This document shows positions 1 through 64,000 of a DNA stretch of 64,000 nucleotides, piece after piece. Below the pieces are notes generated by a model, which was not told the origin of the DNA, searched no databases, and saw nothing but the letters and a program-made list of their open reading frames with translations. Position 1 is the first letter of the stretch. Each line of letters starts with the position of its first letter. The translations under genes and the position numbers were made by a program. Source of the DNA: Xenopus tropicalis (taxonomy: Eukaryota; Chordata; Amphibia; Anura; Pipidae); contig NC_030683.2 of NCBI RefSeq assembly GCF_000004195.4, positions 86,887,410-86,951,409 of the forward strand. Direction: 5' to 3'.

Positions 1-1610
1 TTAACAACTATGACCCTTAAAGTGTGTTGATTGTTAGCTATGATTTATATACAGTACATAGGCTTCTTGTTTTATCCGAATCTAAAGATTTCACAGCAAA
101 TTGAGACACTGTGATAAATATGTACAAAATCAGGGACATCACTATCAAATTTATCTAGAGGGTACAGCATGGCATCTCAACAACTTATTTTTAATAGACG
201 AGTTCATGATATTTCATGTAATCTAGTGCAGGAACACTTAAACTTACTCAAACTGTTCTATCTTATAAAAAATTATTATACATTATACTGAGATTATCTT
301 TCTGCTTAAACCCACAGGATTTTCATATCTCAAAGATACTTGGTTTAAAATTAATGCTTGGAAAGACTAAGCAACTTATTTTTAATTTTTTTCCATTTTG
401 TCATAGTTTTTATTTACCAGTAAGGTTTTTAATGGCAAAGCCTGATTTGCTGGTTATGTAAATCTGCATGTTGAAAAGTCCTTTAAACATTATACATTGC
501 AGTTCTATATTTTTTATACCATCTTGGGTGTGAAAAGTTCTTTCTACTAATATAAACCACATGGAGACGTGCATAGAATGAAACATGTGAATTAAGTGTA
601 ACAAAAATATGTTTCAGGCCTCTACCAAAACATTCCTGCAAGGGCATTTCTAAGAATAAGAAGAATTTAAAACAAAACTCAGGTCACTTTCTGAGAAATA
701 TTCCACCCAATGGCTCCCGAGTGACTTTTTCTTTACAGTTATTTTTATTAGATTTTTGAAAAATATGGGAGGAGACGTATTGGTAAGATGTATGTGTCTC
801 AAAATATACTGTATGATCATGGATTATACATTTTCTTACAGGTTTCAAATAAGTCTAAATTATTTTAGGCAAAGGGAATTGGAGGAAAGGTAAAGGGGAG
901 GATGTAGTACATGGAAAATCACAAACACCCAGCACCAAGGAAAACAAGAAGTGAATGGTCTATTGACAGTTGTAAAGGTTTATCTTGGACAAGAAAAATT
1001 GTCATTACAGGAATGCTTGATTGGTTCTGTCTTAGAATTTAGATGGGTTGAAAGAAAAAACAAGTAACAACATTCAGATTTGACATTGGGGCAGCCCCCC
1101 CCCCCCCCATCTGCTGTTGTATATAGTGGCTGCCCACCTTGCTTTACTTTATCAAGGGACTATCACTAATGATGAGGGAAATCACACATTTAGCTTCTGA
1201 AACTTCTTTTTTTAAATAAAATGTATGAGATTGTTTTCAAGATTTATTATAGGGGATCAATCAGTTATTAAGACATGTATTTGCATTCAAATGCTCTTAA
1301 ATTGCTCTTCTGGGAAAACGAAAGCTAGGCTTACTAGTTGAATTGCATCAGAATTTTTTTTTTCTTTTACAAATAACAATAACCTGCTTCACTATATCAT
1401 GTCAACTGATAATAAAGCTCAGAAAGATGTCAACATTAATGAGGAAAGTAGATGTCCATTATGATTTGTATGCTGCAAGGAAAAGAAAATAGTTTCCAGC
1501 GACAATGAGAGTAATTCTGTTATTTCTCAGATGCTGTAAGCCCAAGATATTAATAGAAATGTATGAATTTTAATACATACAGGGCATAAATAAAAACAAA
1601 AAAGTTCTTT
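1..1610. other. AT-rich non-coding sequence
   Basis: No convincing gene or recognised element is visible. Open frames here are short and have no homology I recognise. A run of 14 C lies at 1095-1108, and there are several short A or T runs. Confidence 0.5.
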
Positions 1611-1844
1611 ACACTAAAGGGCAAATTTATCAAAATGTGAGTTTAGAGCTTAATACATAAAAACTCACCCACGTTTTGTTCATTCCTATGGGATTTTTAG
1701 AAGTGTGTTTATGAAATAGTGAGTTCTAACTTTAACCCATTGATAAATAGGCTTCTAAGCATTCCATAGGAATGAACAGAATGTGGGTGCGTTTTTATGT
1801 ATTAAACTGTAAACTAGTATTTTGATAAATCTGCCATTTAGTGT
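1611..1844. mobile_element. Foldback MITE with about 83-bp inverted arms
   Basis: Two arms (1611-1694 and about 1762-1844) are inverted copies of each other. Both begin ACACTAAA, then a variant of GGCAGATTTATCAAAA, then a shared TTTAATACATAAAAAC-type core and ATTCCTATGG at the inner end. The spacer is about 67 bp. There is no coding capacity, so this is a non-autonomous foldback DNA element. No target duplication could be read with certainty. Confidence 0.7.
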
Positions 1845-3197
1845 TCTGACAAAATGTAGCAGCGTTTTTGTGACTTTTTTGTCCAGGCAAAAACATTGGC
1901 TTATTTTTCAGCAGCATCTAATTTATTTTGTGAATGGAAGGTTTTTGGTTATTACTATATAGCTAGTCATCTTGATTAGTAAATATAATATAGAGAAAAT
2001 CTGAAAAATTTGTAGGGCCCTATCTCACTGTATATAAAGAGCGTGGTTTATAGCAAATCAACTGACATTTAACAGGTGAAATTAGGATAATCATTTTTTT
2101 CTGACAGTCGGCCCCCTTGATTCGCTTTGTGTGCTGTAATAATGACCTCAGATGTGTGGCATGGTGTGTGAAATGGCAGCAGCTGTTACTAAGTCTCTGG
2201 ATGCTGTGATAGTAAGGTAAAACTTCTTCAAAGATAATAACTATTGTATACTGCTAACCGCGGTATCAAATGTTAAAATAAAAGCAAAGAGGAAAATATT
2301 ACTTCACAAATGCACAGACATATTAAAAATTCACAACCATTTCTACATGTGTTAATATAAATATAAATTTTAATGACTAACAAAAATGCAAATATTTTCA
2401 AACCAGTTCTGTTTATTTCAGTTTAATGTGCCTTTGTATACTAAATGCCAACTCAATACATTCTGTTCGTAATGAATGAGCCTAATGCCTTAGCATTAGA
2501 GAACAACTGAAACTCAAGGGCTGGATGTATCAAAACAAAGTGTCCCTAAGTGCTCCCTTTCCTTTCTCCATGCAATTTGGTTTATTAATTAAATCACATT
2601 TAAAGGTGTACGAAAGCTTAACAAAGAAATAATGTAGAAATGCTGCACATTATATTTTGGGTTACTGTTCTAGCCCAAGGCAACCACATCCCCTTTAGCA
2701 GAGAAGATCTGTGCCACAGAAGATGCCCAAGTAGCTCTCCATCTTCTTTTTGGCTAAATCACAGCATAAGCTCTGTGCTGCTGTCAGATACCCAAGCTTA
2801 GGGACCAACTTACAATGTACTTTATATACAAGGGTGATCAGTAATTAATTTAGATTTGCATTGCATGGCAGCTCAGAAACCAGTGCAACTAGCATCAGAT
2901 TTAATAATCAGCCCTGTACCATCAGCTTTTACAACTGATAAACCGTACTTCCTGCTTAACACTTTGCAACAACTTCTAAGCTTAGCTTCTCAAATGACGA
3001 TCAGAGCAGACTAAGCATTTGCATTTTCACTTACACTTCTAATGAAATTCAATATGGTGACCCCCATGTTTACAATTTTAAAAGTTTGGATCATTGCTCA
3101 CAGGCAGGGATCAGCAGTTTTTGGGTTTGCACAGAATTACCTAGAGACACAACACTAAAGGAGACTTGTAACAACCTCATCTCTCCTGACTTTATAG
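1845..3197. other. Intergenic sequence, no recognised element
   Basis: AT-rich, without repeats I can name. A short segment near 2150-2215 ends in a GTAAGG donor-like site, but it lacks a good acceptor and was not called as an exon. Confidence 0.4.
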
Positions 3198-3214
3198 CAA
3201 ATATCCCTTCTACC
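3198..3214. repeat. Left target-site duplication of a LINE insertion
   Basis: The 17-mer caaatatcccttctacc occurs here and again, identically, at 4225-4241. The two copies flank a degenerate LINE, as expected for target-primed reverse transcription. Confidence 0.75.
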
Positions 3215-4224
3215 CAACTTCATATATTGGCCTCACCAATATCTGGGAGATCTTATGGAACACTCAGCCTTCCCAACATATGCACAGATCTGAGAGAAAA
3301 CTCAACAACCTACTCTTCCCTTTTATAAATATTTGCAGCTGCGATCAGTGTTCAGGGACCAATTTGCCACTCTCACCCCTCAGCTCATTTCTTTAACAGT
3401 GGAGGCTACTCTTCATTCTAGTAATCCAGCAAAGCTCACCTCAAATCTATGTCAAAATTTACTCTCAGCAGGCCCCAAACCCTTTCACTCCGCACAAATA
3501 TGATGGACTTCCCAAATACCAGCACTCACTCAAGACGATTGGGAAGAGGCAACAGACACCATGTATAATTGTCTCATATCTACTAAAGGCAGATTAATAC
3601 AGTATAAAATCTTTCATCACCTGTATATCACACCATTAAGGTTGGACCAGATGGGCCGTACCCCAACAGATCATTGCCCGAGATGTCATATCATATGATT
3701 TGGTCATGTCCCCATATCGCTAAGTTCTAGTCATAAGTGACTAACTATCTATCGAATAACTTAGCCTTCCCTACTGTGGCTGCTCCTGACACCTGCTTGC
3801 TACAGAATACTGTTGTTCAGCGCACTGGATGGGCCCTACCCTCCCCACCATTACAGCCTGGAAGAATCTAGTGAATACTTTTGCTCCTCTATATAAACTT
3901 ACATTTCAGACTAGGGGCACACATGATAAATTTGACAGAGTTTGGCGGCCCTTGTTATGACCTAGAGGGAAACTGAGGGATTACACTTCCATATACATTG
4001 TAAGACTCCCAGGGTCTTCCCACCTTTTTCTGCCACATCCTGAATACCTAGTTCAGTTGGTTGACGGACCCAATATGCTGGAACACCTATCCTATAATTT
4101 TAACATTTGTAACAAACTTTAGAGATAGACCTGGAAAAGAAAGACCAGCGTGTTTTCCTTATTGCATTGTAAAATGTGTTATTTTATGTTTTTGTTTGCA
4201 TGATAATTAATAAAATGCACCTTT
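3215..4224 (+). pseudogene. 5'-truncated L1/Tx1-type LINE, ORF2 C-terminal remnant
   Basis: Reading across stops, the translation aligns with the C-terminal half of the LINE at 26541-27976. Shared blocks include YKYLQLRSVFRDQFATL, DDWEEATDTMYNCLIS, RLIQYKIFHHLYITP and a CPRCH zinc-knuckle-like motif followed by a degraded HMVW-CP block. Stops interrupt the frame, for example near 3290 and 3700. The 3' end is AT-rich and carries TAATAAAATG just before the second target duplication. The reverse transcriptase and endonuclease domains are missing, so the copy was inserted 5'-truncated and is dead. Confidence 0.8.
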
Positions 4225-4241
4225 CAAATATCCCTTCTACC
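4225..4241. repeat. Right target-site duplication of the LINE
   Basis: Exact second copy of the 17-mer at 3198-3214. Confidence 0.75.
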
Positions 4242-4603
4242 AGAGCATAGTTTCTAAAGCAGACATTTGAACCAGATGCTATATTTACATTAAATGTGGT
4301 CAGTTTGCAGTCAATGCAACCCAGAAACTTTATATAGTAGTGTCTCTGATCTGAAAATATTATATTGGAGGCAAATAAACTAGAAAGTGTAAAATATTTG
4401 TTGAAACAGCAAATCAAGGCAATAATGCCACTGTTTCCATTCATGTTTCTACCTCTGTTATGTGTGAGAAATGTCAATGCCACTTTTGCTAACATGCAGA
4501 ATCAGAATAAAAAAAACAAAACATAATTTTGTTCAAATAGTAGAACATTTTTGCCTACTCCCCCAGGAGATCTGCTCTGGCAATATCCTCGACTCTCCTA
4601 GTA
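4242..4603. other. Intergenic, no feature seen
   Basis: AT-rich unique sequence; both ORFs here are short and lack recognisable domains. Confidence 0.4.
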
Positions 4604-5539
4604 CAGGTATGGGATCCCTTATCCGGAAACCCAATTTCCACGAAGCTCCAAATTATGGAAAGCCTCTCTCCCAAAGACCCCATTTTAATCAAATAATTCA
4701 GATCTGTAAAAATAAAACAGTACTTTTTATTTGATCCAAACTAACTTCTTCACCAGAGGACATGGCCCCTGCTGTGGAACCATTGTTTAGCCTTTGGTTG
4801 CTATCTGATACATAGATACATATAGTACTTTATACTTCAGATGCAGCTTTTCATGTCCTGCTCTCTTATTCTACTAGAAAATTTTGGCCAGAGAGTTAAT
4901 TAACACAGGTAAGTGCTAAGACTCATACTGGCTGGTATAGAGTGACTTCTAACTGACCATCTATGTCTTTATGGTTGAAAGTTATAAAGTCAGTTGCCCA
5001 TTACTGAAGAAAATGAACAATATCAAACCATTCCTTTGCACACCTATGTTCCCTGGATTGGTTTCCATCTGTCATTTACTGTAATTCATGGCTAGTGTCC
5101 AGTTATAGACTAGCATCCAGTCACAGAGACACTAGTCATGGACATGTGGGAAAATTTGTTGCGCTTCAAAAAAAAATTGCGGTTGTGTCAAAAATAGGTG
5201 CAGTCATGTTTTCGCCGCATGTTTTCCTGTTGTTTCACAAATTTTCAGTGAACCGAAATGGGACAACTAATTAACCTAATTCAATGATCCCCTCAAGATG
5301 ACTGGGAGTGAGAAAGTCAGAAGTCTTTAAAAAAATCCTGTTGCTTATTTACTATGATGGCTGCCATTTCTATTTTATATCTTGTATTTGATAAAAGTAC
5401 TGTTTCATTATTACAGATTATAGGAAATCATTTAAAAAATATATAATTATTTCTTTACTATGAAGTCTATGGCAGAAGGCCTTCCCATAATTTGGAGATT
5501 TCTGGATAACAGGTTTCCGGATTAGGCATTCTATACCTG
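4604..5539. mobile_element. CAGGTATGGGATCC-family element, composite
   Basis: The left end CAGGTATGGGATCCCTTATC at 4604 and the right end (reverse complement CAGGTATAGAATGCCTAATC) at 5539 are inverted. Both continue into the CGGAAACC, CCAAATTATGG and CCATTTTAATCAAATAATT blocks seen in the copies at 20197 and 49648. The usual short interior is replaced by about 650 bp of other sequence. That insert includes part of a TTCGC-type MITE (about 5145-5265, GAAAATTTGTTGCGC to GAACCGAAATGGGAC). This is a non-autonomous DNA transposon; superfamily not determined. Confidence 0.65.
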
Positions 5540-6339
5540 CACTCATTAACAGACCAACCTAAGACTGTCTTGTAACAGGTAAAATAACTTTCCGCAAATT
5601 GTTAATTATTTTCTAGATTATCTTAATTATATTGTAGGGTTCAAGTCCAATAAGAATGACAGATGACACATAAGACATATGTAATGTTTAGTAACATATT
5701 GTATGCAACATATATATGAGAAGAAATTATAAAAACTGTACTTCTGCACTTCTGCAATTTAATAAAGTAAAAAGTCAATATATTGCTTCCATGGCAATTT
5801 CATATTTCTCTTGGCTCAGACATAGAGAAAGGGCAAGTATAATTTGCAGCAGTTTTAGCTTCTCTGTTTACCCAATCATGTTAAATATTTGTGATTTAAA
5901 TTGGCTAGTATATTTACAGTTTCAATATTTTGTAGGCAAAGACTTTTAAAAAATGAATAAATAAATGCTAACAACTGTGCTTGTGTAGTAAATGTAATTG
6001 TATTTAAAATTCTCTTTAAACCTCCCTTGCTGGCTCTTTCTTTTATTCGCACATTGCTCCTTCAGCCCTAAAAGGCATTTGGTAGTTTTGTTTTGATTTT
6101 CTTTTTCAAATGTATGCCATATATTATGAATGAAATATGAGGATACAATACAAGTGCAATCTGATTTGCAGAAGTGTATGCATATAACACTCACAAATTA
6201 CACACCAAAAATATTGTTCTTTCTCTTATTTAATGCTATTTTTCCCAATTAATGCAGAATAATTTACAGCAGTGAGGGAGAAAATCCCTCCCTTGTTTTA
6301 TTTAAATTACATCTTTCTCTCTTTCTTATTTCCCAACAG
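5540..6339. other. Intergenic AT-rich sequence
   Basis: No recognised repeat or gene. The last 30 bases form a strong polypyrimidine tract ending in CAACAG, which is the acceptor of the candidate exon that follows. Confidence 0.4.
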
Positions 6340-6463
6340 GTTTCACAATGTAAATGAAAAAAAAAACCATAAAAAAATGGATAACCCTGGAATCTACTTA
6401 AGGCTTTTGGAACAATTTGCACCTGAAGAATATACAATAGGAAATTATAACTGTTGTCTCTAA
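6340..6463 (+). CDS. Candidate terminal exon, unidentified
   Basis: A pyrimidine-rich tract (ctttctctctttcttatttc) ends in ccaacag at 6339. The open frame after it reads FHNVNEKKNHKKMDNPGIYL, continues RLLEQFAPEEYTIG and stops at 6461-6463. It would be entered in phase 2. I recognise no protein family, and no upstream exon can be tied to it. An ATTAAA lies downstream near 6610. It could equally be a chance ORF next to a pyrimidine tract. Confidence 0.22.
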
Positions 6464-6931
6464 CTGCTTTTAGCTATTACATTTAGGTTGTTCCTACATT
6501 CTTAATTTTATTCAAATATGTGTTTCCGTGTATATCATTACATTTGGCCTACTACATGTTTTTTATGTCCTGCCTTATATGGTCCATACCTTTAATGAAA
6601 TGCTCATTCAATTAAAGCAAAACGCAACTGTATTACTTTTAGCTGTCAGGATAAAAAACTCTATTACCCATAAAGTGTTTCAGGGGACCGGTGTGCACTA
6701 TTACCTTGTGTATGCATGCTTCACTGTGCATTCTGGCTAGACACGCAGCTGGATGGGCACAAGCGCACTAACATCTCAGTGCACGCCGCATCCGCAATTA
6801 TGTCATTTTGACGCAGAATTTGAAATTTAATCTTTGGTTTTGTGTATTCAGTTCCTGCCCAAGCCTTGTTTTATTTCTGATTTTCTGGTTTTTGCCTCTC
6901 TGCCTAATTTTTTGACCAAGAAAGTTCTAAA
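6464..6931. other. Intergenic, no feature seen
   Basis: Unique-looking AT-rich sequence leading into the minisatellite. Confidence 0.4.
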
Positions 6932-7912
6932 TCTGCCCTTACCTCTAACTCAGATTATGATTCTGTTCTCAGTCTGCCCTTACCTCTAACTCAGATTATG
7001 ATTCTGTTCTCAGTCTGCCCTTACCTCTAACTCAGATTATGATTCTGTTCTCAGTCTGCCCCCAACTCTAACTCAGATTATGATTCTGTTCTCAGTCTGC
7101 CCTCACCTCTAACTCAGATTATGATTCTGTTCTCTGTCTGCCCCCAACTCTAACTCAGATTATGATTCTGTACTCAGTCTGCCCCCACCTCTAACTCAGA
7201 TTATGATTCTGTTCTCAGTCTGCCCCCAACTCTAACTCAGATTATGATTCTGTTCTCAGTCTGCCCTCACCTCTAACTCAGATTATGATTCTGTTCTCTG
7301 TCTGCCCCCAACTCTAACTCAGATTATGATTCTGTTCTCAGTCTGCCCCCAACTCTAACTCAGATTATGATTCTGTTCTCAGTCTGCCCTCACCTCTAAC
7401 TCAGATTATGATTCTGTTCTCTGTCTGCCCCCAACTCTAACTCAGATTATGATTCTGTACTCAGTCTGCCCCCACCTCTAACTCAGATTATGATTCTGTT
7501 CTCAGTCTGCCCCCAACTCTAACTCAGATTATGATTCTGTACTCAGTCTGCCCCCAACTCTAACTCAGTTTATGATTGTGTTCCCAGTCTGCCCCCACCT
7601 CTAACTCAGATTATGATTCTGTTCTCAGTCTGCCCTCACCTCTAACTCAGATTATGATTCTGTTCTCAGTCTGCCCCCAACTCTAACTCAGATTATGATT
7701 CTGTTCTCAGTCTGCCCTTACCTCTAACTCAGATTATGATTCTGTACTCAGTCTGCCCCCACCTCTAACTCAGATTATGATTCTGTTCTCAGTCTGCCCT
7801 TACCTCTAACTCAGATTATGATTCTGTTCTCAGTCTGCCCTCACCTCTAAATCAGATTATGATTCTGTTCCCAGTCTGCCCTTACCTCTAACTCAGATTG
7901 TGATTCTGTTTA
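6932..7912. repeat. Minisatellite, 41-bp unit, about 24 copies
   Basis: The unit starts TCTGCCCTTACCTCTAACTC and continues AGATTATGATTCTGTTCTCAG. Successive starts at 6932, 6973 and 7014 give a 41-bp period. Units differ mainly at CCCTTACC, CCCCAACT or CCCTCACC and at TTCTCAG or TACTCAG. Variant types recur in the same order, which suggests block duplication. As 41 is not a multiple of three, coding is unlikely. Confidence 0.95.
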
Positions 7913-8266
7913 ACCCTTGCCTCTACCTTGCAATTGATTTTACTCTGCTGCTTTAGGTTTTCGCTGTCAATCTGCAGCAAAACGTTCTGGGCCCCAAAAG
8001 GGCCTTGGTGGTTCTGGCAGGGCACTCCTGTCCACTCTATGGGAACTCTATGGGAACGATGATTTTAGCAGAGTTCCTATATCACAGTTGTGACTGACAT
8101 ATTTTTAGAATGCTAAAAATATATGCCTCTGATTTCTGCAGCAGCTCACTTGGTTTTAGGGGGTGAAATTTGAATATGCATTTTTTCAGTCAAAATTTGA
8201 TAACTTGAATATTAGATGCTATAAATCGCAATTGCAGTTTTCCATAATTGTGTTCTTATGCTACTA
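7913..8266. other. Intergenic, no feature seen
   Basis: Unique-looking sequence between the minisatellite and a MITE end. Confidence 0.4.
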
Positions 8267-8340
8267 CAGGTATGGGATCCATTATCTGGAACCCCTTTAT
8301 CCAGAATGTTCCAAATTAAATTGTGGTTAAGACATTTTTA
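8267..8340. mobile_element. Left-end fragment of the CAGGTATGGGATCC family
   Basis: Starts CAGGTATGGGATCCATTATC and runs on through CCAGAATGTTCCAAATTA, then the similarity stops. No right end is seen, so this is a truncated copy. Confidence 0.65.
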
Positions 8341-8618
8341 TCTCTGTAATGCAATGTATATTGCCCTTCATTGTTAGGAAAGCTCCTTTCCACTACGCTA
8401 CAACTGTTCTTCAAATAAAATTTTACTGTCTAAATATCTTGTCTAACTTAAAATATATGTCTAACTTTATCCCAGTTGCTCAGGCCAGAAATTCTTCAAA
8501 CCAGGTTGACCAAAACCATAATTTCATTTACCATTAATTATGCACTGTATTGAATGCAGCTGTCTCAACAAGCAGCAGATGTGGAAGGCAAGGGCTAGAT
8601 TAATGTTGTCTGCCAGGG

Positions 8619-8630
8619 CCCCCCCCCCCC
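8619..8630. repeat. Poly-C tract
   Basis: Run of 12 C. Confidence 0.9.
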
Positions 8631-8719
8631 AATCCGGTGAAATACTTCATAGGTAAATTGTGGCTTGGATTCACAGAATGCTTGTTCATCCTTAGGAATG
8701 AAAAAAGTTAAGACATGTA

Positions 8720-8999
8720 GGGGCCGATTTACTAATCCACGAATGGATCGAAAGCGCCCGAATGCATTTTTTTCGTAATGATCAAAATTTTGCGATTTTT
8801 TCGTCGCCATCGCGACTTTTTCGTAAATTGTCATGACATTTTCATAGCCATTACGACTTGCGCGAATTGTCGCGACTTTTTCGTAGCCGCGACGGCAACT
8901 AAAAAATTGCAAAAAATACGAAAAAGTCGCAAAATGTTCGTTTCCAATCCGATTTTTTCCCATTACGGATTCGGATTCGTGGATTAGTAAATCAGCCCC
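8720..8999. mobile_element. Foldback MITE, GGGGC(C/T)GATTTACTAATCC ends
   Basis: Left end GGGGCCGATTTACTAATCCA and right end (reverse complement GGGGCTGATTTACTAATCCA) match over about 25 bp. The interior is rich in TTTTTCG and GCGACT motifs. The apparent ORFs on both strands are by-products of self-complementarity. Non-autonomous; target duplication uncertain. Confidence 0.75.
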
Positions 9000-9250
9000 G
9001 TAGTTAAGTTTAGAAAAGCGAAGGACTTTAAAGGGTTAAGTAAATGAGATTTGAACTGTAGTTTGTCCTGTTTAGGCAAGGGGAAAAGAAATCCAATGTG
9101 AGACACCCTTTTTCCATCATGGTGAACAGAATTTCTCTGCTCATTATTACACCAAGTAAAATAGATTGTGCTGGATTATCTGTACATTTGGTTAGTATGT
9201 ACAACAATTCAACTATGTATAACTTGTTTTAATGCATACTGATTATTGTT

Positions 9251-9302
9251 TCAAAGAAAAACTATAACCCCAGAATAAATACTTATATAAACCACATATA
9301 TA

Positions 9303-9351
<49 letters not shown>

Positions 9352-9756
9352 TAAATATTGCCCTTTTACATCCTTTCCCTTGAGCCACCATTTTGTGATG
9401 GGCTTTGTGCTCCCTCAGAGATCACCTGACAGGAAGTGAGGCAGCTCTAACTGTAACAGGAAGTAGTGTGGGAGCAAAAGACAAAACACTGTCCATTAAT
9501 TGGCTGATGGGGCCTAGCATGTATCTGTGCCTTGGCTTGTTTGTGTGCACTGTGAATCCTATGACCCCAGGAGGTGGCCCTTAATTCTTAAAATGGCAAT
9601 TTTCTATTTAGGATTACCCAATAGCACATATTACTAAAAAAGTATATTTTTATGAAAATGGTTTATTTAGATGAAGGAGGGTTTTACATATGAGCTGGTT
9701 TATGCAATATATTTTTTATAGAGGCTACTTTGTTTGGAGGTATAGTTTTCCCTTAA
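9251..9756. mobile_element. T2-like MITE, copy 1
   Basis: The termini are inverted: AAAGAAAAACTATAACCCC on the left and GGAGGTATAGTTTTCCCTTAA on the right. TTAA plus AAGGG ends fit the Xenopus T2 family as I remember it. The body (CATCCTTTCCCTTGAGCCAC, then CTCCCTCAGAGATCAC, then GATTACCCAATAGCACATA) is shared with the copy at 18772-19157. A TA microsatellite sits in the left arm. Confidence 0.65.
9308..9349. repeat. (TA)n microsatellite
   Basis: About 20 uninterrupted TA dinucleotides inside the T2-like MITE. Confidence 0.95.
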
Positions 9757-11297
9757 TGGTTGTTTTCATTGCCTCATATTTCCTACCACTGTATTGCTAT
9801 AATGTTCTGCTTATACCACATGCATGCATGCACAAGATGAATTATTAGGTAAAGTGTGTACAGTATTGTGTAAAATTGACTTGTTTTAAACATATGGGCC
9901 CAAAACTGGCCAAAAACCATTCACTTACATTCATAAGCTATACTTACATATTTATATATATGTAGTAACTATTGTATATCACTGTCCCATGTGTGTAAAT
10001 TTTCACAACGATTACCATTTTGTTTTGGAATGATTTTGGAATTTAACTGAGCCACAAAAATAGAGCAGTTCTGTCTATAATAACTATAGAATTCTTTCTT
10101 TTGTAATTGAAAAAACTCCTCAAGTTAAATATATTAACATGTTCTCTATTTAAAGGACAGAATACTGAATGAGAATAGTATCCTAATTTAGAAGTTCATT
10201 TATGCTGCTTATACAGCTATAGTTATATATTACTCTATATCAATTGTGAGACTCAGTAGTTTTCCAATGTTCTTAGCTACAACAACTGTTTTTTTACATT
10301 TGAATTCAGAAAGTCCTTTTGAAAGTCTGTGTATTGTTAAGCATAGTTTAAACAGAAAGAAGTTGGAACAAGCCAGAAAATTAGGGAATCTTCTTGCCAA
10401 TCATTCATTATATTCTCTCTCTTTCATAGGTTCACACCTGTTCAAAAAAAAGCAGCATTAATGAAGTTGTCTCTCTGTCTACTCTCTCCTATAGATATGT
10501 GTCAAGACTCCATTAAAGGTCATTAGATATGAATGGCATGCTGCAGGAATTGAGATGAAGATAACATTTTCACCTATGTTATGATTTATGATGATACATT
10601 AATGTGGTAATTTACTGTACCTATCATTTAAATGCACTAGGCACTAGGTTAAGAGCCCAGCTCCAGTACAAGGCTCCTTCATATCCTGCTCCCAGCAGTA
10701 ATTCCTTACTTGCATGTCTAAATGATGTGCAAGTTAGGCAGGTAAGGGCATGATGGGGGTTCCTGTATGCCTCCCCCAGCCTCCTCCTTGTGAATATAGA
10801 GCTGCTGATCATGTTCAGTGCTGTATTCAAGTGGGGGATACAGGTCTTTGGCCTCCATAATGATGAACAAGTTAGGTAACAGGTATAAGGGTCCAGGTTG
10901 GTGTATTACTCACCTTCCTAGGAAAAGCATGACCATTGCACCAAGGATTTAAGTAGCAAGAAAAATAAAATCATATTTAGCCTGTTATACATTCTAGTAA
11001 TGCCGATGAGTAAAAAGGAGGGAGAAATGCAGCCAAATGTATGTATGTATTTGTAAATTTTCCTGTGCAACCCTTGGGTTTGGCTGTTAATATATATCTT
11101 TTCATATTTTGCAACAATACAGATTATTTGGTACAGCAATTTTTCTGCACTGTTCTTTAACACTGCAGGAACACAAGTGAAAGGAGAAACTCAGTGCAAT
11201 GTAATAGTTCTGTAGATTTGTGTATTATTTTATTTTAGTACATGTAAGCAATTACTTTATATTACATTTCTCATTTCACTCATATTCCTCATTACAG
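9757..11297. other. Non-coding sequence upstream of the candidate exon
   Basis: No recognised repeats. The last 30 bases are T- and C-rich and end in an acceptor. If the exon that follows is real, this is intronic. Confidence 0.4.
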
Positions 11298-11423
11298 AAC
11301 ACTGCAGAAGAAAATGCTGTACTATTAAAACAAATGATGAGACAAGTACAAGGAGAAAAGGAGAATCAAAAGGACATTTTAAACATTTTTACTGAACTTA
11401 TTTATGAAAGAAGAAGAGCAGAG
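11298..11423 (+). CDS. Candidate internal exon of a coiled-coil protein
   Basis: The tract catttcactcatattcctc plus attacag precedes the exon and gttaat follows it. The exon is 126 nt, exactly 42 codons, open throughout and phase 0 at both ends. It reads NTAEENAVLLKQMMRQVQGE, then KENQKDILNIFTELIYER and RRAE. The composition is that of an alpha-helical coiled coil: leucine and isoleucine at heptad-like spacing, many Glu, Lys and Gln, and no Pro. Such a clean symmetric exon is unlikely by chance. I could not name the gene, and no neighbouring exon was identified in the window. Confidence 0.5.
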
Positions 11424-14400
11424 GTTAATATATGACCTGCTTCATGGGTTATGGAGAGACAGGTTATAAATAGGCTAACTACAGCAAAACTGAAATGCCA
11501 AGAACTCCCACGGGCCCTGTATCACCTTTAGGATTGTAGACTACAATGTTGTATATTAAGATTACTTTGAGTCAGCTCCTAAGAGGACAACAAAGTACAT
11601 TAGGCTAAATAATACGCTGAAACAATCTATGAGGAACATTGAGGCTCATTAATGACTTGCTTAACATCCATGCACTTCACAACAAACATGAAAAACTGGA
11701 CCAAAAGGTGCATGTGCATTAATATCTTTAACAGTATAAAAATTGTATACTTTATTGTAATAACCCTACACATTATAGGATGCATACAGAACTCACTCCC
11801 CCCCTTAGGAATGTGGATCTGAGCCAATCAGCAGGAAGCTTACTCATAGTCTTACTAACTGAGCATGATCACTTGGTCTGGGTGTCTGTGCAGGAGTGAG
11901 GCATTATGGGAACTTTCTTTACACAGCTCAGTGTTTTTCTTCCTGTTTGGCTTCTGATTATCTGAACAGGTGAAATATGGGGAGACTTAAGGGCACTATT
12001 GAGACAACTGAAGGTATGCCTGCAGCTTCAGATGAACTCTTTACTAGCCTTTCCTTCTCTTTTAAGACCACAAAGGTGTCACAAAATAATACAATTATTA
12101 TACAGTTATGAAAAACTTCTTGGATGAATTTACTGTTTGTTCATAACTGTGTAATAATTATTGTAAAATTGAGCTGGTATTTTGCTTTCTCTAGAAGTGA
12201 AATAGAAAAGATATGAATGAATGAGTTTGTTGGGTCCTTTATTAACCTCAAATGCTATACTACTGTGCAGTTTACAAAAGCTGATGTATCATCCCCTTTA
12301 AAATCAAAATATTTTTGATGCCACTTTGGAATTCAGTGTTTAAAAGCTCTTGGCCTGTGGTCTAATTACAATTGTGGCTGTAAATAGTAAGGCTGTTTCT
12401 ATAAGGAAGATACAATAACTGGAGAGACCTGCCTGAAGACTAATTTAATTCCTTGGATAATCCTAAAGTAGCAGTAGCAGTGTGAATTTTAGAATGAAAA
12501 GGTATTTTGACCATAAATGTCCTTATGATGAGACCTACAGTGGTCAAAATGCCCATTGACACCAACAGTTACATCCTGTTCTTCTAGAAATGAAAATATG
12601 TTCACTAATACTCACCTATGGTCATTGAGTGAGTGTCTTTTAAGAACGTGAACATTAGAGATTGTTTATGGTACTTGTTAGAGGTGTGGCATAAACAGTG
12701 TTTCCTATTCAGACGAATGGAGTGGTTGCCTGTTCTGATACTTGTCCATAAACCTTCCACCCCACTTTCCTCATGTTTTATACATAACTGTGTGACTAAT
12801 CATTCAACAACCAGCAGTTAATTAGATGAAAGAAAACAACCATCTTATTACTTACATTGCTGCCATGAGATAAAGAATTCTGCTGAGCACTTTAGCAAAG
12901 TGGAAGAGATATGAATAATAAACAAAGCAGATCAATCAAACATAAAATGGTGAAAAGACAGAATTTCATATAACAGTTATAAAACAGAAAATTACACTAT
13001 ACAATTTCAAATTAAATCACAGGTAGTTATTATTAAATAATGACAGTGTCATTCTACAAAAGTGCTACTTTCTTTAATTTCAGAATATTGCTTAGCGGTG
13101 GCAAGGAAATAGGCACTAAAATATTGGCAGGTTTTCTTAGATGCATACAAATGAATGTTAAGTACCTCATTACACATTCAGTGCTACATTTATTATCAGT
13201 GTAGATAAATTATTCTATAATGAACAAATATTGACTAGGAATATTTATCAGTTCCCTATCAGCAAAAGAATTTCTTTTTTTACTTACTAGTTTTGAAAGT
13301 TGCACGATCTGTGCGTTTGTATTGTATTTTGCATACATTATTTGTCTTCTGAGTACTGCTATTAACAATTTTGGCAGCTTCCTAATAGTAGTACTGACAA
13401 TACTAATTCAAATCAAAATTATTTTGATCTTGGTCTTCCGCAAATTATATTTTTAGGAGCTCAATAAACAATGAATTTTTATTTTCTTTTAAATGTCTTA
13501 CCTAAATATATTGGTGCAGTATAAAACTTTGTGAAATATAACATTTCATTGTGGCATCTAATAATATGATCTTTTCTAGACTTTATTAGCTGCACCAGTA
13601 GGAGTCCTCACAATCAGTAAAGACATTGAGCCTCAAACTATAAAATATAAAATAAAATACCTGGTTACCATACCAAAAATACTATAAAGTTTTTTAATCC
13701 ATTAAGAAAAATGTTACTGAAAGTTCCTTATTTTCAATTAATAGCAGTTATGTTATTTTAGCCTCTTGACCATTGACCAAATTGTCCATTAACTACAAAA
13801 TAATTAGTTAATCAAGTCATACACTAAAGTTGTTATATTAAATAAGTTATTCATAGTTCAGACAGTATCACTTTAGACAAATCAGTAATGGTAGGTAACA
13901 CACTTTTCTACAGCACATTATGTCAGACAACAGCTACAAAATAAAACATTAGCATAGAAATAGGAGATTGATAACAAAAAATGGTATTTTTAAAGGCAAA
14001 GGAAAGTCATTTTGGCATTTTACTGCCAATAGATTAGCCAAATTAGTGCCACCTAGAATACTATATTTATTTTGCAGAAAGCTTTATCATACCTGAGTAA
14101 ACAGCCCTAGAAACTCCCTCCGTTTGTTTAAGGTAACACCTGACATTTTAGCTTGGTCTTTGTTGCCTCCTGCTGTGGCTCTAGCCATTGGTAGCATAGA
14201 TCAAACATTCTGATGGAAGGGGGAGTGAATTCTTATGAATTCCTTTGGGAGGGGGAAGCAGGAGAAGGGAAAGTGGAGAGAGCTTCGCAGACTCTGGCCC
14301 CAAGAATAAAGGATTTTCTGAGAGAGGAAGTCAGATACCAAAGTACATATATACACAAAAGAAGACAAGAAATGTTGTGTTTCTTTTGATAGAGGCTTCA

Positions 14401-14494
14401 GTGCAGCTTTTTTGTGAGTCTTATGGCTGTATTTACATAGACTTTCTGATAAAGCTTACTTAGTTTTTACCTTTCCTTCTCCTTTAATACTTGT
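11424..14494. other. Non-coding AT-rich sequence
   Basis: No named repeat was found except a small hairpin at 12090-12165. If the exon at 11298-11423 is genuine, this is probably intron. Confidence 0.4.
12090..12165. repeat. Short AT-rich inverted repeat
   Basis: The left arm at 12090-12112 (tacaattattatacagttat, then gaa) pairs with the right arm at 12140-12165 (ttcataactg, then tgtaataattattgta). The spacer is about 27 nt. No element termini are recognised. Confidence 0.6.
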
Positions 14495-14625
14495 AGGGAA
14501 ACTGGAAAAAGTTCAGAGAAGAACAACCAGGTTGATAAATGGAATGACGTTCTGACTAACATAGGGTCATCATGAACACATATAACATAAGCTGCATCTT
14601 TTCAAAAAGGAAAAGTAAGAAGATA
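14495..14625 (+). pseudogene. Small CR1-type LINE fragment
   Basis: The translation GKLEKVQRRTTRLINGM and a following LHLFKKEK match the ERVQRRATKLVKGM and LGLFTLEKRRLRGD blocks of the CR1 copy at 23143-24131. It is too short and degenerate to say more. Confidence 0.55.
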
Positions 14626-15658
14626 TTTGTTTTGACTTTCTGTATATGTAAATAATCCCTTTAAGGAAACTTTCTTTTAAGAAAAGCATATTTCCATTTG
14701 TTTATTAATATAAAAGCCCTTCTGCCCTTTATTAAGTAAATTAACAACAGATGTTTTCTTGCCCATCTCATTGTTTTTAAATAACATACATTGATTAAAG
14801 TGTCTGCCATCAGTCATTTGAGTGAAGCAGAACACCTATAATGTGTTCTCAGTGACATTTTCACTTGGCCTCTTAGAGGCAGGAAGAGAATGAGAAGACA
14901 TTCACAGCTGAAGCTTTCCTGAAACTGAACTTAGATTACATTTTTACACTCAGTAGCAGAAAAATATAGACTTGCACTGGCAGTCTACTTAAGGAGCATT
15001 AATGACTTCATTATTGAATTATTCTGGTGTGACAAATACATCTGTTTCTGTCTATTTCCACATCTTAATTAGCGATGTGTGCCAGTTTTATTAATTACCT
15101 TCATTGGGTCCATACAACATTCTAATAAACAATGCAAAACACAAGTGGTTTTTGTTTAGGGCCGTCCTGCATTTAGATATTACTATATGCAAGGTTGTTT
15201 TAATAAGCAGACAGGCAGAGATTTTTTTTACTTATTTTATTTTCCAAAATACTTCTGATATACTTTTGTATTTTAAAAGTTTAATCAAAAACCTGGTTTC
15301 CCACCTGGATTATATCTGCTATACTTGGAGCAGTTGTTTAATTCAGGGTAGATCCTACAAAGACCTTATGACCTAAATCACAAATGTATCTATCTTTATA
15401 AAAGAACAATATACATGCAACTTCTGAGGGCCCTTCCTGCTGTATCTAGTTGCTTAATTCCAAGATAAGTCCACTGAAAATCTCTTCTTACATGGTAAGA
15501 CCTTCAAGCTCATAAATTGTTTTCTTCTAGAAAAAGTTTCCAGGTGTACTTATTATTCCCAGATTCCTTGGATAAGTATGTTTTTTTGTGGTAAATTTGA
15601 AGTTGAAGTATAAGTATACCATACATGTAAAGATGCTTGTTTTTTTATTATTTTCAAC
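14626..15658. other. Intergenic, no feature seen
   Basis: AT-rich sequence up to the boundary of the next DNA element. Confidence 0.4.
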
Positions 15659-15734
15659 TTACCGTATATACTCGAGTATAAGCCGAGTTTTTGAGCACAA
15701 AAAGTAACCCTCGGCTTATACTCGAGTACACCTC

Positions 15735-16009
15735 CTCCAACCTACCTCCTTCCACTTGTGCCGACTCCTCGATCTGGCGATGTAGCTCGCTCGCACCCCC
15801 CCCCTGCCCGGACGAGGGTTCCTATGCGCTCGTTCGCGCGTGCTCCTATGCACCCCAGTACAGAAGCGCACAATAACACATGGGTAGAACAGCGTGACAG
15901 CAGGCGGGTTACACAGACGTGTGACTTGGCCTCGCTGTGGATGCCGCTCATAGACACACAAACCCGGCGCAGATAGTGACAGGGAATCAGTGTGCGGACA
16001 ACAGTAAAG
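15735..16009 (+). promoter_or_regulatory. Captured CpG-rich 5' region of vac14
   Basis: This short segment is unusually rich in CG dinucleotides compared with the AT-rich surroundings and ends directly at the vac14 start codon. It probably represents the promoter and 5' UTR of the parent gene. Whether it drives transcription here is unknown. Confidence 0.45.
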
Positions 16010-16113
16010 ATGAACGCGGCACGGGACCTGTCTCCCCTCACCCCCAACATCTTGTGTGCCCTTAATGACAAAATGTATGAGAAGCGCAAGGTGGCGGCCC
16101 TGGAGATAGAAAA
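16010..16113 (+). pseudogene. vac14: vac14 first coding exon, captured in a transposon
   Basis: ATG at 16010 opens a frame reading [20 protein letters not shown], then [15 protein letters not shown]. As I remember human VAC14 this matches its first 35 residues at about 27 positions with the same length. The frame is followed by a strong donor, GTGAGT, at 16114-16119. That splits codon 35 after its second base, as expected if exon 2 supplies the last base of the lysine codon. VAC14 is the HEAT-repeat scaffold that assembles PIKfyve and FIG4 for phosphatidylinositol 3,5-bisphosphate turnover on endolysosomes. No other vac14 exon is seen in the window, so the fragment alone cannot make the protein. 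The donor is intact, so a fusion transcript with a downstream acceptor is conceivable. Confidence 0.75.
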
Positions 16114-16660
16114 GTGAGTAGGGAGGTAGCCAAGCAGTGTGATACAGCAACAGGGTTTGCCCAGTTGGAGTTGGACTACAGCTCCCAGAAGCCCCCGATA
16201 GTGGGGATTGCAGTTAAACAGGTGGAGGGCTGCAGAGTAGGCATTACCTGACAATAACGTTTTATAGGGTTGGTAAGGCAACAGTTGTGATGCTCAGGCC
16301 TGATCTATGGAACAAGGGAGAGAGAATGCCCTGGATTTAACTTCTTTGTGCTTCACTGAGTGTCTCTTTAGGGGGGCAGTGTTCAACTGTGTTTGATATG
16401 GGGGCGCTCAATAAGACTGCTATATGCTGCAGTTGGGGTAGCACCCCAGAATGGACCGCCGTCCAAGGGTGGGAGGGCGTGTTACATCTTCGGCGCTACT
16501 GAAAACTTCTGACTTAGCTAAAAAGTTAAATGGGAGCAAAAAGCTATTGTAGTACTATGGTGGGGCTTGTACACTGGGGTCCAAGTACTTGATAATTAGT
16601 ATGGCAGCTTCTTTAGCGTTCCCAAACTTGCTTATGTCTGCTGCTGTAGCATTTTTCTTT
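16114..16660 (+). other. Captured vac14 intron 1 segment
   Basis: Begins with the donor GTGAGTAGGG. It contains ACTACAGCTCCCAGAAG at 16175, a match to the ZNF143/Staf-type promoter motif that is also common in repeats. By about 16660 it grades into the transposon's right arm; the exact junction is not visible. Confidence 0.4.
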
Positions 16661-17006
16661 CCCTAAAGTTATCTATTTATTTATCTCTTATTTATTTGAT
16701 TATTGAAACTTAGCAGTAGCGGTTGCATTTCCCACCCTCGGCTTATACTCGAGTCAATAAGTTTTTCCAGTTTTCTTAGGTAAAATTAGGTACCTCGGCT
16801 TATATTCGGATCGGCTTATACTCGAGTATATACGGTAAAAATTTCAAATATGGTTATGTGAATAGTCTCTTCAGCATTCAAGCAAAATTAATGAAAAAAT
16901 TTAATTTACTACTTTTCCCGTAATATGTCATGGCTTATGTAATTAACTCATTCAAGATTTGAAATAAATATGCAAAAAAATCACTGTAAAAATTTTGATC
17001 ACTAGT

Positions 17007-17371
17007 AAAGGGGCATTTGCTAAGCTGCAAATTCTTCAGGTTGGGATTTTTGGAAAAGTCACGGAAAAAAAGTTGTGACTTTATTATGCATCAATGGCAG
17101 GTGTCACTTTTACAACTGGAAGATCTTCATTGTTTTAGAGATTTTTGGGTTTTTTTACACTGACTTTTGTGGGACAATACAAAAAAGTTGTGCTTATTGC
17201 ACGACAAGTGAAAAAAATGCACTTTCCCCAACCTTTCTGCAACTTTTCCATGACTTTTTTTGCTCACGCTTATTTAGTTCATTTGATAAATGAGTGCTAT
17301 ACGTGGAATTTTTGCATGCTTTATTAAAAATAAAAACGAGAAAATTTCGACTTTCAGTAAATCTGCCCCCT
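17007..17371. mobile_element. MITE, GGGGCATTTGCTAA ends
   Basis: Left end AAAGGGGCATTTGCTAA and right end GTAAATCTGCCCC are inverted. The interior contains AAAAAGTTGTG and GACTTTTTT blocks and resembles 34881-35287, 38975-39388 and 41486-41867. Non-coding. Confidence 0.6.
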
Positions 17372-18771
17372 CACAATTTTTTACCATGATTTAATTGTTG
17401 TTTTTGATATATATTAGTGGCAGTTTAGGGTAGCAGTTCGAACGGTGAAACCAATGTAGCTCTTCATGACTAAAACTTTGTATACTGAAACTGTTATGAT
17501 GTCTTCATTATTGATTATTTCTTGTCTATTTGCCTGTTGCATATCTGATTTAATTTCCCTTACACCTCCTGGTGCCCTTCCTGTCTGCTTTCCTCAGAAT
17601 AATATTACATTTCTAAAAAATATGGTCAAAGAACAAAATGTGATGTAGTCTAGTACAGTGCTTGCTATCTAGCCAGTAACTACTGTAAGTGCTAACCTGT
17701 TTGTTAGATACAATTATATAAGCTCTACACAGCTCTATAGACAAAATCACAATAGAATTTAAAAGTGCAAAGATAGATATTGTGTGCAAAGACAGATATG
17801 GTACTCAAGAGACTGTTGTAGAAAGTTCTATTCGATGTTGAACTCCTTAAATCTGAAGCTGTGTATTTATTGCCAACATTTTCTATAAACTTGTAATGAG
17901 TGATTCACTCATTAATTGATTTAGCTTAGTTCATTTCCATTTCTTTCAAGATTAAAGGCAATACATTCATAAAACTGTATTTGCCCAAAGGGATTTTCTA
18001 TTAATAGATAAAGAATGCCTTTTTAGGCAGAGCATTGGATAGAACAGGTGAAATATTTTATTAATATAGTATTAGTTCTTCTGAACTGATGGTATTCTTA
18101 GATTCCCGACCTTAAGTTTATACTAAAGGTCAGGGAAATAACTGCTTGGCTTTGTAAAATTAAAGATAAAGTAAAACAACACAGAAAACCACATTCAAGG
18201 GAATGTGTGTTGAAGTTTAAGATGGTGGATAGTGAGAAAGGCAAAATAAGGGTAAAGTAAAGCAGATAAAAGCTGATTTTAGCTACGGCCCAGCTTATCC
18301 TTGCAACCAGGCAGGTGAGAGAGAATATGCAAAATGTCTCAGTATATCATTGTATAATATCCATAGCTTATGGTGAACTACTAACCTTAATGGTAGGTAA
18401 TAGCAGAACTAGTCACAAGAAATGATATATAAATGATATGTACTATTTGTTTAATTTTTCAGGTTTGTAGCTGTTTATAGCTTCTTAACATCTGAAGTAC
18501 TTCCAGAGGCTTATAGAACTATTTTTCTTTGTGTAATGTTTGTAGAGCATAAGGCTTAGAAACACTGAAGGCTCCACATTTATAGTATAAATGAATCAGC
18601 TTTCAAGGTTTTGATTCCTCTTACAATTTTTAATATGTTCATTCAATCTTGAAGAAGTTTTGCAGTGTATTACAACTGATCGCTTTGAAGTTTTTTCTTT
18701 ATTATTGCAGACACAGCAGTGGGTGATCTGAATATTTTAAAATACTCATTCTGTATATACTGTATATATAT
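17372..18771. other. Intergenic, no feature seen
   Basis: AT-rich; no recognised repeat. Confidence 0.4.
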
Positions 18772-19157
18772 CAGTAAATATTTCTCTTTTACATCCTTTC
18801 CCATGATCCACCATTTAGTGATGTGCTGTGTGCTCCCTCAGAGATCACATGACCAGAAATAATGCAGCTCTAACTGCAACAGGAAAAGTACAAGGCAGAA
18901 ATCTGTCCACTAATTGTGACCTAGCATGTATGTGTGCCTTGGCTTGTTTGTGCGCACTGTGAATCCTATGATCCCAGTAGGCGGCCCTTATAATGGCAAT
19001 ATTTTATTTAGGATTACCCAATAGCACATACTACTAAAAAATAATATTTTAACATGAAAATGGTTTATTTAGATAAGGCACGATTTTACATATGAGCTGG
19101 TTTATGCAATATATTTTTAAAGAGACCTACATTGCTTAGGGGTATAGTTTTCCTTTA
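18772..19157. mobile_element. T2-like MITE, copy 2, left end missing
   Basis: Same order of blocks as 9350-9756, from CAGTAAATATTTCTCTTTTA to GGGGTATAGTTTTCCTTTAG. The left terminal repeat is absent, so the copy is truncated. Confidence 0.65.
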
Positions 19158-20196
19158 GGAGCTTCATAGATGTTGTTTGTATTACATCAACATAATAATT
19201 TTGTAATATTTTCAATTTAAAATAAAACTGCCCACTTAATGGAAAAAGTCAAACACTCCTTCTTTGTTTCTGCTAGCTGGTAAGAGTACTACATCATTGT
19301 GGTATGTAATACAAATACAAATGCCATCAGGATTTAGCTGTCAGCTAGACCAATGGTTTCAGAATTTTCTTCACTATTACAAACATGCTTTCTGTGAGTA
19401 CAAATTTCTTAGATTATCTCTTCGGGGATTCTTTTTCTGCTTCTCGGGAGGAAAGTAGAGCTAAGGTCACCACAAATTAATCTTTTATTGTGAGCTCTGA
19501 CATTGTGACGTAGATCTGTTGTCTTGTATTATTTGTATTTTGTTTTGTGGACCTCTGTTCAGTGTGCAGAAGTTGTATGCGTGCTTCTTCTGTATACAGT
19601 AGCTTTGTTCATAACTACAGAAGCAGGGACAAATTATTGCAAGGTTCATTGTATTCTAACCCTATTAGAGGAAGGTGAAGCTTGCCTTTACTAGGCACCA
19701 GCATGCATTGTCGTTGCCTAGCAATGCACATGAACATGATAAGATGAGTACTCTGGGGACAGTTCATTCCCCTAAGAAAAGTAAAGTAGCAAATGATTTA
19801 TGTTGCAATAACACACACACTCACTCTGAACAGATTTTCCTATTTCTCTTTAGGTCTAATTATTTTTTCATACATATATATATTTAGCAAAAATGGAATC
19901 CATAAAGCCCATCAAACAGTATTAGTGATTACACTAAAGGCTGATCCTGAGGAGAACACTATTAAAACCATTTACTGTTCTGTTTAAAATTATCTAATGT
20001 GGTAACCAGCTACTAAAACTATTATGAGGTTTTCTATAGTGAACTGCTCAAACGATTTCATATAATAAGCACATAACCAAAGCCAACGGACTACCTAGTA
20101 TAGGAAAAATGCAAATCACAGGGCCTAGAAGAGGTAGGGTCTGATTGAGTAGATTAAGTCTGTAGAAACCTTTTTTTTTTATTTTTTATAAATATA
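19158..20196. other. Intergenic, no feature seen
   Basis: No recognised repeat or gene. Confidence 0.4.
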
Positions 20197-20486
20197 CAGG
20201 TATGGGATCCGTTATCTGAAAACCTGTTATCCAGAAAGTTACAAATTACTGATAGGCCATGTTCCATAAACTCCATTTTAATCATATAATTCAAATATTT
20301 AGAAATGATTTCTGTTTTCTCTGTAATAATATTAACAGTACCTTGTACTTGAAGATATAAATAATTACGTTGGCTTTTTTTAATGTTTAAATGGTTTTTC
20401 AGCAGACTTAAGGTGTGGAATTCCAAGTTACGAAAAGGCCCCTTACTTGGAAAACCCCAGATCCTGAGCATGGATAAAAGTACCTG
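20197..20486. mobile_element. CAGGTATGGGATCC-family element, near full length
   Basis: Left end CAGGTATGGGATCCGTTATC. The interior has CTCTGTAATAATATTAACAG, ACCTTGTACTTGA and GACTTAAGG blocks. The right end decays to AAAAGTACCTG. At about 290 bp it shows the usual size of this non-autonomous family. Confidence 0.7.
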
Positions 20487-20733
20487 TATAGCATTTGTTA
20501 TAAGTCAAGTCAAGTATTATTGATTTTACCACAGTGTTTATCAGTTATGCTTCTGTGTTTTGTTTATATTTTGGGTCACATTTGCAATTATATCTGTAAA
20601 GTAATATTACTATTCCACTCTGTGAGAAATTTACTTTTTTCTTGTTTACTTGTTTACACTGTTCAAAACAACAATATGCATATTATGCATATTTCATGCT
20701 TATACTGTAGCTCATGCTTCTTCTCTGTCTTAA

Positions 20734-21043
20734 GGTGGCCATACACGTGGCGATCCGACGATGTTTCGTACGACCATCGGTCGCACGAAACATCGTAAGA
20801 TCCGCCACACACCATTCAGGGCTGAATCGGCAGGTAAGGAGGTAGAAACAATAGGATTTCTACCTCCTTCTGCTGATTCAGCTCTGAAGGGAGAATTTTG
20901 GTCAGGCGCCTTCTATGGCGCCCGATCAAAATTTTCAAACTTGTCCGATCGGCGAGTCGTCCGATATCGGCAGCTTCCTGCGATATCGGTCGACTCGCCG
21001 ACATGCCATACACGCACCGATTATCGGTGCGTGTATGGCCACC
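20734..21043. mobile_element. MITE, GGTGGCCATACACG ends
   Basis: GGTGGCCATACACGTGGCGA at the left is inverted at the right as CACCGATTATCGGTGCGTGT followed by ATGGCCACC. It is flanked by TTAA on the left and TTTAG on the right. The interior is CG-rich with nested inverted repeats (CGATGTTTCGTACGACCATC near 20758; CGATATCGGTCGACTCGCCG near 20981). The ORFs on both strands are mirror artefacts. Confidence 0.75.
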
Positions 21044-21536
21044 TTTAGTTGTGCTAGCTCCTCTTCTTGAAAACATTTGATAGGAGCTGTGTTTACCAAA
21101 TAAAACATCTCAAATTACTTAAAAAAAAAAATGGTGACCTATTTCAGCTCTACTTAAATTCACCCCTTACATTCACTCTGTTTTCAGTTCATATTGTGCA
21201 TTTTATATTTGCCTCAAAAGAAATAACACTGCTGCATAAGTTTAAATGAACCAGGTAATTAAATATAATTGTAAAATAATGAAATCTCTACCCTATATTT
21301 ATGCCATAACAATGCAAGAGTACCATATAATCTAATTGCTTATATTTAACAAAAGTGCAAAACATGGTGCAATTAAACTGAGTTCTGTTTTGGAGCCCTT
21401 GCTCTCTGCTGATTGCCAGGTTATACCACTGTACGTATAACACCTATAACAAGGCAAACTCACAGAAATAAAAACATTGGTTAGTGATGTAAATTATATC
21501 TGGCAAGAAATCCACATAGTGCTATAAATTGGTTCT
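21044..21536. other. Intergenic, no feature seen
   Basis: AT-rich; it may include further degraded L2 sequence just before 21537. Confidence 0.35.
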
Positions 21537-21702
21537 TTTTGCCCCATCCAACACCCACATTGTTCCCGAGGTATTTATAACGGTTAACAATTCTACCATC
21601 ACCCCATCTCCCCAGGCCCGGTGCCTTGAAATAAGAAATATTTCCAAAATATGATCATTTATCACCCAAGATGCTGCCAAAATTCTTATTCACTCTCTTA
21701 TA
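21537..21702 (+). pseudogene. L2-type LINE, ORF2 fragment upstream of the Tc1 insertion
   Basis: The frame reads FAPSNTHIVPEVFITVNNST, then ITPSPQARCLEIRNISKI, one stop, then SFITQDAAKILIHSLI. These blocks match the region before LDYCNSLL in L2-like reverse transcriptases. The frame resumes exactly at 24319 once the Tc1 element and one TA are removed. Confidence 0.7.
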
Positions 21703-21920
21703 CAGTGGTGTGAAAAACTATTTGCCCCCTTCCTGATTTCTTATTCTTTTGCATGTTTTTCACACAAAATGTTTCTGATCATCAAACACATTTAACTATT
21801 AGTCAAAGATAACACAAGTAAACACAAAATGCAGTTTTTAAATGAGGGTTTTTATTATTTATGGAGAAAAAAAATCCAAACCTACATGGCCCTGTGTGAA
21901 AAAGTAATTGCCCCCTGAAC

Positions 21921-22935
21921 CTAATAACTGGTTGGGCCACCCTTAGCAGCAATAACTGCAATCAAGCGTTTGCGATAACTTGCAACGAGTCTTTTACAGC
22001 GCTCTGGAGGAATTTTGGCCCACTCATCTTTGCAGAATTGTTGTAATTCAGCTTTATTTGAGGGTTTTCTAGCATGAACCGCCTTTTTAAGGTCATGCCA
22101 CAACATCTCAATAGGATTCAGGTCAGGACTTTGACTAGGCCACTCCAAAGTCTTCATTTTGTTTTTCTTCAGCCATTCAGAGGTGGATTTGCTGGTGTGT
22201 TTTGGGTCATTGTCCTGCTGCAGCACCCAAGATCGCTTCAGCTTGAGTTGACGAACAGATGGCCGGACATTCTCCTTCAGGATTTTTTGGTAGACAGTAG
22301 AATTCATGGTTCCATCTATCACAGCAAGCCTTCCAGGTCCTGAAGCAGCAAAACAACCCCAGACCATCACACTACCACCACCATATTTTACTGTTGGTAT
22401 GATGTTCTTTTTCTGAAATGCTGTGTTACTTTTACGCCAGATGTAACGGGACACGCACCTTCCAAAAAGTTCAACTTTTGTCTCGTCGGTCCACAAGGTA
22501 TTTTCCCAAAAGTCTTGGCAATCATTGAGATGTTTTTTAGCAAAATTGAGACAAGCCATAATGTTCTTTTTGCTTAAAAGTGGTTTGCGCCTTGGAAATC
22601 TGCCATGCAGGCCGTTTTTGCCCAGTCTCTTTCTTATGGTGGAGTCGTGAACACTGACCTTAATTGAGGCAAGTGAGGCCTGCAGTTCTTTAGATGTTGT
22701 CCTGGGGTCTTTTGTGGCCCCTCGGATGAGTTGTCTCTGCGCTCTTGGGGTAATTTTGGTCGGCCGGCCACTCCTGGGAAGGTTCACCATGTTTTTGCCA
22801 TTTGTGGATAATGGCTCTCACTGTGGTTCGCTGGAGTCCCAAAGCTTTAGAAATGGCTTTATAACCTTTACCAGACTGATAGATCTCAATTACTTTTGTT
22901 CTCATTTGTTCCTGAATTTCTTTGGATCTTGGCAT
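21921..22935 (-). pseudogene. Tc1 transposase, one frameshift
   Basis: ATG at 22935 starts an N-terminal paired-like helix-turn-helix region (MPRSKEIQEQMRTKVIEIYQ, then GYKAISKALGLQRTTVRAII). Around 22790 the frame shifts to one beginning MVNLPRSGRPTKITPRAQ, which runs 289 residues to the stop. In that second frame the DD34E triad is complete: D102 in WTDETKVELFG, D193 in QQDNDPKHTSK and E228 in [22 protein letters not shown] is also present. Total length would be about 340 aa. The frameshift at the KHGE/VNLPRSG junction inactivates it. Confidence 0.88.
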
Positions 22936-23142
22936 GATGTGTAGCTTTTGAGGTGCTTTTGGGCTACTTCTCTGTGTCAGGTAGCTCCTATTTAAGTGAT
23001 TTCTTGATTGAAACAGGTGTGGCAGTAATCAGGCCTGGGGGTGACTACAGAAATTGATATTGAAATTGAAAATTGAAATTGATAAACCACAGTTAAGTTA
23101 TTTTTTAACAAGGGGGGCAATCACTTTTTCACACAGGGCCAT

Positions 23143-24131
23143 AGTAACATAGTAAGTTGGGTTGAAAAAAGACATACGTCCATCAAGTTCAACCATAATG
23201 CCTATACCTAACCTGCCTAACTACAAGTTGATCCAGAGGAAGGCAAAAAACCCCATCTGAAGCCTCTCTAATTTGCCTCAGAGGGGAAAAAATTCCTTCC
23301 TGACTCCAAGATGGCAATCGGACCAGTCCCTGTATCAACTTGTACTAAGAGCTATCTCCCATAACCGTGTATTCCCTCACTTGCTAAGAATCCATCCAGC
23401 CCCTTCTTAAAGCTATATAATGTATCAGCCAGTACGACTGATTCGGGGAGGGAATTCCACAACTTCACAGCTCTCACTGTAAAAAATCCTTTCCGAATAT
23501 TTAAATGGAACCTCCCTTCTTCTAACCGGAGTGGGTGCCCTCGTGTCCGTTGGAAGGACCTACTGGTAAATAAAACATTAGAGAGGTTATTATATGATCC
23601 CCTTATATATTTATACATAGTTATCATGTCACCTCTTAAGCGCCTCTTCTCCAGTGTAAACAGACCCAACTTGGCCAGTCTTTCTTCATAACTGAGACTT
23701 TCCATACCCTTTACCAGCTTAGTTGCCCTTCTCTGGACCCTCTCTAGCTCAATAATGTCCCGTTTGAGCACTGGAGACCAAAACTGAACAGCATATTCTA
23801 GATGGGGCCTTACCAGTGCTCTGTAAAGGGGAAGAATAACCCCCTCCTCCCGTGAATCTATACCCCTTTTAATACTGCTCAGAACCTTGTTTGCCCTTGC
23901 AGCTGCTGCCTGGCATTGCTTGCTACAGCCAAGTTTATTATCTACAAGGACTCCAAGATCCTTCTCCATTATGGATTTGCCTAGTGCAGTCCCATTAAGG
24001 TTATACGGGGCTTGCATATTTTTACATCCCAGGTGCATGACCTTACATTTATCCACATTAAATCTCATCTGCCACTTAGCTGCCCAGATTGCCAGTTGGT
24101 CAAGATCCTGCTGCAGGGATGTCACATCCAT
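23143..24131 (-). mobile_element. CR1-type LINE, 5'-truncated, nested in Tc1
   Basis: Inserted within the inner repeat of the Tc1 right TIR. CCAT is present on both sides (23139-23142 and 24128-24131), a likely short target duplication. The 3' end lies at the low-coordinate side, with ACATAGTAAGTTGGGTTGAA on the plus strand, the complement of the typical TTCAACCCAACTTACTATGT tail. Confidence 0.8.
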
Positions 24132-24176
24132 GTAGATTTGGAGTTTTTTTTCTCCCTTAATAACGTAAACCTTCAT
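23352..24176 (-). pseudogene. CR1 reverse transcriptase C-terminus fused to Tc1 TIR-derived codons
   Basis: The open frame is 274 codons. The first 16 codons (MKVYVIKGEKKLQIYM) come from reading through Tc1 TIR sequence. CR1 sequence starts at DVTSLQQDLDQLAIWAAKWQ, then FNVDKCKVMHLG, EKDLGVLVDNKL, VILPLYRALVRPHLEYAVQF, LERVQRRATKLVKGM, LGLFTLEKRRLRGDMI and VKLWNSLPESVV. This is the thumb and C-terminal part of the reverse transcriptase. The YADD-type catalytic core is missing because of 5' truncation. The frame has stayed open, so the insertion is fairly young, but it cannot encode an active enzyme. Confidence 0.8.
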
Positions 24177-24318
24177 TTAAAAACTGCATTTTGTGTTCAA
24201 TTATGTTATCTTTGACTAATAGTTAACGGTTTTTGATGAGCAGAAACATTTAAGTGTGACAAACATGCAAAAGAATAAGAAATCAGGAAGGGGGCAAATA
24301 GTTTTTCACACCACTGTA

Positions 24319-25030
24319 ATATCTTGCCTGGACTGTAACTCTCTATTAATTGGCCTTCCCCTCCAAAGACTGTCCCCACTCCAGTCCATAATGAATACTG
24401 CTGCCAGGCTCATACACCTCTCCAACCGCTCCTCCTCTGCCATGCCACTCTGCCAATCTCTGCACTGGCTTCCCCTACCATCCAGGATAAAATTCAAACT
24501 AATGACTCTCACATTCAAAGCAGTTCATAACTCTGCCCCACCCTACATCTCTGAACTCATCTCTAGGTACCATCCAACCCGCTTGTTATGCTCCTCTACT
24601 GACCTGCTCCTCAACTCCTCTCTTATTCCCTCCTCACACGCTCGCATTCAAGACTTTGCAAGGGCTGCCCCCTTCTCTGGAATTCGCTCCCACAAACTAT
24701 CAGACTTTATCCCAATCTCTCTGCCTTCAAAAGATCTCTTAAAACACATTTATTTAGAGAAGCTTACCCTCATTTAGTTTAACATGAAATAACCTGTGCC
24801 ACACCTCTCACAACTCTGGTATTGCCCATTCCCACACCTTGTGTCTCAACCCTTTCTCCTTGTAGATTGTAAGCTCTTTTGGGCAGGGCTCTTTTCACCT
24901 CTTGTATCAGTTATTCATTGCTTTATATGTTACTCTGTATGTCCAATATATGAAGCCCACTTATTGTACAGCGCTGCAGAATATGTTGGCGCTTTATAAA
25001 TAAATGTTAATAATATTAATAATAATATTT
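24319..25030 (+). pseudogene. L2-type LINE, ORF2 C-terminus and 3' UTR
   Basis: Continues the frame of 21537-21702: ISCLDCNSLLIGLPLQRLSP, then LQSIMNTAARLIHLS, SLHWLPLPSRIKFKLMTLTF, APPYISELISRYHP, and a C-terminal block ending LPSKDLLKHIYL, to a stop near 24777. The 3' UTR has GATTGTAAGCTCTTTTGGGC and GCGCTTTATAAATAAATGTT, then an (ATA)n-like tail. The same 3' UTR occurs at 40586-40790. Confidence 0.8.
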
Positions 25031-26381
25031 TTGAGTAAAGGTTTCCATTTCTTAGGCAATTACAGACACACAATGAAATCCCTTTGACATTAATTTCAGC
25101 TTATTTAAATACTACCCAAAAGATTGCACTACTGTGGTTATAAACACTGTACAGTGTCCATACATACACAGATTTCATCACCCACTTCAGATGGCCTTCC
25201 CCTGGATACACAAAGCAAATACGGTGCAGAACTACGAAATTGCCAGGGGCAATCAAATCATCGATTGCCCCTGGCAGTGGGGAGCACGATTTAGTGAAAG
25301 CAACTTTCTTTGTACTTCCCTTGAGGATACTGCACCCAAACACATCCACAAACAATTCCACATCTTTTAAGCACGTGTCAAAGAACACTGGTGGCTCAAC
25401 CATCATAATAAAGACAATGTTATTTTAATAATGTTGAAATCAACCAGGTGCAAAGCAACAGACACCTTTAACAAAATCATCATATGTGCAGTGTGCAGTG
25501 ACAGCATACATAGGATTGAGCAGACACAATATGTTCATGGACTGTGGAGCATGCAATGTGATTTTCATGCCTAAGGCATAAAAAGATAAAATGACTTTCA
25601 GAAGGTCACATAGAGAGGCAACTGAGCCCACCACCTTCAAAGGCTGAGCTAAAAAGAGATATAAGAACATGTTTGTTTTCCTTAACCTCTTTACATGGAC
25701 AACAGGCAAATTGATTACTACAATGTGGTTGAACTGCCAGTGCAATGCATTTCTGTCTGTCTAAAGGTAGAGATGTAAGCCAAAGGTCAGTCATCATTAT
25801 TTCTGGAAATGACTCCTTCTTCATCTAAAGGACCCAAACAAGAAAATTTTACACAGTTTGTAAAAGCTCTTAGAAAAAAATGAGCGTAGAAATACTGCAG
25901 TCTGGCATTTTATGTGCACATAAGCTAACCTCAAAATGAGCTGATGGAATAAACACTTATAATATATGTTATACAGTCAATGTTTAAATTAAAATGCTTG
26001 TTACATGGTATAGTAACTTAAGACAGACACACAAACAGACTGAGCTCATTTGTCAAGACACTATATTAAAACCCTTTCTTTTCCCACTGAATACCAACAC
26101 AATGTGCCAATTTTATATGTCTGACCAAATTATACCAGGTGATAATCACTGAGAATATGAAAATATAAAATGTCACAGTCTTTGGATAAGTATTTGTAAT
26201 AGAAGCTATGTTAAATGGCCCATATGTGTCATCGAGACCAGGTGTTTGGGCCTCACTGAATTGTATGGGTCCTGAATTAGATCAGAAATATGATCATTCT
26301 GTAATATTTGAAATTGTGGTCAGGATAACTCTAGCAGTCACTCAAGGAATCTTACCATAAAATAGTGTGATTTCCATTGTA
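25031..26381. other. Mostly unique sequence with one perfect hairpin
   Basis: TGCCAGGGGCAATC at 25241 pairs with GATTGCCCCTGGCA ending at 25277, a 14-bp perfect hairpin. The surrounding 25140-25410 may be a MITE remnant, but its ends were not found. Nothing else is recognised. Confidence 0.4.
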
Positions 26382-26524
26382 CAGGTATGGGACCTGTTCT
26401 TTTATTGATTATAGAACAATCCTATTGTTTTTATTTAATGTTTTAAGGATTTTTTGTATTTTTGACTAAAGTATAGTGACCAAAATTATGGAAAGACCCC
26501 ATAACTGTACTTCCAATAAGGAAA
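26382..26524. mobile_element. CAGGTATGGG-family remnant
   Basis: Begins CAGGTATGGGACCTGTTCTT and includes ATCCTATTGTTTTTATTTAA and AAAGACCCCATAAC blocks of the family. It is degraded and is followed directly by the target duplication of the LINE at 26541. Confidence 0.5.
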
Positions 26525-26540
26525 TGGAAAGTTGTCTTTT

Positions 26541-27976
26541 TTTTTTAAAAGAAACGATTTTTATTGTTTTTGCATATTAAACAGGGAGGGGATACAGAAG
26601 GAAAGAAGGGAGGGGAGGGAAGGGGGGTTACAGTCGTAGTTGAGTTTTCCATTGCATATTTACTGTTTACACTTATTTGCATACATGCAGATTATTTAAC
26701 CTTCATCATGGTGATCTTATCAGATGTGTTTCTAGCCATCCACCCCAAACTTTATCAAACTTGTTCGGTTGACCTCTGGCTTCATATGTGAGTTTAATTA
26801 GGGGAAGCGTTTTATTTACCAGATCTATCCACCCAGATTTTTTTGGCGGTAGGGGGGCCATCCATTTCATAATTATCATTTTCTTTGCATAATACAGTAA
26901 TGATCGTATCATGATTCTAGCATAATTGGTAGGTATGAGCTCGTCAATGAGCCCTAATAAGCATATTTCAGGTGGGCATAGAGGAGGAAGGGCTAAGGTC
27001 ATTGTTATATATCTGGTAACTTTGACCCAGTACCTGCTAATTATGGGGCAGGTCCAAACCATGTGCCAATAGGATCCATCTACCTCTCCGCATCTTTTGC
27101 ATATGGGGGATGTGATTTGACCCATGCGGACCAGTCTATTCGGGGTGTAATACGTTCTGAGAATGAATTTATGTTGTATCAACCTGTCTCTAGAGCAGAT
27201 CAGAAACTGATATAGATTCTCGGTCGCTTCTTCCCATTGGTCATTCCCTAGCCCGGGGATATCCTCACGCCATCTTTTGTATGCCGTCTGAAATGGGGCT
27301 GGGGTGATGGAATTTACTTGTCTGTATAGCTTGGAGATCATTTTAGGAGAGTCTTCTCTCCTGAGTAGTGAGAGAATGGGATGGTCTGTTAACATCAGTT
27401 CGGTTGTCCCAAACTGTGCTCTAAACATGTGTCGCATCTGTAAGTATCTATACATGGGTAGGTGTGGCATGTTAATTTTGTCCCTGACTTCCACCATGTC
27501 TATGAACTTGGAGTTAGTGACTAGGTCTCCCAGATACTTGATTTGTTTGGATGCCCAGAACCATATAGCTTCGGAGTGTAAGAATTCTGGTAAGTTGGAA
27601 TTTTTCCAAGTTCAGTATTGTACGCCAAGCGGCCGCTGGAGCCTTCATATGGGGTGGGAGAGGTAGATGATCTCTAGGTTTCCTATATAGGTAGTTTTTG
27701 AGGGCCTCCAATGATCCTATTACATTGGCTTGGAGTATCATGTTTTGATTCTCCAATTCTTGTGTGAGCCACCAGTTGATGTATGTAAGTTGACTTGTTA
27801 GATAGTAAAAATATAGGTTCGGGAGCCCCCAGCCCCCTTTATCATATGAGGCCATCAAGGTGGTAAATGAGACCCTTGGTGGCTTGTTGTTCCATAGGAA
27901 GGGACGTATTTGTGTCTGGATGGCATCGCAAATCTGCTTGGGGATTATCGTTGGTGCATTGTGGAAGACGTATAGG
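26541..27976 (-). mobile_element. L1/Tx1-type LINE, 5'-truncated, minus strand
   Basis: Flanked by the 16-mer tggaaagttgtctttt at 26525-26540 and 27977-27992. The T-run at 26533-26546 on the plus strand is the poly-A side, so the 3' end is at low coordinates and transcription runs leftward. CAATAAAAATCG precedes the tail in sense orientation. Only the last part of ORF2 is present. Confidence 0.85.
26706..27976 (-). pseudogene. LINE ORF2 C-terminal region, frameshifted
   Basis: The first segment (from 27976 down to about 27600) reads VFHNAPTIIPKQICDAIQTQ, IRPFLWNNKPPRVSF, GGWGLPNLYFYYLTSQLTYI. After a shift near the AAAAA run around 27600, the frame reads LPEFLHSEAIWFWASKQIKY, then RYLQMRHMFRAQFGT, NDQWEEATENLYQFLICSRD, RLIQHKFILRTYYTPNRLVR and ICKRCGEVDGSYWHMVWTCP, a CCHC-like knuckle typical of L1-clade ORF2. 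It ends at a stop at 26706. The endonuclease and reverse transcriptase core are absent. Confidence 0.85.
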
Positions 27977-27992
27977 TGGAAAGTTGTCTTTT

Positions 27993-28679
27993 GATGGCCT
28001 CCCCAAAAACATGTCACCCTCCTACCATGCTTCATGCCTTACCATAGGAACAGCAAATTACATTCAAATATTGTTTTCCCTGTCCTTTAGTTGGGTATTT
28101 ATGTCGTTTGGCTTATGTTCTGAAGGGCTTCTCCATCATATTTGCACTTTTGGCACTGCCTCTTTGCTGATGTGCAGGATGCAACCATAAGGTATTCTCC
28201 TGCATATAAAATGAAATAGGCATATGAAGGAAACCTTTACTACAATTGATTAGGCATATTGACAAGGAAAAGTTCTAGAATAGCCATAGCTGTGAGTTTA
28301 AATCTGGGCAAATACGGTGAAATTTTTTTTTAATTATGTTTGGAGAATGTGTTTCTTTATGTAAATTATTAAATTAAATACTGGTTGGAATCATATGGAT
28401 TTACAGCTGATTTATCTGTTCACAGGTTGTTTGCAGATAACTCCCCCGTTTATAAAAAACATGCAATTTCTAAACAGATTTATAACAAAAATCCTCCCCA
28501 TCTTAGTAAAAGAAAGAAAACACAGCATAAATCAACAGAGTGGAGCAACAAGACAATTGATCTTTTCTATTGTTTGGGCTGCAAATTGGGCTCTGTGAGA
28601 GATGCAGTGTTTGTGTATTTTCCACCAGTGTTAAAGGTGGGATACAAGTAGTACCAGGAAAAATGCCTGATTGTGCAGC
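27993..28679. other. Intergenic, no feature seen
   Basis: AT-rich unique sequence. Confidence 0.4.
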
Positions 28680-29370
28680 AGCTAATGCTGATATAGTCTT
28701 AGGAAAAACTGGATAATTGAGTCCCTGGTGTGAATGGTGGCAGAGTAGGAAAGAACTTCCATTCCATACTCCGTTTAATGTTTTCAGTTGGCCAGCTGTA
28801 GGTAGTTGTCGGATAAAGCTGCAGGTGAGCGGCAAATAAAAGGGTTGTAGGATTACACAGCATAGTTGAGGTTGGATGTTGACTCACAGAGTGGTGTTTA
28901 TTGTCAGAGCAGGGCACAGTGCAGGTTGCCTGCCTGTGTGAGGAACTCCCAGAGGAGCTGATGGTGCTGCCTGCCACTGCAAGGAGCAGAGGGAGCCGTG
29001 ACCACGTGTTTGAGTGCCAGAACATCAAGGCTTGGTGAGAAGCAATTGTGTGCTAGAATCTGGTGAGCTGGTACCCCAGGAGGGAAAAGACAGCAGAGCT
29101 AAGTGAGTAGCTTAAGTGCCACGAGTGTGAGAGTCACAGTGGATGTGTGAAGATCACTAGGGATGGTGAGATGCCCCGGGAAAAGGTTCCAGAGTGTGAG
29201 AGTTACCCTGGAAGGTGAGAGTCCCAGAGAGAGGACAAATCATGAACATGTTTGATGAACTGTGAACTGTGATGTTTATGTTGGGAGGAGTTTACCCCAA
29301 ATAAACCTGTGTTTTTGCCTGAAGAAGTGGTGTCCCTGTCGCTATGCTCTTGATTCTCTACTACCCTACC
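28680..29370 (+). repeat. LTR-like or 3'-terminal transcript-like stretch
   Basis: GC content is higher than in the flanks, with many TGAGAGT and GTGAG motifs. AATAAA at 29301 is followed by CCTGTGTTTTTGCCTGAAGA and a CCCTGTCGC block. This resembles a solo LTR with R/U5-like polyadenylation, but no matching second LTR, primer-binding site or gag/pol was found. A non-LTR repeat is the alternative. Confidence 0.3.
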
Positions 29371-31685
29371 TACCATAGCTAATTCCCCCAAAAAACTACA
29401 TGTACAGGCTAACAGCAAGGCTTCACAAAGGGCCTTATACGATGCAAAACATTGCTGTAATGCCCTGATGTGTGCAATAAAGGCTTTTTAAAAGACTACA
29501 AGAAGTGCGGTGCCATCTACAATTTATTGCTAATCAAGTTCCAGTGCCAAGTAACCAGTGGGGAACAGGCACTGCGGTGAAGATATTCAGTGGATTTTGC
29601 TGTTTTTGTTCTGCAGGCAGACAACATGTCACAGCTCCTATAAAAAATACAAGACCCTATCATTTTTCTATAAATGTTATTAACAAGCATGGCTAAACCT
29701 TGTATTGATAAAATATCAACGCTTTTCCCCCTGAATGGAGATTTATTTACAGCCTATTAGATGGAAGAGGACAAACTATGACAGAAGGTAAACAGGCACA
29801 ACAACATGCATGTGCTAGGAATTGTTTGCAAAAACACTAAATTCCTTCCCAGACGGTCTGTTTTGCAGACTTCAGAGTTTGTCATTTTGATAGTTCACTA
29901 AAGCCAGTAGCCCCTTTGCAGAATCTTTGGATTCTAATGATTCAAATGTGTCAGAACATGATACTGACACGAAAAAAACAACTTTTTAAAATATGAATAT
30001 AGTCGTGTTGATCATTTTTTGCTGATAGGGCAGCTTTTGTAAGTAATTGTTATTTGAAGTTCCTAAACCTGACTGTTTTGCCAATCTGACTGTCCCTTCT
30101 CAGCCTGTCAGTTATAGCTTCTAATGCTAACGGCCTCCTGCTGCACAAATATGGCCGCCCCCTCATAGAGGAACATGGGGGATCAGATAGGGAATGTAAA
30201 AGCTTGGACAAATACTTTTATGGCAAAATTATAAAACTCATGCAAAGACAATGTTATGACAGATGTAAAAAATTTCTGGTGTCAGTATCTCTTTAATATA
30301 AACTTATTTAATTATATGTTATTAGCATTTATATAGTAAGTGGATCATTATTTAAAATACAAATGTGGGTTTGTTATTGAAAAAATATACACAGGTTTTA
30401 TTTTGTATGTATTTATTATAGGTTCTGCAGAACGTTATTTGCAGCCAAGAAGGTCATGTTTAAGTGCAAAAAATGGGCACTGTTGGTTTCATTGGGCAGC
30501 ACTGGAGCTAAATGTCCCCTAACCTGAGCATCATTTGGATGTTCAAATTAGGCAGTGGAGGCAGAGTGTAACGCAGCCTGAACAGGTTATGTCTAATGTT
30601 AGGCTGTAAGGACAGAGCTGACATCCAATGTGAGATGCAGAGCGCAGCCAGAAGGGGTGGGGGGAAGTACTGCCTGAGTGAACACTATGGGGCATGCTCT
30701 TTCCCCCCTTAGTGCTCTTGCACTTTTTCCCACAGTCTCAGTTAATAACCCCTTGTGTGTCTTTTTTGCACCAGTGCACAGTATATGCAATAAATCTTTT
30801 TTTTTTCTTGTACCTTCAGCACAGGTCTATAGTTGAACTAGTCAACAACAAATGACAAATTGAAATGCTAGAAAATGTATACCTTAATTGAGTCCCTCAG
30901 ATTATTTGTTGGTATACACAAATATTCACAAATAGGTAACATAGCCTAGTCCCTGTAAGCAAATATGACTTACTCTATGTAAAAAGGGTTTTGTTTGAAT
31001 TTTTTGATCTTAACAATGCTTTCCTTTATAGTTCAGGAAAAGCACAATTAGTAACTTCAAACTTGTGAATGTGAATAGATGAGATGGCTGTAAGTGGGTC
31101 ACAGCCCTGTGTTGCCACGTCCCAGAATGTTTGGCAATAGATGAATGAGCAGCTGACGCTTCATTTAGTGCTGTACAGCAATGCAGGATTTGTGAGATGA
31201 CAGGCTTTTGTTAGTATGGGCTGGGCAGCTGGTTCTGTTCTCCTGTGGAATCCAACCAGGGAATGGAAATAATGCACATAAAAATAAATGTGTGATCAGT
31301 AGGAAATACATGTGAATGTATGTCAGAAAGCTTCTGCTACTACGTATTATTGCTTTCATAGGTATTTAGAGATAGATTTCTCCTTTTAGAATGATGAGTA
31401 GCAGCAACTATTTTGGTTGCGGTTCATAAAAGAGTATAATGACAGGCTGTCTATAGTATGAGAAACTGCTTAAGAAGAGAATGATGAAGTCTCAGAGAGG
31501 CCAAGCCTTCCCAGAAAGATAGTGCCGACCTGTAGAAATTTTAATTTTAATATAAAAATGTCAGCTTTATAAATAGAGCCCTGTTAGCAGCGAACATAAA
31601 CAATTTCCTCACTTCCTCCTGGAAGATGGTATATGATTATGAGTAAAGATGGTATAAGTCATTGAAAAGTTGTATTTTCTTTTGC
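29371..31685. other. Intergenic, no confident feature
   Basis: A short segment at 29440-29520 (TGTGCAATAAAGGCTTTTTA, then AAGTGCGGTGCC) looks like the tail of a dispersed repeat. The rest is unremarkable. Confidence 0.35.
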
Positions 31686-32078
31686 CAGGGATGGATTTGC
31701 TGTGAAATTCTGCATTTCACCATTGCTGAATTTCCTTGTAAAACTGGCACAAAAATTTGCCACAGCAAAAATTTGCAGAGCAAGGGAAAAGTTGTGGTTG
31801 CGTAAAAAAATTTCTGCAAATAAATGCATTGCTGACACACTGGTTTGCTTCTTCCCCTCTGCAAAGATACATGGAAAAAAGGCTTGGGAGCGGCCGTGGA
31901 AGTCAAGCACCCTCTGAGAACATGTATGTAAGTGGTGTGCTGAATATTTTTCTTTATGCGTATGCATCGAATGTCGCGTCAAAAAAGTAATGCGGTAGGC
32001 CCATTCAGGAAATTTTTTCAGCAGTTTAACAAATTTTTCGGTGAAGCGAAATGGGACAGATTCGCCCCTCATCACTAC
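31686..32078. mobile_element. TTCGC-type MITE, copy A2
   Basis: GCCAGGGATGGATTTGCTGT at the left and GGGACAGATTCGCCCCTCAT followed by CACTA at the right match the copy at 42751-43064. ORFs on both strands arise from the self-complementary interior. Confidence 0.65.
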
Positions 32079-32899
32079 CACTAAGTTAAGCATTAGGGTT
32101 TGAAGGGTTGTGGAATTGGAGCTGCAGCCCCATGAATATACAGAAAAACTACAATGGCACAATGGTTACAATTATTTCCCATGGAGTCCTGGTGACCTCA
32201 AATGGATTCTATCCATTGCACTGTGCAAAGAGTTTGTATGTTTGTTTGTTCCAGCTCTAAGTAAAATAGACCATAACGTCTTCATGTTATAGGCATTATG
32301 ATTGTAAACTCTACTGGGGCAGAGAATGCTGTATAATGGTATAAAGGATTGATATTTTTCCAATCCCACAAGTAACACTAGGTACTACCATCTTGTTTTG
32401 TATGGTTACTAGCTTATCAACTAGCTAACCTGTTAAAGAGAAAAGGGATAAAGAAAAATGAATAAAAAAAACCTCCTGAGGATCTGGAGCTTGTCAAATA
32501 AGAGCTGCTGTTAGGAGATCATCACTGGAGGACAACTTTTGGCATTGAATGGGTTACATTTGACATTTCAATTAATGTCCAAAGGAACTGCTAGCTTTAA
32601 AATGGATCCCACCAGTGAATCATTTGACTTAACTATAGGTTTGCATTTGAATTCTCTGCCTAATACCTTTGAATGATTAGGGATATGGTGCTGTTTAGTC
32701 TGTTGCACTGTACAACTGTAACCCTATAATGTTATCCTGTAGACACTTTGCTGCCCAGAACAACCACCTACAACCCTGAAGTCAGTTTAAACAAATAAAA
32801 GTTCATACAATATGTACTCAAATGTTTCTAACTGCTGATGTTCATTGGCTTAGGGGTTACTTTGCTTAACTTGCATTTGGCTACAAATAGCCTTTTTTT
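32079..32899. other. Intergenic, no feature seen
   Basis: No recognised repeat or gene. Confidence 0.4.
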
Positions 32900-33121
32900 T
32901 TGTTCGCCTTTCATGGATTTGCAGGGAAATTGCAGATTTCGCCACTGGCAAATTTTGCCATGGAAACGTCGTGGTTGCATCAGAAAATGTTGTGTGCGTC
33001 AAAAATGTTGCGTTTTGCTAATTTTTCACCGTTTCATGAATTTTTTCTTTTTTTTTCATTTTTTCATGAAAGTTTCGCAAATTTTTCTGCTAAGCCAAAG
33101 GATACAGATTCGCTCATCACA
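32900..33121. mobile_element. TTCGC-type MITE, copy A3
   Basis: TTTCATGGATTTGCAGGGAA, then GATTTCGCCACTGGCAAATT, and a right end CAGATTCGCTCATCAC. The left terminus is eroded. Confidence 0.6.
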
Positions 33122-34013
33122 AGCTACATATATTTTAGTATTCATTTGAGATCTATAGCATCTTAATACATGGCACATTTTGGGTAAAAACTTTGAGGAA
33201 GACACGGCCCATTGCATGAAAAAGGCATACAAAGTTTTTAGCACTGTGCCTCATTGGTAACTGACCCTCACTATGCACAATTTTGTATTGTCACTTAAGC
33301 ATCGATATGGCATCAGATATATATGTAAATCTGCATCGTCCCTAATTTGAAAAATCATTTCTGTCCCCTTGTATTAACTTAGACATTTACCAAGAAGAAC
33401 CTGCAATAAAAGCTCTGGAATCAACTATAATGCGAGGGATGTAGTTTAAAGGTTACATTTAAATACAACTCACAGTGAAAATCAAAACTGCTACTACAAT
33501 ATTCATTTAATAAAAAAACACATAACCGCGAAAAGAAAGTGTTTAAATGTTTCAATTTACAGAGAAAATGTGTTTATCAAGCAAGCAATTCTTCAGCCAC
33601 TGAAAGGAAAATTGACAATGTTGATTTATTGAGTTGCGCAGCATTCAAGACAAAATAAATCTTGTCAAAACAGCATTGCCTGGCATAGAGGAGGAAGAAG
33701 AGAAGGATGGGGGCAGAATAAATCGAGGTAAACATACTCTGCTATAAAACAATTCTGTCTTTCCTGAGGAAATGAGACATGTATCATCCAATTGTTTCTC
33801 TTTACAAGTGAAAACATTCTTAGACAAAAATAACTCAGTTAAATTGGATTTTTCCGATATCTTACTCTTTCTATTTCTATGCAACTTTAATTTCTATTCT
33901 GTTGCATCCACAGGCCATTTCTCCATTCTACCCTTCTGAATCCTTCGGATTGGTTCAGATTGTATAAAAACATACAATGAGAAGCTAGGAAAAAATTGCT
34001 TGATAGTGTTGCA
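33122..34013. other. Intergenic, no feature seen
   Basis: AT-rich unique sequence. Confidence 0.4.
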
Positions 34014-34400
34014 TTAAAGGGGTAGTTGACCTCTAAGTTTTAATATGTTATAGAATGGTAAATTTTAAGCAACTTTTTAATTGGTCTTCGTTTTCTGTCT
34101 TTCATAGTTTTTGAATTATTTGCCTTCTTCTTCTGACACTTTCCAGCTTTCAAATGGGAGTCACTGACCCCGGCAGCCAAGAAACTATTGCTCTGGGAGA
34201 CTACAGTTTCTACTGTTTCTACAGTTTCTACAGTTTCTATGAACTACTGTTCATATATCAGCAATTTTACCAAAACACTCCATGGTAACTAAGGTAAATT
34301 GTACCCTAGCAACCAGGTACCTGCTGAAATTCTAAACTGGAGAGCTGTGGAACAAAAAGTTTTCACTCAAAACCAGTGCACAGGTAATAATAATGGACCC
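34014..34400. mobile_element. T2-like MITE (TTAAAGGGG), right end lost
   Basis: Starts TTAAAGGGGTAGTTGACCTC and contains TTTTTGAATTATTTGCCTTC, CAGCTTTCAAATGGGAGTCA and CTGGAGAGCTGTGGAACAAA, in the order I remember for a common Xenopus T2 subfamily. A short CTACAGTTT(CTA) microsatellite lies at 34200-34240. No matching right terminus is visible. Confidence 0.6.
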
Positions 34401-34880
34401 AAAACAGTCACAGAAAAGGGCGAAGGGATGGGGTTGTATACTGTTAATCTAATGATCTAATTTGCAAGGACCAAACATGGAATAGCTTGAGTTTCCCTAT
34501 TTGCACAGTTAAGCTGAAGAAATAACAAAAATGTAGGTTTTTCATGAACAAGTATGTTCAGTACAAGCCTTATACATTTACCATTTATCTAAACTGTTGC
34601 TCAGTATAACTTTTTTCTCCTTAGACAGTAGGATAATAAATGTAACACTCTTGCATCTGCGTACAGTCACTTATACTAGCTTTGTGTGCCAGTTGTGTCT
34701 GTTTTGGTGCTTAAGGCCTAAGGTTCAGTGCGTTTTTGTTAAACTAGAAGTCTCCCTTTGTGTGTAGGAGAATCTAAACAAGCAACCACGTTATACAGTT
34801 TCTACACCTACACCTGCTTGCACTAAATTGGCTAAATGTCTGGTGAAAAAGTTTGTGCCTGATTGTAGTAGGTACAAATT

Positions 34881-35287
34881 TAGGGGGGAATTTACTATGC
34901 TGCAACTTTTTCATGACAGGGTTTTTGATACCAAAAATGTTGCAGGAAATAAAGTTGCGACTTTTTCGAGATTTATTATACATTTTTTCTACAACAATTC
35001 TGGATCTAACAACTTTTGCTGTCATGTAGAAGTGAATGACAGATGTCCCTTCCCTTACCAGGAAAAGTTTTCTTTACTTTTTTGACACTGGTTTTTAATT
35101 CAAAAACGTTGCGGTTATCATGCATAAAATGTGCACTTTTTGCGACTTTCTGGTGACTTTTTGTCGCATGCGCTTCTTTACTTCGGATTTTCTGATAAAT
35201 GTCTGACATTAGCGGAAACAAATTTATTCATGGTTTCATAAAAGAATAAAACAAGATAAATTTGAGTTTTAGTAAATCTGTCCCTTA
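34881..35287. mobile_element. MITE, GGGGGGAATTTACTA ends
   Basis: Left TAGGGGGGAATTTACTATGC and right TTTTAGTAAATCTGTCCCTTA are inverted. The interior carries AAAGTTGCGACTTTTT-type blocks shared with the family at 41486. Confidence 0.65.
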
Positions 35288-36614
35288 GTGTTTAACAAAC
35301 TGACACATTTATCAAAGCAGGTATCAAGTATGTTTTAAATCAGCAGAGGTATTGGAGTTGAATATCCATAAGAATGCATTAAATTGAAATAGTTCCAGCA
35401 CAGTAAAAAGCTCCTTAATTCAGAAATGATCACTGAGCAGCAACCATTATTACTGCTTGTTATAATTAATAAATTGGTCCCTGAGTGCATAGGCTGTTTT
35501 TTTATAGAAGCCACTGAATTCATGATCCTAAGCCTCTTTCTCATGTTATACACATTCCTGTTTGTTGATCTGTATGGTATCACATATATTTTATGGTCTA
35601 ATTCAACTCTAGTGCTCTGTACCCACAGAGGAGGAAATGTATGCTGAACACATCCCTGTGGCTGCACAGCGGTAGGGATGAATTGAAATGACAAGCGAGG
35701 ACACCAATCACATAAAAACAATCTTATGTTAGTGTCATCCATACATCCATGAATCATGTCATTTTTTTAGATTTAACATCTGTTGTAAATATAAAAAGCT
35801 GTATACTAGGTATCCATATCCCCCCCCCCCCTCATAGTGCATAGTAGACTTTGTAAACTGTCTGTAGGGCTGTTAATGTGACCTTGGATAAAATTGATAG
35901 AGGGGAGGGGTTGTAATGCCAGCATACGTTCATGGTAAATAGATAAATGCACACCTAACAATGGTTTTCAAGATCACAATAATTATTTTCAATATAGTGC
36001 ATAGGATACTGCCTACTAATGTCTGTGATAATTATGAAAGCTCTCAACTGTGGCTTTGCATTTTATATAGTGGCATTTAGAGCCACTTGCTGACTCTTAA
36101 CATATGTATACAGTATCTGTTTTATTATCCACCACATAAAGAAAGCAGACATTTCTAAAGGATATGGATTCTGGTTGATACAAAACTAACTATGTGAAAA
36201 GAGGCATAACACTTCAACTATTCATGTGCTTTAGGGCACAGCTTCTCTAAAGTTCAATGATGTTGCAGCCCCTGTCTTACGTTGTACACAGTGGAAACAG
36301 TGGGACACTAAACTATAAATTATTTTGCTGATTTTCATTAAGTACAGGACATTACTTATTTCTGACTCCTGACAAGTAAATGCTACCTCGTAAAATTGTG
36401 TGGATTGGGAGGGAGCAAAACAAAATAATCAAATAATAAAAAGACACTTTTTTATCTAAATATCTCTCACACAGGAAAAACACTGTGCATTAAATTAAAC
36501 AATGTTCATTATTTATAGGTGTATTAGAATTATCCCAATATTATGTATTATAGTTATGCAACTTCAACTGTCATGGTAGATCCATTTTATCCACTGAGAA
36601 ATAAAATACGTTGT
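35288..36614. other. Intergenic; poly-C tract
   Basis: A run of 12 C lies at 35820-35831. No other feature is recognised. Confidence 0.4.
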
Positions 36615-37085
36615 AAGGGCTCATTTACCAATGCTGATTCTTGTAATAGTTGTGCTCAACACTGCTGTTTCCATCCTGCCTCCTCTTGTAATTCGCAAGC
36701 AGTGTGCCTACTGATACAATGGAACCCCGGAGCTACATCCTCCCTCAAAAGTGGCAGTAGCTCAAGGATTCCCATAGAATCCCAAAGAACATCATTTTGA
36801 AGGTGAGTGCTGGAAATGATGACATCTGAACGTCAAAGATTTTAATTCAGTCCTATTCACATTAAACTTTTTTTTAACAAGCGTTAATTAGCGCGTGTTG
36901 CGTCAAATATCGCACGAAAATAGTCTTCGCGACTTAAATAACACAAACAACATCGTGTCTAAATTAACGCAAATATCCTTTTAGTGAATCGTGTGTTAAG
37001 ACGCGAAAAACAAGACGCAATAAAATTTTTAAAGCATGCTATAAATAGCGCTCGTTTTAACGCACCTTAGTGAATCAGCCCTATG
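36615..37085. mobile_element. MITE remnants with GGGCTGATTCACTAA-type end
   Basis: The segment opens with AGGGCTCATTTACCAATGCT and closes with GCACCTTAGTGAATCAGCCC followed by TA. The second half (36850 on) is rich in TTAACGC and GCGTTAA. The two ends are only loosely inverted, so this may be two adjacent elements. The end at 37085 is the same type as the start at 61993. Confidence 0.5.
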
Positions 37086-37658
37086 GTCTTTATGAACAAA
37101 TCATGGTCAATGAACTACTGAACACTGTTTATTATACAATATAATGTCCCTCACTATCTTTGACCAATAACTAAATATTGCAGCACATAGTATGTAAAGG
37201 TATCCTTGCCAGTGGAATGTACAAAGCATTTCTTTTTTCTTATGTAGGAATCATTTTCCATGCAACACAAGACAAAATATTTGGCTGGTGTTAAAGTTCT
37301 TTGGCCCCAAGCAGTCTGGAGATCTAAAAATAAAAGATGTTTGCTTTAAACAATGACATATCTAGGACAAATGCAGCCCACTTGCATCTTCTGTAAAGCT
37401 TTCAACTATGCCTAGCATTTGTTTTGTTTCTGATTCATGCAAACGGGCTATGTAATGACTGATCCTTTCCATGAAAAAAGTGGGAGTTGTATTTTGCAAG
37501 GAATATTTCCACAGTTATTGACTAGTCATTCCTTGACATTGAATTTCCAAAATCATTTTCAGACAAAAATAGGAAATAAAGTGAAACTATATTTAGTCCA
37601 TAATAAAAACTGCACACTAATCTAATTCCGTTGTTGTTATATATTAGTATTTACAGAT
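37086..37658. other. Intergenic, no feature seen
   Basis: No recognised repeat. Confidence 0.4.
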
Positions 37659-37770
37659 TGAAAGGGGTTGCTCACCTTCAATGTCCAAATCTTATTAAGT
37701 CACCAACAATGCTCTCAGCATGTCAGAAAATCCATTTTCCATAAAAAAGTAAAAAGGACACTGTAAAAGC
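37659..37770. mobile_element. T2-like MITE left-end fragment
   Basis: GAAAGGGGTTGCTCACCTTC is a T2-like terminus. Similarity fades within about 100 bp and no right end was found. Confidence 0.4.
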
Positions 37771-38265
37771 TAATTTTGATACCTGTTAAATCAGTCCTTC
37801 TTCTGTCTCTTTGATCAGTTTTCTGAAGGTATGGGAGTGGCCTATTTAGAACCTGACATCCTGGGAATTTCCTATATGCTTACATCATCACTCCCAAGCT
37901 TTTCCCTTACTTTTTTCTTATTGGACCAATTCATTGGTTGCTTGTGCACTCTAACCAATTGTATAAATTGAAAGGTCATCTGTTAATTTCTCCCTTGCAA
38001 TGGTATAGGCAAACAGACTCAGCATATCCCAAATCTAAAATACTGTTTTGGTAGATTTGCAGCACTCTGTCACAGGCACAGGAAGCAGTGTCAGACTGAT
38101 AGGTGGCACAGCCAATAGGGGTTAAGTCTGCTGTCAGTACTATGCATGACATCATAAGGAAGTAAAAAAGCAACTGTAGTGTTTATAGGGGTCACTGACC
38201 CCCCCCATCCCCCCCAGCACAGGGTCTGTGCAGAAGTGAAGGATCAACAGAGGGATGATTCTGAG

Positions 38266-38445
38266 TAGTGATGAGCGAATTTTTTCAGCAGGCATGGATT
38301 TTTGCATTTTGCCATTGGCGAATTGTTTTGCGAAAATTTGCTGTGGAAAAATTTGTTGCACGTCAAATTGGGTGCAGTCGCATCAAAATTGGGCGAGGTT
38401 GCATCAATATTAGATTTTGTAGCAGAAATATTTTTTTTGGAGGGA
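38266..38445. mobile_element. TTCGC-type MITE, copy A4, right-truncated
   Basis: Intact left end AGTAGTGATGAGCGAATTTT, then GCATGGATTTTTGCATTTTG and GCCATTGGCGAATTG. The right terminus is missing. Confidence 0.65.
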
Positions 38446-38681
38446 CACTCACATGTGTTTTGGTGGAGCAAACCTTCCCTGTCTTGAAGGAAGGACGAAT
38501 GGAGGGTTGGTTCCCCGAAAATGTTGAATCTGTTACATTGGTCACTCTATCTCTGCTATAGTTCTGCCCCAGTCAATATAAACTGTTCCTCAATTTTATT
38601 GCTGTAAATACACAAATTGTTTGCAACAGTTGCCAGATTTTAAGAAGGGGCGGTTCAGAGGTTAGGAATGTTGTGGGGCGA

Positions 38682-38803
38682 TCAGATCATTTGAAAATTC
38701 AGGGACACATCTAATAAATACATGTTGCAGGGCAGCACTGATTGCATTTAAATTACAATGGATTCTAGATGTGTCCCTGAATTTTCAAGTGATCTGGTCA
38801 CCC
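38682..38803. repeat. Foldback element, about 30-bp arms
   Basis: CAGATCATTTGAAAATTCAG then GGACACATCT at the left is inverted at the right as AGATGTGTCCCTGAATTTTC then AAGTGATCTGG. The spacer is about 60 bp. Probably a short MITE ending near TGGTCACCC. Confidence 0.7.
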
Positions 38804-38974
38804 TAAAATTGCCTTTTATGGATTGGTCTTGGGTTTGGTTCTGACCAGGGCACTATCAATATAGTTTGGTTTGTATGTATGTTGTACCTACATATAGCAC
38901 TTAGTTTAGAGCTGAGCCCATCTGTACAATGTTATTATAATGTTATTATATGGTATACAGATCCATTTATTAAC

Positions 38975-39388
38975 ATTCGGATTTTTGTGTTTTTTAAACC
39001 GCTACTAAACTCATTTTCACAAATGTCAGTCATTTATCAAAAGAATATTTATTAGTCATTTATCAAATGGCATGGACAAAAACAAGATGCTGAAAAAAAT
39101 GTGAAACCACACTTTTTCTTTTTGTCCCACAACTTTTTCCTACTTTTGTACAATTGCCAGCATTAAAAACCCCTGAAAACCTCTAAAACCATGAAGCAAA
39201 AAAAGACCTTCCAGTTGTAATGGGAACATCTGCCACTGACTTCTACGTTATCTCAACAGGTTTTAGCACATTTTTCATTTGGATATGTCATGGTTTTGTC
39301 ACATAATTAATCGCAACAAAATAGAATTTTTTTCTGCATGAAAAGACCGAACCGAAAAAAATTGAGCATTAGTAAATGCCCCCCTTAA
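38975..39388. mobile_element. MITE, right end AGTAAATGCCCCCCTTAA
   Basis: The right end matches the family at 41486. The left end is eroded near 38975. The interior has the family's AACTTTTT and GTGAAACCAC blocks. Confidence 0.5.
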
Positions 39389-40585
39389 TATTCTAATGTT
39401 CATGTTCATCTATTTGATATGTTCAAAATGATAACCAAATGGTTCCAGCTAAACCTGAGTAGTTGTAAAAACTGTTAAGAAATATTAAATGCAAGTGGTA
39501 TACTTACCTGAAGGTTGTTAAAGGTTTAGTTGCAGCTAATGAAATGAATCCCTGATGATCTGAGATTGGAAAGATTGTTATAGATCAGAACAGTCCACCT
39601 GTTTATATGCTGTGGGGTGATTATCTGAAATATCACTTTAAGAGACAGTTTATAATAAAACAAATTGCAAACAAATTGCTTGAAAGATCACATCCATCCT
39701 ACAGGGCTCCAGTTGGATAGTCCTGCTATTAGTAACCTATTTGGAAAATAGCAGCATTTTTCACCATTGGTTGGGTGACTTTGCCCTGCACATAACTGAT
39801 ACTGCTTTGTATAGATTAGTGATTTTTTTTGGCTGATTTGCAGTTTTGCAAGTGGTTAGAATTTGTGCTAGATTTATGCCATATTTTTCTGGAAAAAAAA
39901 GTTTTCATTCATGCTTGAGAAAAAAACACCTACTGACTTTAATGCCCACTTCTTCATTACATTTGCCAGTTTTTTTCATGATTCCACAAATTTTCCCTCA
40001 TAACTACTCTGTATGTTCATTTTGCCCACAGATTTAATTTTTGCCTACTGTACAGTACAATGCTGAACCAAGTGACTTCAAATGATAATTAAGATTTATA
40101 ATCAAAACAGTCAGTACACTACACCTAGCCAGTAACATGTACTAACACTACTTGCACAATGTGCAAAATTCATTGATGCTAGTGGGTTACACATGGACCA
40201 GGACAGTCCTCCGGTTTTTAAAATGTACAACTGAAAAATACAATGACTTTTCAAGTTAAGTTCCAGCTATCAGGGCAACTAGCTCAAAGATATCTGTGGC
40301 TACTAGTTGCATATTTCCTTTGCCACAGTTCCATCTATCTAATATAATCAGTTTTATCTGTGTTTCAGAAAACTTCCCAGCTCTTATACAGTTTCATGTA
40401 AATGACTGGATCAATAAACCTAGTTTAAACTTGATTTTAATTGATGTTGCTATGGTTATACTAATTTGCTTATTTAGATGCAGGGAAAACTAATTAGTTC
40501 TCTTGACTTTTTCAGCTTGTAGGACTAGACTTTGTACAGTAAATTGTGGTGTCTACATAGTTGCTGATAAACACGCTTGACAGTT
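39389..40585. other. Intergenic, no feature seen
   Basis: No recognised repeat or gene. Confidence 0.4.
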
Positions 40586-40790
40586 CATTTCCCACACCTT
40601 GTGTCTCAACCCTTTCTCCTTGTAGATTGTAAGCTCTTTTGGGCAGGGCCCTCTTCACCTCTTGTATCGGTTATGGATTGCTTTATATGTTACTCTGTAT
40701 GTCCAATGTATGTAACCCACTTATTGTACAGCGCTGCGGAATAGGTTGGCGCTTTATAAATAAATGTTAATGTAATGTAATGTAAATACT
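40586..40790 (+). repeat. L2-type LINE 3' UTR fragment
   Basis: Nearly identical to 24826-25025: CCCACACCTTGTGTCTCAAC, GATTGTAAGCTCTTTTGGGC, GTACAGCGCTGCGGAATAGG and GCGCTTTATAAATAAATGTT. It ends in a (TGTAA)n tail. Only about 200 bp of the 3' end was copied, a severe 5' truncation. Confidence 0.85.
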
Positions 40791-41485
40791 GGCTAATTTT
40801 ATTCCTGTAACCAGAAGTGGCATCACATTGATTGGGTTTCCTGTCCAGTGTAAAGACTATTTGCCACATGAAAAAAACCCACCAGCAAAAGAATGGGAAG
40901 GTAGCAAGATAGCAGCTCCCAGTAGATATCAGAATAGCACTCAGCAATAAGAAATACAAGTCTGGCTTGGGACTCCTCCAGTTACATGGGAGTAGGAGAA
41001 TCAATAGGCTATCTGTAGCATTGGCTCTTTCTGAAAGCTCAGATTCAGGCACAATGCACTGAGATGGCTAGCTACACACCAATATTACAACTAAAAAAAT
41101 CTGGTTCTGTTGGTTCAAAATTGTAAATGGTACAGTGAATTATTTGCTATGTAAACAGTTTACTTGGTGGTGGTAATGGTGGTGCGACATTAACAAGGTC
41201 TCTATAAGTAAGTATTGTACAAAAATCTTGAAGTGAATTCTGTGTATGACAGGTAGCTAGTAAATGACCTGGCAAAGATGGGCAACATTTGTGGAGTTTG
41301 CCAGCAGTGTTCGTAATGGATTGGAGTGGAGTCAGCTTAGACAGGAGGTGTCCACAGAGCTGTGTATCTCTATATGGGATATGATGAGATCATGAATGGA
41401 AAACTCTTGTGTGAAGAAGGATCTAATAACGGAAATATTCCTAAAATGAAAGGTAAATTCACAAACCAATATATGGATCTAACTA
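40791..41485. other. Intergenic, no feature seen
   Basis: No recognised repeat or gene. Confidence 0.4.
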
Positions 41486-41867
41486 TTAAGGGGGCATTAA
41501 CTAAGGGTCTTTTTTCTTCAAAATTTCGTTTTGAAGAAAAGATGCGATTTATTATGTGACCAAACTGCGACAAGTCCCAAAGAAAAATTATGCCATCTAA
41601 AACTGTCAAGCGTGTGTAGAAGTCAATAGCAGATGTTGTTTTTCCAACTGGAAGGTCTTTCTTTCCTTCATAGTTTTGGAGACTTTTGTGTTTTTAACTC
41701 GCATTAGTTAGGCAATATGAAAAAGTTGCGTTTTTTTCCTGTCTCTTTTTTCTTTTGTGCATTTTCAATGCGGATCTTTTAATAAATGACTAGATATTTA
41801 TGGTTTTCATGGAAATGAGTTTTCTCATGGCTTTGCAAAAATCCAAGTTTGTAAATGCCCCCCTTAA
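41486..41867. mobile_element. TTAA-flanked MITE, GGGGGCATT ends
   Basis: TTAA at 41486-41489 and 41864-41867 bracket termini GGGGGCATTAACTAAGG and GTTTGTAAATGCCCCCC, which are inverted. The TTAA duplication would fit a piggyBac- or T2-type mobiliser. Non-coding; the ORFs are short artefacts. Confidence 0.7.
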
Positions 41868-41870
41868 TCT

Positions 41871-41968
41871 CTGGTGTCATTTTTCAAAGGTTGGCACCCC
41901 CTTGCATGGTAGCATGTATTGGGATAAGTGGGAGGTGCCAGCCTTTGAAAAATATGACAGAAGATTAA
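41871..41968. repeat. Small foldback abutting the previous MITE
   Basis: CTGGTGTCATTTTTCAAAGG then TTGGCACC at 41871 is inverted at 41934-41960 as GGTGCCAGCCTTTGAAAAAT then ATGACAG. TTAA lies on each side (41864-41867 and 41965-41968). Confidence 0.6.
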
Positions 41969-42750
41969 TTTTTGGACCACCATATTTATTTTGATTTTCA
42001 GCTTTAAGACATGGAATTTTAACTGGTATCTACTTGCTAGGTCTTAATTACCCAAGCAATGAGCAGCAGATGGCCAGAATTACAGTTGAATAGCCTTTGC
42101 ATTTATTTGCACAGTGGTACAAGACATGCAGAATCGCTTATGTTGGACATACGGTCTGAAATTCTATAAAATAATTACACTTGCTTGTCAAATATGAGTT
42201 AACAGATAGTTATGCATTGCTTTTTTGGACAGTGATTTTTTTTTAAAACTAATTTATCTGGCAATGTTATCAAGATCCACACTGGGAAAGCAGAAGTCTG
42301 GCAGCAAGTACAGATCTTTTTGCCTTATCCGATCTGTGGCTGCAAAGTTATGTTATGAGACTGGTTTTTGGGCCTTTCTTTGATTCATTAACATGTTCTT
42401 AAGTAACTTTCAAATCATTCTTTTCGATTGATCTAAAGGGAAAGGCATCATTAAGAAAAAAGTTAATGAATTATTGAATTATGTAAACATTGTCACATTA
42501 ACTCTGGGGCATGTATAAAAAAACACACATTTAGAAAACCATGTATAATTTTCGGAAGATGTATAGCTGAATGTAAAACTATGGTTAAAAAAAGGTGTTC
42601 GTTTGAAAAAAGAAATCTAAAAACGTGAGTACTGGTGCTTTTTTATATAGAATTACGTTTCATTAATTTTTCCTAGATTTGCGCTAATAAGCATCTCTTG
42701 GGTTAAAATGCAGGAAGATTTCTCTACTTTACCAGTTAAATATAGAGAGA
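41969..42750. other. Intergenic, no feature seen
   Basis: No recognised repeat or gene. Confidence 0.4.
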
Positions 42751-43064
42751 TTAGCGATGGGCGAAATGTTTCGCCAGGCATGGATTTGTGGTGAATTTCC
42801 ACGTTTCGACATTGGCGGAATTTTTCATGAAATGGGTGCCAAAATTTGCAGCTGAAAAATTCCCTGCACGACTAAAAATTGTCATCTCTGTAAAAAGAAA
42901 AAATTGCTGCATGCGGCACAAAAAGACGCATGTTGCGAAAAAAATTGTTGCATGTGTTTTTTACGCATGCCATTTTTGCAAATTCTTTTCGCCATTTTGC
43001 TAATTTTTTGAAAGATTCGCAAATTTTCGGCAAAGCGGAACAGGACAGATTCGCTCATCACTAA
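42751..43064. mobile_element. TTCGC-type MITE, copy A5, full length
   Basis: Left TTAGCGATGGGCGAAATGTT and right GACAGATTCGCTCATCACTA then A. The 15-bp ends are inverted (TTAGCGATGGGCGAA against TTAGTGATGAGCGAA). TTA/TAA at the borders suggests a PIF/Harbinger-like origin, which is an inference. Confidence 0.75.
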
Positions 43065-43536
43065 GAGGGATATTTAAGGTTTGGAGTCTGTTTAGGTTTA
43101 GGACTTGGACACCCTTGAAGTACTTCTTCCAGATGCTTGCCATGCATTTTCTGTAGCCTCTTCCCACAATATCATTTTCCATTCCTTTGACTATTCTTGC
43201 CATCATAGTTGTTCAGCTGGTGCTTTGGTTATGTTTTTATTTGAATAATAAGCCTTTGGATTTACTGTAACCTCAGTAGTTGCCATTATTTCCAAATCAA
43301 CAGACAATAGTTATTGCTGTTTCTACTTTTTTTATAGATGACTCAAGTGCAGCATCTATTCATGTTTGAACCCTTCTATGTCTTGTGAGTAAACTGTGCA
43401 GATTCACTCTAGACTTCCTATTACTAGTGATAAGCTAATCCATCCTGTTTCGCTTTGCTGAAAAATTCATGAAAATTGGCATTTAAAACTGTCAACATTG
43501 TGCAAATTTGCGAAATGTTATTTGTGAATGCTATGC

Positions 43537-43877
43537 AACTAGGGATGGGTGAAATGTTTCGCCAGGCATGGATTCGCGGTGAATTTCCGCGTTTCGCCAT
43601 TGGCGGATTGTTTCGCTAAACGGATGAAAAAATTTACCGCGGAAAAATTCGCTGCATGTCCAAAAATTGTCGCCGGCGGCAAAAAAAATAGTTGCGGGTG
43701 TCAAAAGAATAGTTGCGCGACAAAATAACAGCCGCGCGACAAAATAATAGCCGTGGACGACAATTTTTTTAGCTGCACGACATTTTCGCCGTTTCGCGAA
43801 TTTTTCACCGTTTCGCTGATCTTTTGAAAGATTCGCAAATTTTTCGGCGAGACGGAACAGATTCGCTCATGACTTTA
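43537..43877. mobile_element. TTCGC-type MITE, copy A6
   Basis: Left AGGGATGGGTGAAATGTTTC and right AACAGATTCGCTCATGACTT. It is more CG-rich than A5 (GTCGCCGGCGGC, GCGCGAC blocks), so probably a younger or different subfamily. Same orientation as A5, about 470 bp away. Confidence 0.7.
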
Positions 43878-44613
43878 TTCAACCATATGGTTGTGCAAAC
43901 ACCTATTGGTTCTAATGTATAAAGTTGTAGTTTTGTTTTGCAACACCAATGATTTACAAAGTGTTCAAGTGCTACATAAAATCACATGCAAATTTAAAAT
44001 AATGTTACTTAACCTTATAGTTGTTTACATACTATATGTGGCAATCCACTGGCTAAAATGTGCACATTTTATTATCAGTTTATATGCATTTTACTTACAA
44101 AGATTAGGCATATTAGACAATGTGCTATTAAGAATGTTATTCTTAAGGGAAATGCACCTTAAGTGATATAATCGCTCACAATAACATATTCAAACAAATT
44201 GATCGGACTGTTCAGTTGTGCTTTTCCAATCATTGCAAAGTGACTGCATAATAGCTTCAGTCGGATCATAAGCATATATATATATAAAATGAAGAAAAAC
44301 ATATGCACAATTCAAAAAAAGCTTCACTGGCTGATTGTATGGGGATTTATTTTCAGCATCTTAATTCTTATGTACAAGTAACATAAAATACATAAAATAA
44401 ACAAAAGATTTTCTGTTTAAAGAACCATTTATATAAGTTAGGAACATCTTTCCCACCAAACCACACCATTTGTACTGCATATATCTCCTCCGTTTGCCAA
44501 CAAGCAGCTTTCCCCTGGTGGCTGTTTTCCCTCTGACACATCATCAGTGACATTCACATCTGCAAATAACACACATGTACTGTAAATTTCATGCAATCAA
44601 AATTTCAGGCTTA
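43878..44613. other. Intergenic, no feature seen
   Basis: Includes a short (TA)n near 44275. No recognised element. Confidence 0.4.
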
Positions 44614-45047
44614 AGGTGGCCATATACCCCAGGGCCAAGCGATCAAATTAGAATACATTTTCCCGATATTGCCCACCCGTAGGTGAATAAGTTAAAAGGG
44701 ATTCTGGGAACAAATTCCTTAAGGCTCCTAGAAAAATCCCATTTACATGGGTTTATCCTATAGGCTAAGGCTTACCCACTTGGTTTTGAAGCAGGATAAT
44801 AGCTGATCAGATTCTCAACTACAGACCGGTTTCGAACTTCTTGGGGCTCATCAGTGTAGCGCAGGGTTTTCTGATCAGCTTAGGTAGAGCCAGGAATGGG
44901 GATTCACAAACAAGTCAAAAGGGTTGAGGAGTCCCAGAATCCCTTTTGACTTATTTGCATACATATGAGGTGGTCTCCTCAACCCTTTTGACTTGTTCGT
45001 GAATCCCCACCCGTAGGTGCAGATCTTAACGTGTATGGCCACCTTTA
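44614..45047. mobile_element. MITE with GGTGGCCATA ends and internal palindrome
   Basis: CTTAAGGTGGCCATATACCC on the left is inverted on the right as CGTGTATGGCCACCTTTAC. Same family as 20734-21043. The interior holds an almost perfect palindrome (44897-44931 against 44975-45009, 35-bp arms with one mismatch), which may be a further nested insertion. Confidence 0.7.
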
Positions 45048-46034
45048 CACAGGCAGAACTTTGATAAAAAGTTCCACTTGGACTGAGCACTGTAATGGTT
45101 AAGCTGAGCTCAGGTAAGGAGGTTAGGAGAAAATACATGTTTCTCCACAGTACATAGCTAGAGCAGAGTTTCTATGAAAACCAGCAATGCTATCTCTTCA
45201 TTGGCTAGACTGGATGGTTACTATTGAGTAACTGAGCATGCTGAATAGATAAAAGTCAAAGAAAATTCCTAGAGGAGGAGAAGGAATCCTAAATAATTAA
45301 GGGGATGCTGCAGCCTTACTATTAACCTTTGAACGACCAGAAACAGTCTCCCATTTTTGGATTCCATTCAGGATATCAGCTGCTCAACAGTTAGGTGTCT
45401 TCTTTGTCATATTTTTTGTTTTCTAATATGCAAAATGTTTTCAATAAATGACAAATCTGGACTGCAGCAAAAAAGGGAAAGTTGTTCTCAACCACTAAAT
45501 GTTAAACCATTAGGCTGGCTGCAATTAGGTTGTGATTACAAAATACATATAGACAACAACAAGAAATCCTCTGCACTCACCCATTATCAATATACAGTAG
45601 ATAGGACATTCAGACATTCATATTTCAAGCTGGCCAACTACGTCAGTCATCCCCTACACTTATCTGATTCATTAAGAATTCTACCACGTCAATATATATT
45701 TAACAAAGGGACTGAGTTTTACCTGCAACTTACTTACTTTCAGAGTTAAAATCCCTAAATGGTTGCCCTTTTATTGGCTCCACTGGGATCACTTGACTGT
45801 AGTTGGAAAGGGCAGGAGTAACAACATGGAGCTGGCAACTGCTCATGTATAAACTATAGCAAAAAAGGAAAGTTTTGCTTAACCACATCTGAACTGCAAA
45901 CAGGGCACTTTGTAAAATGTACATGTAAAATGTGGTTTGAAATTGTCTTGCTGAAATAAGCAAGGCCTTCCGTGAAAAAAAAACAAACATTTTCTGGATG
46001 GCAGCATATGTTGCTCCAAAACCTGTATATATCT
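45048..46034. other. Intergenic, no confident feature
   Basis: A 130-codon ORF at 45357-45749 has no recognisable domain and overlaps low-complexity sequence; not called. Confidence 0.35.
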
Positions 46035-46716
46035 AGGGATGTAGCGAACCTCAAAAAAAAAGTTCGCGAACCTGTTCGCGAACTTCCGCCGAAAATTGCG
46101 AATATTCGCGAACTTTGCGAACCCCATAGACTTCAATGGGAAGGCGAACTTTAAAACCTAGAAAACCCATTTCTGCCCAGAAAAGTGATTTTAAAGTTGT
46201 TTAAAGGGTGCCACGACCTGGACAGTGGCATGCAGGAGGGGGATCAAGGGCAAAAACCTCTGAAAAATTGATACACGCCGTTTTTGGAAATGATCGGTAA
46301 TTTTGCGACTTTTTCGTATTTTCCGGCGCTTTCGTAAAGTTATCGTAAGTTTTGCGACTTTTTCGGAGCTTTCGTACCGTTATCGTAAGTTTTGCGACTT
46401 TTTCGGATCTTTCGTAACGTTATCGTAAGTTTTGCGACTTTTTCGGAGCATTCGTACCGTTATCGTAAGTTTTGCGACTTTTTCGGAGCATTCGTACCGT
46501 TATCGTAAGTTTTGCGACTTTTTCGGAGCTTTCGTAACGTTATCGTAAGTTTTGCGACTTTTTCGGAGCTTTCGTAACGTTATCGTAAGTTTTGCGACTT
46601 TTTCGGAGCATTCGTACCGTTATCGTAAGTTCACGAAAAGTTCGCGAATTTGCGGACTTGCGAACACCCGATGTTCGCGCGAATTAGTTCGCCGGCGAAC
46701 AGTTCGCTACATCTCT
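46035..46716. mobile_element. Foldback MITE with internal 40-bp tandem repeats
   Basis: Ends AGGGATGTAGCGAACCTC and AGTTCGCTACATCTCT are inverted. The arms are dense in TTCGCGAAC and GCGAAC. TATATATC lies on both sides (46026-46033 and within 46716-46725), a possible 8-bp target duplication but AT-rich and ambiguous. The central array is listed separately. Confidence 0.75.
46341..46620. repeat. Tandem array, 40-bp unit, seven full copies
   Basis: The unit is TATCGTAAGTTTTGCGACTT then TTTCGGAGCTTTCGTACCGT. Seven consecutive 40-bp copies have few substitutions (GAGCT/GATCT/GAGCA, TACCGT/TAACGT), with partial units on both sides. Confidence 0.95.
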
Positions 46717-47176
46717 ATATATATCATTTAGCATTAATGGTGCCTTCCCAATCTACCCATCTCATGTGCAATATTGCACTCCAATACCATCACACTTTGC
46801 CCCCATACCATTACAAATGCTAACTTTACACTGATATTAAGTTGGTTAGTCCTTTTCCTCTTTAGCCCAGAGGACACAGCATCCATGATTTCCAAAGTGA
46901 ATTTCAAATTTTAATTCACAATACTCCAGTACAGTTTTCCATGTCACCTTAGTCTGTCTAAAATGAGCTTGAGCCCAGAAAAGTTGGTGTTGTTCCTGGA
47001 TCATGTTTATTATTTCTTCTTTGCATGGTAGAGTTTTAACTTTCATTTGTGGATGTTGTGATAAACTGTGTTCCCAAACAGTAATAGTTTTCAGAAGTGT
47101 TCAGAAAACAATAGTTTTAATCAATAGTTTTCAGAAGTATTCCTGAGCTTATACAGTGATTTCCAGTACAGAACTA

Positions 47177-48780
47177 CAGTGGAGGAAATAATTATTTGAC
47201 CCCTCACTGATTTTGTAAGTTTGTCCAATGACAACGAAATGAAAAGTCTCAGAACAGTATCATTTCAATGGTAGGTTTATTTTAACAGTGGCAGATAGCA
47301 CATCAAAAGGAAAATCGAAAAAATAACTTTAAATAAAAGATAGCAACTGATTTGCATTTCATTGAGTGAAATAAGTTTTTGAACCCTCTAACAAAAAAAG
47401 ACTTTATACTTAGTGGAAAAACCCTTGTTTGCAAGCACAGAGGTCAAACGTTTCTTGTAATTGATGACCAAGTTTGCGCACATTTTAGGAGGAATGTTGG
47501 TCCACTCCTCTTTGCAGATCATCTCTAAATCCCTAAGGTTTCGAGGCTGTCTCTGTGCAACTCTGAGCTTGAGCTCCCTCCATAGGTTTTCTATTGGATT
47601 AAGGTCCGGAGACTGACTAGGCCACTCCATGACCTTAATGTGCTTCTTCTTGAGCCACTCCTTTGTTGCCTTTGCTGTATGTTTTGGGTCATTGTCGTGC
47701 TGGAACACCCATCCACGACCCATTTTCAGTTTCCTGGCAGAGGGAAGGAGGTTGTCGTTCAGGATTTCACGATACATGGCTCCGTCCATTTTCTCGTTAA
47801 GTTGTCCTGTGCCCTTAGCAGAAAAACACCCCCAAAGCAAAATGTTTCCACCCCCATGCTTGACGGTGGGGACGGTGTTTTGGGGGTCATAATCAGCATT
47901 TTTCTTCCTCCAAACACAGCGATTTGAGTTAATGCCAAAGAGCTCTATTTTGGTCTCATCAGACCACAGCACCTTCTCCCAGTCACTCACAGAATCATTC
48001 AGGTGTTCATTGGCAAACTTCAGACGGGCCTGCACATGTGCCTTCTTGAGCAGGGGGCCCTTAGAGCCCTGCAGGATTTTAATCCATTGCGGTGTAATAT
48101 GTTTCCAATGGTTTTCTTGGTGACTGTGGTCCCTGCTAATTTGAGGTCATTAACTAACTCCTCCCGTGTAGTTCTAGGATGCTTTTTCACCTTTCTCAGA
48201 ATCATTGACACCCCACGAGGTGAGATCTTGCGTGGAGCCCCAGAGCGAGGTCGATTGATGGTCATTTTGTGCTCCTTCCATTTTCGAACAATCGCACCAA
48301 CAGTTGTCACCTTCTCTCCCAGCTTCTTGCTAATGGTTTTGTAGCCCATTCCAGCCTTGTGCAGGTCTACAATTTTGTCTCTGACATCCTTGGACAGCTC
48401 TTTGGTCTTTCTCATGTTGGAGAGTTTGGAGTCTGCTTGATTGATTGATTCTGTGGACAGGTGTCTTTTATACAGGTGACTAGTTAAGACAGGTGTCCTT
48501 AATGAGGTTGACTAATTGAGTAGAAGTGTCTAACCACTCTGTGGGAGCCAGAACTCTTAATGGTTGCTAGGGGTTCAAAAACTTATTTCACTCAATGAAA
48601 TGCAAATCAGTTGCTATCTTTTATTTAAAGTTATTTTTTCGATTTTCCTTTTGATGTGCTATCTGCCACTGTTAAAATAAACCTGCCATTGAAATGATAC
48701 TGTTCTGAGACTTTTCATTTCTTTGTCATTGGACAAACTTACAAAATCAGTGAGGGGTCAAATAATAATTTCCTCCACTG
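47177..48780 (-). mobile_element. Tc1-type transposon, nearly intact
   Basis: TA lies at 47175-47176 and 48781-48782. The inverted repeats begin CAGTGGAGGAAATAATTATT and extend about 210 bp (the right copy has CAAATAATAATTTCCTCCAC), with an inner TTTCACTCAATGAAATGCAA block. Length 1604 bp, typical for Tc1. A different family from the element at 21703. Confidence 0.92.
47388..48415 (-). pseudogene. Tc1 transposase with a single frameshift
   Basis: ATG at 48415 starts [20 protein letters not shown], then [20 protein letters not shown] and the GRPR-like [11 protein letters not shown]. This is the bipartite helix-turn-helix DNA-binding region, open for about 117 codons. Near 48062 a one-base shift moves the frame to one running through [14 protein letters not shown]. 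That part carries a complete DD34E triad (numbered from the Met at 48035): D26 in [12 protein letters not shown]114 in [11 protein letters not shown] and E149 in [12 protein letters not shown] few codons appear deleted after GTGQL compared with relatives. It ends at a stop at 47388. About 340 aa in total, otherwise well preserved. Confidence 0.9.
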
Positions 48781-48782
48781 TA

Positions 48783-49647
48783 TGTCTGGATGTTCATCTT
48801 CAGACAATAGTCCAAATTGAACTTCCCCTGTACATCTTGTAAATCATCTTTATTATTTTAAATGTTGAGTTTTGGAGCTGCAGACTATATATGCTGTGGA
48901 TCAGCGCTGCTAAAACTCTCTCTGCTCTGCTCTCTGCCCTGTTTGTAGTGGATATCCCAGACCAGGACTGCCCAAACAGCGTGCTTCATTGGAATATCTT
49001 TGACAACCACTGAAAAGATTCAGCCAATTAGATCCATGATCTCTTTGCTCATATGCACAGATTTAATTGATTCTTGATAAAAACTTAACACTGGAAGTTG
49101 ATTTTAGAGACTATATTGTGAGGTCTGTATTTGTTCATACCCCATGCCATTGTTATTATATTCCTTAATGATAATTGCATGACTTTAATGGATCACCCTG
49201 AATTCTGAATAATGTGATGGTCCAATGTCTTACAGCATATGGCAATCACAACATAAGCTATTCCTTGATCTCTGCATGCCCAAGTTGCCATTTTTCCTAG
49301 TAGCAGCACCAGCAGGGCATATTTATCACTGTTTTAACATGCTACCCTTGACTTCACATATGTGCATTACCAAATCTATTGGGTAGTAGGACTAATGCAC
49401 AAGTGATGTCTATTAACCCCTGTAATTTACACATGTGGAGTTTAGGGCAGCAAATTGAAACAGTAATAGATCTGCAAAGATGACACCACCTCTAGACCAA
49501 GAAGGGCCCAACATTTTTTTTACCAAAGAGGACCAGGCTAGGAAAGAGAGGTTAGCAACTATAGTTACCAAGGAGTGACTATACAACCTTTGTTTGTTCT
49601 TTAATGTGGAGTTGGAAGTATTTTTAGCATGTGAGAACACAGGGCTA
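48783..49647. other. Intergenic, no feature seen
   Basis: No recognised repeat or gene. Confidence 0.4.
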
Positions 49648-49878
49648 CAGGTATGGGATTCATTATAACCTTTTTCTCTGTAATAATAAAACAGAACCTT
49701 GTACTTGATCCTAGCTAAGGTATAATTAATCCTTATTGGAATTAAAACAACCCTATTGGGTTTATTTAATATTTGAATGATTTTTAACAGAGTTAAGGCA
49801 TGGCATCAAATTACAGAAAGACTCCTTATCCAGAAAACCCCAGGTCCCGAGCATTCTGGATAACAGGTCCCATACCTG
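49648..49878. mobile_element. CAGGTATGGGA-family element, full length
   Basis: CAGGTATGGGATTCATTATA on the left and GATAACAGGTCCCATACCTG on the right. The interior has CTCTGTAATAATAAAACAGA, ACCTTGTACTTGATCC and the TTATTGGAATTAAAACAACC block. 231 bp. The ends are clear, but no unambiguous target duplication is visible. Confidence 0.8.
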
Positions 49879-51900
49879 TACTAATATTAATAGTATTAAT
49901 ACAATTGATCCAGTGGCTTTTTTTTACCCTTTTGGGTTCATATATGTAAAAATTCATGCGACAAATCAGTAATACCTGCAAATAAAACAAAAGCTAGAAA
50001 ATATCCATGACATTTCTAACCAGCGATATGCAGGAAAAAAAAATAATGAGAAGAATTTCTGAAGTTTTATAGATCTACCCTTATTCATATACACCAGTTG
50101 GTGGGTGGCCACTGTTCATCTTGCATAGGCATGTTATTCTATGAACCTGAGCATGTCTCTTTTATTTTGATAGTGTGCGTTCACTTCCTTGGCAGTGTCA
50201 TTTGTAAGAAGCTGTGAACATTAAGATGCTGAGAAAAAATATACAAAGCATACATTAATTCCATGCCTCCAATCCCCCATTGACTTACTTAATGACAAAG
50301 CTGGAAACTGCTGCTCTCCCCATCACTTTGGACTATAGAAGGCCTTGACCTGCTGTTTATTTACATATTGCATCCTCTCTGGGATGCTGCAAGACAGGCA
50401 ATGTATACAGGTTCTTATAAAAAAGCTGACAATGATAATGGCAGCTGTGCTGTTTGATAGGGGCTTCAGCTTGGGAGAAATTAAATCGGCAGTAAGGATT
50501 TTGTAAGATGGCACAAGCAAGTACATGTTACAGAATAATTTCACATTATGCTGTTCTCTTTCGGGAAGCAAGTTTCTTTTAATTTTGTTATGATAGTTTC
50601 CCTTTAACGTTTTTTGTGCCTCAAGCACATGAACTAGGGATACAGCAAAGTCAGCTAAATAACACCAAAATTAGCATTCAGTGAAACAAAACTACATTTT
50701 TTATTTTTATGAAAATATATTGATTTGTAAGGCCAAGAACACAGTCAAGTATATTATTCAGATTCTTAAGTTTTTGTATATCTTTTTATTTTACATTACC
50801 AACATGGAATAATGCATTTTACCCCCATAAACATATTTATTGTAAAATGCTACAAACAAAATACAGATTACCAGATATCTTTTGTCCATTACATTGTCTA
50901 GTAGTATGTATTGAAAAATGTATAGTATATTAAAGTGCATGAAATCATCTTATGTTATTTTATACCACAGCTGGTAATATTGATTACTCATTCACTATTG
51001 ACTACTTTGCATTATTAATAATTCATTTATGATACAAGATGTTAGATCAGAGCAATCTAACCTTAAAGAGGAGGATGAGTGTTTGACATGAAGGGACAAT
51101 TCACTGATCATTAAAGACCCACTGTAATATCTTTTTAAGTTTAATAGCTCCTGCCATGCTTACCAGGGGTGGCAAAAAGCAGCTCCTGGTACTTTTAAGA
51201 GATAAGGTTATTGATTGTAAATAAAAACATTCTACTACTCTAGTTCTCATGAAGGAGTGCAGAAGAGCTAAGGAAATGGGGTGAGGAAAGGAAAGGCATG
51301 AAGGAGGCATAAAGGCCAGAATTGCGACTAGTTAGACACAACCGGATCAGTCATAGAATCTGAATATACACAGGGTTTAATCAACTTTCATCAGAACATA
51401 ACAGATATTATTTACTAAAAGGTAAAGGTTAAGAAATTATTCAGATACAACATGATTTTCTAGCAACCTCCAGAATTTTTTTTAATAGAAAATATAACAA
51501 AGGAAAACCTTAATTTAAGTTCCAGTAAATACTTTGTATAAACTGCTCATAAAGCCTAATGGGAACATTTACATGTTAACATCAATTTATATGCATTGCA
51601 TTTGCCTAGTATTTAGTTGAAAATTAAATATCAGCTATGTAATTGAATGAAATAGTTGTTAGAGTACCATGAAACATGGTTGAATTCACTGCTGTATGTA
51701 CTTTACATTACATTTTGAACTGTTGGAATTACCTTTTTTCTAGCTTCAAAGCCATACTCAGTTTGTTTTTTCCTTTCTTTAACTATTTGCCAAAGCCCAA
51801 AACGTACCTCTTCTTTGTAGTCCAAGTAAATTAACACAACAATGTCAAGGTGCAGCCAGATGTGACCTTGCTCAGTGCTTCAATCATGTTTCATAAGAAA
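49879..51900. other. Intergenic, no feature seen
   Basis: AT-rich; no recognised repeat or gene. Confidence 0.4.
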
Positions 51901-52200
51901 CTGTGTTGAGGGGGAACGTGGCCAGCCGCTCAAAAAGACACATCGCCCCCTCCACACCAGCTCCAACCGAACATGGACCTAAACCTTCTTAAACATGGGG
52001 AAACATGGCAACTGCAGAGATCCTCAGAGAATGGACCCCAAGTAGCAGAAACTTATCAACCAAGATGTGCAGCAGTGCAGAGGCTGCATCTGGCTGAATG
52101 GAGACAGAGGCAGATACCGATGGGAACTCTACAAATTCAGAATGAAACACAAACACTTACTTAAATCCTTACCAAAGAATCAAGCTTTCTTTGAGCTTGC
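51901..52200. other. GC-richer segment, possible LINE 5' region
   Basis: GAGGGGGAACGTGGCCAGCC followed by CATCGCCCCCTCC resembles the 5' leader of frog L1/Tx1 LINEs as I loosely recall it. No matching ORF1 is present, so this is tentative. It lies just outside the presumed left end of the piggyBac element. Confidence 0.25.
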
Positions 52201-52201
52201 A

Positions 52202-52273
52202 GAGCAGATTAAGGCAACAGGAGGTCGACCTGGAAAATGTCACGTTTTCCAGGTTGACCTCCGATCTGCTCCA
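52202..52273. repeat. Near-perfect palindrome
   Basis: GGAGGTCGACCTGGAAAA at 52220-52237 pairs with TTTTCCAGGTTGACCTCC at 52245-52262 (one mismatch, 7-nt loop). The outer GAGCAGAT and ATCTGCTC also pair after a bulge of about 9 nt. Confidence 0.85.
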
Positions 52274-52513
52274 CTCTGTGTGCCCACACCTGAGCAGTTG
52301 CCATAGCCTTTAGTGCAGGCAGACAGAGGAGCGTACGGAAGTGGATCCACTTCTGTCAGCCTGGCAGAAAAGTGCAGGGTTGAGAGAAGTGGATAGACGA
52401 GAGAAGTGGATAGACGATTCGTCTGACCTTGCCCTTACCATCTAAAGAACTGTGGTCAGAGGTCTCCAGCGACGTACCTTGTACGTCTTCCTGCTTGTGG
52501 CCATGTGGATACT

Positions 52514-52550
52514 GATCGGCGGCTTCTTCCTCTTTCAAAAGCCGCCGATC
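52514..52550. repeat. Perfect 12-bp hairpin in the piggyBac 5' region
   Basis: GATCGGCGGCTT and AAGCCGCCGATC are separated by 13 nt. A GC hairpin at this place is also part of the related Xenopus element's left end as I recall it. Followed by CCCCTAGGCAACGAGCGC. Confidence 0.8.
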
Positions 52551-52669
52551 GCTGCAGGATCCCCTAGGCAACGAGCGCTGGGGGCTGGAAGTGACGCTGT
52601 TGCGTCAGATGACCCCAAGAAGGACCCCTGAGCAGCGGCTACGTCATAGACATGTGCCTGCTGCTGGGG

Positions 52670-52677
52670 TATTTAAA
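52670..52677 (+). promoter_or_regulatory. TATA box of the piggyBac transposase promoter
   Basis: TATTTAAA in a GC-rich context (GCTGGGG before, CTCAGCCCC after), about 1.6 kb upstream of the start codon. The distance implies a long or spliced 5' leader. Confidence 0.55.
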
Positions 52678-52815
52678 CTCAGCCCCCCAGCGCCGCCCTC
52701 TGCCTCTCTGCTGGTCCTGGATGTTGCTGGAGCCCTCCTGCTGTGTGCTGCTGTTCTCCTGCGGTCCTTGGCTATGAGATTTGCTGTGCCTGCCCTCGGG
52801 TAGTCCCTTTGCTTT

Positions 52816-53025
52816 TACATTACACACTTACTACTCACTTACTACACACTTACTACACACTTACTACACATTTTTACATTTTAGTACTTTACATTACTTT
52901 TTTTTTGCAGATTTACACTAACTACACTTACTAACTTACATTTGCACTCACTACACTTACACACATACACTTATACACATACACTTACACACATACACTT
53001 ACACACATCTATAAAAAAAAAAAAA
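52816..53025. repeat. Low-complexity (ACTTACTACAC)n and (CACATACACTTA)n leader
   Basis: Imprecise repeats of CACTTACTACA and ACACATACACTTA, ending in a long A run at 53013. Lies in the transposon's 5' leader. Confidence 0.85.
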
Positions 53026-53204
53026 AAAAATATTTTGCTTTACGTTTGTTTTTGTGTCTTTGTGTCATTGTTTTTGTCCAAAAAAACCTGTTTATTTGGT
53101 GTTGTGCCCTTTTATTCACTGTTTGTTATTTCATTTATTTGTTCACTGTTATTTGTTCATTGCCTTTTATTGTGATTTTATTGATTATTCTTTTCTGCGT
53201 TGCT

Positions 53205-54230
53205 CTTTTGTTATATAATTTTGCTTGTTACCATCATTTCTGATTATTAGTGATTTTATTGTTTGAGTTTTGCTTTGCTCTTATTACTTGTTTTTGGTTG
53301 TACTTTGCATTTTCAGTTTTATATTACTGTTCATTGCTGGTTGTTTTGATTTTCAGTTATTGTATTGAATCTTGAGGTTTGCATTGCTTTTTATAACTGG
53401 TTCTAACTTGTTTTTGCTTGTGCTTTGAATTTATAGTTTTTTATTCCTAATTATTACTGGTTCTCTTGTTATTGATTTGTGATATTTTGACCACTAGTTA
53501 CTACTAATTGCATTTTATTTGATTGTAAGTGCTTTGGCTAGTCTGATAGGGTTTTTGTTCCAGAAAGTTCCAGAGAGTTCAGGGAGTTGAAGAGTTCAGG
53601 GGGTTGAGCTTATAGCTTTTTTTTTTTCTTGGTCTGATTTGTTTATATTATCAGTTGGGTTTTTTTCTCCAGTCTCTGCCTTGCCTGTTGCAGTAGTTTT
53701 ACAAGTATCCCATTTTATTGCTTTATTATATATTTTGCTTGTTACCACCATCTCATTGTTGTTTGAGTTTTGCTTTGACTTCTGACTAGTTTTACTTCTG
53801 ACTAGTTCTTGCTTGTACTTCTAGTTTTATATTGCTTTTCATTACTAGTTCAATTTTCAGTGATTTTATTTAGAATTTTGAGTTTTGCTTGGTTCTAATT
53901 ACTGTTCATTGCTTGATTTTGCTCTAATTACTAGTTGTAACTTGTTCTTCTTTGTACTTTGGATTTTCAGTTTTATATTGCTGTTCATTGCTCTTGATTT
54001 TCAGTGATTTTATTTTATCTTTATTTTGCATTGTTGTTATAACTGCCTCTAACTTGACCTCTAGTTCTTTGGCTAGTCTGATAGGGTTTTTGTTCCAGAA
54101 AGTTCCAGGGAGTTGGGAGAGTTCAGGGGGTTGAGCTTATTAGCAGTTTTTTTTCTTGGTCTGGTTTGTTTATATTATCAGTTGGGTTTTTTTTCTCCAG
54201 TCTCTGCCTTGCCTGTTGCATTGGTTTTAC
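53205..54230. repeat. Tandem duplication of about 0.5 kb in the 5' leader
   Basis: Two copies, about 53205-53720 and 53717-54230. Shared blocks are TTGCTTGTTACCATC/ACC, TTGTTTGAGTTTTGCTTTG, CTTTGGCTAGTCTGATAGGG, TTTTTGTTCCAGAAAGTTCC, GTTTATATTATCAGTTGGG and CCAGTCTCTGCCTTGCCTGT. Confidence 0.85.
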
Positions 54231-54309
54231 AAGTAATCCTTTTGCTTGATTGTTAGTTCTTTGTCACTGATTGAGTTTTAGATTAGCTGGTACATATTTT
54301 GTTAGCAAC

Positions 54310-56076
54310 ATGGCAAGAAGGTTTTTTTCTGCTGAAGAGGCTGCTGCACTGTGCATGGCCTCTAGCTCAGAGGAGTTTAGTGACTCCGATTCTGAGTATG
54401 TGCCCCCTGCATCAGAGAGTGACTCTTCTACTGAGGAGTCATGGTGTAGCAGCAGCACTGTTAGTGCTCTTGAGGAGCCTATGGAGGTAGATGAGGATGT
54501 TGATGATTTGGAAAATCAGGAAGCGGACGATAGGGCTGATGCTGCAGCTGGAGGAGAGCCTGCGTGGAGGCCTCCTTGTAATTTTCCCCCTGAGATCCCC
54601 CCATTTACTGCAGTCCCTGGCGTCAAGGTGGACACCAGTAATTTTGAGCCCATAAATTTTTTCCAATTATTTATGACTGAGGCCATCCTACAGGATATGG
54701 TCCTCTATACCAATGTATATGCCGAGCAGTATCTTACCCAAAATCCCCTGCCTAGGTATGCTCGAGCTCATGCATGGCATCCCACCGATGTTAACGAAAT
54801 GAAGAGGTTTGTGGGACTTACTTTAGCTATGGGTCTCATAAAAGCCAATTCTTTGGAGTCCTACTGGGATACCACTACAGTGTTGTCTATCCCTGTCTTT
54901 TCTGCCACAATGCCTAGAAACCGGTATCAGCTACTGCTCCGGTTTCTGCATTTCAATAGTAATGCTACAGCTGTACCCCCTGATCAGCCCGGCCATGACA
55001 GGCTGCATAAATTAAGGCCCCTTATAGACAGCCTGTCTGAGCGCTTCGCAGCAGTATACACTCCCTCAAAAAAATTTTGTATTGATGAGTCCCTTCTCCT
55101 CTTCAAAGGGCGCCTAAAATTCCGTCAATACATCCCAAGCAAGCGTGCCCGCTATGGGATCAAATTTTATAAACTTTGCGACAGCAGCTCGGGGTACACT
55201 AGCTATTTCCTGATTTATGAAGGCAAGGACTCCAAATTAGATCCCCCTGGTTGTCCCCCTGACTTGACTGTCAGTGGAAAGATTGTATGGGAGCTCATTT
55301 CTCCACTTCTGGGCCGAGGTTTCCACTTATATGTGGATAACTTTTATTCTAGTATCCACTTGTTCACTGCCCTATATAGTTTAGATACCCCAGCCTGTGG
55401 CACCATAAATCGTAACCGAAAAGGATTGCCCAGGCCTTTGCTTGATAAAAAATTGAATCGTGGAGAGACTTATGCCCTTAGAAATAACGAGCTCCTTGCC
55501 ATCAAATTTTTTGACAAAAAAAATGTTTTCATGCTGACCACAATCCACGATGAGTCAGTAATTACAGAACAGAGAGTTGGTAGGCCCCCCAAAAATAAGC
55601 CTCTCTGTAGCAAGGAGTACAGTAAGTACATGGGTGGTGTTGATAGAACTGACCAACTCCATCATTATTACAACGCCACCCGGAAAACAAGGGCCTGGTA
55701 CAAGAAAGTTGGTATATATTTGATTCAAATGGCCCTCCGAAATTCATATATTGTGTATAAGGCAGCAGTACCAGGTCCCAAATTGTCCTATTATAAATAC
55801 CAGCTGCAGATACTCCCTGCCCTGTTGTTTGGTGGTGTAGAGGAGACAGTGCCTGAGATGCCCCCTAGTGACAATGTGGCCCGATTGATTGGGAAGCATT
55901 TTATAGATACGCTTCCACCCACACCTGGCAAACAGAGAGCCCAGAAAGCCTGCAAAGTGTGCCGCAAAAATGGTATAAGACGAGATACACGGTACTATTG
56001 CCCAAAGTGCCCTCGCAACCCCGGGTTATGTTTCAAACCATGTTTTGAAATATACCATACATGGCTGCACTACTGA
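54310..56076 (+). CDS. piggyBac transposase, intact, 588 aa
   Basis: Cut-and-paste transposase that excises at TTAA through a hairpin intermediate. The frame is uninterrupted. The Met at 54310 (MARRFFSAEEAAALC) is preferred over the in-frame Met at 54271 because it starts the acidic N-terminus typical of the family. Domains: acidic Ser/Asp/Glu-rich N-terminus (about 1-80); DDE/DDD RNase H-like core with D259 in CIDESLLLFKG, D343 in YVDNFYSS and D445 in GGVDRTDQL, corresponding to the D268/D346/D447 triad of the moth enzyme; C-terminal cysteine-rich domain (548-588) with CKVC, CPKC and C-x3-C pairs ending near EIYHTWLHY. It strongly resembles the Uribo2 transposase of X. tropicalis as I remember it. 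No stop or frameshift, so either young or selected. An older name could be a PGBD-like gene, but the flanking TIR argues for a transposon. Confidence 0.93.
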   Translation: MARRFFSAEEAAALCMASSSEEFSDSDSEYVPPASESDSSTEESWCSSSTVSALEEPMEVDEDVDDLENQEADDRADAAAGGEPAWRPPCNFPPEIPPFTAVPGVKVDTSNFEPINFFQLFMTEAILQDMVLYTNVYAEQYLTQNPLPRYARAHAWHPTDVNEMKRFVGLTLAMGLIKANSLESYWDTTTVLSIPVFSATMPRNRYQLLLRFLHFNSNATAVPPDQPGHDRLHKLRPLIDSLSERFAAVYTPSKKFCIDESLLLFKGRLKFRQYIPSKRARYGIKFYKLCDSSSGYTSYFLIYEGKDSKLDPPGCPPDLTVSGKIVWELISPLLGRGFHLYVDNFYSSIHLFTALYSLDTPACGTINRNRKGLPRPLLDKKLNRGETYALRNNELLAIKFFDKKNVFMLTTIHDESVITEQRVGRPPKNKPLCSKEYSKYMGGVDRTDQLHHYYNATRKTRAWYKKVGIYLIQMALRNSYIVYKAAVPGPKLSYYKYQLQILPALLFGGVEETVPEMPPSDNVARLIGKHFIDTLPPTPGKQRAQKACKVCRKNGIRRDTRYYCPKCPRNPGLCFKPCFEIYHTWLHY

Positions 56077-56763
56077 AAGGTTTATAAATTGTGTATTGGT
56101 TTGGATTGGATTTATAGTAAGCATTGGTATCCCATTTTGTGCAAAATTTATATAGTATACTTTGATTTATGTATTCAGGGCAGTTGTGGTTTTTTTGCAA
56201 TTTTCAGTACCCTAATATATTCCTTATTATGGATGGCACTGGGGGTATAGCCAATTGAGGTGTTAGGTAACGCACAGGGCGCCTACAAAGTTGTGGTGCG
56301 TGATGATTATGATGATTCATCTTGCCTGCTGATGATTTCATCTCCCCTGCTGATGCCACAAAGTTTTTACTAACACCTCATAAGCTGCCCTTGCTATCTG
56401 TTTTTTTGGACAATATTTCAGATTTTACTAGTTTATTGGGTCTCCCTGAAATCTTGTTTTTATTATGGGCTCCAGCTTTTTTGTAAAGTGATTTTTGCAT
56501 GTTTAGGGTTTTTTTTTTGCAGTTGTGAAAGTAGTTATGGTTTGCTGATAGATGGGGACAGTTTGCATTTCAATACTAATCAACTATTATCTACTAATCA
56601 ACTAATTCAATGCTAATTGTAGTCTTTCTCTTTATTATGGATTTTAGTACTGAGCTGAAGGCATAACTGACAACTTACTGAGGATATCTTTAATTTTGGG
56701 AAGCCTATATTTTCTTCTTAGTCACCTAGCACCACAATTTAGCAAAAAGCTAAATGCTTACAT
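56077..56763 (+). other. piggyBac transposase 3' flank
   Basis: T-rich, non-coding; no canonical AATAAA was seen in the first few hundred bases. Part of the transposon up to the first hAT insertion. Confidence 0.5.
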
Positions 56764-56947
56764 CAGGGGTCGTCAAATTTTTTAAGTGCTGTGTCCTTCC
56801 GCTCTCCGCTGGGTCTTTCCGCTCTCCGCTGGGTCTTTCCGCTCTCCGCTGCGTCCATCTGCTCTCCGCCTTGCATCATATTGGGGAACAGGTAAATTAT
56901 CTTAGGGAGCCGTATCAAGCCCAAGGGCCATAGTTTGAGGATGTCTG
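56764..56947. mobile_element. 184-bp hAT-type MITE with 8-bp target duplication
   Basis: GCTTACAT at 56756-56763 is repeated exactly at 56948-56955. Ends CAGGGGTCGTCAAATTTT and ATAGTTTGAGGATGTCTG are inverted (CAGGGGTCGTCAAA against CAGACATCCTCAAA). Inside are about four copies of a 20-bp unit, CCGCTCTCCGCTGGGTCTTT, at 56808-56870. The 8-bp duplication and CAG-type ends are hAT hallmarks. Confidence 0.85.
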
Positions 56948-57492
56948 GCTTACATGAACCGCAAGCGTGATCAGACTTGACATCACCTCTTTAGCTAATG
57001 CAAGCTTTATTGTTAGCATCTCAAATGCTCACAATTCAGTGAAGTACACATGAAACGAAAGGGCCGAAAGATGCTCAACTAAATAGATAAACGTAAGTAG
57101 AATTTATTTGGGGCTAAATTGGGCAGGGTGTTTTAGTCATTATTGCAATTTCAAGGAGAAATCTAACTTTGGATCTTTTTTTATCCTTTATTTTAGGCTA
57201 AACTGCAAAGTTCATCGGAGAACTGTGTCCACAATTCTATATGTAGGGAAGCAAGGATGGTTTTCCTGAATAGCTGCAGGTAAGCACTATCAAGGAATTT
57301 GGGGGTATTTTCCAGGTAAGGGGGGGTGTTAAGCAGTACCGCCGCTCCCTATATGCAGAGTACGCACTCTGCGTAGGGCACCAACTCCCAGGGGGGCACC
57401 CAGACAGTACCGCCGCTCCCTACGCAGAGTGCGCACTCTGCGCAACAACATACCAAGTCTTCGCCAGCGCCAGTCAGCCAGTCAGCGCCAGC

Positions 57493-57622
57493 GGCTCCTT
57501 CTCTCTTATGCTGCGGCAACAGGCCCTTTTATAAGGTTGCGCCCGTGCGTATGACGTCACACATCAGCGACGAGGCGCAACCTTATAGAAGTGCCTGTTG
57601 CCGCGGCATAAGAGAGAAGGAG
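57493..57622. repeat. Long imperfect palindrome, about 50-bp arms
   Basis: The left arm 57493-57543 (GGCTCCTTCTCTCTTATGCT ... TTATAAGGTTGCGCC) is inverted in 57574-57622 (GGCGCAACCTTATAGAAG ... GGCATAAGAGAGAAGGAG). The 30-nt loop contains TGACGTCA. Confidence 0.88.
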
Positions 57623-57631
57623 GCGCCGACG

Positions 57632-58180
57632 ATCACTGGTCTGTTGGGGGTACTTTCTGTGGGGGCACTGTGCGGGCTGGCTACTGTCTATGGGGGGTAC
57701 TGTGTATGAGGCAATTGGGGGTACTGTTTTTGGGGGCATTGTTTATGGGGGCAATTGGGGGTACTTTGTATGGGGGCACTGTGTGTGGGGGCTACTGTCT
57801 ATGGGGGGTACTGTGTATGAGGCAATTGGGGCACTTTGTGTGGGGGCTACTGTCTATGGGGGGCACTGTTTATGGGGGCAATTGGGGGTACTTTCTATGG
57901 GGGAAATTGGGGGTACTTTCTATGGGGGCAATTGGGGGAACTGTGTATGGGGGCTACTGTCTATGGGGGGTACTGTGTATGAGGCAATTGGGGGCACTTT
58001 GTGTGGGGGCTACTGTCTATGGAGGGTACTGTTTATGGGGGCAATTGGGGGTACTTTCTATGGGGGCACTGTGTGTGGGGTCTACTGTCTATGGGGGGTA
58101 CTGTGTATGAGGCAATTGGGGGCACTTTGTGTGGGTGCTACTGTCTATGGGGGGTACTGTTTATGGGGGCAATTGGTTCT
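57632..58180 (+). repeat. G-rich compound minisatellite
   Basis: Degenerate repeats of about 20 bp built from TATGGGGGCAATTGGGGGTA and CTACTGTCTATGGGGGG. Larger blocks recur with CTACTGTCTATGGGGGGTAC at 57681, 57792, 57954 and 58082. Dense runs of 4-6 G make G-quadruplex formation plausible. Because stops are rare in G-rich DNA, three overlapping frames stay open; none is called coding. Confidence 0.9.
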
Positions 58181-60190
58181 ATTTTGGCCCCTATAGTAGG
58201 TGTTTTTTTTTTTTCCTCGGTAATATTTGGGGGAGGGGGCACCAAAGTAAATTTCACCCATTTGGCCAGCAGCGGCCCTGGTGTTAAGACTCAAAATCTA
58301 GCAGATATGCACTTATAGCATAGCCACCAGATTTAGCTATTGCCCTAGTTTTAGGGTGTTTGGTGGGTGTGTCTTTTGATACTCACATATGTGGGGTATC
58401 GTTTGATTCAGAAGAAGCTGAAGATTGATATTGAGAAGGTTTTTTGTAGTTGTCACGGCAATTTTAGGGAGAATTTTGACTTTGGATCTTTTTTTTTCTT
58501 CATTTCAAACCGCAGATTTCTACAAAGAACTGCGTCCACAGTTTTCCATGTAGGGGAACAAGGATGGTACCGCTGAATATCTACAGGTGTGCACTTTCAA
58601 GAAATATATGGTTTGTGGGGGCTATTTTACAGCTCACTTGCATGTGGGGTATCGTTTTGTTCGGGAGAATTTGCAGATTGATATTGAGCAGGTTTTTTGT
58701 AGTTGTCATGGCAATTTTGGGGAGAAATTTAACTTTGGATCTTTTTTTTTCTTCATTTCAGGCCAAACTGCGAACTTCTACGAAGAACTGCATCCACAGT
58801 TTTCATGTAGGGGAACAAGCATGGCACCGTTGAATAGCTGCAGGTGTGCACTTTCAAGAAATATATGGTTTGTGGGGGCTATTTTACAGGTAGGGGGTGT
58901 TTTGACTAAAAAACTGCAAGGAGTGCACTTAGAGAGTAGCCCCAAACTTTCCAGCTGAAATTGCTCGTATGTATTGCCCCTGTTTTGGGGTGTTTGGTGG
59001 CCCCGTCTTTAGGTGCACACTTGCATGTGGGGTATCGTTTTGTTCGGGAGAATTTGCAGATTGATATTGAGCAGGTTTTTTGTAGTTGTCATGGCAATTT
59101 TGGGGAGAAATTTAACTTTGGATCTTTTTTTTCTTCATTTCAGGCCAAACTGCGAACTTCTACGAAGAACTGCGTCCACAGTTTTTCATGTAGGGGAACA
59201 AGCATGGCACCGTTGAATAGCTGCAGGTGTGCACTTTCAAGAAATATATGGTTTGTGGGGGCTATTTTACAGGTAGGGGGTGTTTTGACTAAAAAAACTG
59301 CAAGGAGTGCACTTAGAGAGTAGCCCCAAACTTTCCAGCTGAAATTGCTCGTATGTATTGCCCCTGTTTTGGGGTGTTTGGTGGCCCCGTCTTTAGGTGC
59401 ACACTTGCATGTGGGGTATCGTTTTGTTCGGGAGAATTTGCAGATTGATATTGAGCAGGTTTTTTGTAGTTGTCATGGCAATTTTGGGGAGAAATTTAAC
59501 TTTGGATCTTTTTTTTTCTTTATTTCAGGCCAAACTGCGAACTTCTACGAAGAACTGCGTCCACAGTTTTTCATGTAGGGGAACAAGCATGGCACTGTTG
59601 AATAGCTGCAGGTGTGCACTTTCAAGAAATATATGGTTTGTGGGGGTTATTTTACAGGTAGGGGGTGTTTTGACTAAAAAACTGCAAGGAGTGCACTTAG
59701 AGAGTAGCCCCAAACTTTCCAGCTGAAATTGCTCGTTTGTATTGCCCCTGTTTTGGGGTGTTTGGTGGCCCCGTCTTTAGGTGCACACTTGCATGTGGGG
59801 TATCGTTTTGTTCGGGAGAATTTGCAGATTGATATTGAGCAGGTTTTTTGTAGTTGTCATGGCAATTTTGGGGAGAAATTTAACTTAGGATCTTTTTTTT
59901 TCTTCATTTCAGGCCAAACTGCGAACTTCTACGAAGAACTGCGTCCACAGTTTTTCATGTAGGGGAACAAGCATGGCACCGTTGAATAGCTGCAGGTGTG
60001 CACTTTCAAGAAATATATGGTTTGTGGGGGCTATTTTACAGGTAGGGGGTGTTTTGACTAAAAAACTGCAAGGAGTGCACTTAGAGAGTAGCCCCAAACT
60101 TTCCAGCTGAAATTGCTATATGTATTGCCCCTGTTTTGGGGTGTTTGGTGGCCCCATCTTTAGGTGCACACTTGCATGTGGGGTATTGTT

Positions 60191-60870
60191 TTACTTGTGA
60201 GAACTTGTTCTTTCATATTTAACTTCATCTGAAAATTTTTATTAGAGATTTTTTTCTCAAATTCACTTTTGTCTTGTGACTTTGATGGCATTTCATAAAA
60301 TAAAAAAAATCCAAAAAAGTATTGTTGAATTTCGTAGTGATCTTTATGACGCCAACTGCATTTAGAGCAAAAAACTACCCCAGACCCAAAAACCTAGAGG
60401 TGTGTAGTTTCTAAAAATACGTAACTTATGGAGGTCTTTCACTTCTATCATTAGATATACCATGTTAACCTAGAGATGCGCTTATCGGTTTTGTTTCAAT
60501 GTAAAATTGTAGAAAATGTTGTTTTATTATTGGGGTGTTTTCTGGGCAAGAAAAGTGGGATACCAATACATATTTGGTATTGGTGGATTCAGCAGAATCG
60601 GGGCTTTTAAGAATAATAAAATTTTTGTCAGTAAATGTAATTTTTCTTGAAAAAAAAACACAAAATAAAAACATATTTTTCTTTCTTTATTTTTTTTTTT
60701 ACATATTTCACTCAAAATTTTTGTTACATCTCTTGAAAAATTTTTTTTTTTTTTTACAGTGTTAAAGTCCAATTCGCTCCGGAAAAAACAATATATAATT
60801 TGCCTTATTTCATGTAGGCTTTCTTGTCAAAAAACTTAAGCAAATGTAATGAGTGCAAAATGTCTCAAAA
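60191..60870 (+). other. piggyBac 3' subterminal region
   Basis: AT-rich, non-coding, with an AATAAA near 60664 and GGAAAAAACAATATATAATT at 60781 close to the right terminal repeat. Confidence 0.5.
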
Positions 60871-60927
60871 TTGCTTGGCAGTAGATGTTCGCTTTTAGGG
60901 CAAATTGGCTGGCAGTGAAAGGGTTAA
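60871..60927. repeat. Right terminal inverted repeat of piggyBac plus TTAA
   Basis: The subterminal TTGCTTGGCAGTAGATGTTC and the terminal ATTGGCTGGCAGTGAAAGGG share the TGGCAGT motif. The terminus ends at 60923 and TTAA follows. Confidence 0.8.
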
Positions 60928-61045
60928 AGGCAATTTTTTTCAATTAGTATTTTATTTTTAGTTAAGTAACTGTCTCTTACTATCTTTCACTTTATATGGT
61001 CACATTTTTGTTGTGCATATGCATACTATTTGAAATTACCTTGAT

Positions 61046-61260
61046 ACTTTTAATGAAAAGTAATCTGAAGGTGATTTCTCTGAATGTCAATGGTTTAAAT
61101 GTCCCTGAGAAAAGAAAACAGATAGTTAACATAATGAGGAAAAGTACAGGGGATATCATATTATTACAAGAGACACATTTTAGAGGAACTCTCCTCATTC
61201 ATTGCATAAATTAGGCACCTATTCCCAATTGTATTTTAAAACAATCCCCACCAAAAAAAC
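61046..61260 (+). pseudogene. L1/Tx1-type LINE ORF2 N-terminus, endonuclease start
   Basis: MKSNLKVISLNVNGLNVPEK, then KRKQIVNIMRKSTGDIILLQ and ETHFRG. This is the first block of an apurinic-like endonuclease: the N of LNVNGLN and the E of LQETHF are active-site positions. The frame stops at 61214 and the rest of the domain is missing, replaced by other repeats. Confidence 0.8.
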
Positions 61261-61400
61261 AATGTAGTGGCTACAGCCATACAAAAAAATCAGATTTTAA
61301 ATTAACTTAATTTAACTTCTAGTTCAGAATCATAAATGGCAGTTGATGCCACACTACACATTTTAACACCTGCCATTTTGTAAGATGTGGAGTTGTGTTC

Positions 61401-61519
61401 TTTTGTAAATTCTGGATATATTCTTTAACAGTTTTCTTATACATTACACATTCACTATCATCATTAGATGATAGTAATGTATAAAAAAACTTTTAAAGAA
61501 TATACTCAAAATTTACAAA
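61401..61519. repeat. Long hairpin, about 53-bp arms, 4-nt loop
   Basis: 61401-61462 (TTTTGTAAATTCTGGATATA, then TTCTTTAACAGTTTTCTTAT and ACATTAC) pairs with 61467-61519 (GATGATAGTAATGTATAAAA ... AAAATTTACAAA). The left arm has about 8 extra bases. The arms abut almost without a loop. Confidence 0.8.
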
Positions 61520-61990
61520 GGATAGGGTTGTTTTCTCTGGAAAAAGGCGATTGCGAGGGGACATGATTACTCTGTACAAGTACATTAGAGGGGATTATAG
61601 GCAGATAGGGGGTGTTCTTTTTTACCATAAAAATGATCAACGTCACCCCTTTAGATTAGAAGAAAGAAGCTTTCATTTGAAGCAGCGTAAGGTGGTTTTT
61701 CACGGTGAGGGCAGTGAGGTTGGGGAATGCCCTTCCTAGTGATGTGGTAATGGCAGATTCTGTTAATGCTTTTAAGAGGGGCCTGGATGAGTTCTTGAAC
61801 AAGCAGAATATCCAAGGCTATTGTGATACTAATATCTTCAGTTAGTATTGATATTGGTATATACTGTATATAGTTTATGCATGTGAGTGTTTAGATAGGT
61901 CAGTTTAGGTTTGTGTGTGCTGGGTTTAATTGGATGGGTTGAACTTGATGGACTCTGGACTCTTTTCAACCCAATGCAACTATGTAACTA
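61520..61990 (+). pseudogene. CR1-type LINE 3' end, 5'-truncated
   Basis: VVFSGKRRLRGDMITLYKYI, then RGDYRQIGGVLFYHKNDQRH and PFRLEERSFHLKQRK match the CR1 C-terminus at 23352-24131. A shift follows, after which VMADSVNAFKRGLDEFL is readable. The 3' end has GGGTTGAACTTGATGGACTC, CTTTTCAACCCAATGCAACT and ATGTAACTAT, the same tail as the copy in the Tc1 nest. Confidence 0.82.
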
Positions 61991-61992
61991 TA

Positions 61993-62225
61993 GGGCTGAT
62001 TCAGTAAAGGTCGATAAGATTTATTGCACACTTTTTTGCGTTAAAATAGATGTGAAAATTAATGTGTGATTCACTACAGTATTACCATATGCGTTAAGTT
62101 GCATATTGCATGCGTTAATTTGCACCCCAAAATAACACTAACATGATTGACAAACACTTAGATGCGCTAAATATTGCATTAGTCTATGCGAAAATTAACA
62201 CCTACTTGAGGCAGGCGGTAATTAT
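61993..62225. mobile_element. MITE remnant, AGGGCTGATTCAGTAAAGG end
   Basis: The left end AGGGCTGATTCAGTAAAGGT is the inverse of the end at 37085. The interior is rich in GCGTTAA and TTAACGC. The right end is not found. Confidence 0.5.
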
Positions 62226-63410
62226 AGAAAAGTACAGTTAATGAGCTTTTGGCAATAAAACATTCAATAGCAACAAAAATAGCAGAGGCAATTAAATCCT
62301 ACTATGAAAGTTTATACAATATCCCCCAACCTGTTGACTGCAAACATCTAGAAAGAAAGATTAGGGCATACCTAGTTAAAAATACCCTCACTTCACAAAG
62401 CCCCAGGCCTAATGCATATACAGGTTTAAAAAAAAAAAACAATTTTACATCAGTTGGCCCCATCTACCTTAATTGTATCAACAAAATTGACTCGGCTCAC
62501 CCTGAGGAATTCTTATTGGTATACATTGCAATTATACCTAAAGCCGACAGGGACCCAACAAATCGTGTCCGTTATAGACCAATATCCTTGCTGATTTGAA
62601 TAATCTGAAAATTATGTACAAAATTACTAGGCCAAAGACTAAACCCATTACTTCCCAAATGGATCATAGGGACCAAGTGGGATTTGTGCGAGAGAGGGAA
62701 GGGAAAGAAAATGCAATTAAATTTCTTATCCTTCTGACCTGAGAACATCTTCGAACGCCTTCCCTGCTTCTTTTAACAGATGCAGGGAAGACATTCATCA
62801 GTCTATTAGACATTTCTGAAATTGGTGTTAGAAAATATGGGTTTAGAGAAGGGTTTCTGAGATAAAATCATGGCAAAATATACTATACTTACTACTAAAA
62901 TTAACATAAATGTTATTTTCTACACAGTTAACATTAGAAATGGCATATGCCAAAAGTGCCAATTATACCCCTTGCAGTATGTTTTGTGTATGAAACATTT
63001 ACTCGTAGCTTTAGACAAAAAACTCTGACATCTCCGGACTCACTGTGAAATCAAAAGAATACAAAGTTGCAGCATTTGCAAATGATTTAATGCTGTTTTA
63101 ACTAATATTACCTTGCTCAACATCTTCAGGGAACTAAAATGTTATGGGGAGTTATCAAATTATAAAATCAGTCTGAAGCAAAGACCTTGCTTTTCTTCTT
63201 ACCCAAACAAACCCAATAATTTTCAATTGCAGACTGAAGAAAATCAAATACTTGGGAGTAATATATACCATAAGACCTAAAAAAGATCTAAACTTGTAAC
63301 TACAAACCCATGCTTATGTCCAACCTTCTCAAAAACAGGGGGGGGGGTAAAGCATTTGATATGTAAACAGAGAATCAATATTGTTCGAATGGTAATTTTA
63401 CCAATTCAAA
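62226..63410 (+). pseudogene. L1/Tx1-type LINE reverse transcriptase, heavily degraded
   Basis: Readable blocks in shifting frames: ELLAIKHSIATKIAEAIKSY, YESLYNIPQ, VYIAIIPKADRDPTNRVRYR, PISLL, LNPLLPKWI, QVGFVREREGKENAIKFL, FANDLMLF (the F-A-D-D catalytic box with the second Asp lost), NYKISL, IKYLGVIYT and QRINIVRMVILP. This is the order fingers, palm, thumb of an L1-type reverse transcriptase. Many stops and shifts; inactive. It may belong to the same insertion as 61046-61260. Confidence 0.8.
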
Positions 63411-63773
63411 CACAGTCAGTATGCCGAAATAATTTTTTAACAGCTGAGCCTCAATTGTTTGTAAATTTATATGGACTGGCAAATGCCCTAGGTTGCGAAA
63501 AATGCTATTTAAACCTAGAGAATGTCAATGAGACTTACTCCTGTCGTATCCAATGTTACAAATGTTGTATTTAATGTACACAATGTTGTATCTATGCTCA
63601 AAATGTCAGGTTCATATGTATTTGTCTTCCCATATGTTCCTCTGCTAGGGATATATGATTCTCACCCACAGTGAGTAAGTCACTCTTGGATTTGAATAAA
63701 TACTTACTCAAATTGAACCTAGCCCTGAAGTTTCACCTGGGCCTGACTTGAATCATTAAGATTCACTTAGGAC
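63411..63773. other. Intergenic, no feature seen
   Basis: No recognised repeat or gene. Confidence 0.35.
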
Positions 63774-64000
63774 AGTGCTGTCCAACTGGCGGCCCGCGGG
63801 CCGCATGCGGCCCGCGACCCCCTCTGTGTGGCCCCCCACCTGTCTGGCTGCTTTGATGGCTTACCTTTGAGTAAGCATTAAATGGTATCAGTACTGAGAT
63901 TAACTGGCCCCCTGCATGGTTCTCACCTCAGATTCAGGCTGTAATCCCCCTGTATTGTTTAAAAATGTAATCCCCTGTGTTTTTCACACCTTTTTATACC
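63774..64000. mobile_element. Start of a hAT-like repeat, cut by the window end
   Basis: CAGTGCTGTCCAACTGGCGG then CCCGCGGGCCGCATGCGG begins a GC-rich block in AT-rich surroundings. A CAGTG(C/G)TGTCCAA start is a common hAT-type terminus. The right end lies outside the window. Confidence 0.45.

Follow-up and report, generated by a model that had tools for sequence, protein, structure and literature searches.

Within a 64,000-bp stretch of Xenopus tropicalis DNA (C7:86887410-86951409; the window, throughout), a perfect pair of inverted repeats encloses a sequence that encodes the start of VAC14. The locus thus raises the question of whether the authentic vac14 gene begins here, between two inverted copies of a repetitive element, or whether a transposon has captured and mobilised the 5′ end of a gene that resides elsewhere. 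To answer it, we analysed the window and searched the genome (1.451 Gb, 167 contigs) for the parental gene, for further copies of the element and for its relatives.

A vac14 first exon between perfect inverted ends

The inverted repeats of the first-pass annotation, at 15659-15686 (plus strand) and 16811-16838 (minus strand), are 28 nt long and 100% complementary, so identical ends do bracket an interior. Each arm includes a TA and one flank base, which make up the first three bases of the left arm. Since the TA, at 15660-15661 and again at 16836-16837, is the target-site duplication, the element proper spans 15662-16835 (plus strand, 1174 bp), with the same boundaries across its copies. Judged by its short terminal inverted repeats (TIRs) and TA duplication, it is a whole, non-autonomous element of the Tc1/mariner type. 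The 20-nt core of the arm, with up to three mismatches allowed, matched the window at four positions, each of which belongs to one or other end of the element, and had no match in 100 shuffles. GC content was 46-60% in eight 200-bp intervals starting at 15700 to 16400 and 26-37% in such intervals within about 700 bp on either side of the element, in agreement with the GC-rich interior and AT-rich flanks noticed earlier.

The sequence from the ATG at 16010 through 16114 encodes 35 residues matching VAC14 residues 1-35 (77% identity, E 5e-11) in a tblastn search whose query was the human protein. Because a GTGAGT donor starts at 16114 (16114-16119, plus strand), the last base of exon 1 is 16113, within codon 35; its coding part, placed by translation, tblastn and alignment with the parent, therefore covers residues 1-34 and two bases of codon 35 (16010-16113, plus strand). 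The description of the interior as the first 35 VAC14 residues, split at codon 35 by an intact donor, was thereby borne out, as was the statement that no further vac14 exon follows: no second exon was found in the 64-kb window, where the next best VAC14 match had an E value of 3.2. Searches of Pfam and of the PDB with the 35-residue exon gave no matches.

The authentic vac14 gene on C4

The genome holds a single match to PF12755, at C4:75328083-75328277 (11 of 11 candidates scored). On the same contig lies exon 1, at C4:75331067-75331307, and downstream of it are four further vac14 exon blocks of the same orientation. Using tblastn with the human protein, we found the five blocks in order on one strand within 6.3 kb of the 9.9-kb parental segment L010 (starts at reverse-complement positions 1644, 3115, 4630, 5824 and 7872), and no element ends were present in these 9.9 kb at up to four mismatches in 23. 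The authentic vac14 is thus located at C4:75.33 Mb, away from the window on C7, and the parental copy that a Pack-TIR, that is, a TIR element carrying host sequence, should have elsewhere is identifiable. Capture, as first proposed, presupposed another vac14 exon 1 in the genome, and the search for the real locus supplied one.

The first-pass annotation had also considered that vac14 might genuinely begin in the window, with element copies in inverted orientation on its two sides. The exon 1 frame is intact there and a good donor follows it, as this reading would have it, but a second exon is missing from the window, the C4 gene has five exon blocks and the only PF12755 match, and the captured exon occurs at 18 places besides the window. 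We therefore rejected an authentic vac14 at the window, to which we assign next to no probability; the C4 gene, the lone PF12755 match and the 19 captured places together rule it out.

Copies of the vac14-bearing element

Captured places were counted in a search of the genome with 15960-16200. All 20 candidates were scored, and the 20 places recovered are the parent plus 19 that hold the captured exon, among them the window copy. The number of TIR-bounded copies holding the exon, a count that the first-pass annotation had called for, is 14. A search with the whole element gave 68 matches from 40 of 1948 candidates scored, a lower bound. Since the places at C4:17.96-18.16 Mb look like duplicates or halves, the 19 places were counted as at least 16 insertions, namely 15 elements elsewhere and this cluster, on contigs C1-C9 and C22. 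Within the cluster three places resemble local duplicates, one of which has its missing half at a fourth place; L059 and L061 are apparent halves of one element about 6.4 kb apart, L058 and L059 have a common truncation, and L060 is truncated ten bases off. In the apparently split vac14 element at C4:17957913-17964524, the two parts overlap by 5 bp where they are divided, as would be expected after an insertion.

Both ends were found in 14 of the 15 elements, while in the remaining one, C1:214 (L016), the right end is almost entirely missing. Of the 14 two-ended elements, 13 are bordered by TA on either side (allowing a one-base offset for L056 and L057), the exception being L013, which has a rearranged left end without TA. 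As a 2-bp TA duplication cannot differ between sites, the distinctness of the sites rests on their flanks. Among 28 flank pieces, each at most 300 bp long, taken from 14 elements (the flanks of L016 lying outside this comparison), the only likeness between elements was a 77% repeat shared by the left flanks of L003 and L004; in addition, one element's own two flanks resemble each other. The copies therefore occupy distinct sites with their own duplications, as is expected of a multicopy Pack-TIR. Furthermore, L014 (C9) and L015 (C6) are 99.9% identical over 1203 bp and their flanks do not match, and transposition therefore continued until recently.

Extent and history of the capture

The element's own sequence lies on both sides of the cargo. 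All-against-all comparison assigned to it the left part at 15687-15852, the element's first ~80-160 bp being common to relatives without vac14. Its right part lies at 16454-16835, of which the last ~290 bp are 95-98% identical to at least 25 such relatives. Between these parts lie a distal upstream piece of vac14 at 15853-15892 (35 of 40 columns match parent reverse-complement positions 1270-1308), the sequence just 5′ of the ATG at 15894-16009, exon 1, the donor, and intron 1 sequence at 16120-16453, whose match reaches parent reverse-complement position 2071 and which includes about 20 bp absent from the parent (all parts on the plus strand). The sequence 5′ of the ATG falls within a 93% match of 523 columns between the window element and the parent, to which the 40-bp distal piece and a 19-bp piece are added. 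Non-TE host sequence thus stands between the two ends of one TIR element, which is what characterises a Pack-TIR.

In the window copy the captured segment is interrupted, 223 bp of upstream DNA (parent 1309-1531) being absent at 15892-15894, so that little upstream DNA remains there (~155 of the ~404 bp captured upstream of the ATG). The proposal that a non-autonomous element had captured a host promoter, exon and donor held in its main point, with the qualification that the captured upstream DNA is mostly lost at this locus; exon and donor lie within the TIRs. Across all copies, the matches to the parent unite to 1240-2071, ~830 bp in which ~404 bp precede the ATG, 104 bp belong to exon 1 and ~324 bp to intron 1; this span is a union of matches, and none of the copies compared has the segment unbroken.

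Eighteen captured places span the end of the exon. In the 14 of them that were aligned, the right-hand junction between vac14 and element is identical and 15 differences from the parent are fixed, which argues for one capture followed by transposition. All 18 copies that span the donor have GTGAGT, where the parent has GTAAGG. For 13 copies, distances were 0-6.4% between copies and 4.8-6.7% between copies and parent, and in their unrooted tree the parent branch measured 0.034 and one of ten inner branches was well supported. The inference of a single capture rests on the common junction and differences, as this tree is unrooted and poorly resolved. Several independent captures of vac14 were judged unlikely in view of the common right junction. 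At the left border a short shared ACTC, a candidate for breakpoint microhomology, was seen by eye, and an empty relative with the same left part, which would fix this border, was not found.

Taken together, the locus very probably belongs to a multicopy Pack-TIR that arose by one capture of ~830 bp of vac14 and then spread to at least 16 sites with internal losses. In the sequence of events that we propose, an element with Tc1/mariner-type ends would have copied the vac14 segment once, possibly through template switching or gap filling while DNA was being replicated or repaired. The element with its cargo would then have been moved by transposase presumably supplied in trans, different internal parts being lost on the way, and its copies may be transcribed.

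Passenger or exon trap

Subsequently, we considered whether the cargo is used. As a mobile promoter or exon trap, the element would initiate transcription within its captured upstream sequence, and exon 1 would be joined by splicing to host exons lying downstream. Chimeric transcripts of other animal Pack-TIRs, described in the main text of Tan et al. 2021 (PMC8277862), lend this idea some plausibility, as do the presence of GTGAGT in every copy spanning the donor and the mean identity to the inferred ancestor, which is higher in the donor (0.987) than in the intron (0.972), the exon (0.960) and the upstream DNA (0.899). However, the frame is broken in 11 of the 15 copies that keep the ATG, the four intact ones being the window copy, C3, C4:121 and C2:132. 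Nine-base windows identical in every copy number 50 of 606, a set that does not include the strict donor window (-3 to +6). CpG transitions amount to 65/671, against 113/4630 at other C/G positions, a ratio of 4 with near-identical copies counted apart, as from methylated DNA, and the loss of most upstream DNA from the window copy likewise speaks against a trap. Selection on frame or donor was not detected, the frame not being kept and the donor not standing clearly above its surroundings.

Frame loss and CpG decay both speak against a conserved function; to judge by the sequences, they are what neutral, methylated passenger DNA would show, although single copies might still be used. We consider the trap quite improbable. 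Most likely, the vac14 cargo is a passenger without selected function that might now and then provide neighbouring DNA with a 5′ exon and donor.

Relatives of the element and the predicted kbtbd4 hairpins

Relatives with the same ends and other interiors are roughly 93-99% like the vac14 element across ~80-160 bp at the left end and ~290 bp at the right end. Among the matches listed from the 40 of 1948 candidates scored, 25 non-vac14 relatives have the right end; both ends were located in 16 of these and not in nine. The 28 complete elements (16 non-vac14 and 12 vac14) merged into nine groups by interior. One group, formed by L021, L028 and L034, contains a piece matching KBTBD4 residues 132-177 (E 2e-17, PDB search). 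With 170 bp of this piece, a search of the genome gave 33 matches (23 of 23 candidates scored), made up of 16 inverted pairs and one single place. Element ends flank 14 of the 16 paired places on both sides, and L071 and L075 on one side. The unpaired place, C4:16109890-16110018, has no element ends around it and falls within an open BTB-type frame of 218 codons, with a kelch-type frame after it (labels by resemblance); this place at C4:16.11 Mb is the real kbtbd4, the parent of the captured piece, and both parents are thus on C4. The captured part corresponds to L074 4837-5045, and its carriers are L021, L028 and L034, with others among L062-L079. As the same ends carry an inverted pair from kbtbd4, the family captured host DNA at least twice.

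Small RNAs against a parent gene, arising from the element copies, had been suggested for vac14. This reading suits the kbtbd4 elements better because their cargo is an inverted pair, the partner being present at 16 of 16 element places; L001 and L014, the vac14 elements tested, contain no inverted pair at least 25 nt long apart from their ends. The inverted arms reach 100 nt in L034 (96%) and 86 nt in L021 (97%), and pieces of 384-440 nt from L021, L034 and L063 have predicted folds of -260 to -309 kcal/mol on either strand, calculated without a shuffled control. Over 153 bp, the best arm has 98% identity with the kbtbd4 exon, but across 14 elements (16 rows, two elements entered twice) identity to the parent ranges from 72 to 98%, some arms reaching only 72-80%. 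Silencing of a parent gene by such RNAs would be consistent with these arms and folds, and we regard it as rather unlikely.

In other relatives, L025 has a short ATG frame at element offset 229-342 that ends near GTAAG donor-like sites, and L022, of the L022/L019 interior, has one at offset ~380-439; each is a possible captured first exon. A PDB search with these two frames found nothing, and open reading frames of L021, L028, L034, L025 and L022 gave no Pfam match over the cut-off. As the L022 and L025 frames are unmatched, any claim of serial capture rests on two genes. The broader proposal is that the family may be a serial capturer of host exons (the vac14 5′ end with its donor, kbtbd4 as a mobile hairpin, perhaps more), whose hairpin may make double-stranded RNA repressing the donor gene. 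We put it forward tentatively and hold it to be unlikely; if true, the kbtbd4 hairpin would be a mobile source of RNA interference aimed at a host gene.

Relation to known gene-capturing elements

In the main text of Tan et al. 2021 (Nat Commun 12:4280, PMC8277862), 370 Pack-TIRs are reported from 100 animal genomes, 25 of them from western clawed frogs. Multicopy Pack-TIRs are described there as rare in animals, with four cases in the 100 genomes; three multicopy cases are frog ones, including a CAPSL 5′ UTR in hAT-N8_XT. As in those Pack-TIRs, host sequence lies between TIR ends and the parent is identifiable; TcMariner is among the commonest carriers and the multicopy cases lie far from their parents, the vac14 element being alike in both. 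Unlike the cases presented there, the vac14 cargo is a coding first exon with its donor at no fewer than 16 insertions, and other elements of this TIR family hold an inverted pair from a second gene. VAC14 is absent from that main text, which is what the comparison covered, and may be among the three multicopy frog cases. In Drosophila Ssk-FB4, described in the same article, a repetitive element prone to rearrangement likewise took up the upstream and coding region of a gene and transposed it; however, the captured part comprises nearly the whole gene, has 9-10 bp duplications and is translated, whereas the vac14 element holds exon 1 only, mostly frame-broken. Plant Pack-MULEs, of which one third are described as multicopy, similarly mobilise gene pieces in a TIR element but belong to the Mutator superfamily, in contrast to the short ends and TA duplication found here. 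In the collection of papers searched, none links vac14 or kbtbd4 with transposition in Xenopus tropicalis, none joins Xenopus, transduplication, transposon and exon, and none has the end sequence. The vac14 element thus fits the Pack-TIR, a kind already described, to which the kbtbd4 sister lineage adds a second captured gene.

Mu killer of maize is an inverted duplication that potentially yields double-stranded RNA and whose target is a transposon. The inverted pair of the kbtbd4 elements could likewise give double-stranded RNA; unlike Mu killer, its arms match a host gene and the pair is itself mobile.

In the vac14 case there are a clear parent and a series of captured copies, the cargo is a coding exon together with its donor, and a sister lineage has captured a second gene. 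Therefore, three questions become testable in a laboratory frog: how elements acquire host DNA, whether splicing makes use of a mobile donor, and whether the gene from which a mobile hairpin derives is silenced by it.

Other features of the window

Rfam at the gathering score and a tRNA search gave no matches in the window. Two Tc1-type transposase frames (DDE_3, HTH_Tnp_Tc3_2) are present at 21924-22817 and 47391-48146, both on the minus strand, and kinship to the vac14 element is not implied. Tandem arrays occupy 6924-7910 (24 copies of a 41-bp unit) and 58635-60192 (four copies of a 384-bp unit). Finally, a piggyBac-type transposase frame of 588 residues without a stop lies at 54310-56073 on the plus strand, with a DDE_Tnp_1_7 match (E 4e-92) and a zinc finger, and presumably resembles frog Uribo2.
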